Assembly (NCBI RefSeq): GCF_023016005.1
Contig: NZ_JALKAZ010000001.1
Coordinates: 2,108,001 to 2,172,000, forward strand
Length of the DNA: 64,000 bases
Direction of reading: 5' to 3'
Origin: Erythrobacter sp. F6033
GTDB taxonomy: Bacteria > Pseudomonadota > Alphaproteobacteria > Sphingomonadales > Sphingomonadaceae
Part shown: one piece after another, positions 1 through 64,000 of the stretch
Layout: every line of letters begins with the position of its first letter
How positions within the stretch are numbered: the first letter of the stretch is position 1
The notes under the pieces: generated by a model
Databases searched by the model: none
Seen by the model: only the letters and a program-made list of their open reading frames with translations
What the model was told of the DNA's origin: nothing
Made by a program: the position numbers and the translations under genes

Positions 1-2
1 AC

Positions 3-1190
3 GACAGCTTTGAAAAACAACGCGCCGAACGCGCCGCTCAGCTTGAATCCGCAAAAGCTGCGCAGGACGCCCAGCGCGCCCGGCTTCAAGACTACGTCGC
101 CCGCAACAGCGCCCGCGCCTCAACCGCCAAGCAAGCCCAATCCCGCGCCAAGATGCTGGCGAAGATGCAGCCCATCGCCGCGCTGATGGAAGATCCCTCG
201 CTCAGCTTTGATTTTCCAAGCCCCAGCCAGCTGAAACCGCCGATGATCACAATGGATATGGCGGCGGTTGGTTACACAAAGGACGTGCCGATCCTGAAAC
301 GGGTTAGCCTGCGGATTGAGCCGGATGACCGGATCGCGCTGCTCGGGCGCAACGGCAACGGCAAAACAACTTTGGCGCGCTTGCTCGCCGCCCAGCTTCC
401 CCTGATGGAAGGCGAAGTGAACGCTCCGGGCAAGATGAAGGTCGGTTACTTCACCCAGTATCAGGTGGAAGAACTCTCAGGCGACGAAACCCCGCTGGAA
501 CATATGACCCACGCGATGGAGGGCATGCCGCCGGGCAAGGTTCGCGAGCAGTTGGGCCGCTTTGGTTTCTCCGGCAACCGCGCGACGCAAAAGGTCGCCA
601 AGCTATCGGGCGGCGAACGCGCCCGCCTCGCGCTTGCCCTGATCACCCGCGACGCGCCGCATCTGCTTATCCTCGATGAGCCGACCAACCACTTGGATGT
701 CGATGCCCGCGAAGCCCTCGTTCAAGCGCTTAACGACTATAACGGCGCCGTCATCCTGATCAGCCACGACCGGCATATGGTCGAACTCAGCGCAGACAGG
801 CTGGTGCTGGTGGACGAAGGCACGGCCAAGGAATTCTCCGGCAGCATGGAGGATTACATCGACTTCGTTCTGGGCCTGAACCAGCCGAAGAAAGAGCGGG
901 GCGAAAAGCCTGAAAAAGGGAAGCGCGGCAAATCCTCCAAGGAAAAAGCCGCCATCCGCAGCATTCGCGCCGACGTGACCCGCACCGAAAAAGCGATGGC
1001 CAAACTACAGGCCGATTGTACCGCGATTGATCAGGCGATGTACGAACCGGTCAACGCCGCCAAGCACCTCGCCGATAAAAGCATGAGCGAACTGCTCTCC
1101 ATGCGCTCCGAATTGTCCGACGAATTGGACACGGTCGAAGCGGAATGGATGGACTTCAGCGAAAAATTGGAAGCCGCAGAAACGGCCTGA
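3..1190 (+). CDS. ABC-F family ATP-binding protein, 5'-truncated by the window edge
   Basis: This is the C-terminal part of an ABC-F protein, the soluble tandem-ATPase family that acts on ribosomes (translation factors such as EttA/Uup, or antibiotic target protection). The reading frame is open from base 3, so the first ATPase domain lies outside the window. Visible in order are an Ala/Gln/Arg-rich helical linker ending in a KQAQSRAKML-type segment (the ABC-F interdomain linker), the second ATPase domain with Walker A GRNGNGKTT, signature LSGGE, Walker B LLILDEPTNHLD and H-loop ISHDRH, and a charged Lys/Glu-rich C-terminal extension likely to form a coiled coil. No membrane segments are seen, as expected for ABC-F. 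The internal ATG at 153 is not the true start. Which subfamily it belongs to cannot be decided from this half. Confidence 0.93.
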   Translation, partial: DSFEKQRAERAAQLESAKAAQDAQRARLQDYVARNSARASTAKQAQSRAKMLAKMQPIAALMEDPSLSFDFPSPSQLKPPMITMDMAAVGYTKDVPILKRVSLRIEPDDRIALLGRNGNGKTTLARLLAAQLPLMEGEVNAPGKMKVGYFTQYQVEELSGDETPLEHMTHAMEGMPPGKVREQLGRFGFSGNRATQKVAKLSGGERARLALALITRDAPHLLILDEPTNHLDVDAREALVQALNDYNGAVILISHDRHMVELSADRLVLVDEGTAKEFSGSMEDYIDFVLGLNQPKKERGEKPEKGKRGKSSKEKAAIRSIRADVTRTEKAMAKLQADCTAIDQAMYEPVNAAKHLADKSMSELLSMRSELSDELDTVEAEWMDFSEKLEAAETA

Positions 1191-1205
1191 AACGTGTAGG
1201 ACACA

Positions 1206-1231
1206 CATGACACATTCTCCAACATGTCATG
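1206..1231. other. Inverted repeat downstream of the ABC-F gene
   Basis: Perfect 7-bp arms CATGACA / TGTCATG are separated by 12 bases, 16 bases after the ABC-F stop. There is no T-run after the repeat, so it is not a classical terminator. The rest of 1191-1446 shows nothing I can interpret. Confidence 0.35.
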
Positions 1232-1446
1232 CGGTGCCTACAGGGTTAGAGAACTGTTTGTATTGCGAAAGAATGATGTAGGATACGGATGACAAGTGTC
1301 CAACTCTTTGAGGGTTTTGTGGGCCTGTTTTGCCTAGAAAATCGAGCGTCGACGATATGAAAGAGCCGCAGAGTTGATAGCAACAAGCGCTTCTGTAGGA
1401 AATTCCAACTATGAAGCTCGATCAAGGCGCTTTAAAGCCTCCAGCT

Positions 1447-1938
1447 TTATGGCACCCTGAATATCTTCTGCTCACTCTCGCTTGATCCTTCGCTTACAAC
1501 GCCAAGTCTGAATTCGGCACTTTCGTTTGGAAAGCAACGACCTGAGGCGTAATTGAGGGCCGATTTGCTGGCTAAGAATTCGCTAATCTCCGGCACAGCA
1601 GCAGTGCGGTCTTTGCCGTCGATTGCGTAACTTTCAAGCCGCCAAGCCGCCTTCAATCGAGGGATACCATCCGCGCCATCAAACTTGGTAAATGAATGAG
1701 CGAACACAACCTCGCGCTTAACGTCTCCGCAAGTCCAAACATAGCTCATACGAGAAGTGTTTGGGGTGCCGCTAAGATAATCGCCATGGCCATCAAAACT
1801 TGGCGGCGGTGGCGGGGCGTGGTGATCCGATGCCGATACCGCACATCCGCTTGCCAGAACGGTCAGGATCAAAAATAGACTAAGTTTTTGGATCTTTCTG
1901 TCTCTTGTATATCGTCTTACGGGAACGGAACCGCCCAC
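1447..1938 (-). CDS. Putative lipoprotein, unknown function
   Basis: A 163-residue ORF opening with GTG. A hydrophobic stretch after a basic N-terminus ends in a lipobox-like LASGC (around residue 32), followed by a His/Pro-rich linker with five consecutive prolines. This points to a signal-peptidase-II lipoprotein anchored in an envelope membrane. The mature part has two further cysteines (TCGDVK and GRCFPN) that could form a disulfide. I do not recognise the domain. The start is uncertain, because roughly 20 residues precede the hydrophobic core and a downstream TTG or CTG start is possible. The gene is monocistronic, convergent with the ABC-F gene and divergent from rimB. It could also be a lineage-specific hypothetical protein of low conservation. 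Confidence 0.6.
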   Translation of the reverse strand: MGGSVPVRRYTRDRKIQKLSLFLILTVLASGCAVSASDHHAPPPPPSFDGHGDYLSGTPNTSRMSYVWTCGDVKREVVFAHSFTKFDGADGIPRLKAAWRLESYAIDGKDRTAAVPEISEFLASKSALNYASGRCFPNESAEFRLGVVSEGSSESEQKIFRVP

Positions 1939-2241
1939 TCGGTCAATTCGAAAATCCGAATTTTCGCACTACTAGTAGCTTACTTGCTCGAGAAAAGCCT
2001 AAAATCGGGATTCTGAAATCAGGCGGCAGTCGTATCACATTATCGTTGAGTTTCCCGAGTTCCTCTGTCCGCCGAAACCGATTGCAGCGTCCAGAGAAAG
2101 CGCTTATTTGTAAGGTTCGCGTTGCTGGCGTTCAAACGCAGAAACCAGACACGCAAAAACTGGCGGTCAAACTGACAACCGGTAAGTCTAGGACACAATT
2201 TGATATGCACACGCCATCGGTTTTCAATCGGTCCAACCGCA
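1939..2241. other. Intergenic region between lipoprotein and rimB
   Basis: About 300 bases separate two divergent genes, so promoters for both should lie here. I could not pick out a convincing -35/-10 pair. ORFs crossing this stretch on either strand have low-complexity translations and no family resemblance, and I treat them as chance. Confidence 0.3.
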
Positions 2242-2691
2242 ATGGATAATTCCTCCCCGATTGTCGGCTGGCGCGAGCTTGTTGACTTGCCGAAACTTGG
2301 GCTAAGCAGGATACCAGCCAAAGTTGATAGCGGCGCGCGCACATCCTCGCTGCATGGGCGGGTGATCGAAGAGATCGAGCGGGACGGCAAACAATTCGTC
2401 CGCTTTGCGGTCGATTGGGATGGTGCAGAGCACATCTGCGAGGCGATCCATGTCGATATTCGCGGCATCACAAGCTCGAATGGCAAGACGCAGCAACGCT
2501 ATGTCATCAAGACGCCGCTTAAAATCGGTAGCATCGAATTCCGGGCCGAGATCAGCCTCGCTGATCGGTCGGATATGAAATTCCCCATGCTTATCGGGCG
2601 GTCCTCGCTGCGGCGGCGTTTTCTGGTCGATAGCGGGTATTCCTGGCTGCAGACCGCAAGCATGCAAACCACCAAAGGGCACAAGCCATGA
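2242..2691 (+). CDS. rimB: RimB-like retropepsin-fold protease (Zn_protease/RimK-associated family)
   Basis: A 149-residue protein of the family annotated as ATP-dependent zinc protease or RimK/LysX-associated protein (COG4067-like), which has a retropepsin-like fold. The diagnostic [12 protein letters not shown] segment near residue 30 carries the Asp-Ser-Gly active-site signature, and the C-terminal [16 protein letters not shown] segment is typical. In Pseudomonas, RimB works against RimK by trimming poly-glutamate tails on ribosomal protein S6. The stop overlaps the rimK start (ATGA), so the pair is translationally coupled. I chose the ATG at 2242 because homologues begin shortly before the GWRE/LPKLG segment. 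An upstream in-frame start at 2200 would add residues with no family resemblance. Confidence 0.85.
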
Positions 2692-3614
2692 ACGAACCCA
2701 CGAAGCCGATGAAAATCGCAATGCTTGCCCGCAACCCGAAACTGTATTCGCATAAACGTCTGGTTGATGCGGCCGAACAGCGCGGGCACACCCTCGATAT
2801 TCTCAACACCACACGCTGCACCGTGAACATCGCGAGCCACCGCCCGACGATCACATATGAAGGCGAAACGCTGACCGGATATGACGCCGTGATCCCCCGT
2901 ATCGGAGCGTCGATTACGCAATATGGCTTGGCGGTTTTGCGCCAGTTTGAAATGCAGGGCGTCTGGCCGCTGAACGAAAGCGTCGCCATCGGGCGCAGCC
3001 GCGACAAGCTGCGCAGCATGCAGATCTTCTCGAAACATGGCCTCGGCCTTCCGCTAACTGCTTATGCCAATGATCCGAAGCAGGCGGAGGAAATCATCAA
3101 AGCGGTGAACGGCCCGCCGGTGGTCATCAAACTGCTTGAGGGCACGCAGGGCATCGGCGTTGTTCTTGCCGAAACCATGTCGAGCGCGAAATCCGTGGTC
3201 GAGGCATTTCGCGGCGCGAATGTGAACATTCTGGTGCAGGAATTTATCAAGGAAGCGGGCGGAACAGACATCCGCGCGCTGGTCGTCGGCGGCAAAGTTG
3301 TCGCGGCGATGAAGCGCACCGGCGCAGCCGATGATTTCCGCTCAAACCTGCATCGCGGCGGCAGCGCTCAAGTGATCAAGATCACGCCGGAAGAACGCTC
3401 CACGGCTGTTAGGGCGGCCAAGCATATGGGCCTGAATGTCTGCGGCGTGGATATGCTGCGCAGCAATCATGGGCCGGTGATTATGGAAGTGAACTCGTCG
3501 CCCGGACTGGAAGGGATCGAAACGGCAACCGGCAAAGATGTGGCCGGGCAGATCATCGATTTCATCGCCGGCAATGCCAAAGCCGGCGCGACCAAGACCA
3601 AGGGCAAAGGGTAA
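2688..3614 (+). CDS. rimK: RimK, ribosomal protein S6 glutamate ligase family (ATP-grasp)
   Basis: An ATP-grasp ligase of 308 residues, the usual RimK length (about 300). Family members add glutamate residues to the C-terminus of ribosomal protein S6 and alter ribosome composition. Visible are the N-terminal pre-ATP-grasp domain ([17 protein letters not shown]), the ATP-binding segments [15 protein letters not shown] and [20 protein letters not shown], and the Mg-binding end [17 protein letters not shown]. It overlaps rimB by 4 bp (ATGA), and the pairing supports the assignment of both. No rimA-like small activator is adjacent. Related ligases that add Glu to other substrates cannot be excluded. 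Confidence 0.92.
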
Positions 3615-3695
3615 CGCTCTGACGGTGTGGGCGGGATGGTTGTTTGCAATCCCGCCACCGATACCTAGCTGTCACCCACACCAAAGGGAGACACC

Positions 3696-5651
3696 ATGAC
3701 TGCTATCGACCAATTTCCGCTGATCCCGCGCGATGCCTTGTTCGGCAATCCGACCCGCGCCCAAGGCAAGATCAGCCCCGATGGCACATGGCTCAGCTGG
3801 CTCGCGCCGGTGGATGGCACGCTCAATATCTGGTTGGCCCCGCGCGATAACCCCGATGATGCGAAGGCGATCACTTCGTCCACCGATCGCCCGATCCGCG
3901 ACCATTTCTGGGCACCTGATGGCAAAAGCGTCGGCTATATTCAGGACAAAGGCGGGGATGAGAATTTCCTGCTCTACCGCATCGATATTGCCAGCGGCGA
4001 GGAGATTTGCCTGACCCCGTTTGAAGAAACGCGGGTGCAGATTGTCGGGTCGTCGGAAACCATTCTGGATGAAGTGCTCGTCGGCCTGAACAATCGCGAT
4101 CCGCAGTTTCATGATGTTCACCGGCTTAACCTCAACACTGGCGCGCTTGAGCTGGTTTACGAGAACAACGGCTTTGCCGGCTTTATGGCCGATGACAGTT
4201 TGAGCCTGCGCATGGCGTTTCAGCAGAATGAGGCAGGCGGCACCGACTTCTTCCGGTTTGCGGGTGGCGAAGTCGAGGCCGAGCCGTTCGAAAGCACCGA
4301 AATGGAGGACGCGATGACCACATCGCCCTCCGGCTACACGGTAGATGGCTCAATCCTCTATTGGATGGACAGCCGCGGCCGCAACACCGCCGCGCTTTAT
4401 GCTCAGGATACCGCGACCGGGGAACGCACCCTGATCGCGGAAGACGACAAAGCCGATATCAGCGGTGCGATGCAAAATCCGAAAACCGGCGAGATACAGG
4501 CCTATGCCGTCAACTATCTCAAGACAGAATGGACCGCGATTGATCCGGAGATAAAGGCTTCGCTCGATTGGCTCGGTACGCAGTTTGATGGCAAATACGG
4601 CCTTATGAGCCGGACCGAGGATGATCGCACATGGATTGTCTGGAATGATCCGGTGAGCGAGCCGATTGCCGCCCATATTTATGACCGCGATGCGGGCACT
4701 CTGACGCCGTTCTATGTCGCGCGGCCAGAGTTGGAAGGCACGCCTCTGCAGCCACTCCACCCGATCGAAATTACCAGCCGCGACGGGCTGACTCTGCCTT
4801 CCTACCTCACCCTGCCCGCCGGCAGCGATGCAGATGGCTCTGGCCGTCCTTCCGCGCCGGTGCCGATGGTGCTGCTCGTCCATGGCGGTCCGTGGGCGCG
4901 CGATGGATACGGGTTCAATTCCACGCACCAGATGCTCGCCAATCGCGGCTATGCGGTGTTGTCTGTGAATTTCCGCGGCTCAACCGGCTTCGGCAAAGAT
5001 TTCCTAAACGCGGCGAACCTCGAATGGGGTTTGAAAATGCACGACGATCTGATCGATGCCGTGGATTGGGCCGTGGCAGAAGGCATCGCGATCAAGAACA
5101 AGGTCGCGATCATGGGCGGCTCCTATGGCGGCTACGCAACGCTGGCGGGACTTGCCTTTACACCGGACGTGTTCGCATGCGGCGTCGATATTGTCGGCCC
5201 ATCCAACCTTGAGACCTTGCTCGGCACGATCCCCCCATACTGGGCGCCGATGGTGAAGATTTTCCACGAGCGGATGGGCAATCCAGAAACCGAAGAAGGT
5301 CTCGCGCTGCTGAAAGCCGCGAGCCCGCTCTACAAGGCCGATCAGATCATCAAGCCGCTGCTGATTGCGCAAGGCGCGAACGACCCACGCGTGAAGCAGG
5401 ATGAAAGCGACCAGATCGTCGGTGCGATGAAGGATGCCGGTATTCCGGTCACTTACGTGCTCTATCCCGATGAAGGCCACGGCTTTGCCAAGCCTGCGAA
5501 CTCCATCTCCTTCTTTGCCGTGGCCGAGAATTTCCTTGCCGCATGCATCGGCGGGCGGGCGGAGCCTTTGGGCGATGTGCTGAAGCCTTCGACCGCCGAA
5601 ATCGTCGAAGGCGAGGATCACGTGAAGGGGCTCAAAGCCGCTTTGAGCTGA
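3696..5651 (+). CDS. S9 family prolyl-oligopeptidase-type serine peptidase
   Basis: A 651-residue S9C-like peptidase (acylaminoacyl- or dipeptidyl-peptidase type) that removes short or blocked peptides from N-termini. The first ~380 residues show repeating aromatic/Asp-rich segments (GTWLSW, PDGKSVGY) expected for a seven-bladed propeller. The C-terminal alpha/beta-hydrolase domain has the nucleophile in GGSYGGYA (Ser about 476), the acid in GANDPRVK (Asp about 563) and the histidine in DEGHGF (His about 595), so the triad is complete. There is no obvious signal peptide, suggesting a cytoplasmic enzyme. The start at 3696 follows a good Shine-Dalgarno sequence (AAAGGGAGA). It is followed on the same strand by two SDR genes. 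The exact substrate is unknown. Confidence 0.93.
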   Translation: MTAIDQFPLIPRDALFGNPTRAQGKISPDGTWLSWLAPVDGTLNIWLAPRDNPDDAKAITSSTDRPIRDHFWAPDGKSVGYIQDKGGDENFLLYRIDIASGEEICLTPFEETRVQIVGSSETILDEVLVGLNNRDPQFHDVHRLNLNTGALELVYENNGFAGFMADDSLSLRMAFQQNEAGGTDFFRFAGGEVEAEPFESTEMEDAMTTSPSGYTVDGSILYWMDSRGRNTAALYAQDTATGERTLIAEDDKADISGAMQNPKTGEIQAYAVNYLKTEWTAIDPEIKASLDWLGTQFDGKYGLMSRTEDDRTWIVWNDPVSEPIAAHIYDRDAGTLTPFYVARPELEGTPLQPLHPIEITSRDGLTLPSYLTLPAGSDADGSGRPSAPVPMVLLVHGGPWARDGYGFNSTHQMLANRGYAVLSVNFRGSTGFGKDFLNAANLEWGLKMHDDLIDAVDWAVAEGIAIKNKVAIMGGSYGGYATLAGLAFTPDVFACGVDIVGPSNLETLLGTIPPYWAPMVKIFHERMGNPETEEGLALLKAASPLYKADQIIKPLLIAQGANDPRVKQDESDQIVGAMKDAGIPVTYVLYPDEGHGFAKPANSISFFAVAENFLAACIGGRAEPLGDVLKPSTAEIVEGEDHVKGLKAALS

Positions 5652-5709
5652 TGACAAGCGTCCCTCTGCGCGATAGACAAGTTTCAAATCGCAATCGGAG
5701 AGGGATTAC

Positions 5710-6525
5710 ATGAGCGCCACAGAACCGCGCCGCAGCATTTTCATTACGGGCGGTGCCTCCGGCATTGGCCGCGCCACTGCGCGCTATTTTGGCGAGCGCG
5801 GCTGGTTTGTCGGGATTGCCGACATCAACGAAGCGGGGATGGAAGATACGCTCGGCCTGATCTCGGGCGGCTTTACCTACATGCACAAGCTCGACGTGCG
5901 AGATCGCGCCGCGTGGGACACCGCGCTGGAAGCGTTTTCGACCGCTGCGGGTGGACGGATTGACGCGATGGTCAACAATGCCGGTATCGGCACCGGCGGC
6001 CCGCTGGCAGAGCTTGAAACCGAGGAGATCGATCGCTGCCTCGACATCAATCTGCGCGGGGTGCTTTACGGTGCGCAAGCTGTCTATCCCTACCTGCAAA
6101 AGACCGCTCCCGGTTCGGCGCTCGTCAACATCGCCAGCGCGGCGGGCATTTCCGGCGGCACTGGCATGAGCGTTTACAGCGCGACCAAATTCGCTGTGCG
6201 CGGCATCGCCGAAAGCCTAGATGCGGAATGGGCACCGGAGGGTATCAAGTCCTGCTCGATCTGCCCCAGCTTTATCGAAACGCCGCTGCTCGATGGGACC
6301 GGCAATCGCAAATCTAACGAAGATGTGCGCAGCCGCGTTCAAGCCTCTGGTCTGGAGATCACGCCTGTCGAAGAGGTAGCCGAGACGATCTGGAAAGCTG
6401 TCCACGGCGATGATCTGCACTATCTCGTCGGCAAGACTGCCAAGAAACTGAACTTCGCCAAGCGCTGGATGCCGGGCAAAGTGCGCAAACAGAACCGCGA
6501 AGGCGCGGCACTCCTCGGTAAGTAG
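5710..6525 (+). CDS. Short-chain dehydrogenase/reductase (first of a tandem pair)
   Basis: A classical SDR of 271 residues that uses NAD(P). The cofactor motif TGGASGIG is at residues about 14-21, NNAG follows at about 93, and the catalytic Tyr/Lys pair lies in YSATK. The last ~50 residues are basic (KRWMPGKVRKQNREG), similar to a group of sphingomonad SDRs annotated only as oxidoreductases. It is closely related to the next gene, 12 bp downstream, and the two share long segments including [15 protein letters not shown] and [10 protein letters not shown]. That indicates a local gene duplication. The substrate cannot be read from sequence. Confidence 0.92.
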   Translation: MSATEPRRSIFITGGASGIGRATARYFGERGWFVGIADINEAGMEDTLGLISGGFTYMHKLDVRDRAAWDTALEAFSTAAGGRIDAMVNNAGIGTGGPLAELETEEIDRCLDINLRGVLYGAQAVYPYLQKTAPGSALVNIASAAGISGGTGMSVYSATKFAVRGIAESLDAEWAPEGIKSCSICPSFIETPLLDGTGNRKSNEDVRSRVQASGLEITPVEEVAETIWKAVHGDDLHYLVGKTAKKLNFAKRWMPGKVRKQNREGAALLGK

Positions 6526-6537
6526 GGAAACAACAGC

Positions 6538-7350
6538 ATGACCACAGGCGAACCCACTCGTTCCATCTTCATCACCGGCGGCGCATCGGGCATTGGCCGC
6601 GCGGTTGCGGTGTTTTTTGCTGAGCGCGGCTGGTTTGTCGGCATCGCGGATGTGGACGAAGCGGGCATGGCGGAAACGCTGTCTATGATCACCAGCGGCA
6701 GAGCCTCCACCCATACGCTCGATGTGCGTTTCCGCGATCAATGGGACACGGCGCTGGCCGATTTTGCGAAAGCCGCTGGCGGGCGCATCGATGTTGTCTT
6801 CAACAATGCCGGTATCGGCGATGGCGGCCCGCTCGTGGATCAGGACGCAGACGAGCTGACCCGCATGCTCGATATCAATATGAAAGGCGTGATCTTCGGC
6901 GCGCAGGCCTCGCACAAATACCTCGTTGAAACCGCGCCGGGTTCTGTGCTGCTCAACACCGCCAGCCTCGCCGGCATTATCGGCGCACCTGGCCTTGCGG
7001 CCTATTGCGCAACCAAATGGGCCGTGCGCGGGCTCACAGAAAGTCTGGACGCGGAATGGGCCGATGACGGGATCAAAGTCTCTGCGCTGTGCCCCGGATT
7101 TATCGACACGCCGATCATCGGGAAGGTTCAGAAGGATTCGAACCTGACCGCCAAAGAGGCTCTGGCCGAAGCAGGCGTCGAAATCTCTCCAGTGGACATC
7201 GTGCCCGGCGTCGTTTGGCAGGCCGTCCATGGAGACGATCTGCACTACACCGTCGGAAAGATGGCCAAACGGATGCGTCTTATGAAACGCTGGCTGCCCG
7301 GTGTCCTGCGCAAGGAAATGCGCAGCCGCGGTGTCGGGGTCGAGCTTTAG
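6538..7350 (+). CDS. Short-chain dehydrogenase/reductase (second of a tandem pair)
   Basis: A 270-residue SDR, paralogous to the preceding gene. It keeps [12 protein letters not shown] and the active-site YCATK, so it should be catalytically competent, but it differs through the substrate-binding loop after the Tyr/Lys pair ([12 protein letters not shown] versus PSFIETPLLDGT). That suggests diverged specificity after duplication. The C-terminus is again basic ([16 protein letters not shown]). Its stop overlaps the stop of the convergent pterin dehydratase gene by 4 bp, leaving no room for a terminator between them. Confidence 0.92.
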
Positions 7351-7640
7351 ACCAGCTGATCAATCGCCCGCGCCATCGTAGCATCGCGCTGTGACAACCC
7401 GCCTGCATCATGCGTGGTCAGCGTGATTTCCACCTTGGCGTAAACGTTGAACCATTCGGGATGGTGATCCTGACCGTCGGCGAGCAAGGCAACGCGGCTC
7501 ATAAAGCCCCATGCTTCGGAAAAATCGGCAAACTGGAACGTGCGCGTGATCGCTTTGTCTTCGCGCGTCAGCTCCCATTCGGGATGGTCGGCAAGCAGGG
7601 TGGCGCGTTCTTTTTCATTCAGCTCGGTGACACTGGCCAT
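7347..7640 (-). CDS. phhB: Pterin-4a-carbinolamine dehydratase
   Basis: A 97-residue protein of the PCD/DCoH family, which dehydrates 4a-hydroxytetrahydrobiopterin to recycle the cofactor of aromatic amino acid hydroxylases. The active-site block [20 protein letters not shown] contains the conserved His-His, Pro-Glu and Trp and the following Thr-His, and [10 protein letters not shown] precedes it as in the family. Length matches the usual 95-110. No phenylalanine hydroxylase is nearby, so the partner is unknown. Many bacteria carry PCD without an obvious hydroxylase, where it may have another role. The gene is divergent from ccmA, with under 60 bp between starts. Confidence 0.93.
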
Positions 7641-7697
7641 GGGGGCTCCTGAAGTGAGAGTTGTTTGCGAGGTCGCTTTTGCCTAACGCGTGAAGCG

Positions 7698-8306
7698 ATG
7701 CAAGGTTCTCACGCTCCATCGCTTGTCGCAAACAAACTGGCATGCCGCCGCGGCGACCGGCTGCTGTTTCGCGGGTTGTCGTTTGAACTGGGCGTGGGAG
7801 AGGCGCTGCATATCACCGGCGCGAATGGCACTGGCAAGACCACCTTGATCCGCGCGCTGGCGGGCCTGACTACCCCGTATGCAGGCGAGGTCACGAACGA
7901 AGGCGCGATGGGTTTGCTGGATGAACGCACCGGCATCGATCCAGATCAACCACTCGGGAAAGCGCTGGAGTTTTGGCAGCGAATTGACGGATGCAGCGAT
8001 CCTTCGGGCGCACTTAAAGTGCTCGGGCTGGAGCCGCTGCTGGATGTGCCCGTGCGGTATCTTTCGACGGGCCAACGCAAGCGGGCGGGCCTCGCTGCGC
8101 TGCTCAATCGCGAAGTGCCGATCTGGTTGCTAGATGAGCCTTTGAGCGGGCTGGATGCGGCGGCGATTGAGCAAGTCACCGCGCTCATCGCGCTGCACAT
8201 CGGCGGCGGCGGTATCGCGCTAATCGCGTCGCACCAAAGCCTTGCGATTGACGGTCTGCGCAGCCTCGCGATTGAAGACTTCGCTGCGATGGATGAACCA
8301 GCATGA
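7698..8306 (+). CDS. ccmA: CcmA, haem exporter ATP-binding subunit (cytochrome c maturation)
   Basis: The ATPase of the CcmAB ABC transporter, needed to release haem-loaded CcmE during System I cytochrome c maturation. It has about 202 residues with Walker A GANGTGKTT, signature LSTGQRKRAGLA and Walker B WLLDEPLSGLD, and the short form is typical of CcmA. I prefer the ATG at 7698 (MQGSHAPS...). An in-frame start at 7665 would add 11 residues overlapping the opposite promoter. The stop overlaps the ccmB start by 4 bp (ATGA). The other ccm genes are not adjacent. Confidence 0.9.
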   Translation: MQGSHAPSLVANKLACRRGDRLLFRGLSFELGVGEALHITGANGTGKTTLIRALAGLTTPYAGEVTNEGAMGLLDERTGIDPDQPLGKALEFWQRIDGCSDPSGALKVLGLEPLLDVPVRYLSTGQRKRAGLAALLNREVPIWLLDEPLSGLDAAAIEQVTALIALHIGGGGIALIASHQSLAIDGLRSLAIEDFAAMDEPA

Positions 8307-8953
8307 TCGGCGCGCTGCTGAAACGCGATCTGGGCAAATTCTTCCCCTTCGCAGGCGGCGGCGCTGCCCTGCCCGTGGTGTTCTTTGTCGCGGTGGCGAT
8401 GCTTTATCCGTTCGCCGTGGGGCCAGATCAGGATTTGCTGGGACGCACTGGCGGCGGAATAGTCTGGATCGCCGCGCTGCTCGCCGCGATCCTGCCGCTC
8501 GAAAAGCTGGTGGCGCAGGACATAGAGCTTGGCACGTTTGACCAGCTGCGCCTGCGCGGGCTGACCGAAGAGATCATGATGGCGGTGCGGCTTCTCGCCC
8601 ACTGGCTCAGCTTTGGCCCGCCGCTGATCCTCGCCGCTTTCCCCGCTGCTGCCCTGCTTGCGCTGGACGGGCCGAGCTTGCATCTTCTGCTGCTCGGATT
8701 GCTCGTGGGCACGCCGGGTCTTGCAGCCATCGGCCTAATCATCGCCGCGCTCACCGCGTCGCTTCGCGCAGGCGCTGCTCTGTCTGGCCTGATGCTGATC
8801 CCGCTGGCCCTGCCAATCCTCATTTTCGGCGCAGGGGCACTGGCGCGTCAGGACCAGGCCAGTCTCGGCTTTGTAGCTGCGATCAGTCTAGCGCTGGTGG
8901 CGATTGCTCCCTTCGCCGCAGGGGCCGCGATTAGGGCTGCAAGGGAGGTTTAG
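8303..8953 (+). CDS. ccmB: CcmB, haem exporter membrane subunit
   Basis: The integral membrane partner of CcmA, 216 residues (family about 220). Six hydrophobic segments are visible, with the family's N-terminus (LLKRDLGKFF, then hydrophobic) and the LPLEKLVAQDIELGTFDQL region after the second segment, where CcmB homologues carry a conserved Asp/Glu loop. It is translationally coupled to ccmA. A 7-bp inverted repeat (GCCATTA...TAATGGC) follows the stop but has no T-tract, so I do not call it a terminator. The downstream genes are on the other strand, so a ccmC-I series does not continue here. Confidence 0.92.
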   Translation: MIGALLKRDLGKFFPFAGGGAALPVVFFVAVAMLYPFAVGPDQDLLGRTGGGIVWIAALLAAILPLEKLVAQDIELGTFDQLRLRGLTEEIMMAVRLLAHWLSFGPPLILAAFPAAALLALDGPSLHLLLLGLLVGTPGLAAIGLIIAALTASLRAGAALSGLMLIPLALPILIFGAGALARQDQASLGFVAAISLALVAIAPFAAGAAIRAAREV

Positions 8954-9031
8954 TTGGCCATTAGACTCGGCGCCAGGCTCTCTTGATAATGGCATGAGTC
9001 AGAGCAATATGGTTACTGCAAAGCTTGCGAT

Positions 9032-9259
9032 CTAATCGAGATCAAGATCGCCAATAGGCGGCAGTTGAGTGCCGCAAAAGGGGCAAAAGCTGATAGCGAT
9101 TATGCTCGAAGCATAACCATCCTTTCCATCTCGAACTGGCAATCCATAGCCGCCCCGAACGGGATTGATTAACGCATCAGGACACGCATCACGATCTGAA
9201 TGTTGATCACAGACTTGATTTTGATCGTACGAAAACCGTTCGCAACAATAATCAGCCAT
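9032..9259 (-). CDS. Small Cys-rich protein (DUF6980-like, probable metal-binding)
   Basis: A 75-residue protein with six cysteines: CC at 5-6, C17, C26 and a C-terminal CPFCG knuckle at 59-63. The pattern (paired Cys, CPDAL, then FCPFCGTQLP) resembles small bacterial proteins that I recall as DUF6980, with a likely zinc ribbon. The ATG at 9259 overlaps the end of map by 8 bp (ATGGCTGA), so it is translationally coupled to map. A longer in-frame start at 9310 would lie inside map and is unlikely. Function unknown. Confidence 0.7.
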   Translation of the reverse strand: MADYCCERFSYDQNQVCDQHSDRDACPDALINPVRGGYGLPVRDGKDGYASSIIAISFCPFCGTQLPPIGDLDLD

Positions 9260-10082
9260 AAGGCGGCTTATCCCGTCCCGTCGGGCTTTTCGTGAAAATC
9301 TCCACGCCATCGTCGGTGATCGCCAGTGAATGCTCGAACTGTGCGGATAGCGACTTGTCGCGCGTTACGGCGGTCCAGCCGTCGCCCAGCACTTTGGCCC
9401 ATGGCTTGCCGAGGTTGATCATCGGCTCGATGGTGAAGAACATGCCGGGTTTCAGCTCCGGCCCCGTGCCTGCCTTTGCTGCGTGCACCACTTCGGGCGC
9501 ATCGTGGAACAACCGGCCCAGACCATGCCCGCAAAATTCGCGCACCACGCCGTAACGGAACTGTTTCGCGTGCGCCTCAATCGCTGCGCCAATATCGCCC
9601 AGCCGCGCGCCCGGTTTGCCCGCCGCTTCGATACCCAGCATCAGGCATTCGTATGTCACATCGACCAGCCGCTTGGCTTTGATCGACGGTTCGCCTGCAT
9701 AGAACATGCGGCTCGTGTCGCCGTGCCAACCATCCAGCAGCGGGGTCACATCCACGTTGAGGATATCGCCCTCTTTCAGCACTTTATCCGACGGAATACC
9801 GTGGCAGATCACATGATTGATCGAGATACAGCAGGAATGCGCATAGCCGCGATAGCCGAGCGTCGCGGGCACCGCGCCTGCATCCAGCGTCATTTCGCGC
9901 ACGCGATCATCAATTTGCGCAGTTGTTACGCCCGGCACCACCAGATCGGCGACTTCGTCAAGGATCGTCGCGGCAAGGCGGCCTGCCTTGCGCATCCCAT
10001 CGAAGCCTTCTTCGGTGTGCAGCTTGATCGTGCCGTCGCGGTAAACGGTGTCGGTGGACTCTACGAGTTGATATTCAGTCAT
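9252..10082 (-). CDS. map: Methionine aminopeptidase, type I
   Basis: It removes the initiator methionine from nascent proteins in the cytosol. The 276 residues are typical of type Ia with a short N-terminal extension. Metal-site blocks visible include HVICHGIPSD, NVDVTPLLDGWHGDTSRMF (the two Asp ligands), FCGHGLGRLFHDAPEV (His ligand and catalytic His) and FTIEPMINLG (Glu), with the last Glu in the QFEHSLAIT segment. All ligands are present. The 3' end overlaps the start of the small Cys-rich gene. It is divergent from nothing close upstream and follows a lipoprotein gene on the same strand with a ~30 bp gap. Confidence 0.96.
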   Translation of the reverse strand: MTEYQLVESTDTVYRDGTIKLHTEEGFDGMRKAGRLAATILDEVADLVVPGVTTAQIDDRVREMTLDAGAVPATLGYRGYAHSCCISINHVICHGIPSDKVLKEGDILNVDVTPLLDGWHGDTSRMFYAGEPSIKAKRLVDVTYECLMLGIEAAGKPGARLGDIGAAIEAHAKQFRYGVVREFCGHGLGRLFHDAPEVVHAAKAGTGPELKPGMFFTIEPMINLGKPWAKVLGDGWTAVTRDKSLSAQFEHSLAITDDGVEIFTKSPTGRDKPPYG

Positions 10083-10114
10083 GCGCGTTATGTAGCGAAG
10101 GTCGGCGAAGATTT

Positions 10115-10972
10115 CTACTTCGCCGAGAACGCCTCGCGATATTCAGGCTTCAATGCGCTGATAACCGCCTGCGTTACGGGCAGAGTGAATTCGAAATCAC
10201 CTTCTGCATATGCGCCCGCAATGTATGGCGCGTAATAAACGCCGAGGCGGTCAAACTTTGCACCATTCGACGATCCGATGAACAGCACGGTTTCGTCCAT
10301 CGTCACGCATTGATCAGGCCATTCGCCGTCGCTTTGGGTAACCGGTTCGCCGCGCCGCTTCGCGCGCTCTTTATTGAGCATGGTGCAGGCCGTATCGCCG
10401 ATCGCGGCATCAAGGCTGTCCAAAGACGCAAACATCTCTTTCGGTTCGATCGAAGCCTCCGCTTCCCGGTCCCAGACTATCGACCCGCGACCGGAATTGC
10501 CATGCGCGCCGCCAGTATACATATAGAACCCACTCGACAGGCTCAGAAAACGCGGCAAGTCGGCAACGACGTCCCAGCTCAATTCGAATGAAAGGTTACG
10601 GCAGGATGCCGAGTCAGCCGGGCAATCGGCAAGCGCTTCTGCCCACCATTCTTTTTGCTCAGCCAGCTGTTTATCGCGCTGCTTCTCCAGCTCTGCTGCC
10701 AAAGCAGGGATTTCGGCGACTTCGCCGGGCCAGGAATAGGAAAACTCGCGTGAACCTCTTTCGCCGCCAGCGTCTCCCTTGGAGTTATTTTCGTACGTCA
10801 CTCTTCCGGCGATTGGCTTATCCGGCGTTTCCGGCGGCGCGGGCGGAGTTGCATCAGCATTCGCAGCGGCATCGGGTGTTTCGACGCCCGTTTCCTCGCC
10901 AACATCTTCGGGAGAGGAACACGCCGCCAATGCCAATGTCGCGGCCCCTGCAAGCATATGTTTGATCATCAT
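10115..10972 (-). CDS. Lipoprotein with RsiV/PdaC-like domain (DUF4163/DUF3298 type)
   Basis: About 285 residues. The N-terminus has a signal sequence ending in a lipobox (ALAACSS), then a Pro/Ala/Glu-rich linker to about residue 60. The body contains FYMYTGGAHGNSG, the hallmark TGGAHG motif of the DUF4163/DUF3298 pair found in RsiV and in peptidoglycan-associated proteins, and a C-terminal YAPYIAGAYAEGDFEFTLP segment typical of DUF3298. It is therefore an envelope lipoprotein, and by family it may bind cell-wall components. I prefer one of the tandem ATGs at 10972/10969 over the GTG/ATG at 10984. It is divergent from the M17 aminopeptidase gene, with starts about 60 bp apart. Confidence 0.85.
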   Translation of the reverse strand: MMIKHMLAGAATLALAACSSPEDVGEETGVETPDAAANADATPPAPPETPDKPIAGRVTYENNSKGDAGGERGSREFSYSWPGEVAEIPALAAELEKQRDKQLAEQKEWWAEALADCPADSASCRNLSFELSWDVVADLPRFLSLSSGFYMYTGGAHGNSGRGSIVWDREAEASIEPKEMFASLDSLDAAIGDTACTMLNKERAKRRGEPVTQSDGEWPDQCVTMDETVLFIGSSNGAKFDRLGVYYAPYIAGAYAEGDFEFTLPVTQAVISALKPEYREAFSAK

Positions 10973-11033
10973 ATTCCCTCCCAAATCTCAATTCGCGCGT
11001 GACAAGCCGCAGATCGCACCTAATTACATAATC

Positions 11034-12419
11034 ATGACTGAAATTACCGATTTGATCCAGCCCGATCGCGGGCAAGACGCAACCCCCATCCACCTCACCA
11101 CGGCGGCGGGTTTTGACGAATACGCCAAAACCTTAAGCGCTGGTCAGCGCGCCAGCCTGTCTGCGCAACAGTTTGAAGGCGGCGCGGGTCAGGTTGGGAT
11201 TGTGACAGATGGCGATGGTTTCTTTGCCGTAGGGGGCGTGGTCGATCCTGAAAACCTGTCGAGCTATTGCCTTGCTGCTCTCGCGGACAAGCTGCCCGAA
11301 GGTACCTACCGTCTTGCCAATGCCGAAGCGGGCGCAGCGATGTTCGGTTGGCTCACCGCGCATTACAGCTTCACGCGCTATAAAGATGATGAAAAAGCAG
11401 TCGGCCCGAGGGTGCTTTTGACCGAACAGGTCGGTCGCCTACCAAGCTATATGGCCGAAGCCGAGGCCGAGATGCTGGTGCGTGATCTCGTCAACACTCC
11501 TGCCGAAGATATGGGGCCAGCCGCACTTGAGGCCGAGTGCGAGAAGCTCGCCAAGGCGCATGGTGCAAAGCTTGATGTGACAAAGGGTGATAGTCTGGAA
11601 CAGGGCTATCCCATGGTGCACGCCGTTGGCCGCGCCGCCGCCCGCCACCACGCACCGCGGATCATGCACCTGACATGGGGCAAGGAAAGTGACCCCGTGC
11701 TTGCATTGGTCGGCAAAGGCGTGTGCTTCGACACGGGTGGTTTGAACATCAAACCGGGCAGCGGCATGCGTTTGATGAAGAAAGATATGGGCGGCGCGGC
11801 ACATGTGATCGCGCTTGCTGGTTTGATCATGGCTGCCGGTCTGAAGGTGCGTTTGCATATGCTCGTGCCTGCGGTCGACAATGCCATTTCCGGCCCCGCC
11901 TTCCGGCCGGGAGACGTTTTGGACAGCCGCAAAGGCCTGTCGGTTGAAATCCACAACACCGACGCTGAAGGCCGCCTGATCCTGGGCGATGCTCTCACTC
12001 GAGCAAGCGAGGAACAGCCTGACCTTATCATCGATTTCGCCACGCTAACCGGCGCGGCGCGCGTTGCGCTCGGCCCGGACTACGCAGCGATGATGGCGCG
12101 TAAGGATGAAACCGCACAAGCATTGATTGCAGCGGGCAAAGCCAATGATGACGAGCCGTGGCGGCTTCCGCTGCCAGAGGCGTATCGCGATTATTTGAAG
12201 TCCGACATCGCCGACATCGTCAACGCGCAAAGCAACCCATATGCAGGCGCGAGTGTCGCTGGCCTGTTCCTTGATCGGTTTGTGGGCGAAGGTATCGACT
12301 GGGTACACTTCGACACATTCGCGTGGCGCCCTTACCCCAAACCGGGACGGTCGAAAGGCGGCACAGCTTACGGTCTGCGCGCAGCATGGCACATGCTGAA
12401 AGACCGCTATGGCGCGTAA
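11034..12419 (+). CDS. M17 family leucyl aminopeptidase
   Basis: A 461-residue cytosolic di-metal aminopeptidase. The C-terminal catalytic domain shows VGKGVCFDTGGLNIKPG (metal and Lys site), KKDMGGAA, the NTDAEGRLIL signature (about 308-317, with the Asp/Glu ligands and catalytic Arg) and ATLTGAARVALG. The N-terminal macro-like domain is shorter and diverged, as in the PepA-like proteins of sphingomonads. The true start is the ATG at 11034 (MTEITDL). The reading frame stays open further upstream, but only across the oppositely oriented lipoprotein gene. It is followed on the same strand by an SH3-domain gene, an arrangement seen near NlpC/P60 genes in relatives. Confidence 0.94.
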   Translation: MTEITDLIQPDRGQDATPIHLTTAAGFDEYAKTLSAGQRASLSAQQFEGGAGQVGIVTDGDGFFAVGGVVDPENLSSYCLAALADKLPEGTYRLANAEAGAAMFGWLTAHYSFTRYKDDEKAVGPRVLLTEQVGRLPSYMAEAEAEMLVRDLVNTPAEDMGPAALEAECEKLAKAHGAKLDVTKGDSLEQGYPMVHAVGRAAARHHAPRIMHLTWGKESDPVLALVGKGVCFDTGGLNIKPGSGMRLMKKDMGGAAHVIALAGLIMAAGLKVRLHMLVPAVDNAISGPAFRPGDVLDSRKGLSVEIHNTDAEGRLILGDALTRASEEQPDLIIDFATLTGAARVALGPDYAAMMARKDETAQALIAAGKANDDEPWRLPLPEAYRDYLKSDIADIVNAQSNPYAGASVAGLFLDRFVGEGIDWVHFDTFAWRPYPKPGRSKGGTAYGLRAAWHMLKDRYGA

Positions 12420-12531
12420 AGGAACCGTAATCGTGCGGTGCGCGTTACACGGTTTCTACAGGCGCAAACTTGCCCGATTGGTAAGTTACAGCTAAGCGCG
12501 CGCCACCGGGGGACTAAGGATACCTACGCGA

Positions 12532-12885
12532 ATGAGCGGCACCGACGTGCAGGCAAGCAAATACACCGTGCCAAATGGCGTTCTGGGTCTGAAAGGCCCA
12601 GTTCAAAAGCCTGCGCCCGGCACATTGCCCCTGCGCGGGGACCTTGCCCATATCGCGCTCGCCGGAACACATCTGGCCGCGCATTATGTAATTCCTCATC
12701 CAGGGCGCATTGGCGACGTAGATGTCGAGCTTCATCTGGTCCCCCGTGACGATAGCGACGTGACCGACACTCTGGCTGCCGGAACAGCAATCGAGGTGCT
12801 CGATGTAGCTGGCGATTGGGTTTGGATCTGTGTCGGCGCAGACGGTCCAAGCGGATATTGCAAAGCCGTTTGTCTCGCTGGCTGA
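12532..12885 (+). CDS. Bacterial SH3-domain protein, likely remnant or stand-alone half of an NlpC/P60-type protein
   Basis: A 117-residue protein. RGDLAHIALAGTHLAAHYVIP followed by a beta-rich SH3-like region (EVLDVAGDWVWICVGADG, then GYC) matches the N-terminal part of sphingomonad NlpC/P60 peptidases, as I recall that family (DVALAG...AxHYxxP, then SH3). The Cys/His hydrolase domain that normally follows is absent: translation stops after the SH3 barrel and argC begins 20 bases later. No signal peptide is seen. It is either a truncated relic that kept its frame or an independent ligand-binding protein. Function not established. Confidence 0.6.
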   Translation: MSGTDVQASKYTVPNGVLGLKGPVQKPAPGTLPLRGDLAHIALAGTHLAAHYVIPHPGRIGDVDVELHLVPRDDSDVTDTLAAGTAIEVLDVAGDWVWICVGADGPSGYCKAVCLAG

Positions 12886-12904
12886 AGCCGCTACAAGCGC
12901 GGCC

Positions 12905-13834
12905 ATGACAATCCGTATATTCATCGATGGCGCTGCCGGAACGACCGGTCTGGAAATCCGCGAGCGGCTTGCCGGGCGCAGCGAATTTGAATTGCTGGTA
13001 CTGGAGGATGATCGCCGCAAGGACAAGTCCGCTCGCCGCGACGCGCTACACGAAGCCGATATTGCGATCCTGTGCTTGCCCGATGATGCCGCGCGCGATG
13101 CGGTGGCCTTGGCCGAAGGATCGGGCACCCGCATTATCGATGCATCCAGCGCGCACCGCGTGGCTGATGGCTGGACCTATGGCTTTCCTGAGTTGATCGG
13201 GCATGAAGCGATTGCGAACGCGCAACTTGTCTCCAACCCCGGTTGCTATCCAACTGGTTTTCTCGCGCTCGTCGCACCGCTTGTGCAGGCCTCAGCCTTG
13301 CCAGCCGACTGGCCTTACACCGTCAACGCCGTCAGCGGCTATTCGGGAGGCGGAAACGCTTTGATCGATCGGTTTGAGGAGGATCAGAACATTGCGTTCC
13401 GTGCCTACGGGCTTGCTCTTACGCACAAGCATCTTCCTGAAATGCGTGAATATGCAGGGCTAACCAGCGAACCTGTTTTCTCGCCCAGCGTGGTGCCCGC
13501 CCATCGCGGCATGCTGGTAGATGTCCCTCTGCCTTTGGCGGCAATGCCCGGCGCAGCATCGGCCACTTCCCTCGAAAGCGGGCTTACGGACCACTACGGC
13601 GACAGCGCCATTGTGAAAGTCCATTCGCATCCGACCCCGCCCGCCGAATTGCTTCTTGGCAAGGATGCCGAGCCTTGGGACGGTCTGGCGCTGCATGTCT
13701 TCACCGGCGAAGACGGCACACAAGCCCGCCTGATCGCCATGCTCGACAATCTCGGCAAAGGCGCAAGCGGCGCCGCGATCCAGAATTTGAACATTATGTG
13801 CGGCGTGCCGGAGACGACCGGCTTGCGGCTCTAA
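12905..13834 (+). CDS. argC: N-acetyl-gamma-glutamyl-phosphate reductase, type 2
   Basis: It reduces N-acetyl-glutamyl phosphate to the semialdehyde in arginine biosynthesis, using NADPH. The 309 residues fit the short type-2 ArgC (about 310) rather than type 1 (about 345). The nucleotide-binding start IFIDGAAGTTGLEIRERL, the catalytic SNPGCYPTG (Cys about 114) and HKHLPEM (His) are visible. I chose the ATG at 12905 because the family begins right there, and the upstream extension overlaps the SH3 gene. An IS1595-type element begins 10 bp after the stop. Confidence 0.94.
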   Translation: MTIRIFIDGAAGTTGLEIRERLAGRSEFELLVLEDDRRKDKSARRDALHEADIAILCLPDDAARDAVALAEGSGTRIIDASSAHRVADGWTYGFPELIGHEAIANAQLVSNPGCYPTGFLALVAPLVQASALPADWPYTVNAVSGYSGGGNALIDRFEEDQNIAFRAYGLALTHKHLPEMREYAGLTSEPVFSPSVVPAHRGMLVDVPLPLAAMPGAASATSLESGLTDHYGDSAIVKVHSHPTPPAELLLGKDAEPWDGLALHVFTGEDGTQARLIAMLDNLGKGASGAAIQNLNIMCGVPETTGLRL

Positions 13835-13844
13835 TTATTACCTC

Positions 13845-13881
13845 TGCCCAAAATTTAGGCAATGGTATACATGACAAAGCA
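13845..13881 (+). repeat. Left terminal inverted repeat of the IS1595-type element
   Basis: It reads TGCCCAAAATTTAGGCA (the outer 17 bp) and continues inward to GTATAC and TGACAAAGCA. Reverse-complemented, it aligns with the right end over 36-37 bp, with a perfect 10-bp inner block TGCTTTGTCA, a shared GTATAC and three mismatches plus one indel outside them. Confidence 0.88.
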
Positions 13882-14020
13882 ACGAATCGAAGAAATTGAG
13901 GTTACGCCTGAGATGATTGAGGCGGGGATTTGTTCTCTCGAGCAGGGTCTCGAGGCACTGCCCGCTGCTTCATTGGTTTTGGAGGTTTATAAAGCCATGG
14001 CCGCTGTGCGGCCTCTATAG
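13862..14020 (+). CDS. Small ORF (52 aa) beginning inside the left inverted repeat
   Basis: ATG at 13862 (or 13871), stop TAG at 14018-14020. The translation contains EVTPEMIEAGICSLEQG and ends VYKAMAAVRPL. The VTPEMIEAG...VxKAM layout resembles short hypothetical proteins widespread in alphaproteobacteria, which argues that it is real. Its 3' part runs antisense to the last ~40 codons of the HEPN-like gene, whose tail is low-complexity there. No strong Shine-Dalgarno sequence precedes either start. Function unknown. Confidence 0.5.
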   Translation: MVYMTKQRIEEIEVTPEMIEAGICSLEQGLEALPAASLVLEVYKAMAAVRPL

Positions 14021-14504
14021 TGTTCTGGTACTGAGCGGATTCAATGAGATCGGGCCTCTCACATTCAATCCAGAATTTCACAAGGCAGGCGTTTAGCGTG
14101 ATCGCATCAGATTCAAGGTCATCAAGGGCTTTTATAGAGATCGTATGCTTAAACGCTCTCGCGCTGAAATTTTTGTTTTCATCTGTGACAATCGCTTTTC
14201 CGTCTTCGAAATTTATTCCATTGTGCAACAGGCGGTCACGTATTTTCGTTATTTCCCCGATCCGTTCAAATGCTCGCTCTAGATCATTAGGTACCAGTTG
14301 GCCGCTGGCAGAATAAAATCGCTTAATGGTATCCGCTGCTCCGCGAACACGAACGCCAGAGAATAGCACTTTAGAAGTCAACACTGAGGTGCCTGAGACA
14401 ATCCGGAGTATCTGGTGCATAGTGGCCTCGATCTCGGCGTACCGATGGACAAATTTGCCGAGCGCATACCAATAACCTGCGAAAGAGTGATCTGGGAAAT
14501 CCAT
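13902..14504 (-). CDS. HEPN-like passenger protein of the IS element, unknown function
   Basis: About 200 residues, predicted largely helical. The start YALGKFVHRYAEIEATMHQI and the later TKIRDRLLHNG (Arg89-x4-His94) fit the RX4-6H motif that HEPN-type nucleases and their relatives use as active site. HEPN domains are frequent in toxin-antitoxin, Abi and CRISPR effectors. The last ~45 residues are Pro/Lys/Arg-rich and overlap a plus-strand ORF. I prefer the ATG at 14504 over a GTG at 14513. That start shares a CATG with the divergent ORF at 14503. Base composition looks AT-richer than the flanking argC. Ribonuclease activity is inference from one motif, and it could equally be an inactive helical protein. 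Confidence 0.65.
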   Translation of the reverse strand: MDFPDHSFAGYWYALGKFVHRYAEIEATMHQILRIVSGTSVLTSKVLFSGVRVRGAADTIKRFYSASGQLVPNDLERAFERIGEITKIRDRLLHNGINFEDGKAIVTDENKNFSARAFKHTISIKALDDLESDAITLNACLVKFWIECERPDLIESAQYQNTIEAAQRPWLYKPPKPMKQRAVPRDPARENKSPPQSSQA

Positions 14505-14634
14505 GAAAAACACCGATCAAAAAGAGAAAGAAGTGCTTAAGCGGATGTTGCGGACACCGCCTAAACCAAAGGAAAAGAAAAGGGGGGCAGGCCCGAAAGC
14601 CCACCCCACTAAAAGTCAGAAAAGTTCGGCCTGA
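14503..14634 (+). CDS. Small basic ORF (43 aa) within the IS element
   Basis: ATG 14503, stop TGA 14632-14634. The product is Lys-rich with VLKRMLRTPPKPKEKKRG. The LxRMLxTPPKPxK pattern resembles tiny alphaproteobacterial hypothetical proteins, often phage- or plasmid-borne, which is my reason for listing it. A weak GGGA sits upstream. Its start codon overlaps that of the divergent HEPN-like gene, and its 3' end overlaps the end of the HTH gene by 19 bp. Function unknown. Confidence 0.4.
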   Translation: MKNTDQKEKEVLKRMLRTPPKPKEKKRGAGPKAHPTKSQKSSA

Positions 14635-14810
14635 TTGGGGTCAGTCCCGCGCTTCCCAGTTTTCACTTCGGACACACGTCCTTGGTTCCAACCAAGATCG
14701 GCTGCAATGTCATGCTGAAACTCGCCACTGGCGAGCCTTTGCTTAACTTCGCAGAAGATTTCAGGAGAGTATGGTGCCCTTTCTGGGCGTTTGGGTCGTA
14801 CAAAAATCAC
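14616..14810 (-). CDS. Small helix-turn-helix protein within the IS element
   Basis: A 64-residue protein. GTG start at 14810, preceded by a strong AAAGGA about 8 bases upstream, which decides the start. The central segment (KQRLASGEFQHDIAADLGW, then RVSEVKTGKRG) reads as a helix-turn-helix of the homeodomain/resolvase-like type, suited to DNA binding. It lies 42 bases downstream of an array of hairpins on its own transcript strand and upstream of the HEPN-like gene in the same direction, so it may control that gene or the element. No dimerisation domain is seen. Target unknown. Confidence 0.65.
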   Translation of the reverse strand: MIFVRPKRPERAPYSPEIFCEVKQRLASGEFQHDIAADLGWNQGRVSEVKTGKRGTDPNQAELF

Positions 14811-14851
14811 GGTTTATCCTTTCCGTGTAACGACCGGCTTGACGACGAGAA

Positions 14852-14979
14852 TCCCCTATGTGTAGATGCATGCATCACGGGGACTATCTCGCTCCTGCTA
14901 GCCGGACAAAAGTAAGCAGGAGTTGCCTCGACTAGGCCTCTGGTGTTCGAGCACCGGAGGCCTTGCCATTTGAGGCAAC
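14852..14979 (-). ncRNA. Array of stacked hairpins, candidate structured RNA or leader
   Basis: Three adjacent structures are visible by eye. The first is TCCCC (14852-14856) with GGGGA (14879-14883), enclosing the palindrome GATGCATGCATC. The second is CTCCTGCT (14892-14899) with AGCAGGAG (14915-14922). The third is GTTGCCTC (14922-14929) with GAGGCAAC (14972-14979), enclosing a 12-bp stem AGGCCTCTGGTG (14934-14945) with CACCGGAGGCCT (14952-14963). The helices abut and could stack. On the minus strand the array would form the 5' leader of the HTH gene. It does not fit tRNA or any riboswitch I know, and strand and function are inferred. Confidence 0.5.
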
Positions 14980-15085
14980 CATCCAAAACAAAACAGAAAA
15001 CTTTGCTCGGCGCGAGACGAGACTGTCTGGATTCGCGATTCAACTGGGGATAAATGCGTTCTTAGCGATTCCAGCGCTTGCGTCT

Positions 15086-15105
15086 CTCCCCAATCTTTCG
15101 GGGAG
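15086..15105 (-). other. Hairpin after the transposase gene
   Basis: CTCCCC / GGGGAG arms with an 8-base loop lie 11 bases downstream of the transposase stop (minus strand). There is no U-run after it, so an intrinsic terminator is only possible, not shown. It could also protect the mRNA 3' end. Confidence 0.4.
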
Positions 15106-15116
15106 GCTTCAACCTA

Positions 15117-16100
15117 TCAGGCTGCGACTGCGCTAGTCCGCCGATAGGTCAGGCGCTTGCCAGAGATACCCTTTAGGGCTTCGTCAGCGCGTTCAAAGTC
15201 AGTCAGCTTGCGAGTGTTGTAGCGGAAGTCGAACTCGCCAGTGTAGCGGTGCAAATGCGTTGCCGAGACGTGATGATAAACACCGATGATCCCGCGCTTA
15301 AGAATGGAGAAGAAGCCTTCAATTGTGTTGGTGTGAGAATGCTCGCCGCGCTTGTATTCGCCAAGTGAGTGCTTGACGATGCTGTGCTTACCGAACTCTT
15401 TGCCGACATTCGTATAGCCCGCATGTTCGTCGGTCATGAGGTAAGAATAGCGGTCAACGTTGGTAACGAGAGCGTGGCGCAAGGTTTCGCCAGTTACGCG
15501 CTCAACGTGGATTGAGCGGACTTTACCGCCACGTTCGACAAGCGAGACGACAGGCTGCTTGTTCGCAAATGGGGAGCGACGATTAGCCGAAAAGCGACGT
15601 TGCTGTTTGGCATTGCGGTTCTTGGACTTGCCGCCGACATAAGTTTCATCGGCTTCAACGAATTTGCCAAACCCGCCTAGCGGCTCGTTATCGGTGTCTT
15701 TCATGGCTTCGCGAATGCGGTGCATCATGAACCACGCGGTTTTATAGGTAACACCAAGCATACGCGCCATTTGATGCCCGCTGATGCCCTTCTTGGACGC
15801 ACACAGCATATGTGTAGCCAGAAGCCACTTATTGAGAGGCACCTTGGAGCGTTCAAACACGGTGCCGACTGTGACAGTGTATTGCTTGCGGCAATCATTG
15901 CACTGGACGACGCCCTTGCGGACGGTGCCGCCGGGATGCGCTTTGGTTGACTTACGCTTTTGCGGTGGAAGCCGTTTAGCGTTGTCCGATCCGCAATGGG
16001 GGCACAGCGGACCCTCAGCCCAATGAAGGGCTTCTAGGTGCTCACGTGCTGCATCTTCGTTTTGAAAGCGAGGGGCAAAAATGTCGACTGCGGTTTTCAT
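15117..16100 (-). CDS. IS1595-family transposase (ISXO2-like DDE domain)
   Basis: Full-length, 327 residues. The N-terminal zinc ribbon is formed by CPHC (33-36) and CNDC (67-70), followed by the helix-turn-helix region GISGHQMARMLGVTYKTAW. The ISXO2-like catalytic core has Asp151 (EADETYVGG), Asp224 (TDEHAGY) and HTNTIEG (Asn258/Glu261) followed by KRGIIGVYHHVS. All catalytic positions are present, so the enzyme is predicted active. It transposes the element delimited by the terminal repeats. The start at 16100 lies just inside the right repeat. It is transcribed toward the passenger genes, which are mostly on the same strand. Confidence 0.95.
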   Translation of the reverse strand: MKTAVDIFAPRFQNEDAAREHLEALHWAEGPLCPHCGSDNAKRLPPQKRKSTKAHPGGTVRKGVVQCNDCRKQYTVTVGTVFERSKVPLNKWLLATHMLCASKKGISGHQMARMLGVTYKTAWFMMHRIREAMKDTDNEPLGGFGKFVEADETYVGGKSKNRNAKQQRRFSANRRSPFANKQPVVSLVERGGKVRSIHVERVTGETLRHALVTNVDRYSYLMTDEHAGYTNVGKEFGKHSIVKHSLGEYKRGEHSHTNTIEGFFSILKRGIIGVYHHVSATHLHRYTGEFDFRYNTRKLTDFERADEALKGISGKRLTYRRTSAVAA

Positions 16101-16124
16101 GCATTATCAATGCACTGAATGCCC

Positions 16125-16160
16125 TGCTTTGTCAAGTATACAATGCCCAAAATTTAGGCA
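16125..16160 (-). repeat. Right terminal inverted repeat of the IS1595-type element
   Basis: It starts with TGCTTTGTCA and ends with TGCCCAAAATTTAGGCA at the outer tip. It lies 24 bp before the transposase start codon. On the minus strand it contains TTGACA (16135-16130), a good -35 box for transposase transcription, as is common for IS ends. Confidence 0.88.
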
Positions 16161-16236
16161 GTTGTTGGATTCAGAATAAGCAGCGGTAAAAGCGATTCCA
16201 ATGCTTGCGCCGAGACGCCCCCTCTGTAGGATCACA

Positions 16237-16252
16237 TGGCACGATTCTTGAT
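16237..16252 (+). promoter_or_regulatory. Possible sigma-54 promoter of glnB
   Basis: TGGCAC, five bases, then TTGAT. Position and spacing match the -24/-12 element (TGGCAC-N5-TTGCA), but the usually invariant C of the -12 box is A here. It lies 48 bases before the glnB start codon. Nitrogen genes such as glnB often use RpoN/NtrC. The IS element ends only 77 bp upstream, where enhancer sites would be expected. Confidence 0.35.
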
Positions 16253-16293
16253 AGAATTGGTGTGTGTCACAAACGGACCAAGGGGTGGGGTAG

Positions 16294-16638
<345 letters not shown>

Positions 16639-16706
16639 TCCGCATTCAATTACACTCGCCTTGAGGCGGGGACCACACGCAATTCTATCAGCTGGAGACT
16701 ACGAAC

Positions 16707-18116
16707 ATGGCAAGCATCAAAGACGTCCTTAAACAGATCAAGGACGAGGAAATCGAATGGCTCGACCTTCGCTTTACTGACCCCAAAGGCAAGTGGCAGC
16801 ACCTCACCATGGCCGCCAGTGTCATGGACGAAGACGCGCTTGAAGATGGTCTGATGTTCGATGGTTCTTCGATCGAAGGTTGGAAGACGATCAATGAATC
16901 GGACATGATCCTGAAACCGGATCTGGATGCAATTTATGTCGATCCATTCTCGGCCACGCCGATGCTTTCGGTGTTCTGCAACATTGTCGAACCTTCCGAT
17001 GGCCAGCTTTACTCACGCGATCCGCGCTCGACCGCGAAACGCGCCGAAGCTTACCTCGCATCGACCGGCATCGGTGACACAGTCTATGTCGGGCCAGAGC
17101 CAGAGTTCTTCATGTTCGACGATGTCCGCTTTGAAGACGGCTATGCCGGATCGGGTTACGCGATCGACGATATCGAACTGCCGACGAACACCGGCAAAGA
17201 ATACGAAATGGGCAATATGGGCCACCGTCCACGCGCCAAAGGCGGCTACTTCCCAGTGGCGCCGGTAGACAGCGCCATGGATATCCGCGCCGAGATGGTT
17301 TCCACTATGATGGAAATGGGCCTCAACATGGACAAGCACCACCACGAAGTGGCAGCTGCCCAGCATGAGCTCGGCATAACCTTCTCCTCGCTCACCACTG
17401 CGGCTGACCAGGTGCAGGTGTACAAGTATGTCGTGCAGCAGGTTGCTCACGCATACGGCAAAACCGCAACCTTTATGCCAAAGCCGATCAAGGACGATAA
17501 CGGCAGCGGCATGCACAGCCACATGTCGATCTGGAAAGACGGCAAGCCGACTTTTGCAGGCAATGAATATGCCGGTCTGTCGGAAAACTGCCTTTACTAC
17601 ATCGGCGGTGTCATCAAACACGCGAAGGCCGTGAACGCCTTCACCAACGCCACCACCAACAGCTATAAGCGTCTGGTACCGGGCTTCGAAGCACCGGTTC
17701 TGCTCGCTTACTCCGCGCGCAACCGCTCGGCATCGTGCCGTATTCCATACGGTTCGGGCGAGAAAGCCAAGCGCGTCGAATTCCGCTTCCCGGATGCGAT
17801 CGCCAACCCTTACCTTGCCTTCTCGGCATTGCTGATGGCTGGCCTCGACGGGATCGAGAACAAGATCCACCCGGGCGAAGCGATGGACAAGAACCTCTAC
17901 GATCTGCCGCCAGCGGAACTCGCCGAAGTTCCAACCGTGTGCGGTTCGCTTCGCGAAGCTCTCGAAGCGCTCGAAGCCGATCACGAATTCCTGCTGAAAG
18001 GCGATGTGTTCAGCAAAGACCAGATTGACGCTTACATGGAACTCAAATGGGAAGAGGTCATCCGCCTCGAAACCACGCCGGCTCCGGTCGAGTTCGACAT
18101 GTATTACAGCAGCTGA
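16707..18116 (+). CDS. glnA: Glutamine synthetase, type I
   Basis: ATP-dependent synthesis of glutamine from glutamate and ammonium, as a cytosolic dodecamer. 469 residues, the standard GSI length. Signature segments: [11 protein letters not shown] near 50-60, [11 protein letters not shown] (metal Glu), [31 protein letters not shown] and the adenylylation loop [10 protein letters not shown], whose Tyr is the modification site used by GlnE. This is the GSI-beta type subject to adenylylation, consistent with the neighbouring PII gene. A strong terminator follows. Confidence 0.97.
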
Positions 18117-18142
18117 TCCGAATCGGTTTCAACGAAATACGG

Positions 18143-18172
18143 GCCGTCGGGAGAAATCCCGGCGGCTTTTTT
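18143..18172 (+). terminator. Intrinsic terminator after glnA
   Basis: GCCGTCGGGA / TCCCGGCGGC stem with a short GAAA-type loop, followed by six T. It starts 27 bases after the glnA stop. Confidence 0.9.
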
Positions 18173-18435
18173 GTGCTTTGTCGAACGCGCGCGCCAAAAG
18201 GTACGGCTGCTTACGTCAGTCCAGAGTCACGATATTGGTGAGTCGCGTAATATAAAGACGCATTCAATCGCCTAATTCCGCCTTTTATTGCTTGCCTAAC
18301 AATTGCGTAACCATCTTGTCACACGATTCATAAAGCATTGGGTTAACCATGCTTTCTGATTGAGCCAATTCGGTCTTGCGGTAGATTTTACATCATGGGG
18401 CTCTGTTAGGGTCCAGACTGACATTGGGGAAAATC
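18173..18435. other. Intergenic region upstream of the autotransporter gene
   Basis: About 260 bases of AT-richer sequence after the glnA terminator. It should carry the promoter of the autotransporter gene, but no convincing -35/-10 pair stands out. A GGGGA Shine-Dalgarno sequence at 18426-18430 precedes the start codon. Confidence 0.4.
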
Positions 18436-21400
18436 ATGAAAATTTCGAATGCGCGGTTTAGCCAGCGCTCTCTTCTGGCTGGTTCAGCCACTCTTGCACT
18501 CGTCGCAGCGGCAACAGCCGTTCCGGCTCAAGCGGTGGTGCCGAATGATAACGTCACTCCCGAAGAAGCCGTCGATGAAGACGACGAGTTTAGCGGCGTC
18601 GGCATGCTCTTTCGCAATGATGGCTTTGTGTGCACCGGTACGCTGATCAATCCGCGCACGGTCCTATTTGCCGCCCACTGTGTGAATAATCGCCCCGCGA
18701 CAGATTTCGAGACGACTATCCAAACCGCTTGGTCGTTCAACGTCAATGCGCTGCCGGGTTTCGTGAATTGGATTAACAATAATTTCGCGAGCAATCCCGA
18801 TCTCGCAGTCTACAATAGCAATCGCGTTTATTACGATGCGCGTTCGCTTGATGATCCTGCTGCGCAAGGTTTCCTTGAAGCCGATATTGCGATTGCCAGC
18901 CTTGATACACCGGCAGCGAATTTGCCGACCTGGTCGCTGCTATTTTCACCGCTCCCCGATCCCGGCGCGATCGATGACGTCAACGGCACAGGTTACCATG
19001 TAAACATCACCGGTTATGGCCGCTCCGGCTCCGGCACGACCGGCGCATCACAGGGCATCGACTGGCGTCGCCGGTCTGCCGAGAACATGCTCGGCGCGCT
19101 GACGTCATTTAACGAACGGAACAATTTCCTGTTCGGCCAGCCATTCGGCGATCTTCCGCAAAGCCTCTATTGGTTGGATTTTGACGATCCCAACAAGACC
19201 AACCCGTTCGATTTCAACCTGTTCAAGGACGAACCGCTCGAACGCGAAGGCACGACAGCTGGCGGCGATTCCGGCGGCCCGCTGATCCTCGACGCGGCTA
19301 ACAACACCCTGTCCGATGAAGATCTGGTCATCGGCGTTCTGTCCGGTGGCTCACGCTTCTTTGGGGCACAGGTGTTTTCAAGCTACGGCACAGCCAGCTT
19401 TTACCAGCCGCTCTATCTCTATTGGGACTATATCGCGGCGACGAACCCATACCGTTATGTCACCGCCAAAGCTGGTGACGGCAATTGGGAAGACGCATCG
19501 CACTGGGAAACCACGCTTGATCCGGCATACCGCATCATTGATGATAGCGGCGCTGTGGTGAATGGCATTCCAACCAGCATCGGGCTTGGCCCAGAAGGCG
19601 GATCACCCGATTTCGGTGAGGTCTGCTTCGATCCCGAAGGCACCAATCCGGGCGACGGCTGTCAGGATCTTGCCACAGGAAACCTGACACCTCCGGCTCG
19701 CAACACACAAGATGTTATCGTTTCTTCGAATATCGGCCGCGTAGGCGCCGATGCTCTAAGCGAAGCAACTGGCGATAACGCAGTCACGCTTGCGGATGAT
19801 ACGCGGGCTCAATTGAGCGTTGCTCTGGACCAGCAGGTGCTGGCGCCAGAATTTGCCGAAAATGCCCCGCAGGGCATCAATGGCGGCGGACCGGAGTTTT
19901 CCGATGATGCGCTGCCCGCAGCGACTCTGGAAAACGGGCTTCCCGGTGCGTCGGACTTTGTTCCTGACAACATCGATCCAATCATCAGCACCGATGCAAA
20001 TGTGAACGTTGATCCACGTTACTTCGACGTGACATTGGGCAATTCGGGCACCACCACACTGAGCAGCGAGGTTGAGATTGATCGGCTCACCGTTCTCAGC
20101 GGAGCTGGGCTAAACATTGCCGAGGAAGGCGATCTGACCACATTGATCGATGTCAGCCAGTTTGGCGGCACGGTCACCGTTGATGGCGCGCTGAACTCGG
20201 TCGGTGATTACACCCTCTTCGGCGGCGCGCTGCAGGGATCGGGTACGGTTGTTGCGCCATTTGTCACCAACATCACTGGTGCAATCTCGCCCGGCACAAT
20301 TGGCGGTATCGACACTCTGACGATTGACGGCAGCGCCGTGCTATCATCGGGATCGACGCTGATGATCGACGTCGACGGCGCAGGCGCTTCGGATCTTCTC
20401 GCCGTCACCGGCGAAGCGAATGTCGGCGGTATAGTAATGGTCGGCAGCGGGGTGCTCAATCAGCCCGCTGGCAACGGCCAGCAATATACGATCCTGACTG
20501 CCGATGGCGGCGTGACTGGCGCGTTTGATGAAAGCAACCTGTCCGCCATTCTCAGCCAGTCGTTCACCTACGACGCAAACTCGGTCATGATGGAAATCTT
20601 GGCGGCGAGTTATAGCACGGTGGTTGACGCGAACGATCCGAACCAAGTCGCCTATGCGCAATTGTTCGATCAGAACCGTACAACTGGTCTGCTGAACGAT
20701 CTCTACGCACTCGATCTGGCCGACGCGGACACAATCCGTGCGACCTTCTCGGGACTTGCTCCTGTTTCGGAACAAGCCGTTCGTTCGTTGACGGGCATGT
20801 CGCTCAACACGATGCAGAACTTCAACAACAGCCGTCTGCATGCTGCCAATCGCAGCAGAGCCGGCGGTAAGATCGCGAAGATCGGCGCTCCGCTTGAGAC
20901 TGTGCAAATTGGCCTGATGCCAGCGACGCAGGGTGTTGGCCCCGCCGCGATGGCTATGCAAGGCGGCGATGACACCGAATTGTCTGATGCGAACATCTCA
21001 GAAGATGTCGCGATCTACGTCGCTGGCGGCCTTGTCGGTGGCAGCGCGGATTCGCTACCCGGTTTCGGCGCAAGCAGAACCGATGTCAGCGGATTTTATG
21101 TCGCAGGCGGTGTCGAATTCTACGCAGCTGAAGAAACCATGATCGGCGTTTCTGGCTATTTCAGCTCGCTCGAAGGTGATGTTATTCTTGGCCAGGAAGT
21201 TGAAAGCGATCTGATCGGTGGCTCGGTTTATGCGCGCCACAAAACAGGCGGCGGTCTGGTCATTGATGGTCAGGCGAGCTTCGGCAGCATTGGCACTTCG
21301 TCACAGCGCAATGTCCAATTCCTCGGCACAAACCAGACGCTGGTATCGGACACTGATGACACGCTGTTCTCGACCGGACTGGCGCTTTCCTATGACATGG

Positions 21401-21825
21401 AAACCGGAATCGGTACGATTTCGCCAGGCGTAGAGGGCCGGTATTCCCGCGCCTCTCTGTCACCGGTCACCGAAGCTGGTGGCAATCTGGCGCTTCAGGT
21501 GGATCGTGAAGACTTCACCAGCGCTCAGGCCCGCGCCGGATTCGACTATGAAAAGTCGGGCTCTTTCGCGAAGATCAACGGCACGGCGCAGTTTGTTTGG
21601 GAGCTTGAAGAAGGCCCGCAATTGCTGGGCGCACAATTCGCGCAGGGCTCTGGCCCGAATGCGAATTTTGTCATCAATCAAGCGGATCAAACCTGGGTTG
21701 AGCTGGGCATTGCCGCGACACTTGGCGATGGTCCTGTGAATGTGAGCTTTGGCTTTGACACCACGGTGGGCCGTGCGTCGGCGGACGCATATGCGTTCAC
21801 AACATCGGCGACTTTCCGCTTCTAA
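18436..21825 (+). CDS. Trypsin-like serine protease autotransporter
   Basis: A type Va secretion protein of about 1129 residues. A signal peptide ending near AVPAQA is followed by an S1-like protease domain with a complete triad: His about 81 (AAHC), Asp about 150 (ADIAIASLD) and Ser about 279 (GGDSGGPL). A passenger segment with GDGNWEDASHWE and Gly/Thr/Val-rich repeats (about 340-760) follows, then the C-terminal autotransporter barrel ending in Phe (TSATFRF). The barrel should insert through the BAM/TAM machinery. The ATG at 18436 is chosen because GGGGA lies six bases upstream. The same protease-plus-GDGxW-passenger design is common in sphingomonads. Whether the protease is released is unknown. 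Confidence 0.9.
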   Translation: MKISNARFSQRSLLAGSATLALVAAATAVPAQAVVPNDNVTPEEAVDEDDEFSGVGMLFRNDGFVCTGTLINPRTVLFAAHCVNNRPATDFETTIQTAWSFNVNALPGFVNWINNNFASNPDLAVYNSNRVYYDARSLDDPAAQGFLEADIAIASLDTPAANLPTWSLLFSPLPDPGAIDDVNGTGYHVNITGYGRSGSGTTGASQGIDWRRRSAENMLGALTSFNERNNFLFGQPFGDLPQSLYWLDFDDPNKTNPFDFNLFKDEPLEREGTTAGGDSGGPLILDAANNTLSDEDLVIGVLSGGSRFFGAQVFSSYGTASFYQPLYLYWDYIAATNPYRYVTAKAGDGNWEDASHWETTLDPAYRIIDDSGAVVNGIPTSIGLGPEGGSPDFGEVCFDPEGTNPGDGCQDLATGNLTPPARNTQDVIVSSNIGRVGADALSEATGDNAVTLADDTRAQLSVALDQQVLAPEFAENAPQGINGGGPEFSDDALPAATLENGLPGASDFVPDNIDPIISTDANVNVDPRYFDVTLGNSGTTTLSSEVEIDRLTVLSGAGLNIAEEGDLTTLIDVSQFGGTVTVDGALNSVGDYTLFGGALQGSGTVVAPFVTNITGAISPGTIGGIDTLTIDGSAVLSSGSTLMIDVDGAGASDLLAVTGEANVGGIVMVGSGVLNQPAGNGQQYTILTADGGVTGAFDESNLSAILSQSFTYDANSVMMEILAASYSTVVDANDPNQVAYAQLFDQNRTTGLLNDLYALDLADADTIRATFSGLAPVSEQAVRSLTGMSLNTMQNFNNSRLHAANRSRAGGKIAKIGAPLETVQIGLMPATQGVGPAAMAMQGGDDTELSDANISEDVAIYVAGGLVGGSADSLPGFGASRTDVSGFYVAGGVEFYAAEETMIGVSGYFSSLEGDVILGQEVESDLIGGSVYARHKTGGGLVIDGQASFGSIGTSSQRNVQFLGTNQTLVSDTDDTLFSTGLALSYDMETGIGTISPGVEGRYSRASLSPVTEAGGNLALQVDREDFTSAQARAGFDYEKSGSFAKINGTAQFVWELEEGPQLLGAQFAQGSGPNANFVINQADQTWVELGIAATLGDGPVNVSFGFDTTVGRASADAYAFTTSATFRF

Positions 21826-21848
21826 GCGGACAACGACCAAACAGAAAC

Positions 21849-21885
21849 GGGCGCTCGCAGCGATGCGGGCGCCCATTTTGTTTTC
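21849..21885 (+). terminator. Intrinsic terminator after the autotransporter gene
   Basis: GGGCGC (21849-21854) pairs with GCGCCC (21869-21874), extended by CGCA/TGCG inside, followed by ATTTTGTTTT. It lies between two convergent genes and may also serve the minus-strand GGDEF-EAL gene. Confidence 0.8.
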
Positions 21886-21902
21886 GGTTTAGGTTATGTA
21901 GC

Positions 21903-23852
21903 CTAGCTCGCGCGCGATACGTCGCTGGCGTCGGCGCAACGATCTGATCCATCATTGTCTCCCGCGCTATCAATCGATCGCATCAGATTTTCAGAAGTCA
22001 TCGGCTTTCCAAACAAGTAACCCTGTACGGATTCCGCGCCGGCCCGTTTAGCCATCAACAGGCCAACTTCGTCTTCAACCCCCTCAAGCAGGCAATGCAC
22101 ACCCAGTACGCGGGCCATGCCCACAAGCGATGCCAGAACTTTTTCCGCCATCGGATCGCCGGGATTTTCGACAAAACTCTTGTCCACTTTGAGCTTTTGA
22201 ATGGGCAGCGAGCGCAAATAGCTGAAATTGGAATAGCCCGTACCAAAATCATCAAGCGCGATCGGGAAACCGATCTCCTGCAGTCGATCCAGATTGGCAG
22301 TCGCTTTCGCGATGTCGGCCATCATCGCCGTTTCGGTGACTTCGAACTCAATAAGGCTGGGATCGACGCCGTGCTCTTTCACCAGCGATATGATCTGGTC
22401 GATCGTGGGATTGGAAATGAGATCATAGCTCGACAGATTGATCGATAGCGGCACCGCATGCGGCCATGAGGTTAGCTCTTCGAGCGCTTTTTGCACGACC
22501 ATCAAAGTTACGCCAGTGATAAGGCCGCTTTCCTCGGCGATCTGGATAAACCCGTCCGGCGAAACATGCCCGATCGCCGGACTATGCCAACGGACCAGCA
22601 CTTCGGCGCGAACTACTGTTTTCGATCCGAGTCTGAATTGCGGCTGGAAAACGAGATTGAGTTCTTTCGCAAGGTCAGCTTTTCGAAGCGCATCTTCGAC
22701 GCGGAAACGAGCATGGGCGGCCTGCGCATGTTCCTCGTTGAACAAAACCAGCTGGTTCTTGCCCTTTTTCTTCGCCACCATCAGCGCATAGTCGGCATGG
22801 CTAATTTGCGAACGGAAACTGCGGCCCTGCTCTACGAGGGTCACACCAAGCGAGCAGGAAATGGCGATGGTGCGCTCGTTGATCAGATAGGGTTGTGAAA
22901 TCTCGGTCAGCAGTCTTTCACAGCGCCCGATAACTTCAGCTGGATCGGTAACGCCGAGACAGATCAGATTGAACTCATCTCCGCCCATACGGCTGATGAA
23001 CATCTTGTCGTCAGCTGCCCGCTGCAACCGGACAGCAACCTCTTGCAGCAATTGGTCGCCAACCAAATGGCCGTGAATATCGTTCACGGCTTTGAAGCCG
23101 TCGAGGTCCATCAGAACCAGCCAGACATCCATTCCATTGCCGGTTTCATCACCAGCAGCGGCCCACTCTCGATTGGCTTTCTTGAGCCTCGCGAAAAAGG
23201 CTCGGCGGTTTGGCAGTTTGGTAAGGCTGTCTGAAAGCGATTGCTCTCGCAGCTCCTCGCTCAGCGCGTTGGCGTTCTCCAGTTCGTCTTCGGCTTGAAC
23301 CTTTGCGTCGGCAATCTTGCGGATGGCTTTTCTCATGAGGAGCGCGATCGACGATGCGGCGATGACGGCGGCAAATGTTAGGAAGCAATAGAGCCAAAGA
23401 GTGTTTTCATCGAGCTGCGGCGCAAATGTCAGCATTCCGACAGCCATTACCCCTTGCGAGATCAGAGACTGTTTAAAGTTGACGCTGCCAAGGCTGAAAG
23501 AAACGGCCGCGATAATGAAGTAGGTCAGCTTTTCAGGTGCGAAGCTTACGTTCAACGCGACGACAATATTGAGCACCACTGAAACATTCATCAGCAGCAG
23601 CAAGCCGTCGACCCGGTGGGCAGGTTCAGCTTTGCGCATAAAATACACGCCGAACATCGCGATACTGACAGAAATCAAAGTCATCGTCTGGAGCGCGATG
23701 AAACCGGGCCAGTCGGGCCCGATGAAATTCAACGGCAGCATCGCGCCATAGTAGAGCATCCATGCACAGAAATAGCCGCGCAGAATGGGGCGATAGATAT
23801 CGCGAACCGTCAGCTCGGCTTCCTTGCCCAATCTTTGATTGCGATCTCGCAT
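21903..23852 (-). CDS. Membrane-bound GGDEF-EAL protein (c-di-GMP turnover)
   Basis: About 649 residues. Around six membrane segments lie in the first ~190, with a short coiled-coil linker, a GGDEF domain (motif RMGGDEF at about 289) and an EAL domain. The EAL motif is EVL (Glu about 417), and DDFGTGYSNFSYL and KVDKSFV are intact, so phosphodiesterase activity is plausible. The usual RxxD inhibitory site five residues before GGDEF is missing (DDKM there), so cyclase activity, if any, would lack this product feedback. The start at 23852 (MRDRNQRL) is preferred over 23879. It would control the biofilm/motility switch, but no target is visible nearby. The cpa/tad genes are far away. Confidence 0.92.
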   Translation of the reverse strand: MRDRNQRLGKEAELTVRDIYRPILRGYFCAWMLYYGAMLPLNFIGPDWPGFIALQTMTLISVSIAMFGVYFMRKAEPAHRVDGLLLLMNVSVVLNIVVALNVSFAPEKLTYFIIAAVSFSLGSVNFKQSLISQGVMAVGMLTFAPQLDENTLWLYCFLTFAAVIAASSIALLMRKAIRKIADAKVQAEDELENANALSEELREQSLSDSLTKLPNRRAFFARLKKANREWAAAGDETGNGMDVWLVLMDLDGFKAVNDIHGHLVGDQLLQEVAVRLQRAADDKMFISRMGGDEFNLICLGVTDPAEVIGRCERLLTEISQPYLINERTIAISCSLGVTLVEQGRSFRSQISHADYALMVAKKKGKNQLVLFNEEHAQAAHARFRVEDALRKADLAKELNLVFQPQFRLGSKTVVRAEVLVRWHSPAIGHVSPDGFIQIAEESGLITGVTLMVVQKALEELTSWPHAVPLSINLSSYDLISNPTIDQIISLVKEHGVDPSLIEFEVTETAMMADIAKATANLDRLQEIGFPIALDDFGTGYSNFSYLRSLPIQKLKVDKSFVENPGDPMAEKVLASLVGMARVLGVHCLLEGVEDEVGLLMAKRAGAESVQGYLFGKPMTSENLMRSIDSAGDNDGSDRCADASDVSRAS

Positions 23853-24018
23853 CACGCCCCGCCTCCTGGCGCGATGCAACTAGCTGTTATTAATTAACAA
23901 GACGTATTATTACCGGGCTGTCTCCAAGGTTTTGAGTGGCCAGCTTTTTATCTACGCTACTCACAATGTTTGCCCTCACCCTTATTTGGGTGACATGGGA
24001 GGCCGAACGGCGGAAACC

Positions 24019-24669
24019 TTACGCCACTTTCAACATGCCGCGCCGCCCTGTCACAATGAACGTTGCAGCCAAGCCGGTGACATAGAACATTGTAAGCCAG
24101 TCGAGCGGTGCCATCGCGTCTGCCAGTTCAAGATGGGCCAGCATCATCCAACCGCCGCCGATCACAATGGTCGCGAAGTATGCGACCGCCGTGGCCTCGA
24201 TATTGACACGGCTATAGAGCTCATCCGAAGCTTTATGCGATTTCCACCCGAGCCAAGCACCGATCGCCATCATCGCAGTGGCAATGATCAGAGCAACTTG
24301 CGCGGGAACGGGGCCGGCGGGTGCGGCTAGCGCCAGCAATACCAGCGCAGCTCCCCACAGCGTCATAGCTATGGCGGAATACAGCAAGACGGCCCGCATC
24401 TCGCGAATTTCGTCGGCGTCCTCGGTATTGAGATATTTCTCGCCAAGCGCCGGTGATGCCGCCCCGACACCCACACCGATCGCGATCATCATGTAGAGCC
24501 CGCCCACCACAGCAGCGATCATTCGCGAGGCAGAAAGTGTATCGTCGAAATTGGCATCCATAAACGTCATCACCGCCGCTGCGCTGACAACGCCGGCCAC
24601 CGCACCGGAGATCAGAGGGATGACCATTTTGCGTTTCAGTGGGATTTCATTGCTGCTTGCTTCAGTCAT
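24019..24669 (-). CDS. Membrane protein of an XRE-linked pair, unknown function
   Basis: 216 residues from the ATG at 24669 (MTEASSNE), with six hydrophobic segments and short loops. I do not recognise a named family beyond uncharacterised membrane proteins that sit next to small XRE regulators. The start overlaps the stop of the XRE gene (ATGA), so expression is coupled to the regulator. The arrangement small XRE (YozG-like) plus multi-pass membrane protein recurs in many bacteria, and the membrane protein is presumably the regulated output. There is no catalytic motif, and the transport substrate, if any, is unknown. Confidence 0.8.
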   Translation of the reverse strand: MTEASSNEIPLKRKMVIPLISGAVAGVVSAAAVMTFMDANFDDTLSASRMIAAVVGGLYMMIAIGVGVGAASPALGEKYLNTEDADEIREMRAVLLYSAIAMTLWGAALVLLALAAPAGPVPAQVALIIATAMMAIGAWLGWKSHKASDELYSRVNIEATAVAYFATIVIGGGWMMLAHLELADAMAPLDWLTMFYVTGLAATFIVTGRRGMLKVA

Positions 24670-24872
24670 GCTTCCGGCTCCCAATTGTCAATAAACAGAT
24701 CGGGCACGCTCGCTTCGAAAAGCTTCGCCATGCGCAATGCGAGAGGCAATGATGGATCATACTTGTCGGTCTCAACCGCGTTGATGGTCTGGCGCGACAC
24801 GCCCAGCCTTTTCGCGAGTTCGCCTTGGCTCCAGCCATGCAGCTCACGGTGATGTTTCAAACGGTTTTCCAA
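24666..24872 (-). CDS. Small XRE-family transcriptional regulator
   Basis: A 68-residue stand-alone helix-turn-helix protein. The segment WSQGELAKRLGVSRQTINAVETDKYDPSLPLALRMAKLF is a textbook HTH_3/Cro-like domain, followed by VPDLF, which is typical of the YozG/YgzD-type minimal regulators. It probably dimerises and binds the triple operator upstream of its own start (24911-24965), giving autoregulation. It is translationally coupled to the membrane protein gene downstream. Confidence 0.93.
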   Translation of the reverse strand: MENRLKHHRELHGWSQGELAKRLGVSRQTINAVETDKYDPSLPLALRMAKLFEASVPDLFIDNWEPEA

Positions 24873-24910
24873 GACCCAACAAGCCTCTCTTTGCGCAGGC
24901 TGATTCGTGC

Positions 24911-24965
24911 CTGTAAAGAGCTCTTTACTGTAAAGATCTCTTGTCAGTCAAGGACTCTTTACAGG
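24911..24965 (-). promoter_or_regulatory. Three tandem operators upstream of the XRE gene
   Basis: Three related ~20-bp sites are spaced about 17-18 bp apart: CTGTAAAGAGCTCTTTACTG (24911-24930, containing a perfect 16-bp palindrome at 24913-24928), CTGTAAAGATCTCTTGTCAG (24928-24947) and, read on the minus strand, CCTGTAAAGAGTCCTTGACT (24946-24965). On the minus strand TTGACT with TAAAGA 18 bp downstream gives a plausible -35/-10 pair lying across the sites. This fits repression of the XRE-membrane-protein operon by its own regulator. Confidence 0.7.
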
Positions 24966-24976
24966 CGGCATGGAGA

Positions 24977-25735
24977 TCAGGTGTAAGCCCAGTCAAGCAA
25001 ATCGACACTGTCCATCGCTCCGCTTACGTCGGGATGGATGTGCGCAATCGCCTTGCCAGCTTTCTTCATGCCGCCGCGCAAATAGGGCTTTAGCGCTGCC
25101 TCCGCTGGGCCAGTGCCATAACCGTGCAAGGCGGCGAACAAAGCCGTTGCCGTGACCAATGCCTGCTCCGAAAGGTAGCCGTTCGCCGACGATCGCCACC
25201 CGGCCCACTCACCATCGGTGAACTGTTCGAAACTGCGAGCCGAATTGGCAAGAAACACCCCGAAACCGATATAGACCGCTGCGCAGTCTGTTGCATGCTC
25301 CAGCAAGTCCGGGCCGCCCGGAGGATCGCCGGCATTCACGAGCAGATAATGGCAAAGCTCATGTGCGAATGTCGCGGTAAGCGCATCCGGATCGCGAAGC
25401 ATTTGCGACGAATACCGGATCACAGCCTCCCCATTTTCAACCGAGAATGTCCCGCAAGCAGCGCCGCCTTCATGCGTGAGATGCGGGGACGAGACGGGAT
25501 CGCCGACAGCAACTTTCTGCAACCGACACGGCCATTCCTCCATCCCCGCGATGCCGCGCACTGCCTCGAACAGCTCTGGCCCTGTCCGCGCTTCGAGCAG
25601 CGCGGGATGATCCGGCAACACGAATTCAGGCCGGATATGCGCATCGCCCAACACTGTGCGCAGCCAGGCGAAACAGGCGACAAGCCAGTCGAACTCGTCC
25701 CGGGAAATCGGCGGCTTGGGTTTAAAGAACGGCAT
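24977..25735 (-). CDS. HExxH-containing protein, putative zinc metallopeptidase
   Basis: A 252-residue soluble protein with FAHELCHYLLV (about 145), an HExxH zinc-binding signature, followed about 20 residues later by EHATDCAAVYIGFG, where a third ligand (Glu or Asp) could lie. No signal peptide. I do not recognise a named family. By motif it is a gluzincin-like peptidase or a protein derived from one. The N-terminus is Pro/Lys-rich. It stops about 100 bp upstream of the XRE operon on the same strand, but the operators between them suggest separate transcription. It is divergent from the lysozyme gene. Confidence 0.65.
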   Translation of the reverse strand: MPFFKPKPPISRDEFDWLVACFAWLRTVLGDAHIRPEFVLPDHPALLEARTGPELFEAVRGIAGMEEWPCRLQKVAVGDPVSSPHLTHEGGAACGTFSVENGEAVIRYSSQMLRDPDALTATFAHELCHYLLVNAGDPPGGPDLLEHATDCAAVYIGFGVFLANSARSFEQFTDGEWAGWRSSANGYLSEQALVTATALFAALHGYGTGPAEAALKPYLRGGMKKAGKAIAHIHPDVSGAMDSVDLLDWAYT

Positions 25736-25853
25736 GGCGCATTGCTGACAAAGCGGGCGTGTTTGTTCAAGCCCTTCTTCATATGCGTTTTCCTACTCAC
25801 AGATTATCTGCCAACTGAGCCGGTCTCCCCTTCCCCCAAACGGAGATCCAGCA

Positions 25854-26504
25854 ATGCCAGAGAGCCGTAAGCCTCTATTCGATACCGTCCGCTCCGTGCT
25901 CAAACGTGGCTTTCGCCAGTCCGAAGTCGACGCCATCGACACCGCGATTGACCGCGTGTTTGAACGCAAAGGTGAAAGCGCATCAGGCGTCCCCCATATC
26001 AAACCCTCGCGGCCAATATCAGCAGATACGCCGCGCACAATCGGACCGGATGGCATTGCCATCATCAAGCAATTCGAAGGCTGCGCGCGGCTGCGCCGTG
26101 ATGGCTTGGTCGCAGCCTATCCTGATCCCGGAACTGGCGGCGCGCCGTGGACGATCGGCTGGGGCGCAACGCGCGGCGGTCTTCACGGATTTGTCGGGCA
26201 AGATACCGTCTGGACACAGGCGCAATGCGACGAGCGTTTAGAGGAAGACCTAAAACGTTATGCCGCCGACGTTGCCCGCGCGATTGGAAGCACGCCCACA
26301 ACTCAGCCGCAATTCGATGCCATGGTCAGCTTTCACTACAACACCGGAGCAATCGCCCGCGCGACCTTGACCAAGAAGCATGTTGCAGGTGATTACGAAG
26401 GCGCTGCGGCAGAATTCGCACGCTGGAACAAAGCCGGTGGGCGCGTGCTGAAGGGATTGATTAGGCGGCGCAGCGCCGAAATGGCGCTGTACCGCCGTCA
26501 ATAA
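25854..26504 (+). CDS. GH24-family lysozyme (endolysin-like muramidase)
   Basis: 216 residues. The C-terminal ~150 form a phage-type lysozyme with catalytic Glu75 (KQFEGCARL), Asp91 (YPDPGTGG) and Thr100 (WTIGWGAT), matching the E-D-T pattern of T4-like muramidases, and FHYNTGAIA further on. The N-terminal 60 residues (LFDTVRSVLKRGF, EVDAIDTAID) are a short helical extension without a signal peptide. No holin, spanin or phage structural genes are nearby, so it is a solitary chromosomal copy, either a prophage relic put to cellular use or a peptidoglycan-remodelling enzyme. Its 3' end overlaps the convergent tamB end by 7 bp. Confidence 0.87.
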   Translation: MPESRKPLFDTVRSVLKRGFRQSEVDAIDTAIDRVFERKGESASGVPHIKPSRPISADTPRTIGPDGIAIIKQFEGCARLRRDGLVAAYPDPGTGGAPWTIGWGATRGGLHGFVGQDTVWTQAQCDERLEEDLKRYAADVARAIGSTPTTQPQFDAMVSFHYNTGAIARATLTKKHVAGDYEGAAAEFARWNKAGGRVLKGLIRRRSAEMALYRRQ

Positions 26505-29500
26505 TCCCGGCTGATTTCGGCAAGCACGCTGTCACGCCCGATGGTCGACACAGTGCCCAGCAAGGCAAGCCAGCCGGTGACACGGTACTCGACCGACGTG
26601 GCGCTGTAGCCGCGGCCATCGGTCACGATTTCAACATAGAAACGCCGCCCGATATTCTTGCCAAGGGCAACGCCGGTGCCGCGCCCAATGGCGGGATCGG
26701 CGCTGACGATCCGCAGCTGGTCGAGGCCGATTGACCGGCGCAGATCGCCGATAGGATCAAGCCCGCCTCCGCCACCGCGCAGCGAGGCTAGCGCCGCGCC
26801 AAGCTGTAGCGCGTCGGTCGCCGAGAGCGACGTGACCGATCCGCCGAAAAGCAATTGCGCGAGGATTTCTTCCTCGGGCAAAGCAGGTTCGGAAGAGAAG
26901 GTGACTTGCGGCGTCTGGGCATTTCCGGTGATCGCAACCGTGACATCGGTTCCATTCGCGTCGGTTTCTGCAAGCATATTGATACGCGGATCAATTGGCC
27001 GGTTCACATCGAATGTGATGCGGCCTTCGGTCATATCAAACCGCGTGCCAGCGAAGGTGTAGTCGCCGCGCACCAGGCGCGCCTCCCCGCCGAGGCGAGG
27101 GTCATTCACTGTGCCACGCAAAGCGATGTCGACGCCCCATTCGCTATCGAGGCCAAGGCCGCCCACCGCCACCCGGCTCGGCGCCGATGCATTGATCAGA
27201 TACCGCCAAGAACTTGCCGCGCTGCGTGCGGTCGCGCCGTTTGTGTCGCGGCGATTGATTTCGCGCGTGGCAATTGTGGGAAGCGACATATCCTCCGCCG
27301 CTATCCCGAGAGCCCAGCTTGCGCGGTCAATTTTAACGCGCCCTGCGATTGTGCCGCCGACTCCGTCAGAGACGATACGGAGCGGCCCTGTGATCGTCGC
27401 ATCCAGACCGCTCGCATTGAGCAATCGCGCATTTGACGCTGCGGCGCGCAAATCGAGCCGGGGACCGCGGCTGCCGCTCATCGCGGCAAGGTCTACAGTA
27501 CCGCTGCCGCTAACCTTCCCGCCGCCGCGCGTTGTGCCGGCAAAGCGGGTCAAAGTCAGGGTCGATCCGGCAAAGCGACCACGCGCGGTGACATCATCAA
27601 TGTCAGTGCCGGAAATCGCACTTTGCAATCGCAGATCATCGCTGGCGAGATTACCCGTGATACGGGGATTGTTGAGCGTGCCAACCGCTTTGGCGTTCAC
27701 GCTGATCGGGCCAGTAAGATCAAAGGTTTCGATGGCCGCGAGCCGCCACAAGGAACTGGCCGCGCCGTCATAGGCAAAGCTGGCATCAAGCCGGCCATTC
27801 ATAATCCGCCGCGCAAGGTCGCTTCCACCACTCAAAGATGTGACCCGCGCATCGAGGCGGCCCAGGCGGTTACCATCTTCGCGCAGGCGCGCTCCGACGA
27901 CCAGCGAGCTGCCTGTTAGATCGGCGACTGCAAGCACATCCATCGGCGTAGAGGACAGGATTAGTCCAGACCGCGTGAAATCGTCGATCCGCACGCGAGC
28001 GCTTGCGGTGGGTGCGGCGTTTCCGCTCTGGTTCCAGTTCACAATGCCGGAGAGCCTACCACCGAGGCCGAGTTCGCTGCCGATCAGATCGGCAAGGCGC
28101 AGCGGCATTTGCGACAATTGCGCCTTGAGAGAGGTTTCTCCGCCGCCCAGTTCGCCTTCGACAATGGCATATCCACGCGCAAAACCGATCTGTGTTGGCG
28201 CGAGCGACCAGCCGCCATCACTTTGGGCTGACAGAACAGCGCGGCGCGGCATGGTGATCGGACGCCCGCCATATTCGCCGCGCGCCAGCACTGCGATCCG
28301 CTCTGGCGTAACATCGCCGTCAAACTTCAGTGAGAATCGATCACTGCGGCGCCCAGCAATGGAAGCTTTTACATCGCCGCGCCCGTCGACCACTTCCGCA
28401 TTGGCGGCAAACTCCGCAATCGACAACGCCCCATATGCAAAGCCGGAGCCTCTGACATCGGCGAGGATGCGGCTGGCCCCGCCGCCAAAGGTGCCGCTTG
28501 CGTCAATATCCGCGTTCGTCAGTGAGATCGGCGTGTCGCCTCCGAAACGCGCTTGTCTTGCGGTGAGATCAAGATCGAAGCCTTGCGCGCCGCCCGCTGC
28601 GGGGGCCAAGGCAACAGTCCCATCGAGACCTCCGCCCGAAAGCGCGAGATTGCCCGAAACTCCCGCATCGGCAAGCGAGAGGTCGCCTGTCACGTTCGTG
28701 CGATACACCTGCAAACGCTCGATCGCGATTTGCGTCGCACCATTTGCGGGCAGGACCAGTTCAAGCGCGCCGTCAAACGGCCCGAGCAGCGATCCGCCGC
28801 TTGTATCAATCGCAAAGCCATTGTCGCTAGGCGCGATGGCCAAGCGCACATCCGCCAGGCCCGCAGCCGGATACGGATCAGCAAGAATCAATGTCGCGCG
28901 CGGCCCATCGCCTGCCAGTTCGGCGTCGACAGTGAACGGGCCATAATCGACATGGCGACCGCTCCCTGCGAGGCTGGTCCGCTCACCGACAATCCGGCTG
29001 TCAAAGCGGGCGGCTAGCCGCTCGCTATCCAACTCAACATCGCGCAACACAATCGGCTGGTCCGCAGCCATGCCGAAGGCGCCTTGGAACGTCAGCCGCT
29101 CACCAGCGACATTGGCGACGCTGGCATTGGTGACGTCATCCAGTCGTCCGGCAAGGTTGGCCCGGATGCTCCACGGTGTCTGCGTGCCAAATCTCGCCAC
29201 AAGTTTGGCATTGGCATTCACCGTGCCAATCCCGTCGAGCGCCAGACCGCGCGCGTTCACTGGACCAGCGAGCGCATAAACGCCGCTTGCGGTATCCCCG
29301 CGCAGCGCCAAACCGGCATCTAGCGAAGGAAAAGTAAGCCTCGCTTCATCGGTCGTCAGACGCGTGCCCGCATAGGTCAGTGTGCCCTTAAGTGTGCCGC
29401 CAACGAGCTCTGGATCTATGCTCTCATTGCCGGTGACGACGCGCTCAACGCTCGCGTCCAGCGGCAAAGAAAGGATGCTGTCGCGAAATATGGCTGAGCT

Positions 29501-30712
29501 CGATTGCGCAAGATTCTGCAGCACAGTGGTGCCCGCCTGCAGTTCGCTCACAGACAGATTGTGCTGAATTGTCAGATCGTTGAACGATCCATCAATCACG
29601 CCGGTGAGACGCGCACCGCGAAGCTCTACGGCATCGCCGAGGATCGACGGATTGCGAACAATTGCCGCGACATCGAAATCGGAGAAACTGTTTCCGGCAA
29701 GATCGACATTGCCGTTGCCGCGCACGTCTATTCCCGACGAAACCGCTCTAATCTGACCGTCAAACTCGCTGTCTTCCAGCGTGCCGGTCAGTGCGAGAGA
29801 CAGAGCGCGTCCGGAGGCTCTTCGCAGGATTGTACCAGGCGTAAAATCAGGATCGACCTGTCCCAGCAGGCCATAAGTGCCGGCATCATTGGTGATCTGA
29901 AACGCGGCAAACCGGCTCGCTTCGCCTTCGATTGGCTGGCGCGTCACCAAAGCGTGCCCCAGCCAGCGGGTCCAAGTGCCTTCGCCTTCGACGCGCGCTT
30001 CGTAACCGGAGCCTAGCCCCGCCATCTGGGCAATCGGCCCATCTGCAGCGGCCTTGTAATCCAGCGAAATATCGAACCGATCACCGTCGGGCTCTGAATC
30101 CAGCAGGAGCGCAATCCGATCTTCGCGGCCAAAGGCTCCGTCCGCATCAATCAATGCGCGGCCGGACCGGATGTCCACTTCGCTCGAAAAATTGAAGCTG
30201 TGAGCCTGATCGCCAGCAACACCGGGAGCGAGGACAAAGTCCTCAATAGCCAGCTTGTCGATGCGGATATCGAAGTCCGGCAGGAGCGGCGCATCCGGAT
30301 CACCGGGAAGCAATTCGGGCAGGCGCTCCAGCCTGCCGCGCCGCGCCGTAAGCTCGCGCACATCGAGGCCGCTCCATAACCACGCCAGCGGGTTCCAGTC
30401 GATTTCCGCTTCGGGGATGACCAGAAATTCGCCCTTGGGATCACTCAGTACCACATCGCGTAGCACGGCCTGACCATAAATGTCGCCTTCGATCCGGCCC
30501 ACTTCAAACCGCAATCCGGATGCAGGTGCCACCTGTGCAATCTGATCCGCGACGAAGCGCTTTCCAATCGGCGAGCTCAGGAACAACGCGCCCAGCAGGA
30601 TCGGCGCTAGGATAATCGCGAGCAGCCAGCCGAGCCGTTTCAGCCAGCGGCGTTTACGCTTGCGCTCGGGCGTTTGATCTTCACCCGCTTCAATTGCGCC
30701 TTCGTTCTCCAT
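26498..30712 (-). CDS. tamB: TamB, translocation and assembly module inner-membrane subunit (AsmA-like)
   Basis: A 1404-residue protein anchored by one N-terminal membrane helix (LGWLLAIILAPILLGALFL), with a very long beta-rich periplasmic domain and a C-terminal DUF490/TamB domain (FTFDVNRPIDPRINMLAETDA-like region, then EEEILAQLLFGGS). TamB bridges the periplasm to TamA and is implicated in autotransporter assembly and anterograde phospholipid transport. Its start overlaps the tamA stop (TGATG), so the pair is translationally coupled. Length is at the upper end for the family. An autotransporter substrate candidate lies 5 kb away at 18.4 kb. Confidence 0.95.
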   Translation of the reverse strand: MENEGAIEAGEDQTPERKRKRRWLKRLGWLLAIILAPILLGALFLSSPIGKRFVADQIAQVAPASGLRFEVGRIEGDIYGQAVLRDVVLSDPKGEFLVIPEAEIDWNPLAWLWSGLDVRELTARRGRLERLPELLPGDPDAPLLPDFDIRIDKLAIEDFVLAPGVAGDQAHSFNFSSEVDIRSGRALIDADGAFGREDRIALLLDSEPDGDRFDISLDYKAAADGPIAQMAGLGSGYEARVEGEGTWTRWLGHALVTRQPIEGEASRFAAFQITNDAGTYGLLGQVDPDFTPGTILRRASGRALSLALTGTLEDSEFDGQIRAVSSGIDVRGNGNVDLAGNSFSDFDVAAIVRNPSILGDAVELRGARLTGVIDGSFNDLTIQHNLSVSELQAGTTVLQNLAQSSSAIFRDSILSLPLDASVERVVTGNESIDPELVGGTLKGTLTYAGTRLTTDEARLTFPSLDAGLALRGDTASGVYALAGPVNARGLALDGIGTVNANAKLVARFGTQTPWSIRANLAGRLDDVTNASVANVAGERLTFQGAFGMAADQPIVLRDVELDSERLAARFDSRIVGERTSLAGSGRHVDYGPFTVDAELAGDGPRATLILADPYPAAGLADVRLAIAPSDNGFAIDTSGGSLLGPFDGALELVLPANGATQIAIERLQVYRTNVTGDLSLADAGVSGNLALSGGGLDGTVALAPAAGGAQGFDLDLTARQARFGGDTPISLTNADIDASGTFGGGASRILADVRGSGFAYGALSIAEFAANAEVVDGRGDVKASIAGRRSDRFSLKFDGDVTPERIAVLARGEYGGRPITMPRRAVLSAQSDGGWSLAPTQIGFARGYAIVEGELGGGETSLKAQLSQMPLRLADLIGSELGLGGRLSGIVNWNQSGNAAPTASARVRIDDFTRSGLILSSTPMDVLAVADLTGSSLVVGARLREDGNRLGRLDARVTSLSGGSDLARRIMNGRLDASFAYDGAASSLWRLAAIETFDLTGPISVNAKAVGTLNNPRITGNLASDDLRLQSAISGTDIDDVTARGRFAGSTLTLTRFAGTTRGGGKVSGSGTVDLAAMSGSRGPRLDLRAAASNARLLNASGLDATITGPLRIVSDGVGGTIAGRVKIDRASWALGIAAEDMSLPTIATREINRRDTNGATARSAASSWRYLINASAPSRVAVGGLGLDSEWGVDIALRGTVNDPRLGGEARLVRGDYTFAGTRFDMTEGRITFDVNRPIDPRINMLAETDANGTDVTVAITGNAQTPQVTFSSEPALPEEEILAQLLFGGSVTSLSATDALQLGAALASLRGGGGGLDPIGDLRRSIGLDQLRIVSADPAIGRGTGVALGKNIGRRFYVEIVTDGRGYSATSVEYRVTGWLALLGTVSTIGRDSVLAEISRDY

Positions 30713-32916
30713 CAGAACGCCTGACCGAGACTGACATAGACCACGACGGGCGCATCGAATTCAGTCGGATTAAGCGGCGTGCCAACATCCACGCGGATGG
30801 GACCGAAGCTGGTTTTATAGCGGACACCAACACCGGCGCCATATTGGATGAAGCGAAAATCGGGTGTTGAGCCCAAGGAAACCGATCCGGCGTCGACAAA
30901 CGGCACGATCTCAACAGCACCATCGAGAAAGCCTGTTTGAATGCGCGCTTCCAGAGACAGCTCGACTAGCGAGCCCCCTCCGGTCGGTTCGCCCAGATCA
31001 TTGCGCGGGCCAATACCCTGGAATCCATATCCGCGCACCGAACCGCCGCCGCCTGCGTAAAGCCGGCGCGATGGCGCGATCAGCCCTGCATCGGCGCCTA
31101 GGATGCTCGCGGCTCGGACGCGCCCTGCGAAGACCGTGTCGCCAACCGATTGGTAGTAACTCACATCACCCTGCGCGCGCAGATAGAACGTTTCCGTACC
31201 GACTGAGCGCGAGACTTCTGGCGCGAGGAAGCCCGTCACACGGTACCCCTCGGTTGGGTCGAGCAGATCATCGCTGGAATCAAGCGTAGCGCTGCCGAAC
31301 AAGCCAAAGATTGTGTAGGTCTGGCGCGGTCGTTCGATCCCGCCGATGATCCGGTTTCGTTCATCGGTGTAGAGAGCCTCTGCCCCAACTTGCCAGCTCA
31401 ATGGTTTCTGGAAAAGCAGGTTGGATACCCGTTCAAACGAACCGCGTAATGCCACTGTGCGCGCATCAACCGCTTCGGTCTCGATATCGCTGGCATAAGC
31501 ATCAACCGTAAGGATCTGGTCCCGGTCGCGGAAATTGTTCTTCTTGAACGTCACACTGGCGAGTTGTTCGCGCGTGCCGAAAATCCCCCGCAACTTTAGC
31601 GAACCTTCGGGCGGGAACAGGTTGCGGTGTTCCCAGCTCGCCTCCAGCTTCACGCCGTCTTCGGTGCCGTAACCGATTGCGCCCGCAATCGTGCGCAGTG
31701 GTGCACGCTCGAAATCAACATTCAGCTCAACTTGCCCAGGTGCCCCGTCCTGCGGAGGCGCGATCTCGCGCGGCTGGACAGTGACGCTGGTGACAAGGCC
31801 GGTAGCCAGGATCGCGCGGCGTAGGTCCGCTTGCAAACTGGCCTGATAGACATCGCCTTCCTCGAACCGGGCAATGCGCGACAGATGCCTGCCTGACAGG
31901 AACCGCGCATCTTCGCTGCTGATCCCGCCGAACACATATTTCCCGCCCGGCTGCACGGGCAAAGACAGGTCGCCCTCGGTGCGAGCATGATCAATCAGCA
32001 ATTCGGGCGCATCGACTTCGGCAAATGGATACCCATTCTCGCCCAATGCGAGACGAAGGTCTGTTTCTTCAGCGACAATCCGGTCTGACTGCAGAGGGTC
32101 GCCCGATTGGATCGCGAAACTGTCTCGAAGGATGCCGTAATCGGGAGCGGTGTCGAGCGCGCCGAAATCGATTTCCCCAAAGGTATACCTATCCCCCGGG
32201 AGCACATCGAAGCGAACCTGAGGGTCCGTGTCCACGGCCTCTCCGCCTTCATCACCGCCGCGACGTCCGCCTGAAAGCTGGCGCACAACTTCGCCATCGT
32301 AATAACCGTAAGTGCGCAGCATATCGGTCAGCAGGGTTTCATCCGCCCGCGCCCGCGCCGCGAGCTGCGGCACCGTGTCATCGCCGCTTTCTAACGCCTC
32401 AATGGTGGAAAGCGCCCGGAACCGCTCGATAAAGTTGGTGCGTTCGGGAAAGAGATCATTGTCTTCCGGAAAAGCGAGGATCAATTCATCGCTGATCGTA
32501 AACTCTTCCAGCGCGGGCAGCTCGACAAGATCGGGCGCATCAATTTCGGCAATCGCGGTGACAGCGGGATCGGGTTCAAGACGGTCTGGCTCCGGGATTT
32601 CAAACCCGTCCAGTGCAGCGGATATCGCCGGATCGGTCGGGCTCTCCAACTGATCCTCCGCCGCTTCCGATACGTCAGCCACATCGGCTTCGGAGCGGGC
32701 AGGAGCGTTGTCTTGTCCGGCCCACTCTTCCGCATTGGTCACCGCATCACGCGGGATTAGCTCATCGAGAGAAAGATCATTGAGCGTGGGCGCTGGCGGT
32801 TGGCTCGGCTGCTCTGTCTGTACGGTTTCATCACTGCCGCCTGCCTCTTGCGCATGAACATAGCTTCCCGCCAAGGCCAGTGCGCTTGCCGCGCACAGCC
32901 GAGCCGCGAGGACCAT
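30712..32916 (-). CDS. tamA: TamA, outer-membrane Omp85-family assembly protein
   Basis: About 734 residues. A signal peptide (MVLAARLCAASALALAGSYV, then HAQ) is followed by an unusually long acidic, Pro/Glu/Asp-rich stretch (to about 150), POTRA domains and a 16-strand barrel with LYAGGGGSVRGYGFQGIGP, the conserved Omp85 motif, and a C-terminal Phe (YVSLGQAF). It works with TamB in outer-membrane protein assembly or lipid transport. I prefer the ATG at 32916 because the frame upstream begins with TTG and lacks a Shine-Dalgarno sequence. The acidic N-terminal insert is longer than in enterobacterial TamA (about 577 residues), which explains the extra length. Confidence 0.93.
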   Translation of the reverse strand: MVLAARLCAASALALAGSYVHAQEAGGSDETVQTEQPSQPPAPTLNDLSLDELIPRDAVTNAEEWAGQDNAPARSEADVADVSEAAEDQLESPTDPAISAALDGFEIPEPDRLEPDPAVTAIAEIDAPDLVELPALEEFTISDELILAFPEDNDLFPERTNFIERFRALSTIEALESGDDTVPQLAARARADETLLTDMLRTYGYYDGEVVRQLSGGRRGGDEGGEAVDTDPQVRFDVLPGDRYTFGEIDFGALDTAPDYGILRDSFAIQSGDPLQSDRIVAEETDLRLALGENGYPFAEVDAPELLIDHARTEGDLSLPVQPGGKYVFGGISSEDARFLSGRHLSRIARFEEGDVYQASLQADLRRAILATGLVTSVTVQPREIAPPQDGAPGQVELNVDFERAPLRTIAGAIGYGTEDGVKLEASWEHRNLFPPEGSLKLRGIFGTREQLASVTFKKNNFRDRDQILTVDAYASDIETEAVDARTVALRGSFERVSNLLFQKPLSWQVGAEALYTDERNRIIGGIERPRQTYTIFGLFGSATLDSSDDLLDPTEGYRVTGFLAPEVSRSVGTETFYLRAQGDVSYYQSVGDTVFAGRVRAASILGADAGLIAPSRRLYAGGGGSVRGYGFQGIGPRNDLGEPTGGGSLVELSLEARIQTGFLDGAVEIVPFVDAGSVSLGSTPDFRFIQYGAGVGVRYKTSFGPIRVDVGTPLNPTEFDAPVVVYVSLGQAF

Positions 32917-32940
32917 ATTCAATTGTAAGTAGGGCAAATA

Positions 32941-33786
32941 TTAGCTCGCTGGAAATTTGACCGGTTGCCCGTCCTTACCCCTGCGACCGCCAATTGTTCC
33001 AGCCTTTTCGGCGCGAGGTGCTGTGGCCTCGGCGATCAGTTTGCTTTGCTGATCGCTGTCCATCCGCTTCCACCCGTCTCGCGTGAGCTGTTCGAGCGGG
33101 CGATAACGCACTTTATATTGCATGCGCGGCGATCCATCGACCCAATAGCCAAGATAGACATAAGGCAGACCAGTTTCGCGTGCGCGGGAAATGTGATCTA
33201 GGATGATGTAATTGCCCAGCCCGGCGCGTGCTGTGTGTTCAGGATCATAGAACGAGTAGATCATCGAAAGGCCATCGCCCTGACGATCTGTCAGGCATGC
33301 GCCGATCAATTTGCCCGGTTCACCATTTACGGTTGGCTCGCGATATTCGACGAGGCTGCTGGTGACCGGCGTATGCTCGACCATGTCGGCATAATCCATT
33401 TCATCCATCGCCGACATGCCCCCATCAGGATGGCGAACCGACAGATATTTGGTCAGCAGTTCAAACTGCTCATCGGTCGCCCATGGACGACATTCTGTTA
33501 CGACCAGATCGCGGTTGCGCTTCAGATCGCGTTTTTGTGTGCTGGACGGTTTAAATTCGCTGGCGGCAACACGCACCGATACACAGGCCTGACAGTCCAA
33601 GCAGCTGGGGCGGTAGGCGACAGTCTGACTGCGACGAAAACCGATACGGCCAAGCGCCTCGTTCAGCTGATCCGCATGCTCACCCTTCAGCTCTGTAAAT
33701 ACCTTACGCTCTTGGCGCCCGGGTAGATACGGACACGGCGCAGGGCTCGTCACAAAAAACCGGGGGAAGCGAATTGGGGCCGTCAC
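32941..33786 (-). CDS. bpt: Aspartate/glutamate leucyltransferase (bacterial protein transferase)
   Basis: It transfers leucine from leucyl-tRNA to N-terminal Asp or Glu of proteins, making N-end-rule substrates for ClpS/ClpAP. 281 residues. The ATE-N domain has [16 protein letters not shown] and the Cys pair [12 protein letters not shown], and the ATE-C domain has [17 protein letters not shown] and [20 protein letters not shown] start at 33786. It precedes tamA in the same direction with a 24 bp gap to the tamA ATG, so it may be co-transcribed. The arginyl-transferase label often given to such proteins is less likely, because the alphaproteobacterial form is Bpt. Confidence 0.93.
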
Positions 33787-34007
33787 GGGTCGGCTTGGTC
33801 CTCTCTAGCGGGAATCGGCTCGGGGCCGCGTTAAGACAATCTTATGCCTGCTTGGGCGGCGCGGTAAAAGAGTCTTAACTATGAATCGTGGTGAATAAAG
33901 GCTTACTTTGCACAGAGCATCGTGTCACCCGGCACAAGTGATTCAAAGCGGGACACAAATTTGCAAGGCGTTGCGCTAGTCTCTGTCAGAGCCAGCCAGA
34001 CGCTCGA
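33787..34007. other. Intergenic region between bpt and ilvA
   Basis: 220 bases between same-strand genes. It contains an 8-bp inverted repeat GTTAAGAC (33830-33837) / GTCTTAAC (33872-33879) with a long spacer, possibly a regulator site or ilvA-side transcript end. No terminator with a T-run was seen. Confidence 0.3.
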
Positions 34008-35273
34008 TCAGTTCAGCTCAACCATCTCGACTGCGTAGTTTTTCTCGCGCAGCGCTTTGATAAGCCGTTCGACCTGATCGGCATCGCGTGCTTCGCATTC
34101 GATATCCGTGATCAATCCCTTCGCCGGCAGCGTGGTGAAGATGCGCTGGTGATAGATCTCGATGATATTGACGTTGTGCTGATCGAATAGGCTCATCACT
34201 TTGAACAACGCGCCGGGGCGGTCCTGCAAAGTGACACGCAGACGGGCAAGGCGCCCCTGACGCGCCAGATCGCGCAACAGAACATTTGCGAGCAAACGTG
34301 TGTCGATATTGCCGCCGCACAGGACCAGACCGATCATCTTGCCTGCAAAGCGCTCCGGATTGCTCAGCACTGCTGCGAGACCCGCAGCGCCAGCGCCTTC
34401 GACCACGGTTTTTTCAATCTGAAGCAGCAGCGCGACAGCTTTTTCAAGCTTAGGCTCATCGACCAGCAAAATGTCATCGACACGCTCGGCGATAACCTTG
34501 CTCGTAAATTCGCCCGGCTTTTTGACGGCGATGCCTTCAGCCAGAGTATCGCCGCCACAATCGCGCTCTTCGCCTTTGATCTTTGCGAACATGCTCGGGA
34601 ACAGAGCGGCCTGAACGCCGACAATTTCGATATCGGGATTGAGGCTTTTCGCGGCGGTGGCCATGCCAGAGATCAATCCGCCCCCGCCAATCGGCGTGAC
34701 GAGACAATCGAGATCCGGCTTTACGTCAAGCATCTCGAGGGCAACCGTACCCTGCCCTGCCGCGATCAGGGGATCATCGAACGGGTGGATAAAGGTAAGC
34801 CCCAGCTCTTTTTCAAGCGTGCGGGCATGCGCGGCTGCTTCGTCGAAGGTCTCGCCCTCGAGCACAACATTGCCGCCGACGCTTTCAGTCTGCATGACTT
34901 TTACAGTCGGGGTCGTTTTGGGCATGACGATCGTAACCGGAACACCCAGACGGGTGCCGTGATAGGAGAGCCCTTGCGAATGGTTGCCAGCCGACGCCGC
35001 AATAACGCCGCGTTTTTTCTGCTCTTCGCTTAAATGAAGCAGCGCATTGAGCGCGCCGCGTTCTTTATACGCGGCGGTGAATTGAAGATTTTCAAACTTC
35101 AGCCACACTTCCGCGCCGGTAATTTCCGACAGCGTAATCGAATGCATCATCGGTGTTTTGACAACCGCACCTTCAATTCGCGCAGCGGCGGCGCGAATGG
35201 TTTCGATGGTCAGCGCGTCAGCGCCCGCTTCGGTTGGGTTCGTGAGAGCCACAGATGCATTCTCTATTGTCAT
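34008..35273 (-). CDS. ilvA: Threonine ammonia-lyase (threonine dehydratase) with C-terminal ACT domain
   Basis: A PLP enzyme converting threonine to 2-oxobutanoate and ammonia, the first step of isoleucine synthesis. About 421 residues. The PLP lysine lies in FTAAYKERGALN, the Gly loop is SAGNHSQGLSYH, and CGGNIDTRLLANVLLRDLARQGRLARL leads into a single C-terminal ACT-like regulatory domain (PGALFKVMSLFDQHNVNIIEIYH). One ACT domain and this length fit the shorter IlvA/TdcB-like form of alphaproteobacteria. The ATG at 35273 (MTIENASV) is preferred over 35312. Confidence 0.94.
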   Translation of the reverse strand: MTIENASVALTNPTEAGADALTIETIRAAAARIEGAVVKTPMMHSITLSEITGAEVWLKFENLQFTAAYKERGALNALLHLSEEQKKRGVIAASAGNHSQGLSYHGTRLGVPVTIVMPKTTPTVKVMQTESVGGNVVLEGETFDEAAAHARTLEKELGLTFIHPFDDPLIAAGQGTVALEMLDVKPDLDCLVTPIGGGGLISGMATAAKSLNPDIEIVGVQAALFPSMFAKIKGEERDCGGDTLAEGIAVKKPGEFTSKVIAERVDDILLVDEPKLEKAVALLLQIEKTVVEGAGAAGLAAVLSNPERFAGKMIGLVLCGGNIDTRLLANVLLRDLARQGRLARLRVTLQDRPGALFKVMSLFDQHNVNIIEIYHQRIFTTLPAKGLITDIECEARDADQVERLIKALREKNYAVEMVELN

Positions 35274-35409
35274 AGTGACACGCGAGTTAGGGCTTACGCG
35301 AAGCAAGGGCAATTCGATTTAAAAGGCGTCGGCACAAGAATTTCTTTGAAGGCAAGATCGGGGTCGCAGCGCATTGGCATAATTGCGAAAGCTGATTAGG
35401 ACACGCCTC

Positions 35410-36318
35410 ATGACTAAAACTCAATCTGTCGCCTTTATCGGGCTTGGCGTTATGGGCGGACCGATGACCGGCCACCTTGCCCGCGCAGGCCACAAAGTCA
35501 CCGCTTATAACCGCTCGCCAGAACGCGCTGAAAAATGGCGCAGAGTATGGGCGGAAGAAGGCCTGGGCGTTGCATTTGCTGATACGCCCGCTGACGCTGC
35601 CAAAGACGCAGATATCGCCTTTATTTGTGTGGGCAATGACGAAGATCTCGCCCGAGTAACTCTGGACGATGACGGCGTATTGGCGACCATGCGCGAGGGG
35701 ACGCTACTGGTCGATCACACCACCGTCTCTGCCGATATGGCGCGGCGGCTGGCAGAGAAAGCCAGTGCGCGCAGCATTGCTGCTGTCGATGCGCCCGTAA
35801 GCGGCGGTGAAGCAGGCGCGGTGAATGGCCAGCTAGCGGTGATGTGCGGCGGCAGTGAAGACGCTGTTGAACGCGCGCGCCCAGTGATGGAGTGCTATTC
35901 CAAAGCTATCGTCCATGTCGGCCCGTCTGGCGCGGGGCAGACCGCCAAGATGGCCAACCAGATGTGCATTGCAGGCATTCTGGGCGGTCTGTCGGAAGCA
36001 GTCCGACTAGCCGAAGCTGCCGGCCTTGATCTCGACAAGACTTATGAAGCGATTTCCGGCGGCGCGGCGCAAAGCTGGCAAATGGACAATCGCTGGGCAA
36101 CGATGACGTCGGACACATTCAATTTCGGCTTTGCGATTGACTGGATGCGCAAAGACCTTGGCTATGCTCTTGATGAAGCCAAGCGACTGGGGCTGTCATC
36201 TCCGGTGACGGCGCTTGTCGATCAATTCTATGCCGATGTTCAGTCTTCCGGCGGCGGCAGGCATGATACCAGCGCGCTCATCACCCGCCTTCCGCGCAAA
36301 ATTTCTGACCAAGGATAA
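35410..36318 (+). CDS. NAD(P)-dependent beta-hydroxyacid dehydrogenase (3-hydroxyisobutyrate dehydrogenase family)
   Basis: 302 residues from the ATG at 35410 (MTKTQSVAF). Rossmann start FIGLGVMGGPMTGHLARAG, substrate-binding DAPVSGGEAGA and the catalytic-lysine region GQTAKMANQM identify the beta-hydroxyacid dehydrogenase superfamily (HIBADH, tartronate-semialdehyde reductase, GLYR1 and others). The C-terminal segment resembles 3-hydroxyisobutyrate dehydrogenases, which act in valine catabolism, but no other valine-degradation gene is adjacent. It is followed 5 bp later by an amidohydrolase, probably in one operon. The substrate is not certain. Confidence 0.9.
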   Translation: MTKTQSVAFIGLGVMGGPMTGHLARAGHKVTAYNRSPERAEKWRRVWAEEGLGVAFADTPADAAKDADIAFICVGNDEDLARVTLDDDGVLATMREGTLLVDHTTVSADMARRLAEKASARSIAAVDAPVSGGEAGAVNGQLAVMCGGSEDAVERARPVMECYSKAIVHVGPSGAGQTAKMANQMCIAGILGGLSEAVRLAEAAGLDLDKTYEAISGGAAQSWQMDNRWATMTSDTFNFGFAIDWMRKDLGYALDEAKRLGLSSPVTALVDQFYADVQSSGGGRHDTSALITRLPRKISDQG

Positions 36319-36323
36319 TCTCT

Positions 36324-37970
36324 ATGCGTTTTGTTTCCCGCACATTGGCCGCTGTCGCCGCATTGCTGGCTGCGCCTGCCGCCGCTGATACGCTGGTCGA
36401 TAATGTCAACGGCATCACTGTTGATGAAAGCGGCGATGTCGTGCGATTTACCGGCCTTGTCTTCGATGATGACGGCAAAGTGCGCGAAGTTTTGAAGCGC
36501 GGCGATGACCGTCCGACCGATGTCGATTTCGCGCTGGACGGTAAAGGCCGTGTCATGCTGCCCGGGATGATCGATGCGCATGCCCATGTGATGGGGATCG
36601 GCTTTGGAGCCTTGCTGCTTGATCTATCGGACACGAACTCGCTCGAAGAAGCCCTCGCCAAAATTGACGCCTTTGCCAAAGAGAACCCCGGCCGTCCCTG
36701 GATATTGGGCCGCGGCTGGAATCAGGAGAAATGGGGTCTCGGACGCTTCCCGACCGCAGAAGAGCTCGACGCAATCGTTTCTGACCGCCCTGTCTGGCTA
36801 CAGCGGGTGGACGGTCATGCGAGTTGGGGCAACACAATGGCAATCGAACTCGCCGGAGTGACCGCAGCGAATGAGGACCCTGCTGGGGGCCGAATTATTC
36901 GCAAGGCTGGCAGCAGGGAACCAGCGGGCGTATTCGTAGACGCAGCCGAAGCGCTGGTGAACAAAGTGGTTCCGGAACCCCGCCCGGAAGACCGCGATGC
37001 TGCGTTGGCAAAGGCTCAGGAAATCCTGCTGGACAATGGCATTACGGCTGTGGCCGACATGGGCACCAGTATCGAGGATTGGCAGACATTCCGGCGCGCT
37101 GGCGATCTGGGCACTCTGAATGTGCGCATCATGTCCTACGCGACGGATGGCGACACGATGGACCTTATCGCTGGGCCTGGTCCGACGCCTTGGCTCTATG
37201 ATGACAAGCTGCGCATGGGCGGGATCAAGCTCTATCTCGACGGTGCGCTTGGATCGCGCGGTGCAACGCTCAAAGAACCCTATGCCGATGAGCCGCAGAC
37301 ACGCGGCCTCCCGCTTATGACACCTGCACAGCTGCGCAACACAATGAGCCGCGCCGCGCTCGATAATTTCCAGACGGCGATCCACGCGATTGGCGATGCT
37401 GCGAACTCGGATGTGCTCTTGGCGGTTCAGGAATTGTCGGAGACATATAAAGGCGACCGTCGCTGGCGCGTTGAGCACGCGCAGGTCGTCGATCCGGTTG
37501 AACTCGCAGAATTCGGCAAGCACGGCATCATCGCTTCGATGCAGCCGCTTCACCAGACATCAGACCGGACCATGGCAGAGGCGCGCCTTGGTCCTGATCG
37601 GCTTGAGGGAGCTTATGCTTGGCGCAGTGTCTTACAAGTCGGAGGCAAACTGGCTTTCGGCTCTGATGCGCCCGTTGAACCGACAGATGCATTTGCGGGC
37701 TTCGCTGTCGCGATCAGCCGGACTGACGCGGATGGCCAGCCATTCGGCGGTTGGTTGCCGAGCGAGACCGTGAGCCGCGAGGCAGCGCTCAAAGCGTTCA
37801 CCGCGGATGCGGCCTTTGCCGGCTTTGCAGATGGGCATTTTGGCCGTTTGATCGCAGGAGAACGGGCAGATTTCTTGCTCGTTGATCGCGATCCTCTGCT
37901 CGCCTCACCAAGCGACATCCGGGAAACGAAAATCCAGGAAGTCTGGGTTGGCGGCAAGCGTATGCGCTAA
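36324..37970 (+). CDS. Exported amidohydrolase family 3 (YtcJ-like)
   Basis: 548 residues with a signal peptide (LAAVAALLAAPAAA), so likely periplasmic. Metal-dependent hydrolase signatures: GMIDAHAHVMGIG (HxH ligands), WILGRGWNQEKW, GGIKLYLDGALGSRGA, TAIHAIGDAAN, VEHAQVV and GSDAPVEP (Asp ligand), the normal order of the YtcJ/LAF3 group. Such enzymes hydrolyse amide or related bonds of diverse small molecules, and the substrate is unknown. The start follows the preceding dehydrogenase stop by 5 bp. Confidence 0.93.
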   Translation: MRFVSRTLAAVAALLAAPAAADTLVDNVNGITVDESGDVVRFTGLVFDDDGKVREVLKRGDDRPTDVDFALDGKGRVMLPGMIDAHAHVMGIGFGALLLDLSDTNSLEEALAKIDAFAKENPGRPWILGRGWNQEKWGLGRFPTAEELDAIVSDRPVWLQRVDGHASWGNTMAIELAGVTAANEDPAGGRIIRKAGSREPAGVFVDAAEALVNKVVPEPRPEDRDAALAKAQEILLDNGITAVADMGTSIEDWQTFRRAGDLGTLNVRIMSYATDGDTMDLIAGPGPTPWLYDDKLRMGGIKLYLDGALGSRGATLKEPYADEPQTRGLPLMTPAQLRNTMSRAALDNFQTAIHAIGDAANSDVLLAVQELSETYKGDRRWRVEHAQVVDPVELAEFGKHGIIASMQPLHQTSDRTMAEARLGPDRLEGAYAWRSVLQVGGKLAFGSDAPVEPTDAFAGFAVAISRTDADGQPFGGWLPSETVSREAALKAFTADAAFAGFADGHFGRLIAGERADFLLVDRDPLLASPSDIRETKIQEVWVGGKRMR

Positions 37971-38034
37971 GCTTTGCTTTGCCGTTTCAAGAGTAATCCC
38001 AGCTAGTGCCTTGATTCGGGCCGCGCATTCATAA

Positions 38035-38283
38035 TTGCGTCATCAATTTTGGGTAATGGACCGCCAAGTGTCCGCAAATCAAAGGGTCCGAATCACGGTT
38101 TCAAGTACACAGTCAGTCAAAGTTGCAATTGTGCAACTGCGAGAGGAATGTGTGACCTTAGCCTACGGCAACCCGATGCTTCTGCGCGATGAGCCGTGTA
38201 AGATATTGAATGGAAAACATTCTTTTGAAGACATGGATGATGCGTTGATACAAATAAGGACTTGTCACGGCAGGACCATTTGA
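38035..38283 (+). CDS. Uncertain small ORF
   Basis: An 82-codon ORF, with a likelier ATG at 38056, in the 365-base gap between the amidohydrolase and the small exported protein gene. The end of the translation (VTLAYGNPMLLRDEPCKIL, DMDDALIQIRTCHG) looks protein-like, but there is no known domain and no good Shine-Dalgarno sequence. Treat it as possible only. The remainder of the gap shows nothing I can name. Confidence 0.25.
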   Translation: MRHQFWVMDRQVSANQRVRITVSSTQSVKVAIVQLREECVTLAYGNPMLLRDEPCKILNGKHSFEDMDDALIQIRTCHGRTI

Positions 38284-38335
38284 GTAGTAAGCAGCTGAAC
38301 GAAATTAACTAAGAGCTCAATTAGGAGACGATTCG

Positions 38336-38560
38336 ATGAAATTCCGTAACCTTGCACTGGCTACCGCTGCAGTATCTCTCGCTGCTTCGCCTGCCATCGC
38401 TGAAGCAGCACTTGACCGCGCTTCTGCACCGGTTGAAGGAGAGAGCCAGCTTGAAGGTGAGAACGGTATCCTTATCGCTCTTCTCGCAGCAGCAGCTGTG
38501 ATTGCTGGTATCATTGTCATCGCTAGCGATGATGGTGAAGACCTTCCGACCAGCCCATAA
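38336..38560 (+). CDS. Small exported single-span membrane protein, unknown function
   Basis: 74 residues: a cleavable signal peptide (ALATAAVSLAASPAIAEA), a short polar stretch (RASAPVEGESQLEGENG), one hydrophobic helix (about 45-65) and an acidic tail DDGEDLPTSP. Short proteins with this RASxPVExxSxLEG...DDxPTSP layout are familiar from Erythrobacteraceae and relatives, without an assigned role. It has a strong AGGAGA Shine-Dalgarno sequence and its own terminator, so it is an independent unit, possibly well expressed. Confidence 0.8.
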   Translation: MKFRNLALATAAVSLAASPAIAEAALDRASAPVEGESQLEGENGILIALLAAAAVIAGIIVIASDDGEDLPTSP

Positions 38561-38585
38561 TTCGGCTGTTCGAACAAGAATTCAG

Positions 38586-38613
38586 AGGGGTCCGTTCGCG
38601 GGCCCCTTTTTTT
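38586..38613 (+). terminator. Intrinsic terminator after the small exported protein gene
   Basis: GGGGTCCG / CGGGCCCC stem with a TTCG loop, followed by seven T. It starts 26 bases after the stop codon. No further gene is seen between here and tatC. Confidence 0.92.
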
Positions 38614-38733
38614 GTGTGTGTTTCGGTTAAGCGCCGTTGAAACGCATATCCTCTGCAGATTGCGCGTAATGAGGTTCGCGTAGTGGAGTGGAGTGCCTGC
38701 AACTCTAACCCCGCAAGAACGGCAGCAAAGCTC

Positions 38734-39552
38734 CTATGCTTCGGCCTCTTCTTCGGCGTCGCCTGCATCCTTCGCCTTCTCAACCTCCGCATCGCGAGCC
38801 ACAGCGCCTTCTTGAAAGCGCATAAGAATCAGCGATCCTTCAAACAGTAGCAGAAGCGGCAGCGCCAAAATGATCTGAGAGCCGGGGTCAGGCGGCGTCA
38901 CAATCGCAGCCAGCGCGACCACGCCTACGATGACATAGCGGCGTGCCCCTGCAAGTTGGGCGCGGCTGACAATGCCCGCCCGGTGGAGCAACATCAGCAG
39001 AACCGGCAACAGAAATGTCAGGCCAAACGCCAAGATGAACTGCATCACGAGATTGAGGTATTCGCCCGCTGCTGGCAGTGCCTCGACCGTCAGCCCGCCC
39101 GCATCCCCGCCAAAACCGAGGAACCACCGGAACGCTGTCGGCATGACCACAAAGTAGGCGAGCGAAGCGCCGCCTATGAACAGAACAGGCGTGGCCAACA
39201 GGAATGGCAGAAACGCCTTCTTTTCCCGCGCGTAGAGCCCGGGTGCGACAAACGCCCAAAGTTGGTTCGCGATGACCGGGAAGCTGACCATGAAACCAGC
39301 GAACAGCCCGACTTTCAAATCAACGAAGAACAGTTCGGGCAGTTTGGTGAAAATCAACTGCCCCTCCCCATCAGGAAAAGCGTCTTTCAGCGGCTGAACC
39401 AGAAATGCGAGGATCGGGTCTGCGAAATACAGGCAAATGCCAAACGCTACGAGCAGCGCGAACACACTGCGCACCAGCCGTGTCCGCAGCTCAACCAAAT
39501 GTTCGAGCAGCGGCGCACGCGTTTCATCGATGTCTTTGACTTCGAACGCCAC
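38734..39552 (-). CDS. tatC: TatC, twin-arginine translocase subunit
   Basis: 272 residues, six membrane helices. The N-terminal LLEHLVELRTRLVRS carries the conserved Glu and forms the signal-binding region. FPVIANQLWAFVAPGLYAREKK and FALLGFxxG-like segments follow. TatC binds the twin-arginine signal peptide of folded exported proteins. It has an acidic Glu/Ala-rich C-terminal tail. The start lies 3 bp after the tatB stop, so it is the last gene of the argS-tatC operon. Confidence 0.96.
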   Translation of the reverse strand: MAFEVKDIDETRAPLLEHLVELRTRLVRSVFALLVAFGICLYFADPILAFLVQPLKDAFPDGEGQLIFTKLPELFFVDLKVGLFAGFMVSFPVIANQLWAFVAPGLYAREKKAFLPFLLATPVLFIGGASLAYFVVMPTAFRWFLGFGGDAGGLTVEALPAAGEYLNLVMQFILAFGLTFLLPVLLMLLHRAGIVSRAQLAGARRYVIVGVVALAAIVTPPDPGSQIILALPLLLLFEGSLILMRFQEGAVARDAEVEKAKDAGDAEEEAEA

Positions 39553-39555
39553 CGG

Positions 39556-39960
39556 TCAATCCTTTGTCGGTTTTTTAGGATCGAGCGGAAGCTCGGGCGC
39601 GGCGTCCTTCGGCGAAGGTGCCGGATCATCGGCCATCGGATCGGGCATGCTGTCTGTGGCGACCGGTCCCTCAACAGGCGGCGGTCCGGTCATTACAGGC
39701 TCACCGACCTCATCTTCCGCCTTGATCGCAGAACGTTTCATGATCGCTTCGTTCTGCGCCTTCCATTTCTTTTCCATGTCCTCGAGCTCGGCCTCGCGCA
39801 CCATGGTGTCGATACCGGCTCTAAAATGGGAAGAAACTTTGCGGATTTGGCCAATCCAGCGGCCTGCAGTTCGCATCGCGCGCGGCATTTCACTCGGCCC
39901 GATCACAAGGATCGCGACGATCACAACAACCAACAATTCAACGGCGCCGATATCGAACAT
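39556..39960 (-). CDS. tatB: TatB, twin-arginine translocase subunit
   Basis: 134 residues. N-terminal helix FDIGAVELLVVVIVAILVIGPSEMPRAMR with the conserved Glu8 and GP hinge, then an amphipathic helix and a long Pro/Asp-rich tail. TatB partners TatC in signal-peptide binding. It sits between tatA and tatC in the operon. Confidence 0.94.
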   Translation of the reverse strand: MFDIGAVELLVVVIVAILVIGPSEMPRAMRTAGRWIGQIRKVSSHFRAGIDTMVREAELEDMEKKWKAQNEAIMKRSAIKAEDEVGEPVMTGPPPVEGPVATDSMPDPMADDPAPSPKDAAPELPLDPKKPTKD

Positions 39961-40016
39961 TACATACCTCTATCCGTGCGGCCCACGCTTTGACGCGCGG
40001 AACACGGGACGTTCAA

Positions 40017-40253
40017 TCAGCTGGACGAGTCGCTTTTCTCGCTCGTTTTCGCTTCGGTGGTCGCATCCTTTGCAGGCGCTTCGATCTGCCCTTTGGATGC
40101 AGGCGTATCGTCGACCTCTTCGGTCATGCCTTTTTTGAAGCTGGAAATGCCTTTTCCAAAGTCGCCCATCATCTCGGAAATGCGGCCACGCCCAAACAGG
40201 ACGAGGACGACAAGCGCCACGATGAGGATTTGCCAGATGCCGATACCGCCCAT
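40017..40253 (-). CDS. tatA: TatA, twin-arginine translocase pore subunit
   Basis: 78 residues. Short membrane helix [17 protein letters not shown] followed by the hinge-amphipathic helix [23 protein letters not shown], with the FG and F-KKG signatures of TatA/E. The tail is Lys/Glu/Ser-rich. It oligomerises to form the transport path for folded proteins. It is downstream of scpB in the same direction. Confidence 0.95.
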
Positions 40254-40336
40254 GAGGTCTCTCTCTATTAAAATTACCGTATCAATATAGGGGCGAACGG
40301 ACCGCTACGCCAGTCATCGCGGCAATTCGCGCGAAA

Positions 40337-41050
40337 TCAACTGTCTTCAGCGTCCTCTTGGGGCATCTCATCGGGCTCAATATCATCACCATGATCGCCT
40401 TGGGGGTCTGGATTGCCGGCGGCATCCATCGCCTCTTCGAACGCATCGTCGACTGGGTCCAACAAACCAGCCGCGCGCAGTTCATCCATACCCGGAAGAT
40501 CGCGGCGCGATTCGAGACCGAAATGGTCGAGAAACTCTGGCGTGGTGGCGTAGATAACCGGGCGGCCGGGCACTTCGCGCCGACCTGCCATTTTGATCCA
40601 GCCCGCCTCCATCAACACATCAAGCGTTCCGGCGCTGGTCTGGACACCGCGGATCGATTCGATTTCAGCTCGGCTGACAGGTTCATGGTACGCGATGATC
40701 GCAAGCACTTCAGTCGCAGCGCGGCTCAGGCGGCGAACCTGTTCGCGCTCCCTGCGCAGCAAGTGCGCCAGATCAGGCGCGGTTTCAAAATGCCAGCGCT
40801 TCCCGCGCTCAACCAGATGAATGCCACGCTTCTCATAAAGCGCCGCGAGCGAATTCAACCCTTCGCGGACGTCACCATTCGCCAAGCCGCCCAGATGCTT
40901 GGCGAGCGCGTCCACACTCATAGGCTCTTCGGAAGCAAACAAAGTGGCTTCCAGCGCGCGCTCGATCTCATCCGGTTCCATGGTTGGCGCCGCGCTTTCT
41001 GGTGCGACATCATCGCTCGGAACGCAGTCTTCGGTGACTTGATCACTCAC
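40337..41050 (-). CDS. scpB: ScpB, segregation and condensation protein B
   Basis: A kleisin-associated winged-helix protein of the SMC-ScpAB condensin, 237 residues. The segment IERALEATLFASEEPMSVDALAKHL and the second winged helix (EVLAIIAYHEPVSRAEIESIRGV) are typical, as is GRPVIYATTPEFLDHFGL. It has an acidic C-terminal tail. Its ATG overlaps the scpA stop by 4 bp, so it is translationally coupled. Confidence 0.95.
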   Translation of the reverse strand: MSDQVTEDCVPSDDVAPESAAPTMEPDEIERALEATLFASEEPMSVDALAKHLGGLANGDVREGLNSLAALYEKRGIHLVERGKRWHFETAPDLAHLLRREREQVRRLSRAATEVLAIIAYHEPVSRAEIESIRGVQTSAGTLDVLMEAGWIKMAGRREVPGRPVIYATTPEFLDHFGLESRRDLPGMDELRAAGLLDPVDDAFEEAMDAAGNPDPQGDHGDDIEPDEMPQEDAEDS

Positions 41051-41937
41051 GCCGCGGCCCCTTCTTTCATGCGTCGGATGCGCAAGGGAGAGAAGGCTTC
41101 GTCTTGGGCAATTTCGGCTTTTCCGAGCCGCGCAAGTTCAAGCGCAGCAACAAAGCTGGATGCGAGTGCCGATTTGCGCAGTTCCGCATTGGCATGTGCG
41201 GGCAGGAAGTCGCGGATCTCCATCCACTCCAGCGTCACGCCCAACATCGCCGAAACCCGGTCGAGTGCGCTGTCGAGCGTCATGACCGGACGGTCGGCAA
41301 CATGATAGATGCGCGGCGCCGTGCGCGCTTTCACCTGACCATAGGCCTGTATCAGCGAATAGGCGTCGCTCTTCCACAGCCTCTTACGATCAATCCGCAA
41401 GCCTTCGGGATTGCCGCGCAAGAAGATATCGCGCCCGATCCGGTCGCGTCCCATCAAACGTGCGGCAGATTCGCGCATCGCGCCAAGTCGCTGAAGCCGC
41501 AATTGCAGGCGCAGAGCGAGCTCTTCGGGGCTCGGGTCTTCCTGTTCGTCTTTGGGCAGCAGAAGCGCGGATTTCAGATAGGCCAGCCACGCCGCCATCA
41601 CGAGATAATCAGCCGCGAGTTCGAGCCGCAGGGCCTCGGCGCGCTCGATATAGCCGATATACTGATCGACCAAGGCCAGAACCGAGATTTGACGCAGATC
41701 GACTTTCTGGCGGCGGGCCAGATCAAGCAGCAGATCAAGCGGCCCTTCCCACCCGTCCAACTCCAGATAGAGCGCCTTGTCGCCCGACTTTGCGCCCTGT
41801 TTCGCGGCTTCATCCTCAGGCCATACGGCAGTTGGCTCAGACGAACCGCCCGTCAGCATAAAGCCTTGCTGCTTTGGCGAAGTCTCTTCAGCCTCATTCT
41901 TGACGACATTCGCATCCTGATGGTCGAGATCGCTCAT
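41047..41937 (-). CDS. scpA: ScpA, kleisin subunit of SMC condensin
   Basis: 296 residues. The core LELDGWEGPLDLLLDLARRQKVDLRQISV is the kleisin N-terminal signature that binds the SMC neck, ADYLVMAAWLAYLKSALLLP follows, and a C-terminal winged-helix region ends the protein. It works in chromosome compaction and segregation. A ~45-residue polar N-terminal extension is somewhat longer than in Bacillus ScpA. It overlaps nagZ upstream and scpB downstream by 4 bp each. Confidence 0.95.
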   Translation of the reverse strand: MSDLDHQDANVVKNEAEETSPKQQGFMLTGGSSEPTAVWPEDEAAKQGAKSGDKALYLELDGWEGPLDLLLDLARRQKVDLRQISVLALVDQYIGYIERAEALRLELAADYLVMAAWLAYLKSALLLPKDEQEDPSPEELALRLQLRLQRLGAMRESAARLMGRDRIGRDIFLRGNPEGLRIDRKRLWKSDAYSLIQAYGQVKARTAPRIYHVADRPVMTLDSALDRVSAMLGVTLEWMEIRDFLPAHANAELRKSALASSFVAALELARLGKAEIAQDEAFSPLRIRRMKEGAAA

Positions 41938-42956
41938 GCGGCCTCCTCCTTCAAAGCGAGCAGCGCGTCACGCTTGGCGAGCAATTCCGGTTGTCCTGCA
42001 GCCATTTCAGGCGCTATGCGGGTCCCTTCAAGCGCGCGGTCGAGACGTTGAGCGGTCGCATCTGACATCGCCGGCAATGCTTCGCAAATGCCCGTCATAT
42101 CATCCATCTTGGCCCAGCAATTGAGCACGATGTCGCACCCTGCCTGATGCGCGCGGGCCGAACGTTCAGGGATAGTCCCATCGAGCGCTTCCATATCGAT
42201 ATCATCGGTCAGCAGCAGCCCATCGAACCCGATTTCGCCGCGAATGATATCGCGAATGACCGTTTCGGAAAGCGTCGCCGGATTGTCCGCATCCCAAACC
42301 GGGAATACGAGATGCCCCGTCATCCCGATCAGCGCGGAATTCAGCGCGCGAAACGGTGCAAGATCGGCTTCCAATTCCTCCGCGCTCGCGTGGACCGTCG
42401 GCATTTCCTTGTGCGTGTCGACCATGCTGCGGCCATGGCCGGGCATGTGTTTGATGCAGCCCGTCACGCCGCCTGCCGCCAGACCATCAATGATCGCGCG
42501 ACCAATCGCGGCGACCTGCATCGGATTGTGACCCAGCGAACGATCGCCGATCACGTCGTGTGCTCCGGCCTGCCGCACATCGAGCGGTGGGTGGTAATCG
42601 ACGGTGATGCCCATTGCCGACAATTCCAGCGCCATCGCATGCGCATTGGCACGCGCCGCTTCAATCGCGCTGGCTGGCGCGAAGGCATACAGCTTGTCGA
42701 ATGCTTCACCGGCTGGATAAGGCGACCAATGCGGCGGACGCAGCCGGGCGACCCTGCCGCCTTCCTGATCAATCGAAATGAGCAACCGCTCGCGGCCATG
42801 AAGCGCGCGCAGCTCATCGGTTAGAGCGCGCAATTGATCTCGGTTGTCGCAATTCCTACCGAACAGGATGTAGCCCGCCGGGTCCGCATCGCGGAAGAAG
42901 TCGCGCTCGTCGGCCGTCAGAGTATGGCCCGAACATCCAAAGATCGCTGGAATCAT
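41934..42956 (-). CDS. nagZ: Beta-N-acetylhexosaminidase NagZ (GH3)
   Basis: A cytosolic peptidoglycan-recycling enzyme that removes GlcNAc from 1,6-anhydro-muropeptides and so influences AmpC-type beta-lactamase induction. 340 residues, single GH3 domain: SIDQEGGRVARLRPP, the KHMPGHGRSMVDTHKEMP motif (catalytic His in the DTH loop) and the nucleophile Asp in LLLTDDIDMEALDG. No signal peptide, as expected. It is translationally coupled to scpA. Confidence 0.95.
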   Translation of the reverse strand: MIPAIFGCSGHTLTADERDFFRDADPAGYILFGRNCDNRDQLRALTDELRALHGRERLLISIDQEGGRVARLRPPHWSPYPAGEAFDKLYAFAPASAIEAARANAHAMALELSAMGITVDYHPPLDVRQAGAHDVIGDRSLGHNPMQVAAIGRAIIDGLAAGGVTGCIKHMPGHGRSMVDTHKEMPTVHASAEELEADLAPFRALNSALIGMTGHLVFPVWDADNPATLSETVIRDIIRGEIGFDGLLLTDDIDMEALDGTIPERSARAHQAGCDIVLNCWAKMDDMTGICEALPAMSDATAQRLDRALEGTRIAPEMAAGQPELLAKRDALLALKEEAA

Positions 42957-43072
42957 ATCAAAAGAGTTACAGCAGAGGCGCGGTCAGGCAAGCGCGTTCA
43001 CCACCTATTGTGGGGGAAAACGCCTGCCAAACACGACAGGTTGTGGTTTACCGCCAAACTTGGCCGAAACGC

Positions 43073-43789
43073 TTAGGATTTAACGGCGCAATCCAGCCCA
43101 TCCGCCTTGATCGCACGGCACAACGCATCGGCTGCGGCACGGTCGGCAGCTACGGCCTGAAGCCGGTAGACTGTGCCGCTGTCCACAACACCCTCGACAA
43201 CGCGATACCGCACACCGGAAAGCGCGTCTGTTTGGCGAACAAGCTGTGCCCAGCCCTGCTCTGCGCGGGCCCGCGAGCTGTACGCCGCGAGCTGTACGCC
43301 AACGCCGGAAGTCGATGCCGCGCTGTTGCCGCTGGATTCGCCGCCCGAACCGGAGTCAGTGCTGCCTGATGCCCCCGCAGCGCTCGCTGTCGCAGTGCCA
43401 TCGCTGGCGGTTCCATCGCCAATCTGGCTTTCGCGGGTTTTGCCTTCACCCACGGCTGGAGCAACATTGCCAGTACCAGCAAACTCTTTGCCCTGCGGAT
43501 CTTCCGGGCGCTCTTTGATAGGGCCTTCTGGGGCCTCAATCGTGCTTCCGTCCGCGATCGGCGCGTCTTCGCCAGCGCTATTGGCGACGAGGTAAAATAC
43601 GCCGACAATGCCCAGCAATAGCGCGATCAAAATCGCACCAAACCCGACTATCTGCCCGATATCGAGGCCGCCTTCGTCCTCATCTTCGTCGGCGTCGAGC
43701 CAAGGAAGACTATCGGATTCAGACAGATCAAGCTCTTCGCCTGTATCTGCGGTGTCTTCGGTTTCACCGAAATCAGCTTCGACAATCAC
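43073..43789 (-). CDS. SPOR-domain membrane protein
   Basis: 238 residues: an acidic cytoplasmic N-terminus with a D/E run, one membrane helix (IGQIVGFGAILIALLLGIVGVFYLV, about 45-70), a Ser/Gly/Ala-rich periplasmic linker, and a C-terminal SPOR domain (GVQLAAYSSRARAEQGWAQL, YRLQAVAADRAAADALC) that binds denuded peptidoglycan at division sites. It lies between argS and nagZ, in the usual alphaproteobacterial position. The specific division role is not known. Confidence 0.9.
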   Translation of the reverse strand: MIVEADFGETEDTADTGEELDLSESDSLPWLDADEDEDEGGLDIGQIVGFGAILIALLLGIVGVFYLVANSAGEDAPIADGSTIEAPEGPIKERPEDPQGKEFAGTGNVAPAVGEGKTRESQIGDGTASDGTATASAAGASGSTDSGSGGESSGNSAASTSGVGVQLAAYSSRARAEQGWAQLVRQTDALSGVRYRVVEGVVDSGTVYRLQAVAADRAAADALCRAIKADGLDCAVKS

Positions 43790-43836
43790 GGTTTCTTACC
43801 CCTCACAGTCAACCATCACGCGCCGCGTTAGGCTGG

Positions 43837-45585
43837 TTACATAGACTCGACTGCCTCAACTCCTAGCACAGCGAGGCCATTTTTAATCACTTGCCCGATT
43901 GATTGCGCGAGGAAAAGCCGCGCCTGCGACAAACCCTTGTCCTGTTCCACGATGAAGCGCTTTTGCGGATTATCGTTACCCAAGTTCCAAAATGCGTGCA
44001 GATCAGCCGCCAAATCATAGAGATAGAAGGCGACACGATGCGGTTCGCGCGCTTTTGCAGCGGCTTCGATAATGCGCGGGAACTGTGCGGCGTTGCGGAT
44101 CAGCGCGATTTCTTCGTCGCCCAGCTGCGCCAATGCATCTGCTGAAGGCGCAAAGCCAGCTTCAGCCGCCTTGCGCATGGTCGAGCGGATCCGGGCATGG
44201 GCATATTGCACATAGAATACCGGATTGTCCTTCGACGCTTCTACCACTTTGGCGAAATCGAATTCCATCTGCGCTTCGGGTTTGCGGGTCAGCATGGTGA
44301 AACGCACCACGTCCTTACCCACTTCCTCGATCATGTCAGCGATGGTGATGAAATTGCCCGAACGTTTGGACATTTTGATCGGCTCGCCATCGCGCATCAA
44401 CGCAACCATCTGAACCAGCTTCACATCGAACGGCATGGGCTTGCCCTGCCCCTCTGACAGAGCGGCAACAGCAGCTTTAATCCGCTTCACCGTCCCAGCA
44501 TGGTCCGCGCCCCAGATGTCGATCAGCGCATCCGCTTCGGCGGCTTTTTGCATGTGATAGGCGAGGTCTGCCCCGAAATAGGTCCACGCCCCGTTCGATT
44601 TCTTGATCGGGCGATCCTGATCATCGCCAAACTTGGTTGAGCGGAACAGCGGCAGCTCGACTGGCTCCCAATCCTCTGGCGGAGGCTTGCCCTTCGGCGC
44701 TTCAAGCACGCCGTCGTAAACGAAGTCATGCTCGCGGAGCCAAGCCTCTGCTTCGTCGGGCTTGCCAGCAGCATGCAACGCGGCCTCCGATGCAAACACA
44801 TCATGATGGATGCCAAGCAGCGCGAGATCGGACTTGATTAGCTCCATCATCCGCGTGACGGCTTCTGCGCGGAAGATCGGCAGCCAGTCGTCTTCCCCTT
44901 CGGCGGCGTGTTTGTCGCCAAATTCCCTCGCCAGCGATTCGCCCACAGGCTTCAGATAATCACCGGGATAGAGCCCTTCCGGGATTGCTCCGATGTCTTC
45001 GCCCAATGCTTCGCGATACCGCAGATGTGCGGAGCGGGCGAGCACATCGACCTGGCCGCCTGCATCATTAATGTAATATTCGCGCGTGACTTTGTGGCCT
45101 GCAAATTCGAGCAAGCTGGATAAGGCATCGCCAACCACCGCGCCGCGGCAATGGCCCATATGCATCGGGCCGGTTGGATTGGCAGAGACATATTCGACAT
45201 TGACCGTCCGGCCTTCACCCATCGTCGACCGGCCATAATCGCCGCCCATGTCAGCAATCGCCGCGAGCTCACCCAGCCACGCCGCAGGATCAAGCCGCAG
45301 ATTGATAAAGCCCGGCCCAGCGATCTCCGCGCTGGTGATACTATCCACGGCTTCGAGCTTCGCCGCGATCTGCTCGGCGAGCGCGCGCGGGTTGGTTTTC
45401 GCCTGCTTTGCCAGCACCATCGCCGCGTTTGTCGCCAGATCGCCATGCGAAGGATCACGCGGTGGCTCCACTGTCACATTGGCAAAGCTTGCGTCAGCGG
45501 GCAGCACGCCTTCGCCCGCAAGCTCTGACAAGGCGGTTTCAACGATAGCCGCATAGGCAGCGTAGAGAGTTGTTTCTGAGGTCAT
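43837..45585 (-). CDS. argS: Arginyl-tRNA synthetase
   Basis: A class I aminoacyl-tRNA synthetase that charges tRNA-Arg. 582 residues, the normal size. HIGH box as HMGH in NPTGPMHMGHCRG; KMSKS as KMSKRSGNF; DALR anticodon-binding C-terminus. It is the first gene of the apparent operon argS-SPOR-nagZ-scpA-scpB-tatA-tatB-tatC. Confidence 0.97.
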   Translation of the reverse strand: MTSETTLYAAYAAIVETALSELAGEGVLPADASFANVTVEPPRDPSHGDLATNAAMVLAKQAKTNPRALAEQIAAKLEAVDSITSAEIAGPGFINLRLDPAAWLGELAAIADMGGDYGRSTMGEGRTVNVEYVSANPTGPMHMGHCRGAVVGDALSSLLEFAGHKVTREYYINDAGGQVDVLARSAHLRYREALGEDIGAIPEGLYPGDYLKPVGESLAREFGDKHAAEGEDDWLPIFRAEAVTRMMELIKSDLALLGIHHDVFASEAALHAAGKPDEAEAWLREHDFVYDGVLEAPKGKPPPEDWEPVELPLFRSTKFGDDQDRPIKKSNGAWTYFGADLAYHMQKAAEADALIDIWGADHAGTVKRIKAAVAALSEGQGKPMPFDVKLVQMVALMRDGEPIKMSKRSGNFITIADMIEEVGKDVVRFTMLTRKPEAQMEFDFAKVVEASKDNPVFYVQYAHARIRSTMRKAAEAGFAPSADALAQLGDEEIALIRNAAQFPRIIEAAAKAREPHRVAFYLYDLAADLHAFWNLGNDNPQKRFIVEQDKGLSQARLFLAQSIGQVIKNGLAVLGVEAVESM

Positions 45586-45639
45586 TTCACCGGCGCATTT
45601 AGCGGAAAACAGATAAGGGACAAAGGCCGAATCTGGAAA

Positions 45640-45741
45640 GCCCGCCGACGCTGTAAGCGTCGCAAGGCCGACAGGCCGCCCGCAGCGATGCGGCCTTTAA
45701 GCCGCGAGAGCGAGGAAATCGCACCCCGGATGGGGTGCATA
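45640..45741. repeat. Structured intergenic sequence, possible REP-like element
   Basis: A run of short inverted repeats: GACGC/GCGTC, GGCCGACAGGCC, then GGCCG...GCGGCC, and the hairpin GCACCCC-GGAT-GGGGTGC near 45723-45740. Similar GCCGACAGGCC-type sequences recur between genes in sphingomonad genomes, as I recall. It may mark the transcript end of the minus-strand lipoprotein gene before argS. Confidence 0.4.
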
Positions 45742-45744
45742 AAA

Positions 45745-46395
45745 CTAGCGCGTAGCGTTGTAAGCTAGTTGATCTTCGGTCAGCTGAAAACCCACCAACA
45801 TTTCAAAGCGTGTTCGCGCGATCGCCGCCTTCACTTCTGGATCGGACAGCGGATCAAGCGCCGCGTCTACATCGCCGGCCCGCCTTCTGCGTGTGATTTT
45901 CTCGCGAATATCTTCCGGCAGTGTCGCTGCGCTGCGATCGACAAATGATCCGGCTTTGCCAGTGCCGCTCGCGCGTTCCTGACCATCGGCGAAGTTGATC
46001 GTCACTTCGCCAACGCGTTTCGTCACAACGGCGCTGCCGCCGCGCAGGACTGTTACGAAGAACGGCAAAGTTACGGTCCGCGCACCGCGAACATCCGTCC
46101 GCCGGGCCAGCACATCAAACGATGCTTCGCTGTAAACGCGATCACCCGTGTCATTGCAGGTCGATCGAAGATTCGTCATCGAAGCAGTCATATCGAGGTT
46201 AGCAATCGTGGGATCGCCAGCAGCTCGGAAAACCGTCACATCACCAGTATAGTCCGGAATGCCTACAGCCGGGCACGAACTCAGGACAGCCGTCACGCCG
46301 ACGCCCTGATCCACCACCAGTTCACCTTCACTGGCACACCCTGCCAGACCTACAGCAAGTGCAGCGACAGAAAGAACACGGGTGCGAAAAGCCAT
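45745..46395 (-). CDS. Putative lipoprotein, unknown function
   Basis: 216 residues with a lipoprotein signal ending in AVGLAGCASEG (Cys about 20). The mature part has a beta-rich segment with FFVTVLRGGSAVVTKRVGEVTINFADGQ, then a basic RRRR helix and a C-terminal helix. I do not recognise a domain. The sequence has features of uncharacterised envelope lipoproteins in sphingomonads. It is separated from ispH, which is divergent, by about 105 bases containing two hairpins. Confidence 0.75.
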   Translation of the reverse strand: MAFRTRVLSVAALAVGLAGCASEGELVVDQGVGVTAVLSSCPAVGIPDYTGDVTVFRAAGDPTIANLDMTASMTNLRSTCNDTGDRVYSEASFDVLARRTDVRGARTVTLPFFVTVLRGGSAVVTKRVGEVTINFADGQERASGTGKAGSFVDRSAATLPEDIREKITRRRRAGDVDAALDPLSDPEVKAAIARTRFEMLVGFQLTEDQLAYNATR

Positions 46396-46428
46396 GAATT
46401 ACACGTCCTCGAATTATCGATCCAATGT

Positions 46429-46494
46429 GCTGCAAATCAATCTTTGCAGCGCTTGCACTCGCCCTAGCGGCGCGCGCAGCAAAGCGCTAGAGGG
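46429..46494 (+). promoter_or_regulatory. Two hairpins in the ispH leader
   Basis: GCTGCAAA / TTTGCAGC (46429-46450, perfect 8-bp arms, 6-base loop) and CCCTAGCG / CGCTAGAGGG (46462-46494). The second abuts the ispH Shine-Dalgarno region. They could be a leader structure or protein-binding sites for the divergent lipoprotein and ispH genes. Confidence 0.4.
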
Positions 46495-46500
46495 TGGGAT

Positions 46501-47475
46501 ATGAACGCGCCCTTTAACAAATCAGACGCTCAAACAGAGCGTACTCCGCTGAATCTCCTGATTGCAGCCCCTCGAGGCTTTTGCGCAGGCGTCGATCGCG
46601 CCATTGAAATCGTCGAAAAATCGCTCGAGCGGTACGGCGCGCCAGTCTATGTCCGCCACGAAATCGTCCACAACAAATATGTTGTCGAAGGGCTAAAGGC
46701 CAAAGGCGCGATCTTTGTTGAGGAACTGGATGAGGTTCCCGAAGACGCGCCGGTTGTTTTCAGCGCGCATGGTGTGCCAAAATCGGTCCCAGCCGAGGCA
46801 GAGCGGCGCAACATGATTTATCTGGATGCGACCTGCCCGCTGGTTTCCAAAGTCCACCGTCAGGCCGAACGCCAGATCGAGAAAAACCGCCACATCATCT
46901 TTGTCGGTCATGAAGGTCATCCCGAAGTGATCGGCACAATGGGCCAGGTTGAACCAGGGCAAATGACACTGGTTGAAGATCTTGAGGACGTGGAGAAGCT
47001 TCCTTTCGATAAAGACGCACAGCTTGCCTATCTCACACAAACGACTCTTTCGGTTGATGACACGGCAGAGGTGATCGCCGCGCTCGAATTGCGCTTCCCG
47101 AATATCAAGGGGCCAAAGGCGGAGGACATTTGTTATGCAACGTCCAATCGTCAGGCTGCGGTGAAGGATCTTGCACCTGATTGCGATCTGGTGCTGGTCA
47201 TCGGTGCGCCGAATTCTTCCAACTCGCTTCGTCTTGTCGAAGTGTCGGAGCGGCTTGGAACTCCGGCAAAACTGATTCAGCGCGCGAATGAGATCGACGC
47301 CGCATGGCTTGATGGCGTCAAAACTCTGGGCCTGACTGCCGGGGCATCGGCTCCTGAGATTCTTGTACGCGAAGTTGTCGATGCGATTGGTCAACTTCGC
47401 TCGGTCAAAGAGCAAACTATTACTGCGGCGACGGAAAAGATGATTTTCAAGCTGCCCCGCGAATTGACCGACTAA
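46501..47475 (+). CDS. ispH: 4-hydroxy-3-methylbut-2-enyl diphosphate reductase
   Basis: Last step of the MEP isoprenoid pathway, making IPP and DMAPP. 324 residues with a [4Fe-4S] cluster held by three cysteines: [24 protein letters not shown] and [10 protein letters not shown]. The active-site EAPxxFSAHG-type segment ([10 protein letters not shown]) and [10 protein letters not shown] are present. It is followed by thrB and rnhA on the same strand, a gene order I know from many alphaproteobacteria. Confidence 0.97.
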
Positions 47476-47493
47476 TCCGGTCCACGCATTCGT

Positions 47494-48462
47494 ATGGCTG
47501 TCTACACCCATCTCGGCGCAGAAGAACTTGCGGAGCTCATCGCGCATTACGATGTTGGCGAATTGGTTTCTGCCAAAGGCATCGCTGAGGGTGTTTCCAA
47601 TTCAAACTGGTTGATTGAAACCACAGGCGCTGATGGGAATGGCGCGCGATTCATTTTGACGATGTATGAGCGCCGGATCGAGATCGATGATCTGCCCTAT
47701 TTCCTTGGCCTCCTCGATCACTTGGCGGCCAAGAACTGCCCCGTTCCGCGCACGATCCATGACCGCGGCGGCAATGCCTTTCGAATGGAGCACGGCAAGG
47801 CTGTCGCTTTGATCGAATTTCTGCCTGGTGTTTCACCGACGCACCCGACCCCGCAGCAAGCACGCGCGTTGGGAGAGGTTCTGGCGAAATTGCATATGGC
47901 CAGCGGCGATTTTTCTCTGAGCCGCGCAAATACAATGGGTTTTGCAGACAATCTCAGAGTGCTCGAGGCGTGCGGTACAAGCGGCCTGGCCTCGATTAAC
48001 CCCGATTTGCCAGCGATGCTTGAGCCTGCGCGAGCTGCAGCGGCAATTGATCTGTCGATCTTGCCGCAAGCGAACATTCACGCCGATCTGTTCCCTGACA
48101 ATGTTCTGATGCTTGGTGACAATGTGACTGGCCTCATCGATTTCTACTTCGCATGTACAGGGGCGATGGCGCTTGATTTGGCAACCACTCATGCCGCTTG
48201 GAGCTTTGATGATCGGAACACCTACCGTGCGGATGTGGGCGGCGCGATTTTGGAGGGCTACGAGAGAGTGCGACCGCTCACCGAGGAAGAGCGCGCCTTG
48301 CTTCCCGAGATCGCAAAAGGCGCTGCGCTGCGCTTTGCCGCGAGCCGCGCCGAGGATTGGCTCGATACGCCGGATGACGCTTTGGTAATCCGCAAGGACC
48401 CGATGCAGTTCGTCTCTCGATGGCACTATTATGAGGATTTTGGCGCGCAGCTATTTGCGTGA
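47494..48462 (+). CDS. thrB: Homoserine kinase (APH-like ThrB)
   Basis: It phosphorylates homoserine in threonine biosynthesis. 322 residues of the aminoglycoside-phosphotransferase-fold type used by alpha- and some gammaproteobacteria, not the GHMP type. [11 protein letters not shown] (ATP loop), the catalytic [12 protein letters not shown] and the Mg-site [11 protein letters not shown] are visible. It starts 19 bp after ispH and overlaps the rnhA leader region. Confidence 0.94.
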
Positions 48463-48490
48463 CAACACGTATCGCGGCATGGAGCCTCCC

Positions 48491-48946
48491 ATGAAGAAAG
48501 TCGAAATTTTCACCGATGGCGCCTGCAAGGGCAATCCCGGCCCGGGCGGCTGGGGCGCTTTGCTGCGTATGGGCAAGCATGAGAAAGAGCTTTCCGGCGG
48601 CGAAGACGACACGACCAACAACCGGATGGAAATGACCGCCGTGATCAAAGGCCTCGGCGCTTTGATCGAGCCGTGTCAGGTCGATATCTATTCCGACAGC
48701 AAATATGTTATCGATGGCATCACCAAATGGGTCGACGGCTGGCAACGCAAAGGCTGGGTCACGGCCAGTAAAAAGCCGGTGCGCAACGAAGACCTTTGGC
48801 ACGAGCTGATCGCAGCTGTGGCGCGCCATGAAGTCGATTGGCACTGGGTCAAAGGCCATTCCGGCCATGTCGAAAATGAGCGGGTCGACAAACTCGCCAG
48901 CGACGAAGCGGAACGGATCGCCACTGCAGATCCGGACGCTGAATAA
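48491..48946 (+). CDS. rnhA: Ribonuclease HI
   Basis: It degrades RNA in RNA-DNA hybrids. 151 residues from the ATG at 48491 ([10 protein letters not shown]). The DEDD catalytic residues are in [34 protein letters not shown] and VDKLASDEA. In-frame starts upstream (48479 and 48431) would overlap the end of thrB and lack family resemblance. Last gene of the ispH-thrB-rnhA unit. Confidence 0.96.
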
Positions 48947-48961
48947 AGTCCTTCCAGAATC

Positions 48962-48997
48962 AAAACGGGCGCACCCCGCGAAGGGCACGCCCGTTTT
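48962..48997. terminator. Bidirectional terminator between rnhA and the YegP-like gene
   Basis: Perfect 10-bp arms AAAACGGGCG (48962-48971) and CGCCCGTTTT (48988-48997), with A-run and T-run on the two sides, between convergent genes. Confidence 0.88.
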
Positions 48998-49019
48998 AGA
49001 TTTGATGTCAGATGACGGC

Positions 49020-49199
49020 TTAGCTGTTGTCGACAACGTCGGCGCCAGGGCCGTTTTTCTTGATCGAGTCGATCGCATTCTGCGCTGAGGATTTGCTGGA
49101 ATAACCCTGAGTCGAGAACATCACTTCGCTGTTGTAGCTAAAGCGTACGCGGAACTCGCCAGATTTGTCTTTGTAGATTTCGAAATGGTGGCCCATCAT
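49020..49199 (-). CDS. YegP-like small protein (DUF1508), 59 aa
   Basis: ATG at 49199, stop TAA at 49020-49022. The translation has FEIYKDKSGEFRVRFSYNSE and SKSSAQNAIDSIKKNGPGA, which is the DUF1508 unit (F-x-I/V-Y-x-D-K/G-x-G-E-F-R, then S-x-x-x-A-x-x-x-I-x-S-I/V). E. coli YegP has two such units, and this gene encodes one, like the common single-unit form. A good GGGAGA Shine-Dalgarno sequence precedes it. Function of the family is not established. It is short enough to be missed by 60-residue cut-offs. Confidence 0.88.
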   Translation of the reverse strand: MMGHHFEIYKDKSGEFRVRFSYNSEVMFSTQGYSSKSSAQNAIDSIKKNGPGADVVDNS

Positions 49200-49239
49200 T
49201 TATCTCCCATCATTGGTGGTTCAAACTCACAGCAGTTTG

Positions 49240-50385
49240 TTACATATCACTTGAGACTTGGCTAGGGTTTGGCGCTCGCTCAAGATGTAAAAATCTTCGT
49301 GGATCATAAGCCGTGCGATCAATCCCCCTCGTCAATTCGTCCGCTTCATGGCCGAGAATGATCTGCGCACCCAAGCGTGCGGCTGCTGGCGCGGTTTGGA
49401 TGCCAAACCCTCCTTGGCCCGCAAACCAGAAAAAGCCATCGACCTCGGGATCGGCTCCGTAAACGGGCAACCGGTCCGGTGCGAAGCTTCTGAGGCCAGC
49501 CCAGCGACGCTCAACCGCCTCAATGTTCCAGTCTGTCACCCTCTGGAACCGGTCAATCACTCGGGCGACGTCGATCTCCTCAGCCGCTGCATCGCAGGCC
49601 TGTGTGGGTATTTCGTCATGCGGACTAAGCCAAAGCCGCCCATTGTCCGATTTGAAATAGAAATCGCCATTGATATCGAGCACCAAGGGTAAATCAGCGG
49701 GTGCCTGCGGCGTGACGCGCAACTGCACCACGGTCCTGCGATATGGAGTGATGCCGAGCGGTGTGGCACCGGCCATTTGCGCTATAGGGTCAGCCCACGC
49801 TCCGGCGGCGTTTACAATGTTGCTCGCTGAGAACACGTCCCCTACCACAGTGGTGATCTGCCAAACGCCTTTTGACCGCTTCAATTCGCCAACCTGAGCG
49901 CGGCACACTATGTCAGCACCGCTTGCTTTGAGGCGTCTGAGATAGTCCTGATGCAGGCCCGCGACATCTATGTCAGCGCATGCCGCTTCCCAGATGGCAT
50001 CGCACCAGTCATTGCGAATGGCGGGCACGCGCTGCTTCAGCTCCTCTGCATCCAGCCGTTCGATAGTTACGCCGGTACCGTCGAAGGTCTGGACAAATTC
50101 ATCGAGCAATTCGCGATCCTCGCCGCGCCCGACATAAAGCGCGCCGCGTTCGCGCAGAAATCCGTTTTCGCGCAGATAACGCCCTGATGCGAGAGTAAGC
50201 GGGACTACCCCCGGACCGCCATAACACTCTTCCCAGAAGGCAGCCGAACGCCCGGTGGAATGGTAACCCGGCGTGTCTTCCGCCTCGAGCACCAATACTT
50301 TTGCGTGCGGCGCAAGTTCGGCAGCCAGGCTCGCACCCGCCATCCCTGCGCCAACAATCGCGAAATCGTAGACCCTGTCGCTCAT
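49240..50385 (-). CDS. FAD-dependent oxidoreductase, D-amino-acid dehydrogenase/DauA-like (DAO family)
   Basis: 381 residues. N-terminal FAD-binding GAGMAGASLAAELAPHAKVLVLEAE, followed by GYHSTGRSAAFWEECYG, a stretch that closely matches D-arginine dehydrogenase DauA (HSTGRSAA). The C-terminal FFWFAGQGGFGIQTAPAAARLGAQI is the DAO FAD-closing motif. It likely oxidises a D-amino acid or a related secondary amine. The exact substrate needs a partner enzyme, and none is adjacent. It ends 6 bp after the hydrolase gene stop in the same direction. Confidence 0.88.
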   Translation of the reverse strand: MSDRVYDFAIVGAGMAGASLAAELAPHAKVLVLEAEDTPGYHSTGRSAAFWEECYGGPGVVPLTLASGRYLRENGFLRERGALYVGRGEDRELLDEFVQTFDGTGVTIERLDAEELKQRVPAIRNDWCDAIWEAACADIDVAGLHQDYLRRLKASGADIVCRAQVGELKRSKGVWQITTVVGDVFSASNIVNAAGAWADPIAQMAGATPLGITPYRRTVVQLRVTPQAPADLPLVLDINGDFYFKSDNGRLWLSPHDEIPTQACDAAAEEIDVARVIDRFQRVTDWNIEAVERRWAGLRSFAPDRLPVYGADPEVDGFFWFAGQGGFGIQTAPAAARLGAQIILGHEADELTRGIDRTAYDPRRFLHLERAPNPSQVSSDM

Positions 50386-50391
50386 GTAAGC

Positions 50392-51381
50392 TCAGTCGGC
50401 TTTAGCCGGTGCATGCTGGTCAAGAAAGCTGGCTATCCGCTGCATGATCGGATCGCGCACAGCATCCACTTCGCGCAGCACCTCATGCGCAGCCTCATTG
50501 CCCAGTTCCATCAGTTCACCATTGGGCAAACGCTCAGCGGCGCGAACATTGGCATCGTGGCTCACCAGTTTATCAGCTTTGGTCGAGATAATCAGAACAG
50601 GCGTCTGCACACTTTCCAGCGCGCCATCTTCTTCCAATTCGCGCCAAGAAGCATAGGCACGCTCAACCCAGTGCCAGCTTGCCGGGCCCATCACCAATTC
50701 CGGGCGCTTATCCCGCCACCAGGCCTCATCTTCATAGCGATCCTTGTCGTGGGTCAGCAAAGTTGCCCGGCCCAGCGGCAATTCGCCCGGTTTTTCGCTC
50801 CATTTCCATGCCTGCCGCTTGGGATCGCCGATCTTCGTCATCAACTGCGCGACACCGTGCAGCATAGGCAATGGCAATGGCGGACCGGACATGCCCAGCA
50901 TTGGCGCGCTTAAGAAAACGGCGTCAGGGTCGACACGTTTCTCGACAAGAGAACGCATCACAACCTGCCCGCCCATCGAATGCGCTGCCAAAACATGCGG
51001 TCCGGGAGTGCTCGCGACCCAATCCTTCCAAAGGCCGGAAAGATCATCGACCCAGACATTGAAATCGGAAATATGGCCCGTCACGGCGTCGTCGGCCAAT
51101 CGCCCACTGCCAGCCTGCCCGCGCCAATCCGCGCCGGTTACCCGCCACCCGGCCCGGTGCCATTCTTCCAGTGACTCAAGGTATTTTTCATACGCATCGC
51201 CGCGCCCCGGCAAAAACAGGATCGAACCACGCGGCTCGGGCTCTGCACCCGGCCAATCAATCCGGCGCACAGCATGGCCATCGGGCGCATGCCAAATGGT
51301 TTCGGTGGCCGCAGGTGGGATCACCCGGCGATCGATCACAGCCGCGTTCGCCGGGCTGGTTGAGGAGTGTGCTTGACTCAC
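50392..51381 (-). CDS. Alpha/beta hydrolase, monoacylglycerol-lipase-like
   Basis: 329 residues of the serine-hydrolase S33/lysophospholipase (PldB-like) group. GxSxG motif in LAAHSMGGQVVMRSLV (Ser nucleophile), oxyanion-side GRGDAYEKYLESLEEW, acid and His in the C-terminal segment VLIISTKADKLVS and GNEAAHEVLRE. No signal peptide. It is upstream of the FAD oxidoreductase gene with a ~6 bp gap, so the two are probably co-transcribed. Substrate not determined. Confidence 0.9.
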   Translation of the reverse strand: MSQAHSSTSPANAAVIDRRVIPPAATETIWHAPDGHAVRRIDWPGAEPEPRGSILFLPGRGDAYEKYLESLEEWHRAGWRVTGADWRGQAGSGRLADDAVTGHISDFNVWVDDLSGLWKDWVASTPGPHVLAAHSMGGQVVMRSLVEKRVDPDAVFLSAPMLGMSGPPLPLPMLHGVAQLMTKIGDPKRQAWKWSEKPGELPLGRATLLTHDKDRYEDEAWWRDKRPELVMGPASWHWVERAYASWRELEEDGALESVQTPVLIISTKADKLVSHDANVRAAERLPNGELMELGNEAAHEVLREVDAVRDPIMQRIASFLDQHAPAKAD

Positions 51382-51493
51382 GTGGATAATTTCGCGCCTC
51401 TGGGTTTGGTTACTTTTTGGTAAGCACTCACCTGTAGCAACACCCTCAAGAGGTCCAACCGGACAACCCGGCGGGCCACCTTTGGGGGCTTTG

Positions 51494-51976
51494 ATGCTTA
51501 CAACATATGTTCACTACGGTCTGCTGATTGCCTTGGCAATCGCGCTGCTGTTTGCGGCATTCACAGATATTCGCAGCCGTCAGATCAGCAACAAGCTTAA
51601 TCTGGCAATCGCGATCTTTGCGCCCGTCTTCTGGTGGAGCAGCGGCCTTGCCCTGTGGCCGGATGTGGCCATGCAAGTTGGCGTCGCCGTTGCAGCCTTT
51701 GCCGTTCTCGCGGGAATGTTTGCACTCGGCATGATGGGCGGCGGCGATGTGAAGCTGCTGACCGCGCTCGCGCTGTGGATTGAACCCAACGCATTTCTTC
51801 AACTGCTTGTCATCATGGCAATCGCAGGCGGCGTCCTGACCATCGTCATGGGCGCCTGGCATTTTCTCAAACAGCAAAAAGAACGGCTCGCCATTCCATA
51901 CGGCGTGGCCATCGCATTTGGCGGTCTTTGGGTGCTGGTCGTCAACTACATGCCGGACACGGCAAGCTTCGCGTGA
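51494..51976 (+). CDS. cpaA: CpaA/TadV, prepilin peptidase (A24)
   Basis: 160 residues from the ATG at 51494, preceded by GGGGG. An aspartic membrane peptidase that processes Flp-type prepilins. The catalytic Asp pair is in FTDIRSRQISNKLN and in MMGGGDVKLLTA (GxGD motif), with four to five membrane helices. It lacks the N-terminal methylase domain of PilD, as CpaA proteins do. First gene of the cpa/tad locus. A perfect 7-bp inverted repeat CCTGATT/AATCAGG follows the stop. Confidence 0.93.
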   Translation: MLTTYVHYGLLIALAIALLFAAFTDIRSRQISNKLNLAIAIFAPVFWWSSGLALWPDVAMQVGVAVAAFAVLAGMFALGMMGGGDVKLLTALALWIEPNAFLQLLVIMAIAGGVLTIVMGAWHFLKQQKERLAIPYGVAIAFGGLWVLVVNYMPDTASFA

Positions 51977-52064
51977 ACCTGATTTTAACCAATCAGGACG
52001 TACGAAGTTAAACCATACCCGCCCAACAACCGTTTTAGGGCATCAATTAGGGGGCTAAGAAGCC

Positions 52065-53162
52065 ATGGATAGGAAGAAACTAGTTCTGCTGCTCGGAGCA
52101 CTGATCATCGCGGTCGGTACTGCTTTTGCTGCGCGGAGCATGTTCGCGGAAGGCGCTGCGCCAGAGGTCCTCGCGGCACCTCAGCCAGAAGGCCCGAAAG
52201 TTCTGGTTGCCAATCGCGGTCTGCCCGCAGGCACGATCATCACAGCCGACGCGCTGGGATATCAGCAATGGCCAGAAGAGCTTGTTCAGGACGCCTACTT
52301 CATTGAAGGCGAATCTGATGTGAACCAGTTGATTGGCACTGTTGTCCGTCATCCTGTCACCGCTGGTGAGCCTGTGACCCAAGGGTCGCTCGTTAGCCCT
52401 GGTGATCGCGGCTTCCTCGCTGCGGCGCTTGGTGCCGGTATGCGAGCTGTTACTGTTCCTGTGTCTGCCCGTACCGGTGTTGCCGGCTTCGTATTCCCGG
52501 GTGACCGCGTGGATCTTCTGCTGACCCAGAAATACGAAAACAAGGTAACCGACGTTGATTTCGAAGGCGCGGAAACCATCCTTCGTAACCTTCGCGTTCT
52601 CGCGACTGACCAGTCGACCGAAACCGTAACCAACGAAGAAGGCAAGACGGTTGTTCGCGCTTTCCGTACAGTTACACTCGAAGTCACTCCGAAACTGGCC
52701 GAGAAAATTGCTGTTGCCCAAACCATGGGCACTCTCAGCCTGGTGCTTCGTTCACTCGCCGACAATCAGGCCGAGCTTGATCGCGCTATCGCAAACGGTG
52801 ACGTCAAAATCCCTGAAGGAGCCACGCCTGAAGAGGAAGAGCGTCTGCTGCGTGCGGCCGTGACCCGTCCGGTTGATGGCAAGCAGACTTACCAGACTGC
52901 GTTCGACGTATCGAAGTTCCGTCGTCAGGAAGAAGCTAAGGCCAAAGCAGCGTTGCAGGCCATGAAGCCAACTCCTCCTGCAATCGGCGTTTCGTCTTCG
53001 GCTCGCGGTGAGCCGGTTCGCACCGGTCCAACCGTCCGCGTAACCCGCGGCAAAGCGACCAGCGAAGTTCCGGTCAGCACCACACGCGGCCGTGGCACCA
53101 ATTCGTCGCTTCGCAGCTCGAGCCGACCCAACAACGCGCCATCACCACAAATCGTGCGCTGA
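52065..53162 (+). CDS. cpaB: CpaB/RcpC, Flp pilus assembly periplasmic protein
   Basis: 365 residues. N-terminal membrane helix (KLVLLLGALIIAVGTAFAARSMF), then the SAF domain (VLVANRGLPAGTIITADAL...GTVVRHPVTAGEPVT) and the RcpC-like domain (VPVSARTGVAGFVFPGDRVDLLLTQ). The C-terminus is a Ser/Arg/Thr-rich, disordered tail. It supports secretin assembly and may bind peptidoglycan. It is followed by cpaC. Confidence 0.95.
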   Translation: MDRKKLVLLLGALIIAVGTAFAARSMFAEGAAPEVLAAPQPEGPKVLVANRGLPAGTIITADALGYQQWPEELVQDAYFIEGESDVNQLIGTVVRHPVTAGEPVTQGSLVSPGDRGFLAAALGAGMRAVTVPVSARTGVAGFVFPGDRVDLLLTQKYENKVTDVDFEGAETILRNLRVLATDQSTETVTNEEGKTVVRAFRTVTLEVTPKLAEKIAVAQTMGTLSLVLRSLADNQAELDRAIANGDVKIPEGATPEEEERLLRAAVTRPVDGKQTYQTAFDVSKFRRQEEAKAKAALQAMKPTPPAIGVSSSARGEPVRTGPTVRVTRGKATSEVPVSTTRGRGTNSSLRSSSRPNNAPSPQIVR

Positions 53163-53242
53163 GGGGACATCACATGTTTCGCAAGACACAAAGTCCGAAG
53201 TCCGCCTTCGCGGCACAACGAAAGTCCACAGGGGGCCTTAAA

Positions 53243-54856
53243 ATGAAGCGCCAACTTACTGCCAAATTGCTGCTTGCGAGTATCGCAGCAGCCCCGCTTG
53301 CAGCGGTGCCGGTGGCTACCGCCACAGCCCAGCAGGTCGTTAAACCGTCGCAGGAAATTGTTCTGTCGATCGGCAAAGGCGAGCTGGTGACTATTCCGGG
53401 CTCGATGGCTGATGTCTTCGTCGCTAACGAGAACGTTGCAGACGTTCAGGTCAAATCACAGCGCCAGCTTTATGTCTTTGGTAAAGCGGGCGGTGAAACC
53501 ACTATTTACGCCAGCAATGCTCGCGGTGATGTGGTCTTCGCAGCGAATATTCGCGTCGGCAACAATATCGGCAGCATCGATCAGATGATGGCCCTTGCTA
53601 TGCCAGAAGCGAAAATCAATGTCGCAACAATGGGCACCAACACTGTATTGCTTACGGGTACAGTCAGCGCGCCTGAAGATGCAGCCGAAGCGCAGCGTCT
53701 GGTTCAGGCATTCCTTGGTGAAGACGCCAATGTCATCACCCGCTTGAAAACGGCAACGCCGCTACAGGTTAACCTGCAAGTGAAGTTTGCCGAAGTCAGC
53801 CGCAGCCTCGTTCGCGAGATCGGCGGCAACCTTTCAACCTATGATTTCTCGACCGGCGGATTCCGCGGTGCGCTCGGCACCGGTCGTCCATTGGGCAACG
53901 GCGCATTCCGCGTCGATGGCCCGATTGCGGTCGGCAACGGAGTTGCTAACCCGGCTCTTATCGTGGGCGTTGATCCGGTTACCGGAGAAAACATCACCAT
54001 CGAAGGTCCAGGCATCAACTCTGATGGCAACACCACTCTTGGTGGTTTGGGCCGCCTGTTCGGTCTGGATGTGCTGGGCGCAATGGATCTGTCCGAACGT
54101 ATCGGTCTTATCACCACGCTTTCGCAGCCAAACTTGACCGCTCTTTCGGGCGAAACTGCAACATTCCTCGCCGGCGGCGAATTCCCGATCCCGATCAGTC
54201 AGGGTCTGGGCAACGTCTCGATCGAGTATCGCAATTTCGGCGTAAGCCTAGCCTATACTCCAACCGTGCTATCGAATGGCCGGATTTCGCTTCGGGTTCG
54301 CCCGGAAGTGTCCGAGCTTTCGACACAAGGTTCGGTAACGCTCAACGGCTTCCAGGTTCCAGCGCTGACAATTCGTCGCACTGAAACAACCGTGGAACTC
54401 GGCTCAGGCCAGAGCTTCATGATTGCTGGTCTGATGAGCAGCAACTCACAAAATGCCTTGGATAAGGCGCCAGGTCTTGGCGATATTCCGATCCTCGGCA
54501 ACCTGTTCCGTTCACGCGATTATCGTCGCGGTGAAACCGAGCTGGTCATCGTTGTTACGCCGTTCCTGGTGAAGCCGGTCAACGCCAGCGACATCAAGCT
54601 GCCAACCGACGGCTATCGTTCGTCGACCGAGCTGCAACAGCTGCTTTTGAACAAACAGCATGACGGTGTTTCTGGCGAACAGCGCCCGGGACCACGCGCC
54701 GCAGATGAGGAAGCACCGCTTCCCGATGTAAGCGACGCCGATCCGTCAGCGATTGTTCCAAACAACGCTCCGAAAAAACCGCGCCGCGCGGACAACAAAG
54801 ATCGCAAGAAGAAGGACCGCACAGCAGACGCAGCGGCTCCTGGCTTCAGCCTCTAA
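53243..54856 (+). CDS. cpaC: CpaC/RcpA, outer-membrane secretin of the Tad pilus
   Basis: About 537 residues. A signal peptide (LTAKLLLASIAAAPLAAVPVATATAQ), an N0/N1-type domain (IGKGELVTIPGSMADVFVAN), a BON-like segment and the secretin domain with FLAGGEFPIPI, the VPALTIRRTETTVELGSGQSFMIAGL box and DIPILGNLFRS. The tail is Pro/Asp/Lys-rich. Two starts each have a Shine-Dalgarno sequence, 53174 and 53243. I prefer 53243 because it opens the signal peptide directly, while 53174 would add 23 charged residues. Confidence 0.94.
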   Translation: MKRQLTAKLLLASIAAAPLAAVPVATATAQQVVKPSQEIVLSIGKGELVTIPGSMADVFVANENVADVQVKSQRQLYVFGKAGGETTIYASNARGDVVFAANIRVGNNIGSIDQMMALAMPEAKINVATMGTNTVLLTGTVSAPEDAAEAQRLVQAFLGEDANVITRLKTATPLQVNLQVKFAEVSRSLVREIGGNLSTYDFSTGGFRGALGTGRPLGNGAFRVDGPIAVGNGVANPALIVGVDPVTGENITIEGPGINSDGNTTLGGLGRLFGLDVLGAMDLSERIGLITTLSQPNLTALSGETATFLAGGEFPIPISQGLGNVSIEYRNFGVSLAYTPTVLSNGRISLRVRPEVSELSTQGSVTLNGFQVPALTIRRTETTVELGSGQSFMIAGLMSSNSQNALDKAPGLGDIPILGNLFRSRDYRRGETELVIVVTPFLVKPVNASDIKLPTDGYRSSTELQQLLLNKQHDGVSGEQRPGPRAADEEAPLPDVSDADPSAIVPNNAPKKPRRADNKDRKKKDRTADAAAPGFSL

Positions 54857-54875
54857 TTCGAGAAAGGTGAGAACG

Positions 54876-55523
54876 ATGCTCATTGCACGGAAAAGCAAAC
54901 TCGCGGGGGCTCTCGCACTTTCGATTGGCCTGATCACAGCAGGCTGCGGCGGTGTTGCGACAAACACTTCGCTTTACAGCACCAAACAGGCGGTGGTGGA
55001 ACGCACGAACTTCACGTTCGATGTGCAGACCAACGCATCTGGCCTTCCAATCGGCGAGCAATCGCGATTGAACGGTTGGTTCGAAGCGATGGACCTTCGC
55101 TATGGTGATCGTGTCACTATCGAAGATCCTGCGAACAGCACGGCTGTTTCGACCGCGGTCAACGATCTGGCGGGCCGCTACGGCATTATCGTCAGCAAAG
55201 TTGCGCCGACCACCGCAGGCTATCTCCAGCCGGGTCAGGCACGTGTGGTTATCACACGGTCTTCGGCATCGGTTCCGGGTTGCCCCGATTGGTCAGCCAA
55301 ATCGGATACTAACTATATGAACGCAAACAGCCCGGGATATGGCTGCGGCGTTAACAGCAATCTGGCGGCAATGATCGCCAATCCGGAAGACCTTCTCGAA
55401 GGTCAAAAGGGTACGGGCGAGACAGTCATCGTGACTGGCACCAAAGCCATCGACACATATCGCGAAACACCGCCAACAGGGGCCGGTGGCCTTCAAAGCG
55501 CGCAAGCCGAAGGGGGACAGTAA
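54876..55523 (+). CDS. cpaD: CpaD, Tad pilus lipoprotein
   Basis: 215 residues with a lipoprotein signal (LALSIGLITAGCGG) and the CpaD domain (VARVVITRSSASVPGCPDWS...GYGCGVNSNLAAMIANPEDLL), with the conserved Cys and NPxD. It is thought to stabilise the secretin channel. The ATG at 54876 follows AGAAAGG. The longer frame upstream overlaps the end of cpaC. Confidence 0.95.
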   Translation: MLIARKSKLAGALALSIGLITAGCGGVATNTSLYSTKQAVVERTNFTFDVQTNASGLPIGEQSRLNGWFEAMDLRYGDRVTIEDPANSTAVSTAVNDLAGRYGIIVSKVAPTTAGYLQPGQARVVITRSSASVPGCPDWSAKSDTNYMNANSPGYGCGVNSNLAAMIANPEDLLEGQKGTGETVIVTGTKAIDTYRETPPTGAGGLQSAQAEGGQ

Positions 55524-55526
55524 GTC

Positions 55527-56810
55527 ATGAATGCTCCATGGAAATCAGGTCTACCCGGCAACCGCGACGCCTTCGCTGCCTATATCTGCGACGATGCTGC
55601 TCTGGACGTATTGCGTCCAGTCGTCATCGAAATGGGATGGCAGCCTGAAAAATGTAACAAAGGCGGCCTTCGTAACGCGATCCAATCGCTGTCTGTTAGC
55701 GCGAGCCCGGCCATTCTGGTCGTTGATCTTTCGGAAAGCGGTGATCCGCTCAACGACATCAACGCACTGGCCGAAGTTTGCGAACCGGGCACCGTTGTGA
55801 TCGCCATTGGTCAGGTCAATGATGTACGCTTGTACCGCGACCTCGTCGCCAGCGGCATCCACGACTATCTGCTGAAGCCGCTCAACGCACAGCAGCTGCA
55901 CGATTCATTGAATCAGGCGCTGGCTGTCTTCACATCACCTAAAGCGGGCGATGGCGAAACTGCCAAGCGGCACATTTCGACTGCAGTCGTGGGTACACGT
56001 GGCGGTGTTGGCGCATCAACGCTGGCAACTTCGCTGGCGTGGCTGTTCAGCGGCGAGCATGAATCTCCGACTGCGCTGCTGGATCTCGACATCCACTTCG
56101 GCACAGGCGCGCTCGCGCTTGATCTGGAGCCGGGCCGAGGTCTCACCGACGCTATCGACAATCCAAGCCGGATTGACGGACTGTTCATTGAACGCGCAAT
56201 GACGCGTGCCAGTGAAACGCTGTCGATCCTGTCGGCAGAGGCACCGATCAGCCAACCGCTAATGACCGATGGTTCTGCATTCGTGCAGCTCGAAGAAGAG
56301 TTCCGCTCTGCATTCGAGATGACCGTCATCGACATGCCGCGCAACATGCTGATCAACTTCCCGCATCTGCTTGCAGACGTGAACCTTGTGGTTCTGACGT
56401 GCGATCTGACGCTGGCATCGGCACGCGATACAATCCGTATCCTGTCATGGTTGAAAACGAACGCTGCGCATGCGCATCCGATGATCGTTTGCAACAAGGT
56501 GCAGCCGGGTGTGGCAGAGATCAGCAAGACTGATTTCGAAGCCTCAATCGAACGCAAAATCGATTTCGTCGTCCCTTACGATGCGAAGGCAGCCGCCAAC
56601 GCAGCCAAGCTGGGCCAGGTGTTTGTCGAAGCGAACAAATCGAGCAAGGCTACCGCTGTCATCAGTCAGCTGGCCGAGCGTATCACGGGCGCGAGCGAGG
56701 ACGACATGTCTTCGATCACAGAAGAGAAAAAATCGCTGCTTGGCGGTTTTGATCTGAAATCGCTGCTCGCGAAGAAAGACAAAGCGCCAGTGGAAGAGCC
56801 AGCTGAATAA
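55527..56810 (+). CDS. cpaE: CpaE, MinD-like ATPase for pilus localisation
   Basis: 427 residues. An N-terminal receiver-like domain (CDDAALDVLRPVVIEMGW, LLKPLNAQQLHDSL) and a ParA/MinD-type ATPase with the deviant Walker A GTRGGVGAST. CpaE places the secretion machine at the pole in Caulobacter. It begins 3 bp after cpaD. The tail is Lys-rich with LLGGFDLKSLLAKKD. It is followed by the gap where cpaF would be expected. Confidence 0.94.
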   Translation: MNAPWKSGLPGNRDAFAAYICDDAALDVLRPVVIEMGWQPEKCNKGGLRNAIQSLSVSASPAILVVDLSESGDPLNDINALAEVCEPGTVVIAIGQVNDVRLYRDLVASGIHDYLLKPLNAQQLHDSLNQALAVFTSPKAGDGETAKRHISTAVVGTRGGVGASTLATSLAWLFSGEHESPTALLDLDIHFGTGALALDLEPGRGLTDAIDNPSRIDGLFIERAMTRASETLSILSAEAPISQPLMTDGSAFVQLEEEFRSAFEMTVIDMPRNMLINFPHLLADVNLVVLTCDLTLASARDTIRILSWLKTNAAHAHPMIVCNKVQPGVAEISKTDFEASIERKIDFVVPYDAKAAANAAKLGQVFVEANKSSKATAVISQLAERITGASEDDMSSITEEKKSLLGGFDLKSLLAKKDKAPVEEPAE

Positions 56811-56940
56811 GCAGTCTTCCACGGCATCCGACCCTGACCATTTCGGTTCAGGTTCGGCTGCGGCGGGCCGTTTCGTCGGCCCAATGAGGCAATGCTGCGA
56901 ACCGCGCAGCGCAACGTGTTGAAACAGGCGGGAAACTACA
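56811..56940 (+). other. 130-bp gap between cpaE and tadB with three consecutive hairpins, no cpaF
   Basis: In most Tad loci the motor ATPase cpaF/tadA follows cpaE. Here only 130 bp lie between cpaE and tadB. They contain three inverted repeats: CCGACCCTGA (56828-56837) / TCAGGTTCGG (56848-56857), GGGCCG / CGGCCC (56865-56882) and GCTGCG / CGCAGC (56894-56910). None has a T-run. They may fold in the mRNA and tune cpaE versus tadB expression. Confidence 0.5.
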
Positions 56941-57912
56941 ATGGATTTTACCCAAACCCTGCTCATTACAGTCGGCATCTTTGCCGTGATCGTGCTGGCC
57001 TATTTGGCCTTTAGCGGTCCGGCCGTCGGCTCTGCGCAAAAACGCCGTCTCGATGCATTGCGTTATCGCCATTCCGAGAATGCGAACACCAAAATGGAAT
57101 CGCAGCTCAAGAAAGCGATCGCTGCGCGCAAACCGAAAGCCCACCATGTCGCGGGATCGGGTTCGCGTATGGAAGCTTTGGCCGTTCGGCTGGACCGGAC
57201 CGGCAAAGGCTGGACTATAACACAATACGTCTACGCGTCGCTTGGCCTGGCCGTTGTGATCGCGATGGCCGTGTTTATGCAAAGCGGTGCAATTCTGCTT
57301 TCGCTGGGCGTTGGCTTGGTGATCGGTGCTGGCTTGCCGCACCTAGTCGTCGGCTTCTTCATCAACAAGCGGACCGCCGGGTTCAACGAGAAATTCCCTG
57401 ACGGCATTGAATTGCTGGTGCGCGGTTTGCGTTCCGGCCTGCCAGTGACGGAGACGCTTGGCGTTGTCGCTCAGGAAGTCGACGGCCCCGTCGGCATCGA
57501 ATTCAAAGGCATCGTGGAACGCATCAAGATCGGTAAAACGATGGAAGACGCGTTGCAGGATACCGCGGATCGTCTCGGCATCCCAGAGTTTAACTTCTTC
57601 TGCATCACGCTTGCGATCCAGCGCGAAACCGGTGGTAACCTCGCCGAAACGCTGTCGAACCTCGCAGACGTGCTGCGCAAACGTGCGCAGATGAAGCTGA
57701 AGATCAAAGCGATGAGCTCAGAATCAAAAGCGTCCGCCTACATCGTTGGCTCCCTGCCCTTCATCGTGTTCGGCCTGATCTACATGATCAACCCGGGCTA
57801 TATCGGCGGCTTTTTCTACGAAGACCGTTTGATCATCGCCGGCCTTGGCGGGCTCGTCTGGATGAGCATCGGGGTCTTTATCATGGCCAAGATGGTCAAT
57901 TTCGAAATTTGA
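56941..57912 (+). CDS. tadB: TadB/CpaG, Tad inner-membrane platform protein
   Basis: 323 residues of the type II secretion F family (PilC-like). An N-terminal membrane helix, two central helices (about 95-145), the T2SSF domain (LLVRGLRSGLPVTETLGVVAQEVDGPV and FCITLAIQRETGGNLAETLSNLADVLR) and C-terminal helices. It pairs with TadC in the inner membrane and normally interacts with the CpaF ATPase. Confidence 0.94.
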   Translation: MDFTQTLLITVGIFAVIVLAYLAFSGPAVGSAQKRRLDALRYRHSENANTKMESQLKKAIAARKPKAHHVAGSGSRMEALAVRLDRTGKGWTITQYVYASLGLAVVIAMAVFMQSGAILLSLGVGLVIGAGLPHLVVGFFINKRTAGFNEKFPDGIELLVRGLRSGLPVTETLGVVAQEVDGPVGIEFKGIVERIKIGKTMEDALQDTADRLGIPEFNFFCITLAIQRETGGNLAETLSNLADVLRKRAQMKLKIKAMSSESKASAYIVGSLPFIVFGLIYMINPGYIGGFFYEDRLIIAGLGGLVWMSIGVFIMAKMVNFEI

Positions 57913-57930
57913 TGCGGGAAGGAATTAGCA

Positions 57931-58932
57931 ATGCTTGAACAACCCGCAGGACCAACGCTGCTTGGCTTCGACGTCGTCGTCGTAGGCACCATTCTGGCCG
58001 GACTCGCCGCTTTTGCCGTTGTCATGGCAATCTATGCTGCGGTCACGATCAAGGACCCTATGGCCAAGCGCGTCAAATCGCTTGAGGCACGCCGCGACGA
58101 ATTGAAAGCTGGCGTGATCACAGCCGGTACGAAAAAACGCGCAAGCCTGGTCCGTAAGACCGACGGCACCGATAAAATGAAAGAGCGGCTCGACAGCATG
58201 AAAGTGCTGCAGGAGAGCCAGCTTGAAGTGATCCAGCAAAAGCTGGCCCATGCCGGTATTCGCAATAAAGAGCTCGCCGTGTACATCATTGGTGCACGCG
58301 CGGTTCTTCCAATTGTGTTCGGCATTCTCGGCTTTGCGGTGATCTACTGGATCGACTTCTTCCCAGACTGGGGCCCGATCAAGCGTCTCGGCGCGATGTC
58401 GGCGATCCTGTTCCTGTCCTACAAGGGCCCGGAAATCTTCCTGTCCAACAAATCGTCCAAGCGGACGGCGGAAATCCAAAAGGGTTTGCCAGACGCGCTC
58501 GATTTGCTCGTGATTTGCGCCGAAGCCGGTCTGACGGTCGACGCAGCGTTCAACCGCGTGGCGAAAGAACTGGGCCGGGCTTATCCCGAACTGGGTGACG
58601 AATTCGCACTTACCGCAATTGAGCTGTCGTTCCTCAACGAACGGCGTCAGGCGTTTAACAACCTCGCCTACCGCGTCGATCTCGAAGCGGTCAAAGGCGT
58701 GGTGACAACCATGGTTCAAACGGAACGCTACGGTACTCCGCTGGCATCGGCACTCCGCGTGCTGTCGGCTGAATTCCGTAACGAGCGTATGATGCGCGCC
58801 GAAGAAAAAGCCGCGCGTCTGCCGGCGATTATGACGGTTCCGCTCATTCTGTTCATTCTTCCTGTGCTCTTCATCGTGATCCTTGGCCCAGCGGCCTGCT
58901 CGATCTCCGATGCTCTGATCAACAAGGAATAA
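57931..58932 (+). CDS. tadC: TadC/CpaH, Tad inner-membrane platform protein
   Basis: 333 residues, paralogous in design to TadB. An N-terminal helix, two more near 120-165, the T2SSF domain (LPDALDLLVICAEAGLTVDAAFNRVAKELG and FNNLAYRVDLEAVKGVVTTM) and a C-terminal membrane segment LPAIMTVPLILFILPVLFIVIL. It starts 18 bp after tadB and is last of the locus, followed by a strong terminator. Confidence 0.94.
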   Translation: MLEQPAGPTLLGFDVVVVGTILAGLAAFAVVMAIYAAVTIKDPMAKRVKSLEARRDELKAGVITAGTKKRASLVRKTDGTDKMKERLDSMKVLQESQLEVIQQKLAHAGIRNKELAVYIIGARAVLPIVFGILGFAVIYWIDFFPDWGPIKRLGAMSAILFLSYKGPEIFLSNKSSKRTAEIQKGLPDALDLLVICAEAGLTVDAAFNRVAKELGRAYPELGDEFALTAIELSFLNERRQAFNNLAYRVDLEAVKGVVTTMVQTERYGTPLASALRVLSAEFRNERMMRAEEKAARLPAIMTVPLILFILPVLFIVILGPAACSISDALINKE

Positions 58933-58974
58933 AAGTTACGAGTAAATCGAGGCACGATTACTCGGATAAACGAA

Positions 58975-59007
58975 GGGGTCGTTCAGGTTCGCCTGAGCGG
59001 CCCCTTT
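58975..59007 (+). terminator. Intrinsic terminator after tadC
   Basis: A 13-bp stem GGGGTCGTTCAGG / CCTGAGCGGCCCC with a TTCG loop, followed by TTT. It lies between the convergent tadC and marR-type genes. Confidence 0.88.
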
Positions 59008-59022
59008 GCAATTGGAGCGGGA

Positions 59023-59517
59023 TTATTCCGCCAGTTCACCGATTTGTGCAGCGCGTTTGCGCATCCGGCCAAGCAGCTCGCGGAACTGGAGCCGCTCTTG
59101 CGGAGTGAAACCTTCGAACAGTTCGCTCTCGCTGGCGATAACAAGTGGCATCACCTCGCGGTGGATCGCCCGCCCCTCTTCCGTCAATTCCAGCAAGTGC
59201 GAGCGCCCATCGCTTTCATTGGGCACACGCCCGATCAGACCGCGCTCCTCCAGCACCTTGCACGCGCGGTTCACCGCAACCTTGTCCATTAGGGTGGCCT
59301 GCGTAAGCGCCTGCTGCGTCGCAGCGTCGGTTTCGCTATCGCCAAGCACAGCCATCACGCGCCACTCTGGCACCTTGAGGCCAAAGCGCCGCCGATACCG
59401 TTCGGACATTAAGTCACTGACAGCGTTTGAGGTAATCGAAAGCTGGTACGGCAAAAACTCCGCCAGCCGCCAATCGGTTTGCGATTGCTCTGAATTGTCG
59501 TTTGCAGTCTTACTCAT
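59023..59517 (-). CDS. MarR-family transcriptional regulator
   Basis: 164 residues with a winged helix (YRRRFGLKVPEWRVMAVLGDSE, ATLMDKVAVNRACKVLEERGLIGR and RVPNESDGRSHLLELTEEG). MarR proteins dimerise and are usually repressors released by phenolic or CoA-linked ligands. It sits just upstream of the enoyl-CoA hydratase gene, with about 50 bp between the two genes on the same strand, so a role in regulating the CoA-thioester genes here is plausible. No operator was identified. Confidence 0.93.
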   Translation of the reverse strand: MSKTANDNSEQSQTDWRLAEFLPYQLSITSNAVSDLMSERYRRRFGLKVPEWRVMAVLGDSETDAATQQALTQATLMDKVAVNRACKVLEERGLIGRVPNESDGRSHLLELTEEGRAIHREVMPLVIASESELFEGFTPQERLQFRELLGRMRKRAAQIGELAE

Positions 59518-59565
59518 GGCGATGGTTTCTCATGAAACCATCGCCTTTTGCAAGTCCCCGCCCGT

Positions 59566-60438
59566 TTACGAGTAAGGCCGCTCATCCCACCATGGGTAGA
59601 AATCGGGCATGTCTTCGCTGACTTTCGCGGGATATTCCGGTGTGCGCTTCTCCAAGAAGCTGGCGATACCCTCTTTCGCATCTGCGCCGCGCGAAAGGCG
59701 ATAGATGGCGCGGCTATCAATCTTGTGCGCTTCCATAGGATGGTCGGTGTTCATCAGACGCCACATCATCGCCCGCGTCATTGCAACGGACACGGCGGAT
59801 GTATTGTCAGCGATTTCGCGGCCAATCTCGCGGGCCGCCTGCATTAGGCCGCCTTGCGAATGGATCGAGCGGATCAATCCGCCCGCTTTGGCTTCCTCGG
59901 CATCGAAAACACGGCCCGAGTAACACCATTCTAGGGCCTGACTGATGCCAACAAGGCGCGGGAGGAACCAGCTTGAAGCAGCCTCGGGCACAATCCCTCG
60001 GCGCGCGAATACAAAGCCGTATCGCGCGTTGTCGCTTGCCAATCGAATATCCATCGCAAGTTGCATAGTCGCACCCACACCTACGGCGACACCGTTGCAG
60101 GCCGAGATAAGCGGTTTCTTGCTTTCAAATAAACGCAACGTCAGCAATCCGCCCCCGTCGCGAACGCGCTCATCGGAAAGATCATCAACCTCATTCGGGT
60201 CGGAGAACACATGCCCTCCCCCTTCCGGCGTTAAATCCGCGCCTGCACAAAAGGCCCGATCGCCGCTACCGGTGAAGATCACCGCCCGAACGCCATCATC
60301 CGCGTCAATATCGTCCATCGCCACCATGATCTCCGCGCCCATAGTGCGCGTATAGGCGTTCATTTTTTCTGGGCGATTTAACGTGATGGTCGCAATGCCA
60401 TCGGCTTTCTCGACAAGAATCTGGGTGTGGTCGGTCAT
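59566..60438 (-). CDS. Enoyl-CoA hydratase/isomerase family protein
   Basis: 290 residues of the crotonase superfamily, acting on CoA thioesters, usually hydrating 2-enoyl-CoA. ITLNRPEKMNAYTRTM and the oxyanion-hole segments FTGSGDRAFCAGADL and ISACNGVAVGVGATMQLAMDIRLA are visible. The true start is the ATG at 60438 (MTDHTQIL). The open frame to 60552 covers the divergent promoter. Tail: PEYPAKVSEDMPDFYPWW, often seen in a sphingomonad/actinobacterial subgroup linked to sterol or fatty-acid catabolism. Two acyl-CoA dehydrogenases lie 1.2 kb away. Confidence 0.93.
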   Translation of the reverse strand: MTDHTQILVEKADGIATITLNRPEKMNAYTRTMGAEIMVAMDDIDADDGVRAVIFTGSGDRAFCAGADLTPEGGGHVFSDPNEVDDLSDERVRDGGGLLTLRLFESKKPLISACNGVAVGVGATMQLAMDIRLASDNARYGFVFARRGIVPEAASSWFLPRLVGISQALEWCYSGRVFDAEEAKAGGLIRSIHSQGGLMQAAREIGREIADNTSAVSVAMTRAMMWRLMNTDHPMEAHKIDSRAIYRLSRGADAKEGIASFLEKRTPEYPAKVSEDMPDFYPWWDERPYS

Positions 60439-60462
60439 TTCAGTCTCTCCTTGAAACCGTAT

Positions 60463-60544
60463 CTGACACACTGGTCTGAGACAGAAAACCCCGCGCCATC
60501 GATTTGCGGAGGCTGTTTTGCACATAAGCGTGGCTGACACACTG
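60463..60544. promoter_or_regulatory. Two 11-bp direct repeats in the divergent echA-like/sulfotransferase promoter
   Basis: CTGACACACTG occurs at 60463-60473 and again at 60534-60544, in the 113-base space between the two divergent genes. The repeats probably bind a regulator. A third partial copy (CTGAGACAG) follows the first. Confidence 0.4.
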
Positions 60545-60551
60545 CGAGCCA

Positions 60552-61577
60552 ATGGATAGGGTACTAGTTATGACATTGCCTGCTGACATCGCTGCAAACT
60601 CAGACTGGATTCCGCACCGCGTGGATTGGAACACGCGGCAGGTCGAATTCCTCAAAATTCCGAGCAGCAAATTTGTGGAGCCAGGCTTTCTGGCAGACTT
60701 TCAGCCGGCTGGGTCTAGCGACAAAGCCGTAATCAGCGCGACCGATGTGATGGCGATGGAGGCCGACACTGGCCCGCTCCACTTCATTTTCCACACCGCT
60801 TTCTGCCGCTCCACTCTGCTCAGCAAAGCATTGAATATTCAGGGTGTGTCTGTTGGAATGAGCGAACCGGGCATCTTCGCAAACCTCAATGGTGCAGGCG
60901 AGCAAGCCGCTCCTTTGGTGGAGCCGATCATGCGCCTCCTCGCGCGCGCGCGCAGCGATGCTCGGGCTGTATTCGTCAAGCCGACCAACCATTCCAACCG
61001 GCTGATCCCGCAATTGCTGCAATCGTGCCCCGATGCAAAAGCGATCCTGATGAGCAATCCGCTTGAGACCTTTTTGGAAAGCGTCGCGCGCAAGGGGATG
61101 CACGGGCGCAGATGGGCGCGAAATCTTCTGCTGGAAATGCAAAGCTATGCCGGGATGGATTTCGGGATGGACGAACGCGAGCTGTTTTGCATGTCAGACA
61201 TGCAGGCAGCGGGCCTCGCATGGTTCCTGAACCAGAATTACTTTCATGCCCTCGCCAGCAGCGCATTCGGGCCGAGGCTCAGGGTGCTTGATGGCGACGT
61301 GTTCAACAAGGAACGCGCCGCCACGATCAAGTCAGTGCTGGAATTCGCAGGCGTGGGACATCAGGATACGCACGTTGAGAACGCCGTAAATGGCCCGGCC
61401 TTTGCCAGCCATTCCAAACTAGGCGGCGGATTCGATGGCGATCCGACTGCAACAAAGGCAGCGCTGTCTGACACGGTTTCCGAAGAAATCGCTCAAGTCG
61501 CGCAGTGGGTTGGCATGATCATTCAGCAGACTGGGCAACCTCTGCCGCTCAAACAAACACTTTTCACGCCGCAATAG
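60552..61577 (+). CDS. Sulfotransferase-like P-loop protein, unknown substrate
   Basis: 341 residues (335 if the ATG at 60570 is used, which has a better AGGG Shine-Dalgarno sequence). FIFHTAFCRSTLLSKALN looks like the 5'-phosphosulfate loop of sulfotransferase-like proteins (x-x-C/S-R-S/T-x-L), and AVFVKPTNHSNRLIP and ILMSNPLETFLESV resemble the later PAPS/3'-phosphate region. I recognise it as the uncharacterised sulfotransferase-like group seen in sphingomonads. The usual catalytic base is not obvious. It is divergent from the enoyl-CoA hydratase, with a terminator 3' to it. Confidence 0.7.
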   Translation: MDRVLVMTLPADIAANSDWIPHRVDWNTRQVEFLKIPSSKFVEPGFLADFQPAGSSDKAVISATDVMAMEADTGPLHFIFHTAFCRSTLLSKALNIQGVSVGMSEPGIFANLNGAGEQAAPLVEPIMRLLARARSDARAVFVKPTNHSNRLIPQLLQSCPDAKAILMSNPLETFLESVARKGMHGRRWARNLLLEMQSYAGMDFGMDERELFCMSDMQAAGLAWFLNQNYFHALASSAFGPRLRVLDGDVFNKERAATIKSVLEFAGVGHQDTHVENAVNGPAFASHSKLGGGFDGDPTATKAALSDTVSEEIAQVAQWVGMIIQQTGQPLPLKQTLFTPQ

Positions 61578-61579
61578 AA

Positions 61580-61605
61580 AAGGGCGGCCCCGAAGAACCG
61601 CCCTT
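61580..61605. terminator. Terminator between the sulfotransferase-like gene and the acyl-CoA dehydrogenase gene
   Basis: AAGGGCGG (61580-61587) / CCGCCCTT (61598-61605), a compact stem between convergent genes, with A-rich and T-rich short flanks. Confidence 0.75.
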
Positions 61606-61629
61606 CCCTAATTCTGCAAAGATCGCCGC

Positions 61630-62760
61630 TTATGAAAGCGCGATATGCCGTTTCATGTGGTGATCGACATTGCCGAACTCGGAATCGAAGATCGTCAGAC
61701 GTTTGAAGTAAGCACCAATCGCCAACTCATCAGTCATGCCCATGCCGCCATGAATCTGGATCGCTTCCTGACCGATATGATGCGCTGCCTGGCCTAGGCG
61801 AACCTTAGCAGCGGAAACGGCCAGCTTACGGGTCCGCTCATCTGCGTCGAGGCGCAGCGTCGCCAGATAGGTCAGCGATACGGACTGCTCGTATTCGGTA
61901 TACATGTCGACCATGCGGTGCTGCAGCACCTGGAATTTGCCGATCGGCACGCCGAACTGTTTGCGCTGGCGCGAGTATTCGACGGTCATCGTGTGGGCGA
62001 CTTTCATCGCACCGCAGGCTTCCGCGCATTGTGCAGCGATGGCTTCATCCGTGACGCGCTCGATCAGCGGCAGAGCATTGCCCTCTTCACCAATCAGAGC
62101 CTCTGCCGGAACAGAGACGTTCTCAAAATAGACTTCGGAAGCATGGCGCCCGTCAACGGTCGGGTAATCGCGTGTGACGACGCCATCGGCGGACTTGTCG
62201 ACTACGAATACCGAAATGCCCTGCTTGTCCGTACGCTCGCCCGATGTGCGTGCGGTGACAATCAGATGGCTCGCCCATGGCGCACCGATGACAACCGATT
62301 TGTGGCCATTCAGCACATAGTCGCCGCCAGACTTCTTCGCGGTGGTTTCGAGGTTCGCATAGTCATACCGGCCCCGCGGCTCTGCATAGGCAAATGCAAA
62401 AACGCGGCTGCCATCGACGATAGCGCCAATGTGCTCTTCTTTCTGAGCCGCTGTGCCAGCATGCTTCAGAAAGCCGCCTGCGCAGACAACAGTCGGGACG
62501 AATGGCTCAACCACTAGGCCTTTGCCGAATTCTTCCATGACCACCATGGAATCGACGGCACCGCCGCCAAAACCGCCATCGTCTTCGCTGAAAGGCATGC
62601 CCAGAATACCGAGCTCGGCAAGCTGCGCCCACACTTCGGGCCGCCATCCGGCTTCGCTGGCAACCACGCCGCGGCGGGTGTCCCAATCATAGTTTTCGCG
62701 GACCATACGGGTCAGGCCGTCGCGAACCATGTCTTGTTCTTCGGTGAAATTGAAATCCAC
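61630..62760 (-). CDS. Acyl-CoA dehydrogenase family protein
   Basis: 376 residues. An FAD enzyme introducing a trans-2,3 double bond in acyl-CoA. Conserved segments are VVIGAPWASHLIVTA, TVEYSRQRKQFGVPIGKFQVLQHRMVDMY and the C-terminal FAD-closing QIHGGMGMTDELAIG. The active-site Glu expected near the HMKRH-type end or in the IHGG segment is not clear, so it may be a FadE-like subunit of a heteromeric dehydrogenase. It lies next to a second, longer ACAD gene 27 bp upstream in the same direction, as in pairs that form alpha2-beta2 enzymes in sterol side-chain oxidation. Confidence 0.92.
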   Translation of the reverse strand: MDFNFTEEQDMVRDGLTRMVRENYDWDTRRGVVASEAGWRPEVWAQLAELGILGMPFSEDDGGFGGGAVDSMVVMEEFGKGLVVEPFVPTVVCAGGFLKHAGTAAQKEEHIGAIVDGSRVFAFAYAEPRGRYDYANLETTAKKSGGDYVLNGHKSVVIGAPWASHLIVTARTSGERTDKQGISVFVVDKSADGVVTRDYPTVDGRHASEVYFENVSVPAEALIGEEGNALPLIERVTDEAIAAQCAEACGAMKVAHTMTVEYSRQRKQFGVPIGKFQVLQHRMVDMYTEYEQSVSLTYLATLRLDADERTRKLAVSAAKVRLGQAAHHIGQEAIQIHGGMGMTDELAIGAYFKRLTIFDSEFGNVDHHMKRHIALS

Positions 62761-62786
62761 TTATACTCTCCGGTATCGCTTGCGGC

Positions 62787-63995
62787 TTAGAGGCCGAGGA
62801 TCATCTTGGTGATGATGTTGCGCTGAATTTCGTTCGATCCGCCATAAATCGACGTTTTGCGCATGTTGAAATAGGTCGATGCGGCATGCTGCGCATAGTC
62901 CGGCCCTATCGGATACTGGTTTGAACCTGCATCACCCGGCACATTGGCGATATTGCCATAAAGCGGCGTGCCGTAACTACCGACAGCTTCCAGGGTCAGC
63001 TCGGTAAGGCGTTGCTGGATCTCGGTACCTTTGATCTTCAGGATCGAGCTTTCCGGACCGGGGCCTTTTCCAGCCTGCTCACCGGCCAGCGTGCGCAGCT
63101 CAGTGATTTCGAGCGCAGCGAGATCAATCTCAAGCTGGCTGACTTTGCGGGCAAAATCGAGGTCACTCATCAATGGCTCACCGTCGAGCATTTCCGATCC
63201 TGCAATCTCGCGCAGCTTTTCGACGCCGCGCTTGGAACGCGCAACACCAGCAATTCCGCTGCGCTCATGCGCGAGAAGGAACTTGGCGTAGGTCCAGCCC
63301 TTGTTCTCTTCACCGACAAGATTTTCGACCGGAACGCGAACGTCCGTCAGCCACGTTTCATTGACCTCGTATCCACCATCGATCAACTTGATCGGGCGCA
63401 CTTCAACACCAGGTGTGTTCATGTCGAGCAGGATGAAGCTGATGCCTTCCTGCGGCTTGGCTGCATCTGGATCGGTGCGGCACAGGAAGAAACCCCAGTC
63501 GGCGTACTGCGCCAAAGTGGTCCACGTTTTCTGGCCATTGATCACATAGTGATCGCCATCGCGCACGGCGGTGGTTTTCAGCGAGGCGAGATCCGAGCCA
63601 GCGCCCGGCTCTGAGTAACCCTGACACCACCATGTTTCGCCGCTGCGAATACCTGGCAGATGCTGAGCTTTCTGCTCTTCATTGCCGAAGGTGTAGATCA
63701 CCGGACCAACCATCGACACGCCAAAGGGAAGCGGCATAAGCGCGTTCACGCGGGCGTTCTCTTCCGACCAGATATAGCGCTGTGTCGGGGTCCAGCCGGT
63801 GCCGCCATATTGCTCTGGCCAAGCCGGAACGGACCAGCCCTTTTCACCCAGAACCTTGTGCCACGCGACGAAATCTTCCCGCGCAAGATCTTCGCGCAGG
63901 CCTGTATCGCCGAGATGCTTGGGATAGTTCGCTTCGATAAAGTTACGAACTTCCTCGCGGAACGCCACTTCTTCGGGCGTGAATTCAAGGTTCAT
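62787..63995 (-). CDS. Acyl-CoA dehydrogenase family protein
   Basis: 402 residues, complete (ATG at 63995, five bases from the window end). NLEFTPEEVAFREEVRNFIEANYPK, GEKGWSVPAWPEQYGGTGWTP, WCQGYSEPGAGSDLASLKT, VINGQKTWTT and YGGSNEIQRNIITKMILGL are ACAD/FadE motifs in order. The EIQRNI end is the FAD-binding C-terminus. It forms a same-strand pair with the following ACAD gene. Role: first oxidation step in beta-oxidation or a branched/steroid acyl-CoA route. Exact substrate unknown. Confidence 0.94.
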   Translation of the reverse strand: MNLEFTPEEVAFREEVRNFIEANYPKHLGDTGLREDLAREDFVAWHKVLGEKGWSVPAWPEQYGGTGWTPTQRYIWSEENARVNALMPLPFGVSMVGPVIYTFGNEEQKAQHLPGIRSGETWWCQGYSEPGAGSDLASLKTTAVRDGDHYVINGQKTWTTLAQYADWGFFLCRTDPDAAKPQEGISFILLDMNTPGVEVRPIKLIDGGYEVNETWLTDVRVPVENLVGEENKGWTYAKFLLAHERSGIAGVARSKRGVEKLREIAGSEMLDGEPLMSDLDFARKVSQLEIDLAALEITELRTLAGEQAGKGPGPESSILKIKGTEIQQRLTELTLEAVGSYGTPLYGNIANVPGDAGSNQYPIGPDYAQHAASTYFNMRKTSIYGGSNEIQRNIITKMILGL

Positions 63996-64000
63996 GGGGT

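Follow-up and report, generated by a model that had tools for sequence, protein, structure and literature searches.

Introduction

Insertion sequences of the IS1595 family have short terminal inverted repeats (TIRs) and generate an 8-bp target-site duplication (TSD). Transporter IS (tIS) of this family were reportedly described by Siguier in 2009. Tn7 uses attTn7 at glmS, and its targeting is a multi-protein process. ISNha5 has been named as a tIS (PMC11891212), and the element analyzed here shares with IS1595 tIS the family transposase and passenger genes without a part in transposition. A P-II operator target, HEPN-like cargo, exchange at a start codon and a tiny ORF are not among the features described in the available excerpts on tIS. 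REP-targeting insertion sequences likewise insert specifically into palindromes, as excerpted in PMC1525189, whereas here the palindrome, a putative operator controlling particular genes, is retained beside the gene. Tn7-like transposons combine a preferred safe site with variable, often defence-related cargo (PMC8649781, in part), but the present element spans only 2.3 kb, encodes one transposase and uses an operator as its target. Tn3 transposons with toxin-antitoxin passengers, including one HEPN-MNT pair, resemble it in carrying RNase-type passengers (PMC7157771, in part); in contrast, no conserved cognate antitoxin gene was found in the present family, where one principal cargo gene follows a shared CATG.

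Results

An intact IS1595 element between argC and glnB

The window, a 64,000-nucleotide stretch of the Erythrobacter sp. F6033 genome, carries the element between argC and glnB, with the transposase end on the right. The following features define the element and its target.

13845–13861: NtrC-type palindrome TGCCCAAAATTTAGGCA (TGC-N11-GCA), copy at the argC-side junction
13850–13857: TSD AAAATTTA, left copy
13858–16148, minus strand: IS1595-family element, 2291 bp, recognized by its TIRs, perfect 8-bp TSD and length
13858–13881, plus strand: left TIR GGCAATGGTATACATGACAAAGCA, of 24-bp imperfect inverted ends
15117–16100, minus strand: transposase of the IS1595 family, 327 aa with a zinc ribbon and a DDE domain, from the open frame and profile matches
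16125–16148, minus strand: right TIR GGGCATTGTATACTTGACAAAGCA (read on the minus strand)
16144–16160: NtrC-type palindrome, copy at the glnB-side junction, with all 17 bp the same as in the empty site obtained by joining the flanks
16149–16156: TSD AAAATTTA, right copy
16300–16638, plus strand: glnB (P-II protein), the target neighbor

The TIRs, perfect TSD and intact transposase confirm that the element is real. The transposase frame is open and matches PF12762 (1e-37) and NF033547 (2.8e-61), with PF12760 likewise above its cut-off. The DDE domain with zinc ribbon, the TIRs with 8-bp TSD and the passengers inside the ends, as in tIS, all place the element in IS1595. A sequence-only reading had proposed inverted ends of 36–37 bp. 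The ends are indeed inverted (34 nt aligned at 82%), but the TIR proper measures 24 bp and the outer portion of the longer span consists of the TSD and the palindromic target TGCCCAAAATTTAGGCA. The genome contains one copy of the element, and a same-genus genome (L063) has a comparable empty site.

Related elements were compared in sets of different scope. A TIR pair was present in 42 elements (L040, L108 and L121, without one, were dropped), and 37 of the 42 had the expected TSD. L041, L105, L112, L117 and L022 failed, the left end of L022 having been wrongly placed in TIR and TSD scoring. The phylogeny and target analyses covered 47 resolved elements including the window element, and cargo was counted in 32 elements with at least 50% transposase identity. 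The sequence-only reading held up in placing an intact transposase and passengers inside the same ends, and this gene order recurs with ends of the same kind in many genomes. Copies lacking passengers, which would have spoken against it, did not appear, as all 42 elements list at least one ORF of at least 60 aa between the transposase and the far end.

Insertion near P-II genes follows a transposase clade

The tree of 47 transposases groups ten elements, the window element among them, in one clade (support 100/96). In nine of these ten, a P-II gene, either glnB or glnK, lies at a distance of about 158–243 bp, an association based on ten elements of one bacterial family. A P-II gene within 300 bp was found for none of the 37 elements outside the clade (flanking sequence examined). 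The target thus follows the transposase clade. Among the matches listed, three new elements reached a transposase identity of 71% or more, and two of them were likewise at P-II genes. L103 belongs to the clade, yet lies away from any P-II gene or operator. Transposase identity separates the groups narrowly, with L037 (67.7%) at glnK and L182 (67.4%) not; the tree places L182 elsewhere. All five members of a different transposase clade lie in REP-like palindromes.

The P-II targets match TGC-N11-GCA exactly in seven of nine cases and are half-palindromic in two. The exact 17-bp site is retained at the P-II-side junction of all nine elements (L104 and L036 were compared by eye, because their half-palindromic sites do not match the pattern). 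Of the seven elements whose operator is exact, only three retain it at the far junction as well; rebuilding is thus one-sided. Among same-genus glnB orthologues, an AT-rich TGC-N11-GCA lies upstream in 11 of 11 loci, against 0.07 expected from shuffles, and a sigma54-like TGGCAC-N5-TTG is found upstream in all 11. In the element's own genome, the palindrome occurs without mismatch at the two junctions only. Three sites have one mismatch, one of them upstream of a dusB-like gene (named by eye), and 28 have two mismatches, one upstream of glnK. The total of 33 sites with up to two mismatches is scarcely above the control count of 26. In excerpt, PMC10746234 gives TGC-N11-GCA as a motif of NtrC and reports binding of NtrC to PdusB, and PMC5343134 counts glnBK and ntrBC among the core targets of NtrC. 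The motif with its AT-rich center and the vicinity of NtrC-regulon genes (glnB, glnK and the dusB-like gene) suggest that the palindrome is bound by NtrC. Mimicry of target half-sites by element tips was also considered for all clades. The score was 0.399 against 0.346 when permuted, with 8 of 2000 permutations as high and kinship among elements uncorrected; the signal is weak and we make no general claim.

Cargo organization and passenger exchange

Beyond the transposase, towards its far end, the element contains the following features.

13862–14020, plus strand: small ORF starting within the left TIR, 52 aa, motif EVTPEMIEAG
13902–14504, minus strand: main passenger, exchangeable, HEPN-like, 200 aa from this start
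14502–14505: CATG in which the passenger (minus) and the tiny ORF (plus) both have their start codons
14503–14634, plus strand: tiny ORF, conserved and divergently oriented, 43 aa with the consensus VLKRMLxTPPKPHK
14584–14607, minus strand: terminator-like stem-loop 3' of the HTH gene, within the tiny ORF
14616–14810, minus strand: optional gene for a small HTH-like protein, 64 aa (HTH reading by eye)
14811–15116: hairpin-rich spacer from the transposase to the HTH gene, judged by folding z-scores against shuffles

The open frame of the passenger covers 13902–14513 on the minus strand, with a likely start at 14504. RX4-6H is the signature motif of HEPN proteins. The RX4H residues R92 and H97 (203-aa numbering) do not vary across the window protein and the seven homologues aligned with it (8/8), which bears out the proposed HEPN-like passenger; homologues without the motif were the refuting case and are absent from this alignment. 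The motif is also found in the longest cargo ORF of 22 of the 32 unselected elements (2.4 expected), and is invariant in 16 of 16 passengers, a set picked for the motif. Sequence and structure libraries recovered little beyond this. The window protein matched no curated family, and only weak similarities appeared among the 16 passengers (HEPN_Cthe2314 at E 0.25 and RmrA at 0.019, each for one passenger). The L112 passenger reached 0.0024 for PF05168, below that family's cut-off. A profile of the 16 passengers gave weak chains only (best E 0.051), Foldseek found no significant PDB match for two HEPN-like models, and an hhalign comparison of profiles A1 and A3 gave no match. BLAST at E 1e-4 did not link the window passenger to the 29 other passengers compared. 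PADLOC returned no match for the window protein, and a known defence family was rejected on this result. Relatives were absent from viral contigs and plasmids, occurred at one locus in genome contigs and, among 298 genomes of the family, only in the element's own genome. The RX4H motif suggests that the passenger may act as an RNase, and it might have a role in defence.

Passenger and tiny ORF overlap in CATG in 26 of 32 elements (for L049 and L109 the CATG chosen may not be the true start). The tiny ORF is accompanied by transposase sequence in 25 of 30 loci and is retained whether the passenger is HEPN-like, HNH-like (by eye) or of another kind. Third codon positions are its most variable (25 sequences). 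Low dN/dS is also seen in one opposite-strand frame, stop-free in the compared stretch (0.272/0.824 versus 0.258/0.928); the sense frame is preferred because of its start, stop and K/R exchanges. The HTH gene, which had been proposed as antitoxin partner of the HEPN gene, is present in only 6 of 32 elements, once (L036) beside a passenger without RX4H. Type II toxin-antitoxin systems conserve toxin and cognate partner together, a pattern that the HTH gene does not show, and we therefore rejected a conserved HEPN-HTH pair. The HTH-like protein had no Pfam, NCBIfam or PADLOC match. The conservation pattern indicates that the passenger's conserved partner is the tiny divergent ORF and not the HTH gene.

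Both proposed tiny ORFs and the HTH ORF lie inside the ends, and motifs related to EVTPEMIEAG occur in 9 of 32 elements. The proposed hairpin array also stood up, as the spacer folds better than shuffles (z -3.9 on the minus and -5.1 on the plus strand). Rfam had no match for it, and DNA matches to nine other clade elements cover at most about its first 65 bases (positions estimated). Terminator-like stem-loops in the region are at chance level (4 versus 3.5 expected).

The clearest view of the CATG junction comes from L036 and L103. Their transposases are 99% identical and their DNA is 93.7% identical over 1660 bp ending at CATG, beyond which the passengers share no similarity. Near-identity up to the passenger start codon followed by unrelated passengers shows cassette exchange behind CATG. 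In L041 and L104, passengers are 60.5% and transposases 58.7% identical. Overall, passengers diverge far more than transposases. The earlier interpretation as a whole is partly supported; it missed both the targeting of operators near P-II genes and the exchange of cassettes, and the CATG shared with the conserved tiny gene also extends it.

Discussion

We consider it likely that this is a cargo-carrying IS1595 element that targets NtrC-type operators at P-II genes and has a cargo bay with exchanged passengers. Sequence comparison establishes the element, its target, the clade specificity, the retained operator sequence and the exchange of passengers. The transposase would insert in the AT-rich middle of TGC-N11-GCA operators upstream of glnB or glnK, and the element tip (GGCA or GGGCA) together with the 8-bp duplication would rebuild the operator beside the P-II gene. 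With the operator rebuilt, the insertion probably leaves nitrogen control intact and is tolerated. The cargo bay would extend from the transposase to the far end, with the tiny divergent gene fixing its start-codon end. Passengers, mostly HEPN-like RX4H proteins, would be swapped behind this gene by recombination. Most might be RNase effectors in defence or addiction that pay for their carriage. Because of the shared start, expression of passenger and tiny gene might interfere mutually, and the tiny gene could thus be a general brake or switch rather than a dedicated antitoxin.

Other explanations concern either the target or the cargo. AT-rich palindromes might be general hot spots, with P-II sites merely tolerated and the pattern created by survivor bias. 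The five insertions of another clade in REP-like palindromes would fit, as would the targeting of REPs by other IS families (PMC1525189, in excerpt). General hot spots are nevertheless quite improbable, given that P-II genes adjoin nine of ten elements here versus none of 37 others and that the target tracks the transposase clade. Even so, such bias may contribute to the P-II association.

The cargo could represent a small, IS-borne toxin-antitoxin module in which a HEPN toxin has a dedicated antitoxin, supplied by the HTH gene or by the tiny ORF. The conserved RX4H motif agrees with a toxin, and one HEPN-MNT pair and other pairs ride Tn3 transposons (PMC7157771, in excerpt). Yet the rarity of the HTH gene, once beside a non-RX4H passenger, and a tiny ORF kept across HEPN-like, HNH-like and other passengers, which is unexpected of a dedicated antitoxin, make such a module unlikely. 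Passengers might alternatively serve the element rather than the host, by regulating transposition or suppressing competitors; the tiny ORF would then be what regulates transposition. Its company with transposase sequence across passengers is consistent with this, and a regulatory role during transposition was proposed for Tn3 toxin-antitoxin pairs (same excerpt). The far greater divergence of passengers than of transposases is unlike a core regulator, however, and we regard element-serving passengers as improbable too.

The targeting and cargo-bay reading has broader implications. If a 2.3-kb element with one transposase finds one regulatory site that is both conserved and safe, it would be a simple equivalent of Tn7 targeting. 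With one clade at NtrC-type operators and another at REP-like palindromes, the family offers a testable case of a DDE transposase gaining a new target. It would also provide a system for swapping effectors as cassettes behind a start codon that stays in place, and it supplies HEPN-like proteins unrecognized by the libraries searched. More tentatively, and with more doubt than confidence, these elements could be a minimal site-directed transposon family that uses host operators as attachment sites, rebuilds them, and serves as a dock for cargo by swapping effectors at a start shared with a near-universal tiny regulator gene, as self-spreading, target-safe delivery of HEPN-type RNases. Insertion may be coupled to the nitrogen state through NtrC occupying the operator. 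Insertion at P-II sites that leaves the switch readable suggests a mode of DNA movement that is both gentle and targeted.

The element and its ends

An IS1595-family element with an intact transposase is located between argC and glnB (genes named by eye), and is the sole match in its own genome (3.04 Mb, 2 contigs). The nearest named transposases in a protein search come from Erythrobacter and related genera, which makes a sphingomonad host probable. The ends of the element are 24-bp imperfect inverted repeats flanked by a perfect 8-bp duplication, AAAATTTA. A sequence-only reading had recognized inverted ends of 36-37 bp; the inverted ends stand, and the extent does not, as the target-site duplication and part of the palindromic target had been counted in. 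The element proper starts at GGCA/GGGCA.

Features of the window element
13858-16148: IS1595-family element, 2291 bp, between argC and glnB
13862-14020: small ORF with its start inside the left terminal inverted repeat (TIR); a related motif occurs in 9/32 elements
14503-14634 (+): tiny ORF divergent from the passenger; CATG at 14502-14505 holds both start codons

Targeting of P-II genes

Ends were resolved for 42 family elements including the window's, and later for 5 more (47 in all); three further loci lacked a TIR pair. In a maximum-likelihood tree of the 47 transposases, ten fall in one clade with the window's included (support 100/96). Nine of these ten lie ~158-243 bp from a P-II gene (glnB or glnK), as measured from the matched TIR stretch, and the remaining member, L103, is away from any P-II gene. 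The flanks available for the other 37 elements contain no P-II match up to a distance of 300 bp, and L041, outside the clade, has one 2.5 kb away. Three new elements, at least 71% identical among those listed, were examined after the idea had formed. Two (L181, L183) are at P-II genes, and the third (L182) is away from such genes and outside the P-II clade in the tree. A separate clade (99/97) is made up of the five elements located in REP-like CCCCGGATCAAGTCCGGGG-type palindromes. The target thus tracks the transposase.

P-II neighbors of the nine elements
Window element, L102: glnB
L034, L035, L036, L037, L104, L181: glnK-type gene, 61-63% to the window glnB
L183: P-II neighbor cut by contig end

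Insertions of the REP-palindrome clade (L024, L038, L039, L043, L049) into CCCCGGATCAAGTCCGGGG-type targets come with a 9-bp duplication. L048 holds two distinct IS1595 elements in direct succession (3160-8074), with the AAGAGGCG target common to both.

A putative NtrC operator as target

An argC match was found in 58/61 same-genus genomes; 12 loci were listed, one being the own genome, and the 11 others were compared. All 11 carry an AT-rich TGC-N11-GCA upstream of glnB, against 0.07 expected from shuffles, and likewise a sigma54-like TGGCAC-N5-TTG; the exact TGCC-N9-GGCA occurs in 5/11 upstream stretches. A counterpart resembling the window's empty site is found at L063. PMC10746234 describes, for Sinorhizobium, TGC-N11-GCA with an AT-rich center as an NtrC-binding motif and the dusB-ntrBC promoter as bound by NtrC. 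PMC5343134 gives glnBK, amtB and ntrBC as core NtrC targets in Proteobacteria. On this basis, the window palindrome is read as a putative NtrC operator.

Within the own genome, exact occurrences of TGCCYWWWWWWWRGGCA are confined to the two junctions of the window element. One mismatch yields 3 sites, one just upstream of a dusB-like gene, and two mismatches yield 28, one upstream of glnK. The total with up to two mismatches is 33 against 26 for a reversed-pattern control, hence the weaker sites are mostly chance. Upstream of glnK at C1:26273 (middle of L158) lies an unoccupied TGCCTAAAAAATAAACA, the reverse complement of the L036 target's 17 bases.

Joining element flanks in silico rebuilds the empty target, which contains TGC-N11-GCA in 7/9 P-II elements and is half-palindromic (TGTTT...GGCA) in L104 and L036. 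The exact 17 bases are retained at the P-II-side junction in 9/9 elements (L104 and L036 by eye); of the 7 elements with the exact operator, just 3 retain them at the far junction. The half-site displaced by insertion is replaced by the element tip. Such retention may reflect target choice by the element, or the kept operator may mark the survival of those insertions that were harmless.

In a Novosphingobium MAG, a 53% homologue of the HEPN-like passenger adjoins TTGCCTAAAAATTAGGCAA upstream of glnK, and no stretch of the 10.6-kb locus matches the window transposase. It looks like a decayed element at a similar kind of site. Among the titles listed in a literature search, with subscription papers mostly outside its coverage, there was no IS1595/ISXO2 element with a HEPN passenger and none at NtrC, glnB or glnK target sites. 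NtrC binding at the palindrome and transposition of the element, as well as RNase activity, toxicity and a defence role of its passenger, are putative.

Diverse passengers and a shared tiny gene

ORFs between transposase and far end are present in 42/42 elements compared and vary widely. Among the 32 with transposases at least 50% identical, R[NDH]xxxH occurs in the longest cargo ORF of 22, where shuffled compositions predict 2.4. Across 16 passengers chosen by this motif, only R92 and H97 (203-aa numbering) are invariant columns, with the window protein 11-20% identical to the other 15. In AF2 models, the window protein (pLDDT 80) and the L052 passenger (pLDDT 83) share an identical helix/hairpin order with R92/H97 equally placed; Foldseek against PDB returned nothing significant for either. 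HEPN membership is thus a motif-based, putative assignment. A Pfam scan of ten proteins left 6 without a family match at 0.01.

Other passenger types
L035: GIY-YIG
L039: DUF1828
L114 (more distant group): DUF3800

The more distant elements L110, L113-L116 and L119 carry passengers of 234-362 aa on the opposite strand, of which L114's was scanned and gave the DUF3800 match above. L046 combines a HEPN-like passenger with a 96-aa protein without Pfam match, which may resemble Cas2/SinR-type proteins.

A single CATG starts both the passenger and a divergent ORF of 38-66 aa in 26/32 elements, a count with two doubtful placements and a diverged form in L105. Codon variation across 25 tiny-ORF sequences is 0.47 at third positions vs 0.20 and 0.23 at the others (~2x). 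A search with a tiny-ORF profile matched 30/199 family genomes, and 25 of the 30 loci listed contain IS1595 transposase sequence, with the weakest matches among the other five. Weak matches at L148, L150 and L151, loci without transposase, have HEPN-like, L043/L117-like or HNH-like neighbors (by eye) and are perhaps non-autonomous or decayed elements. Since the tiny gene is kept alongside very different passengers, we infer that a role in general control is likelier for it than one as a specific antitoxin.

The transposases of L036 and L103 are 99% identical. Their DNA is 93.7% identical across the 1660 bp between the element end and the CATG at the passenger start, beyond which their passengers show no similarity at E 1e-4. 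L041 and L104 have passengers 60.5% identical and transposases 58.7% identical. A passenger comparison was feasible for 15 of the 25 closest transposase pairs, and in 14 of those 15 the passengers lack similarity at E 1e-4. Taken together, these data show that passengers move between elements.
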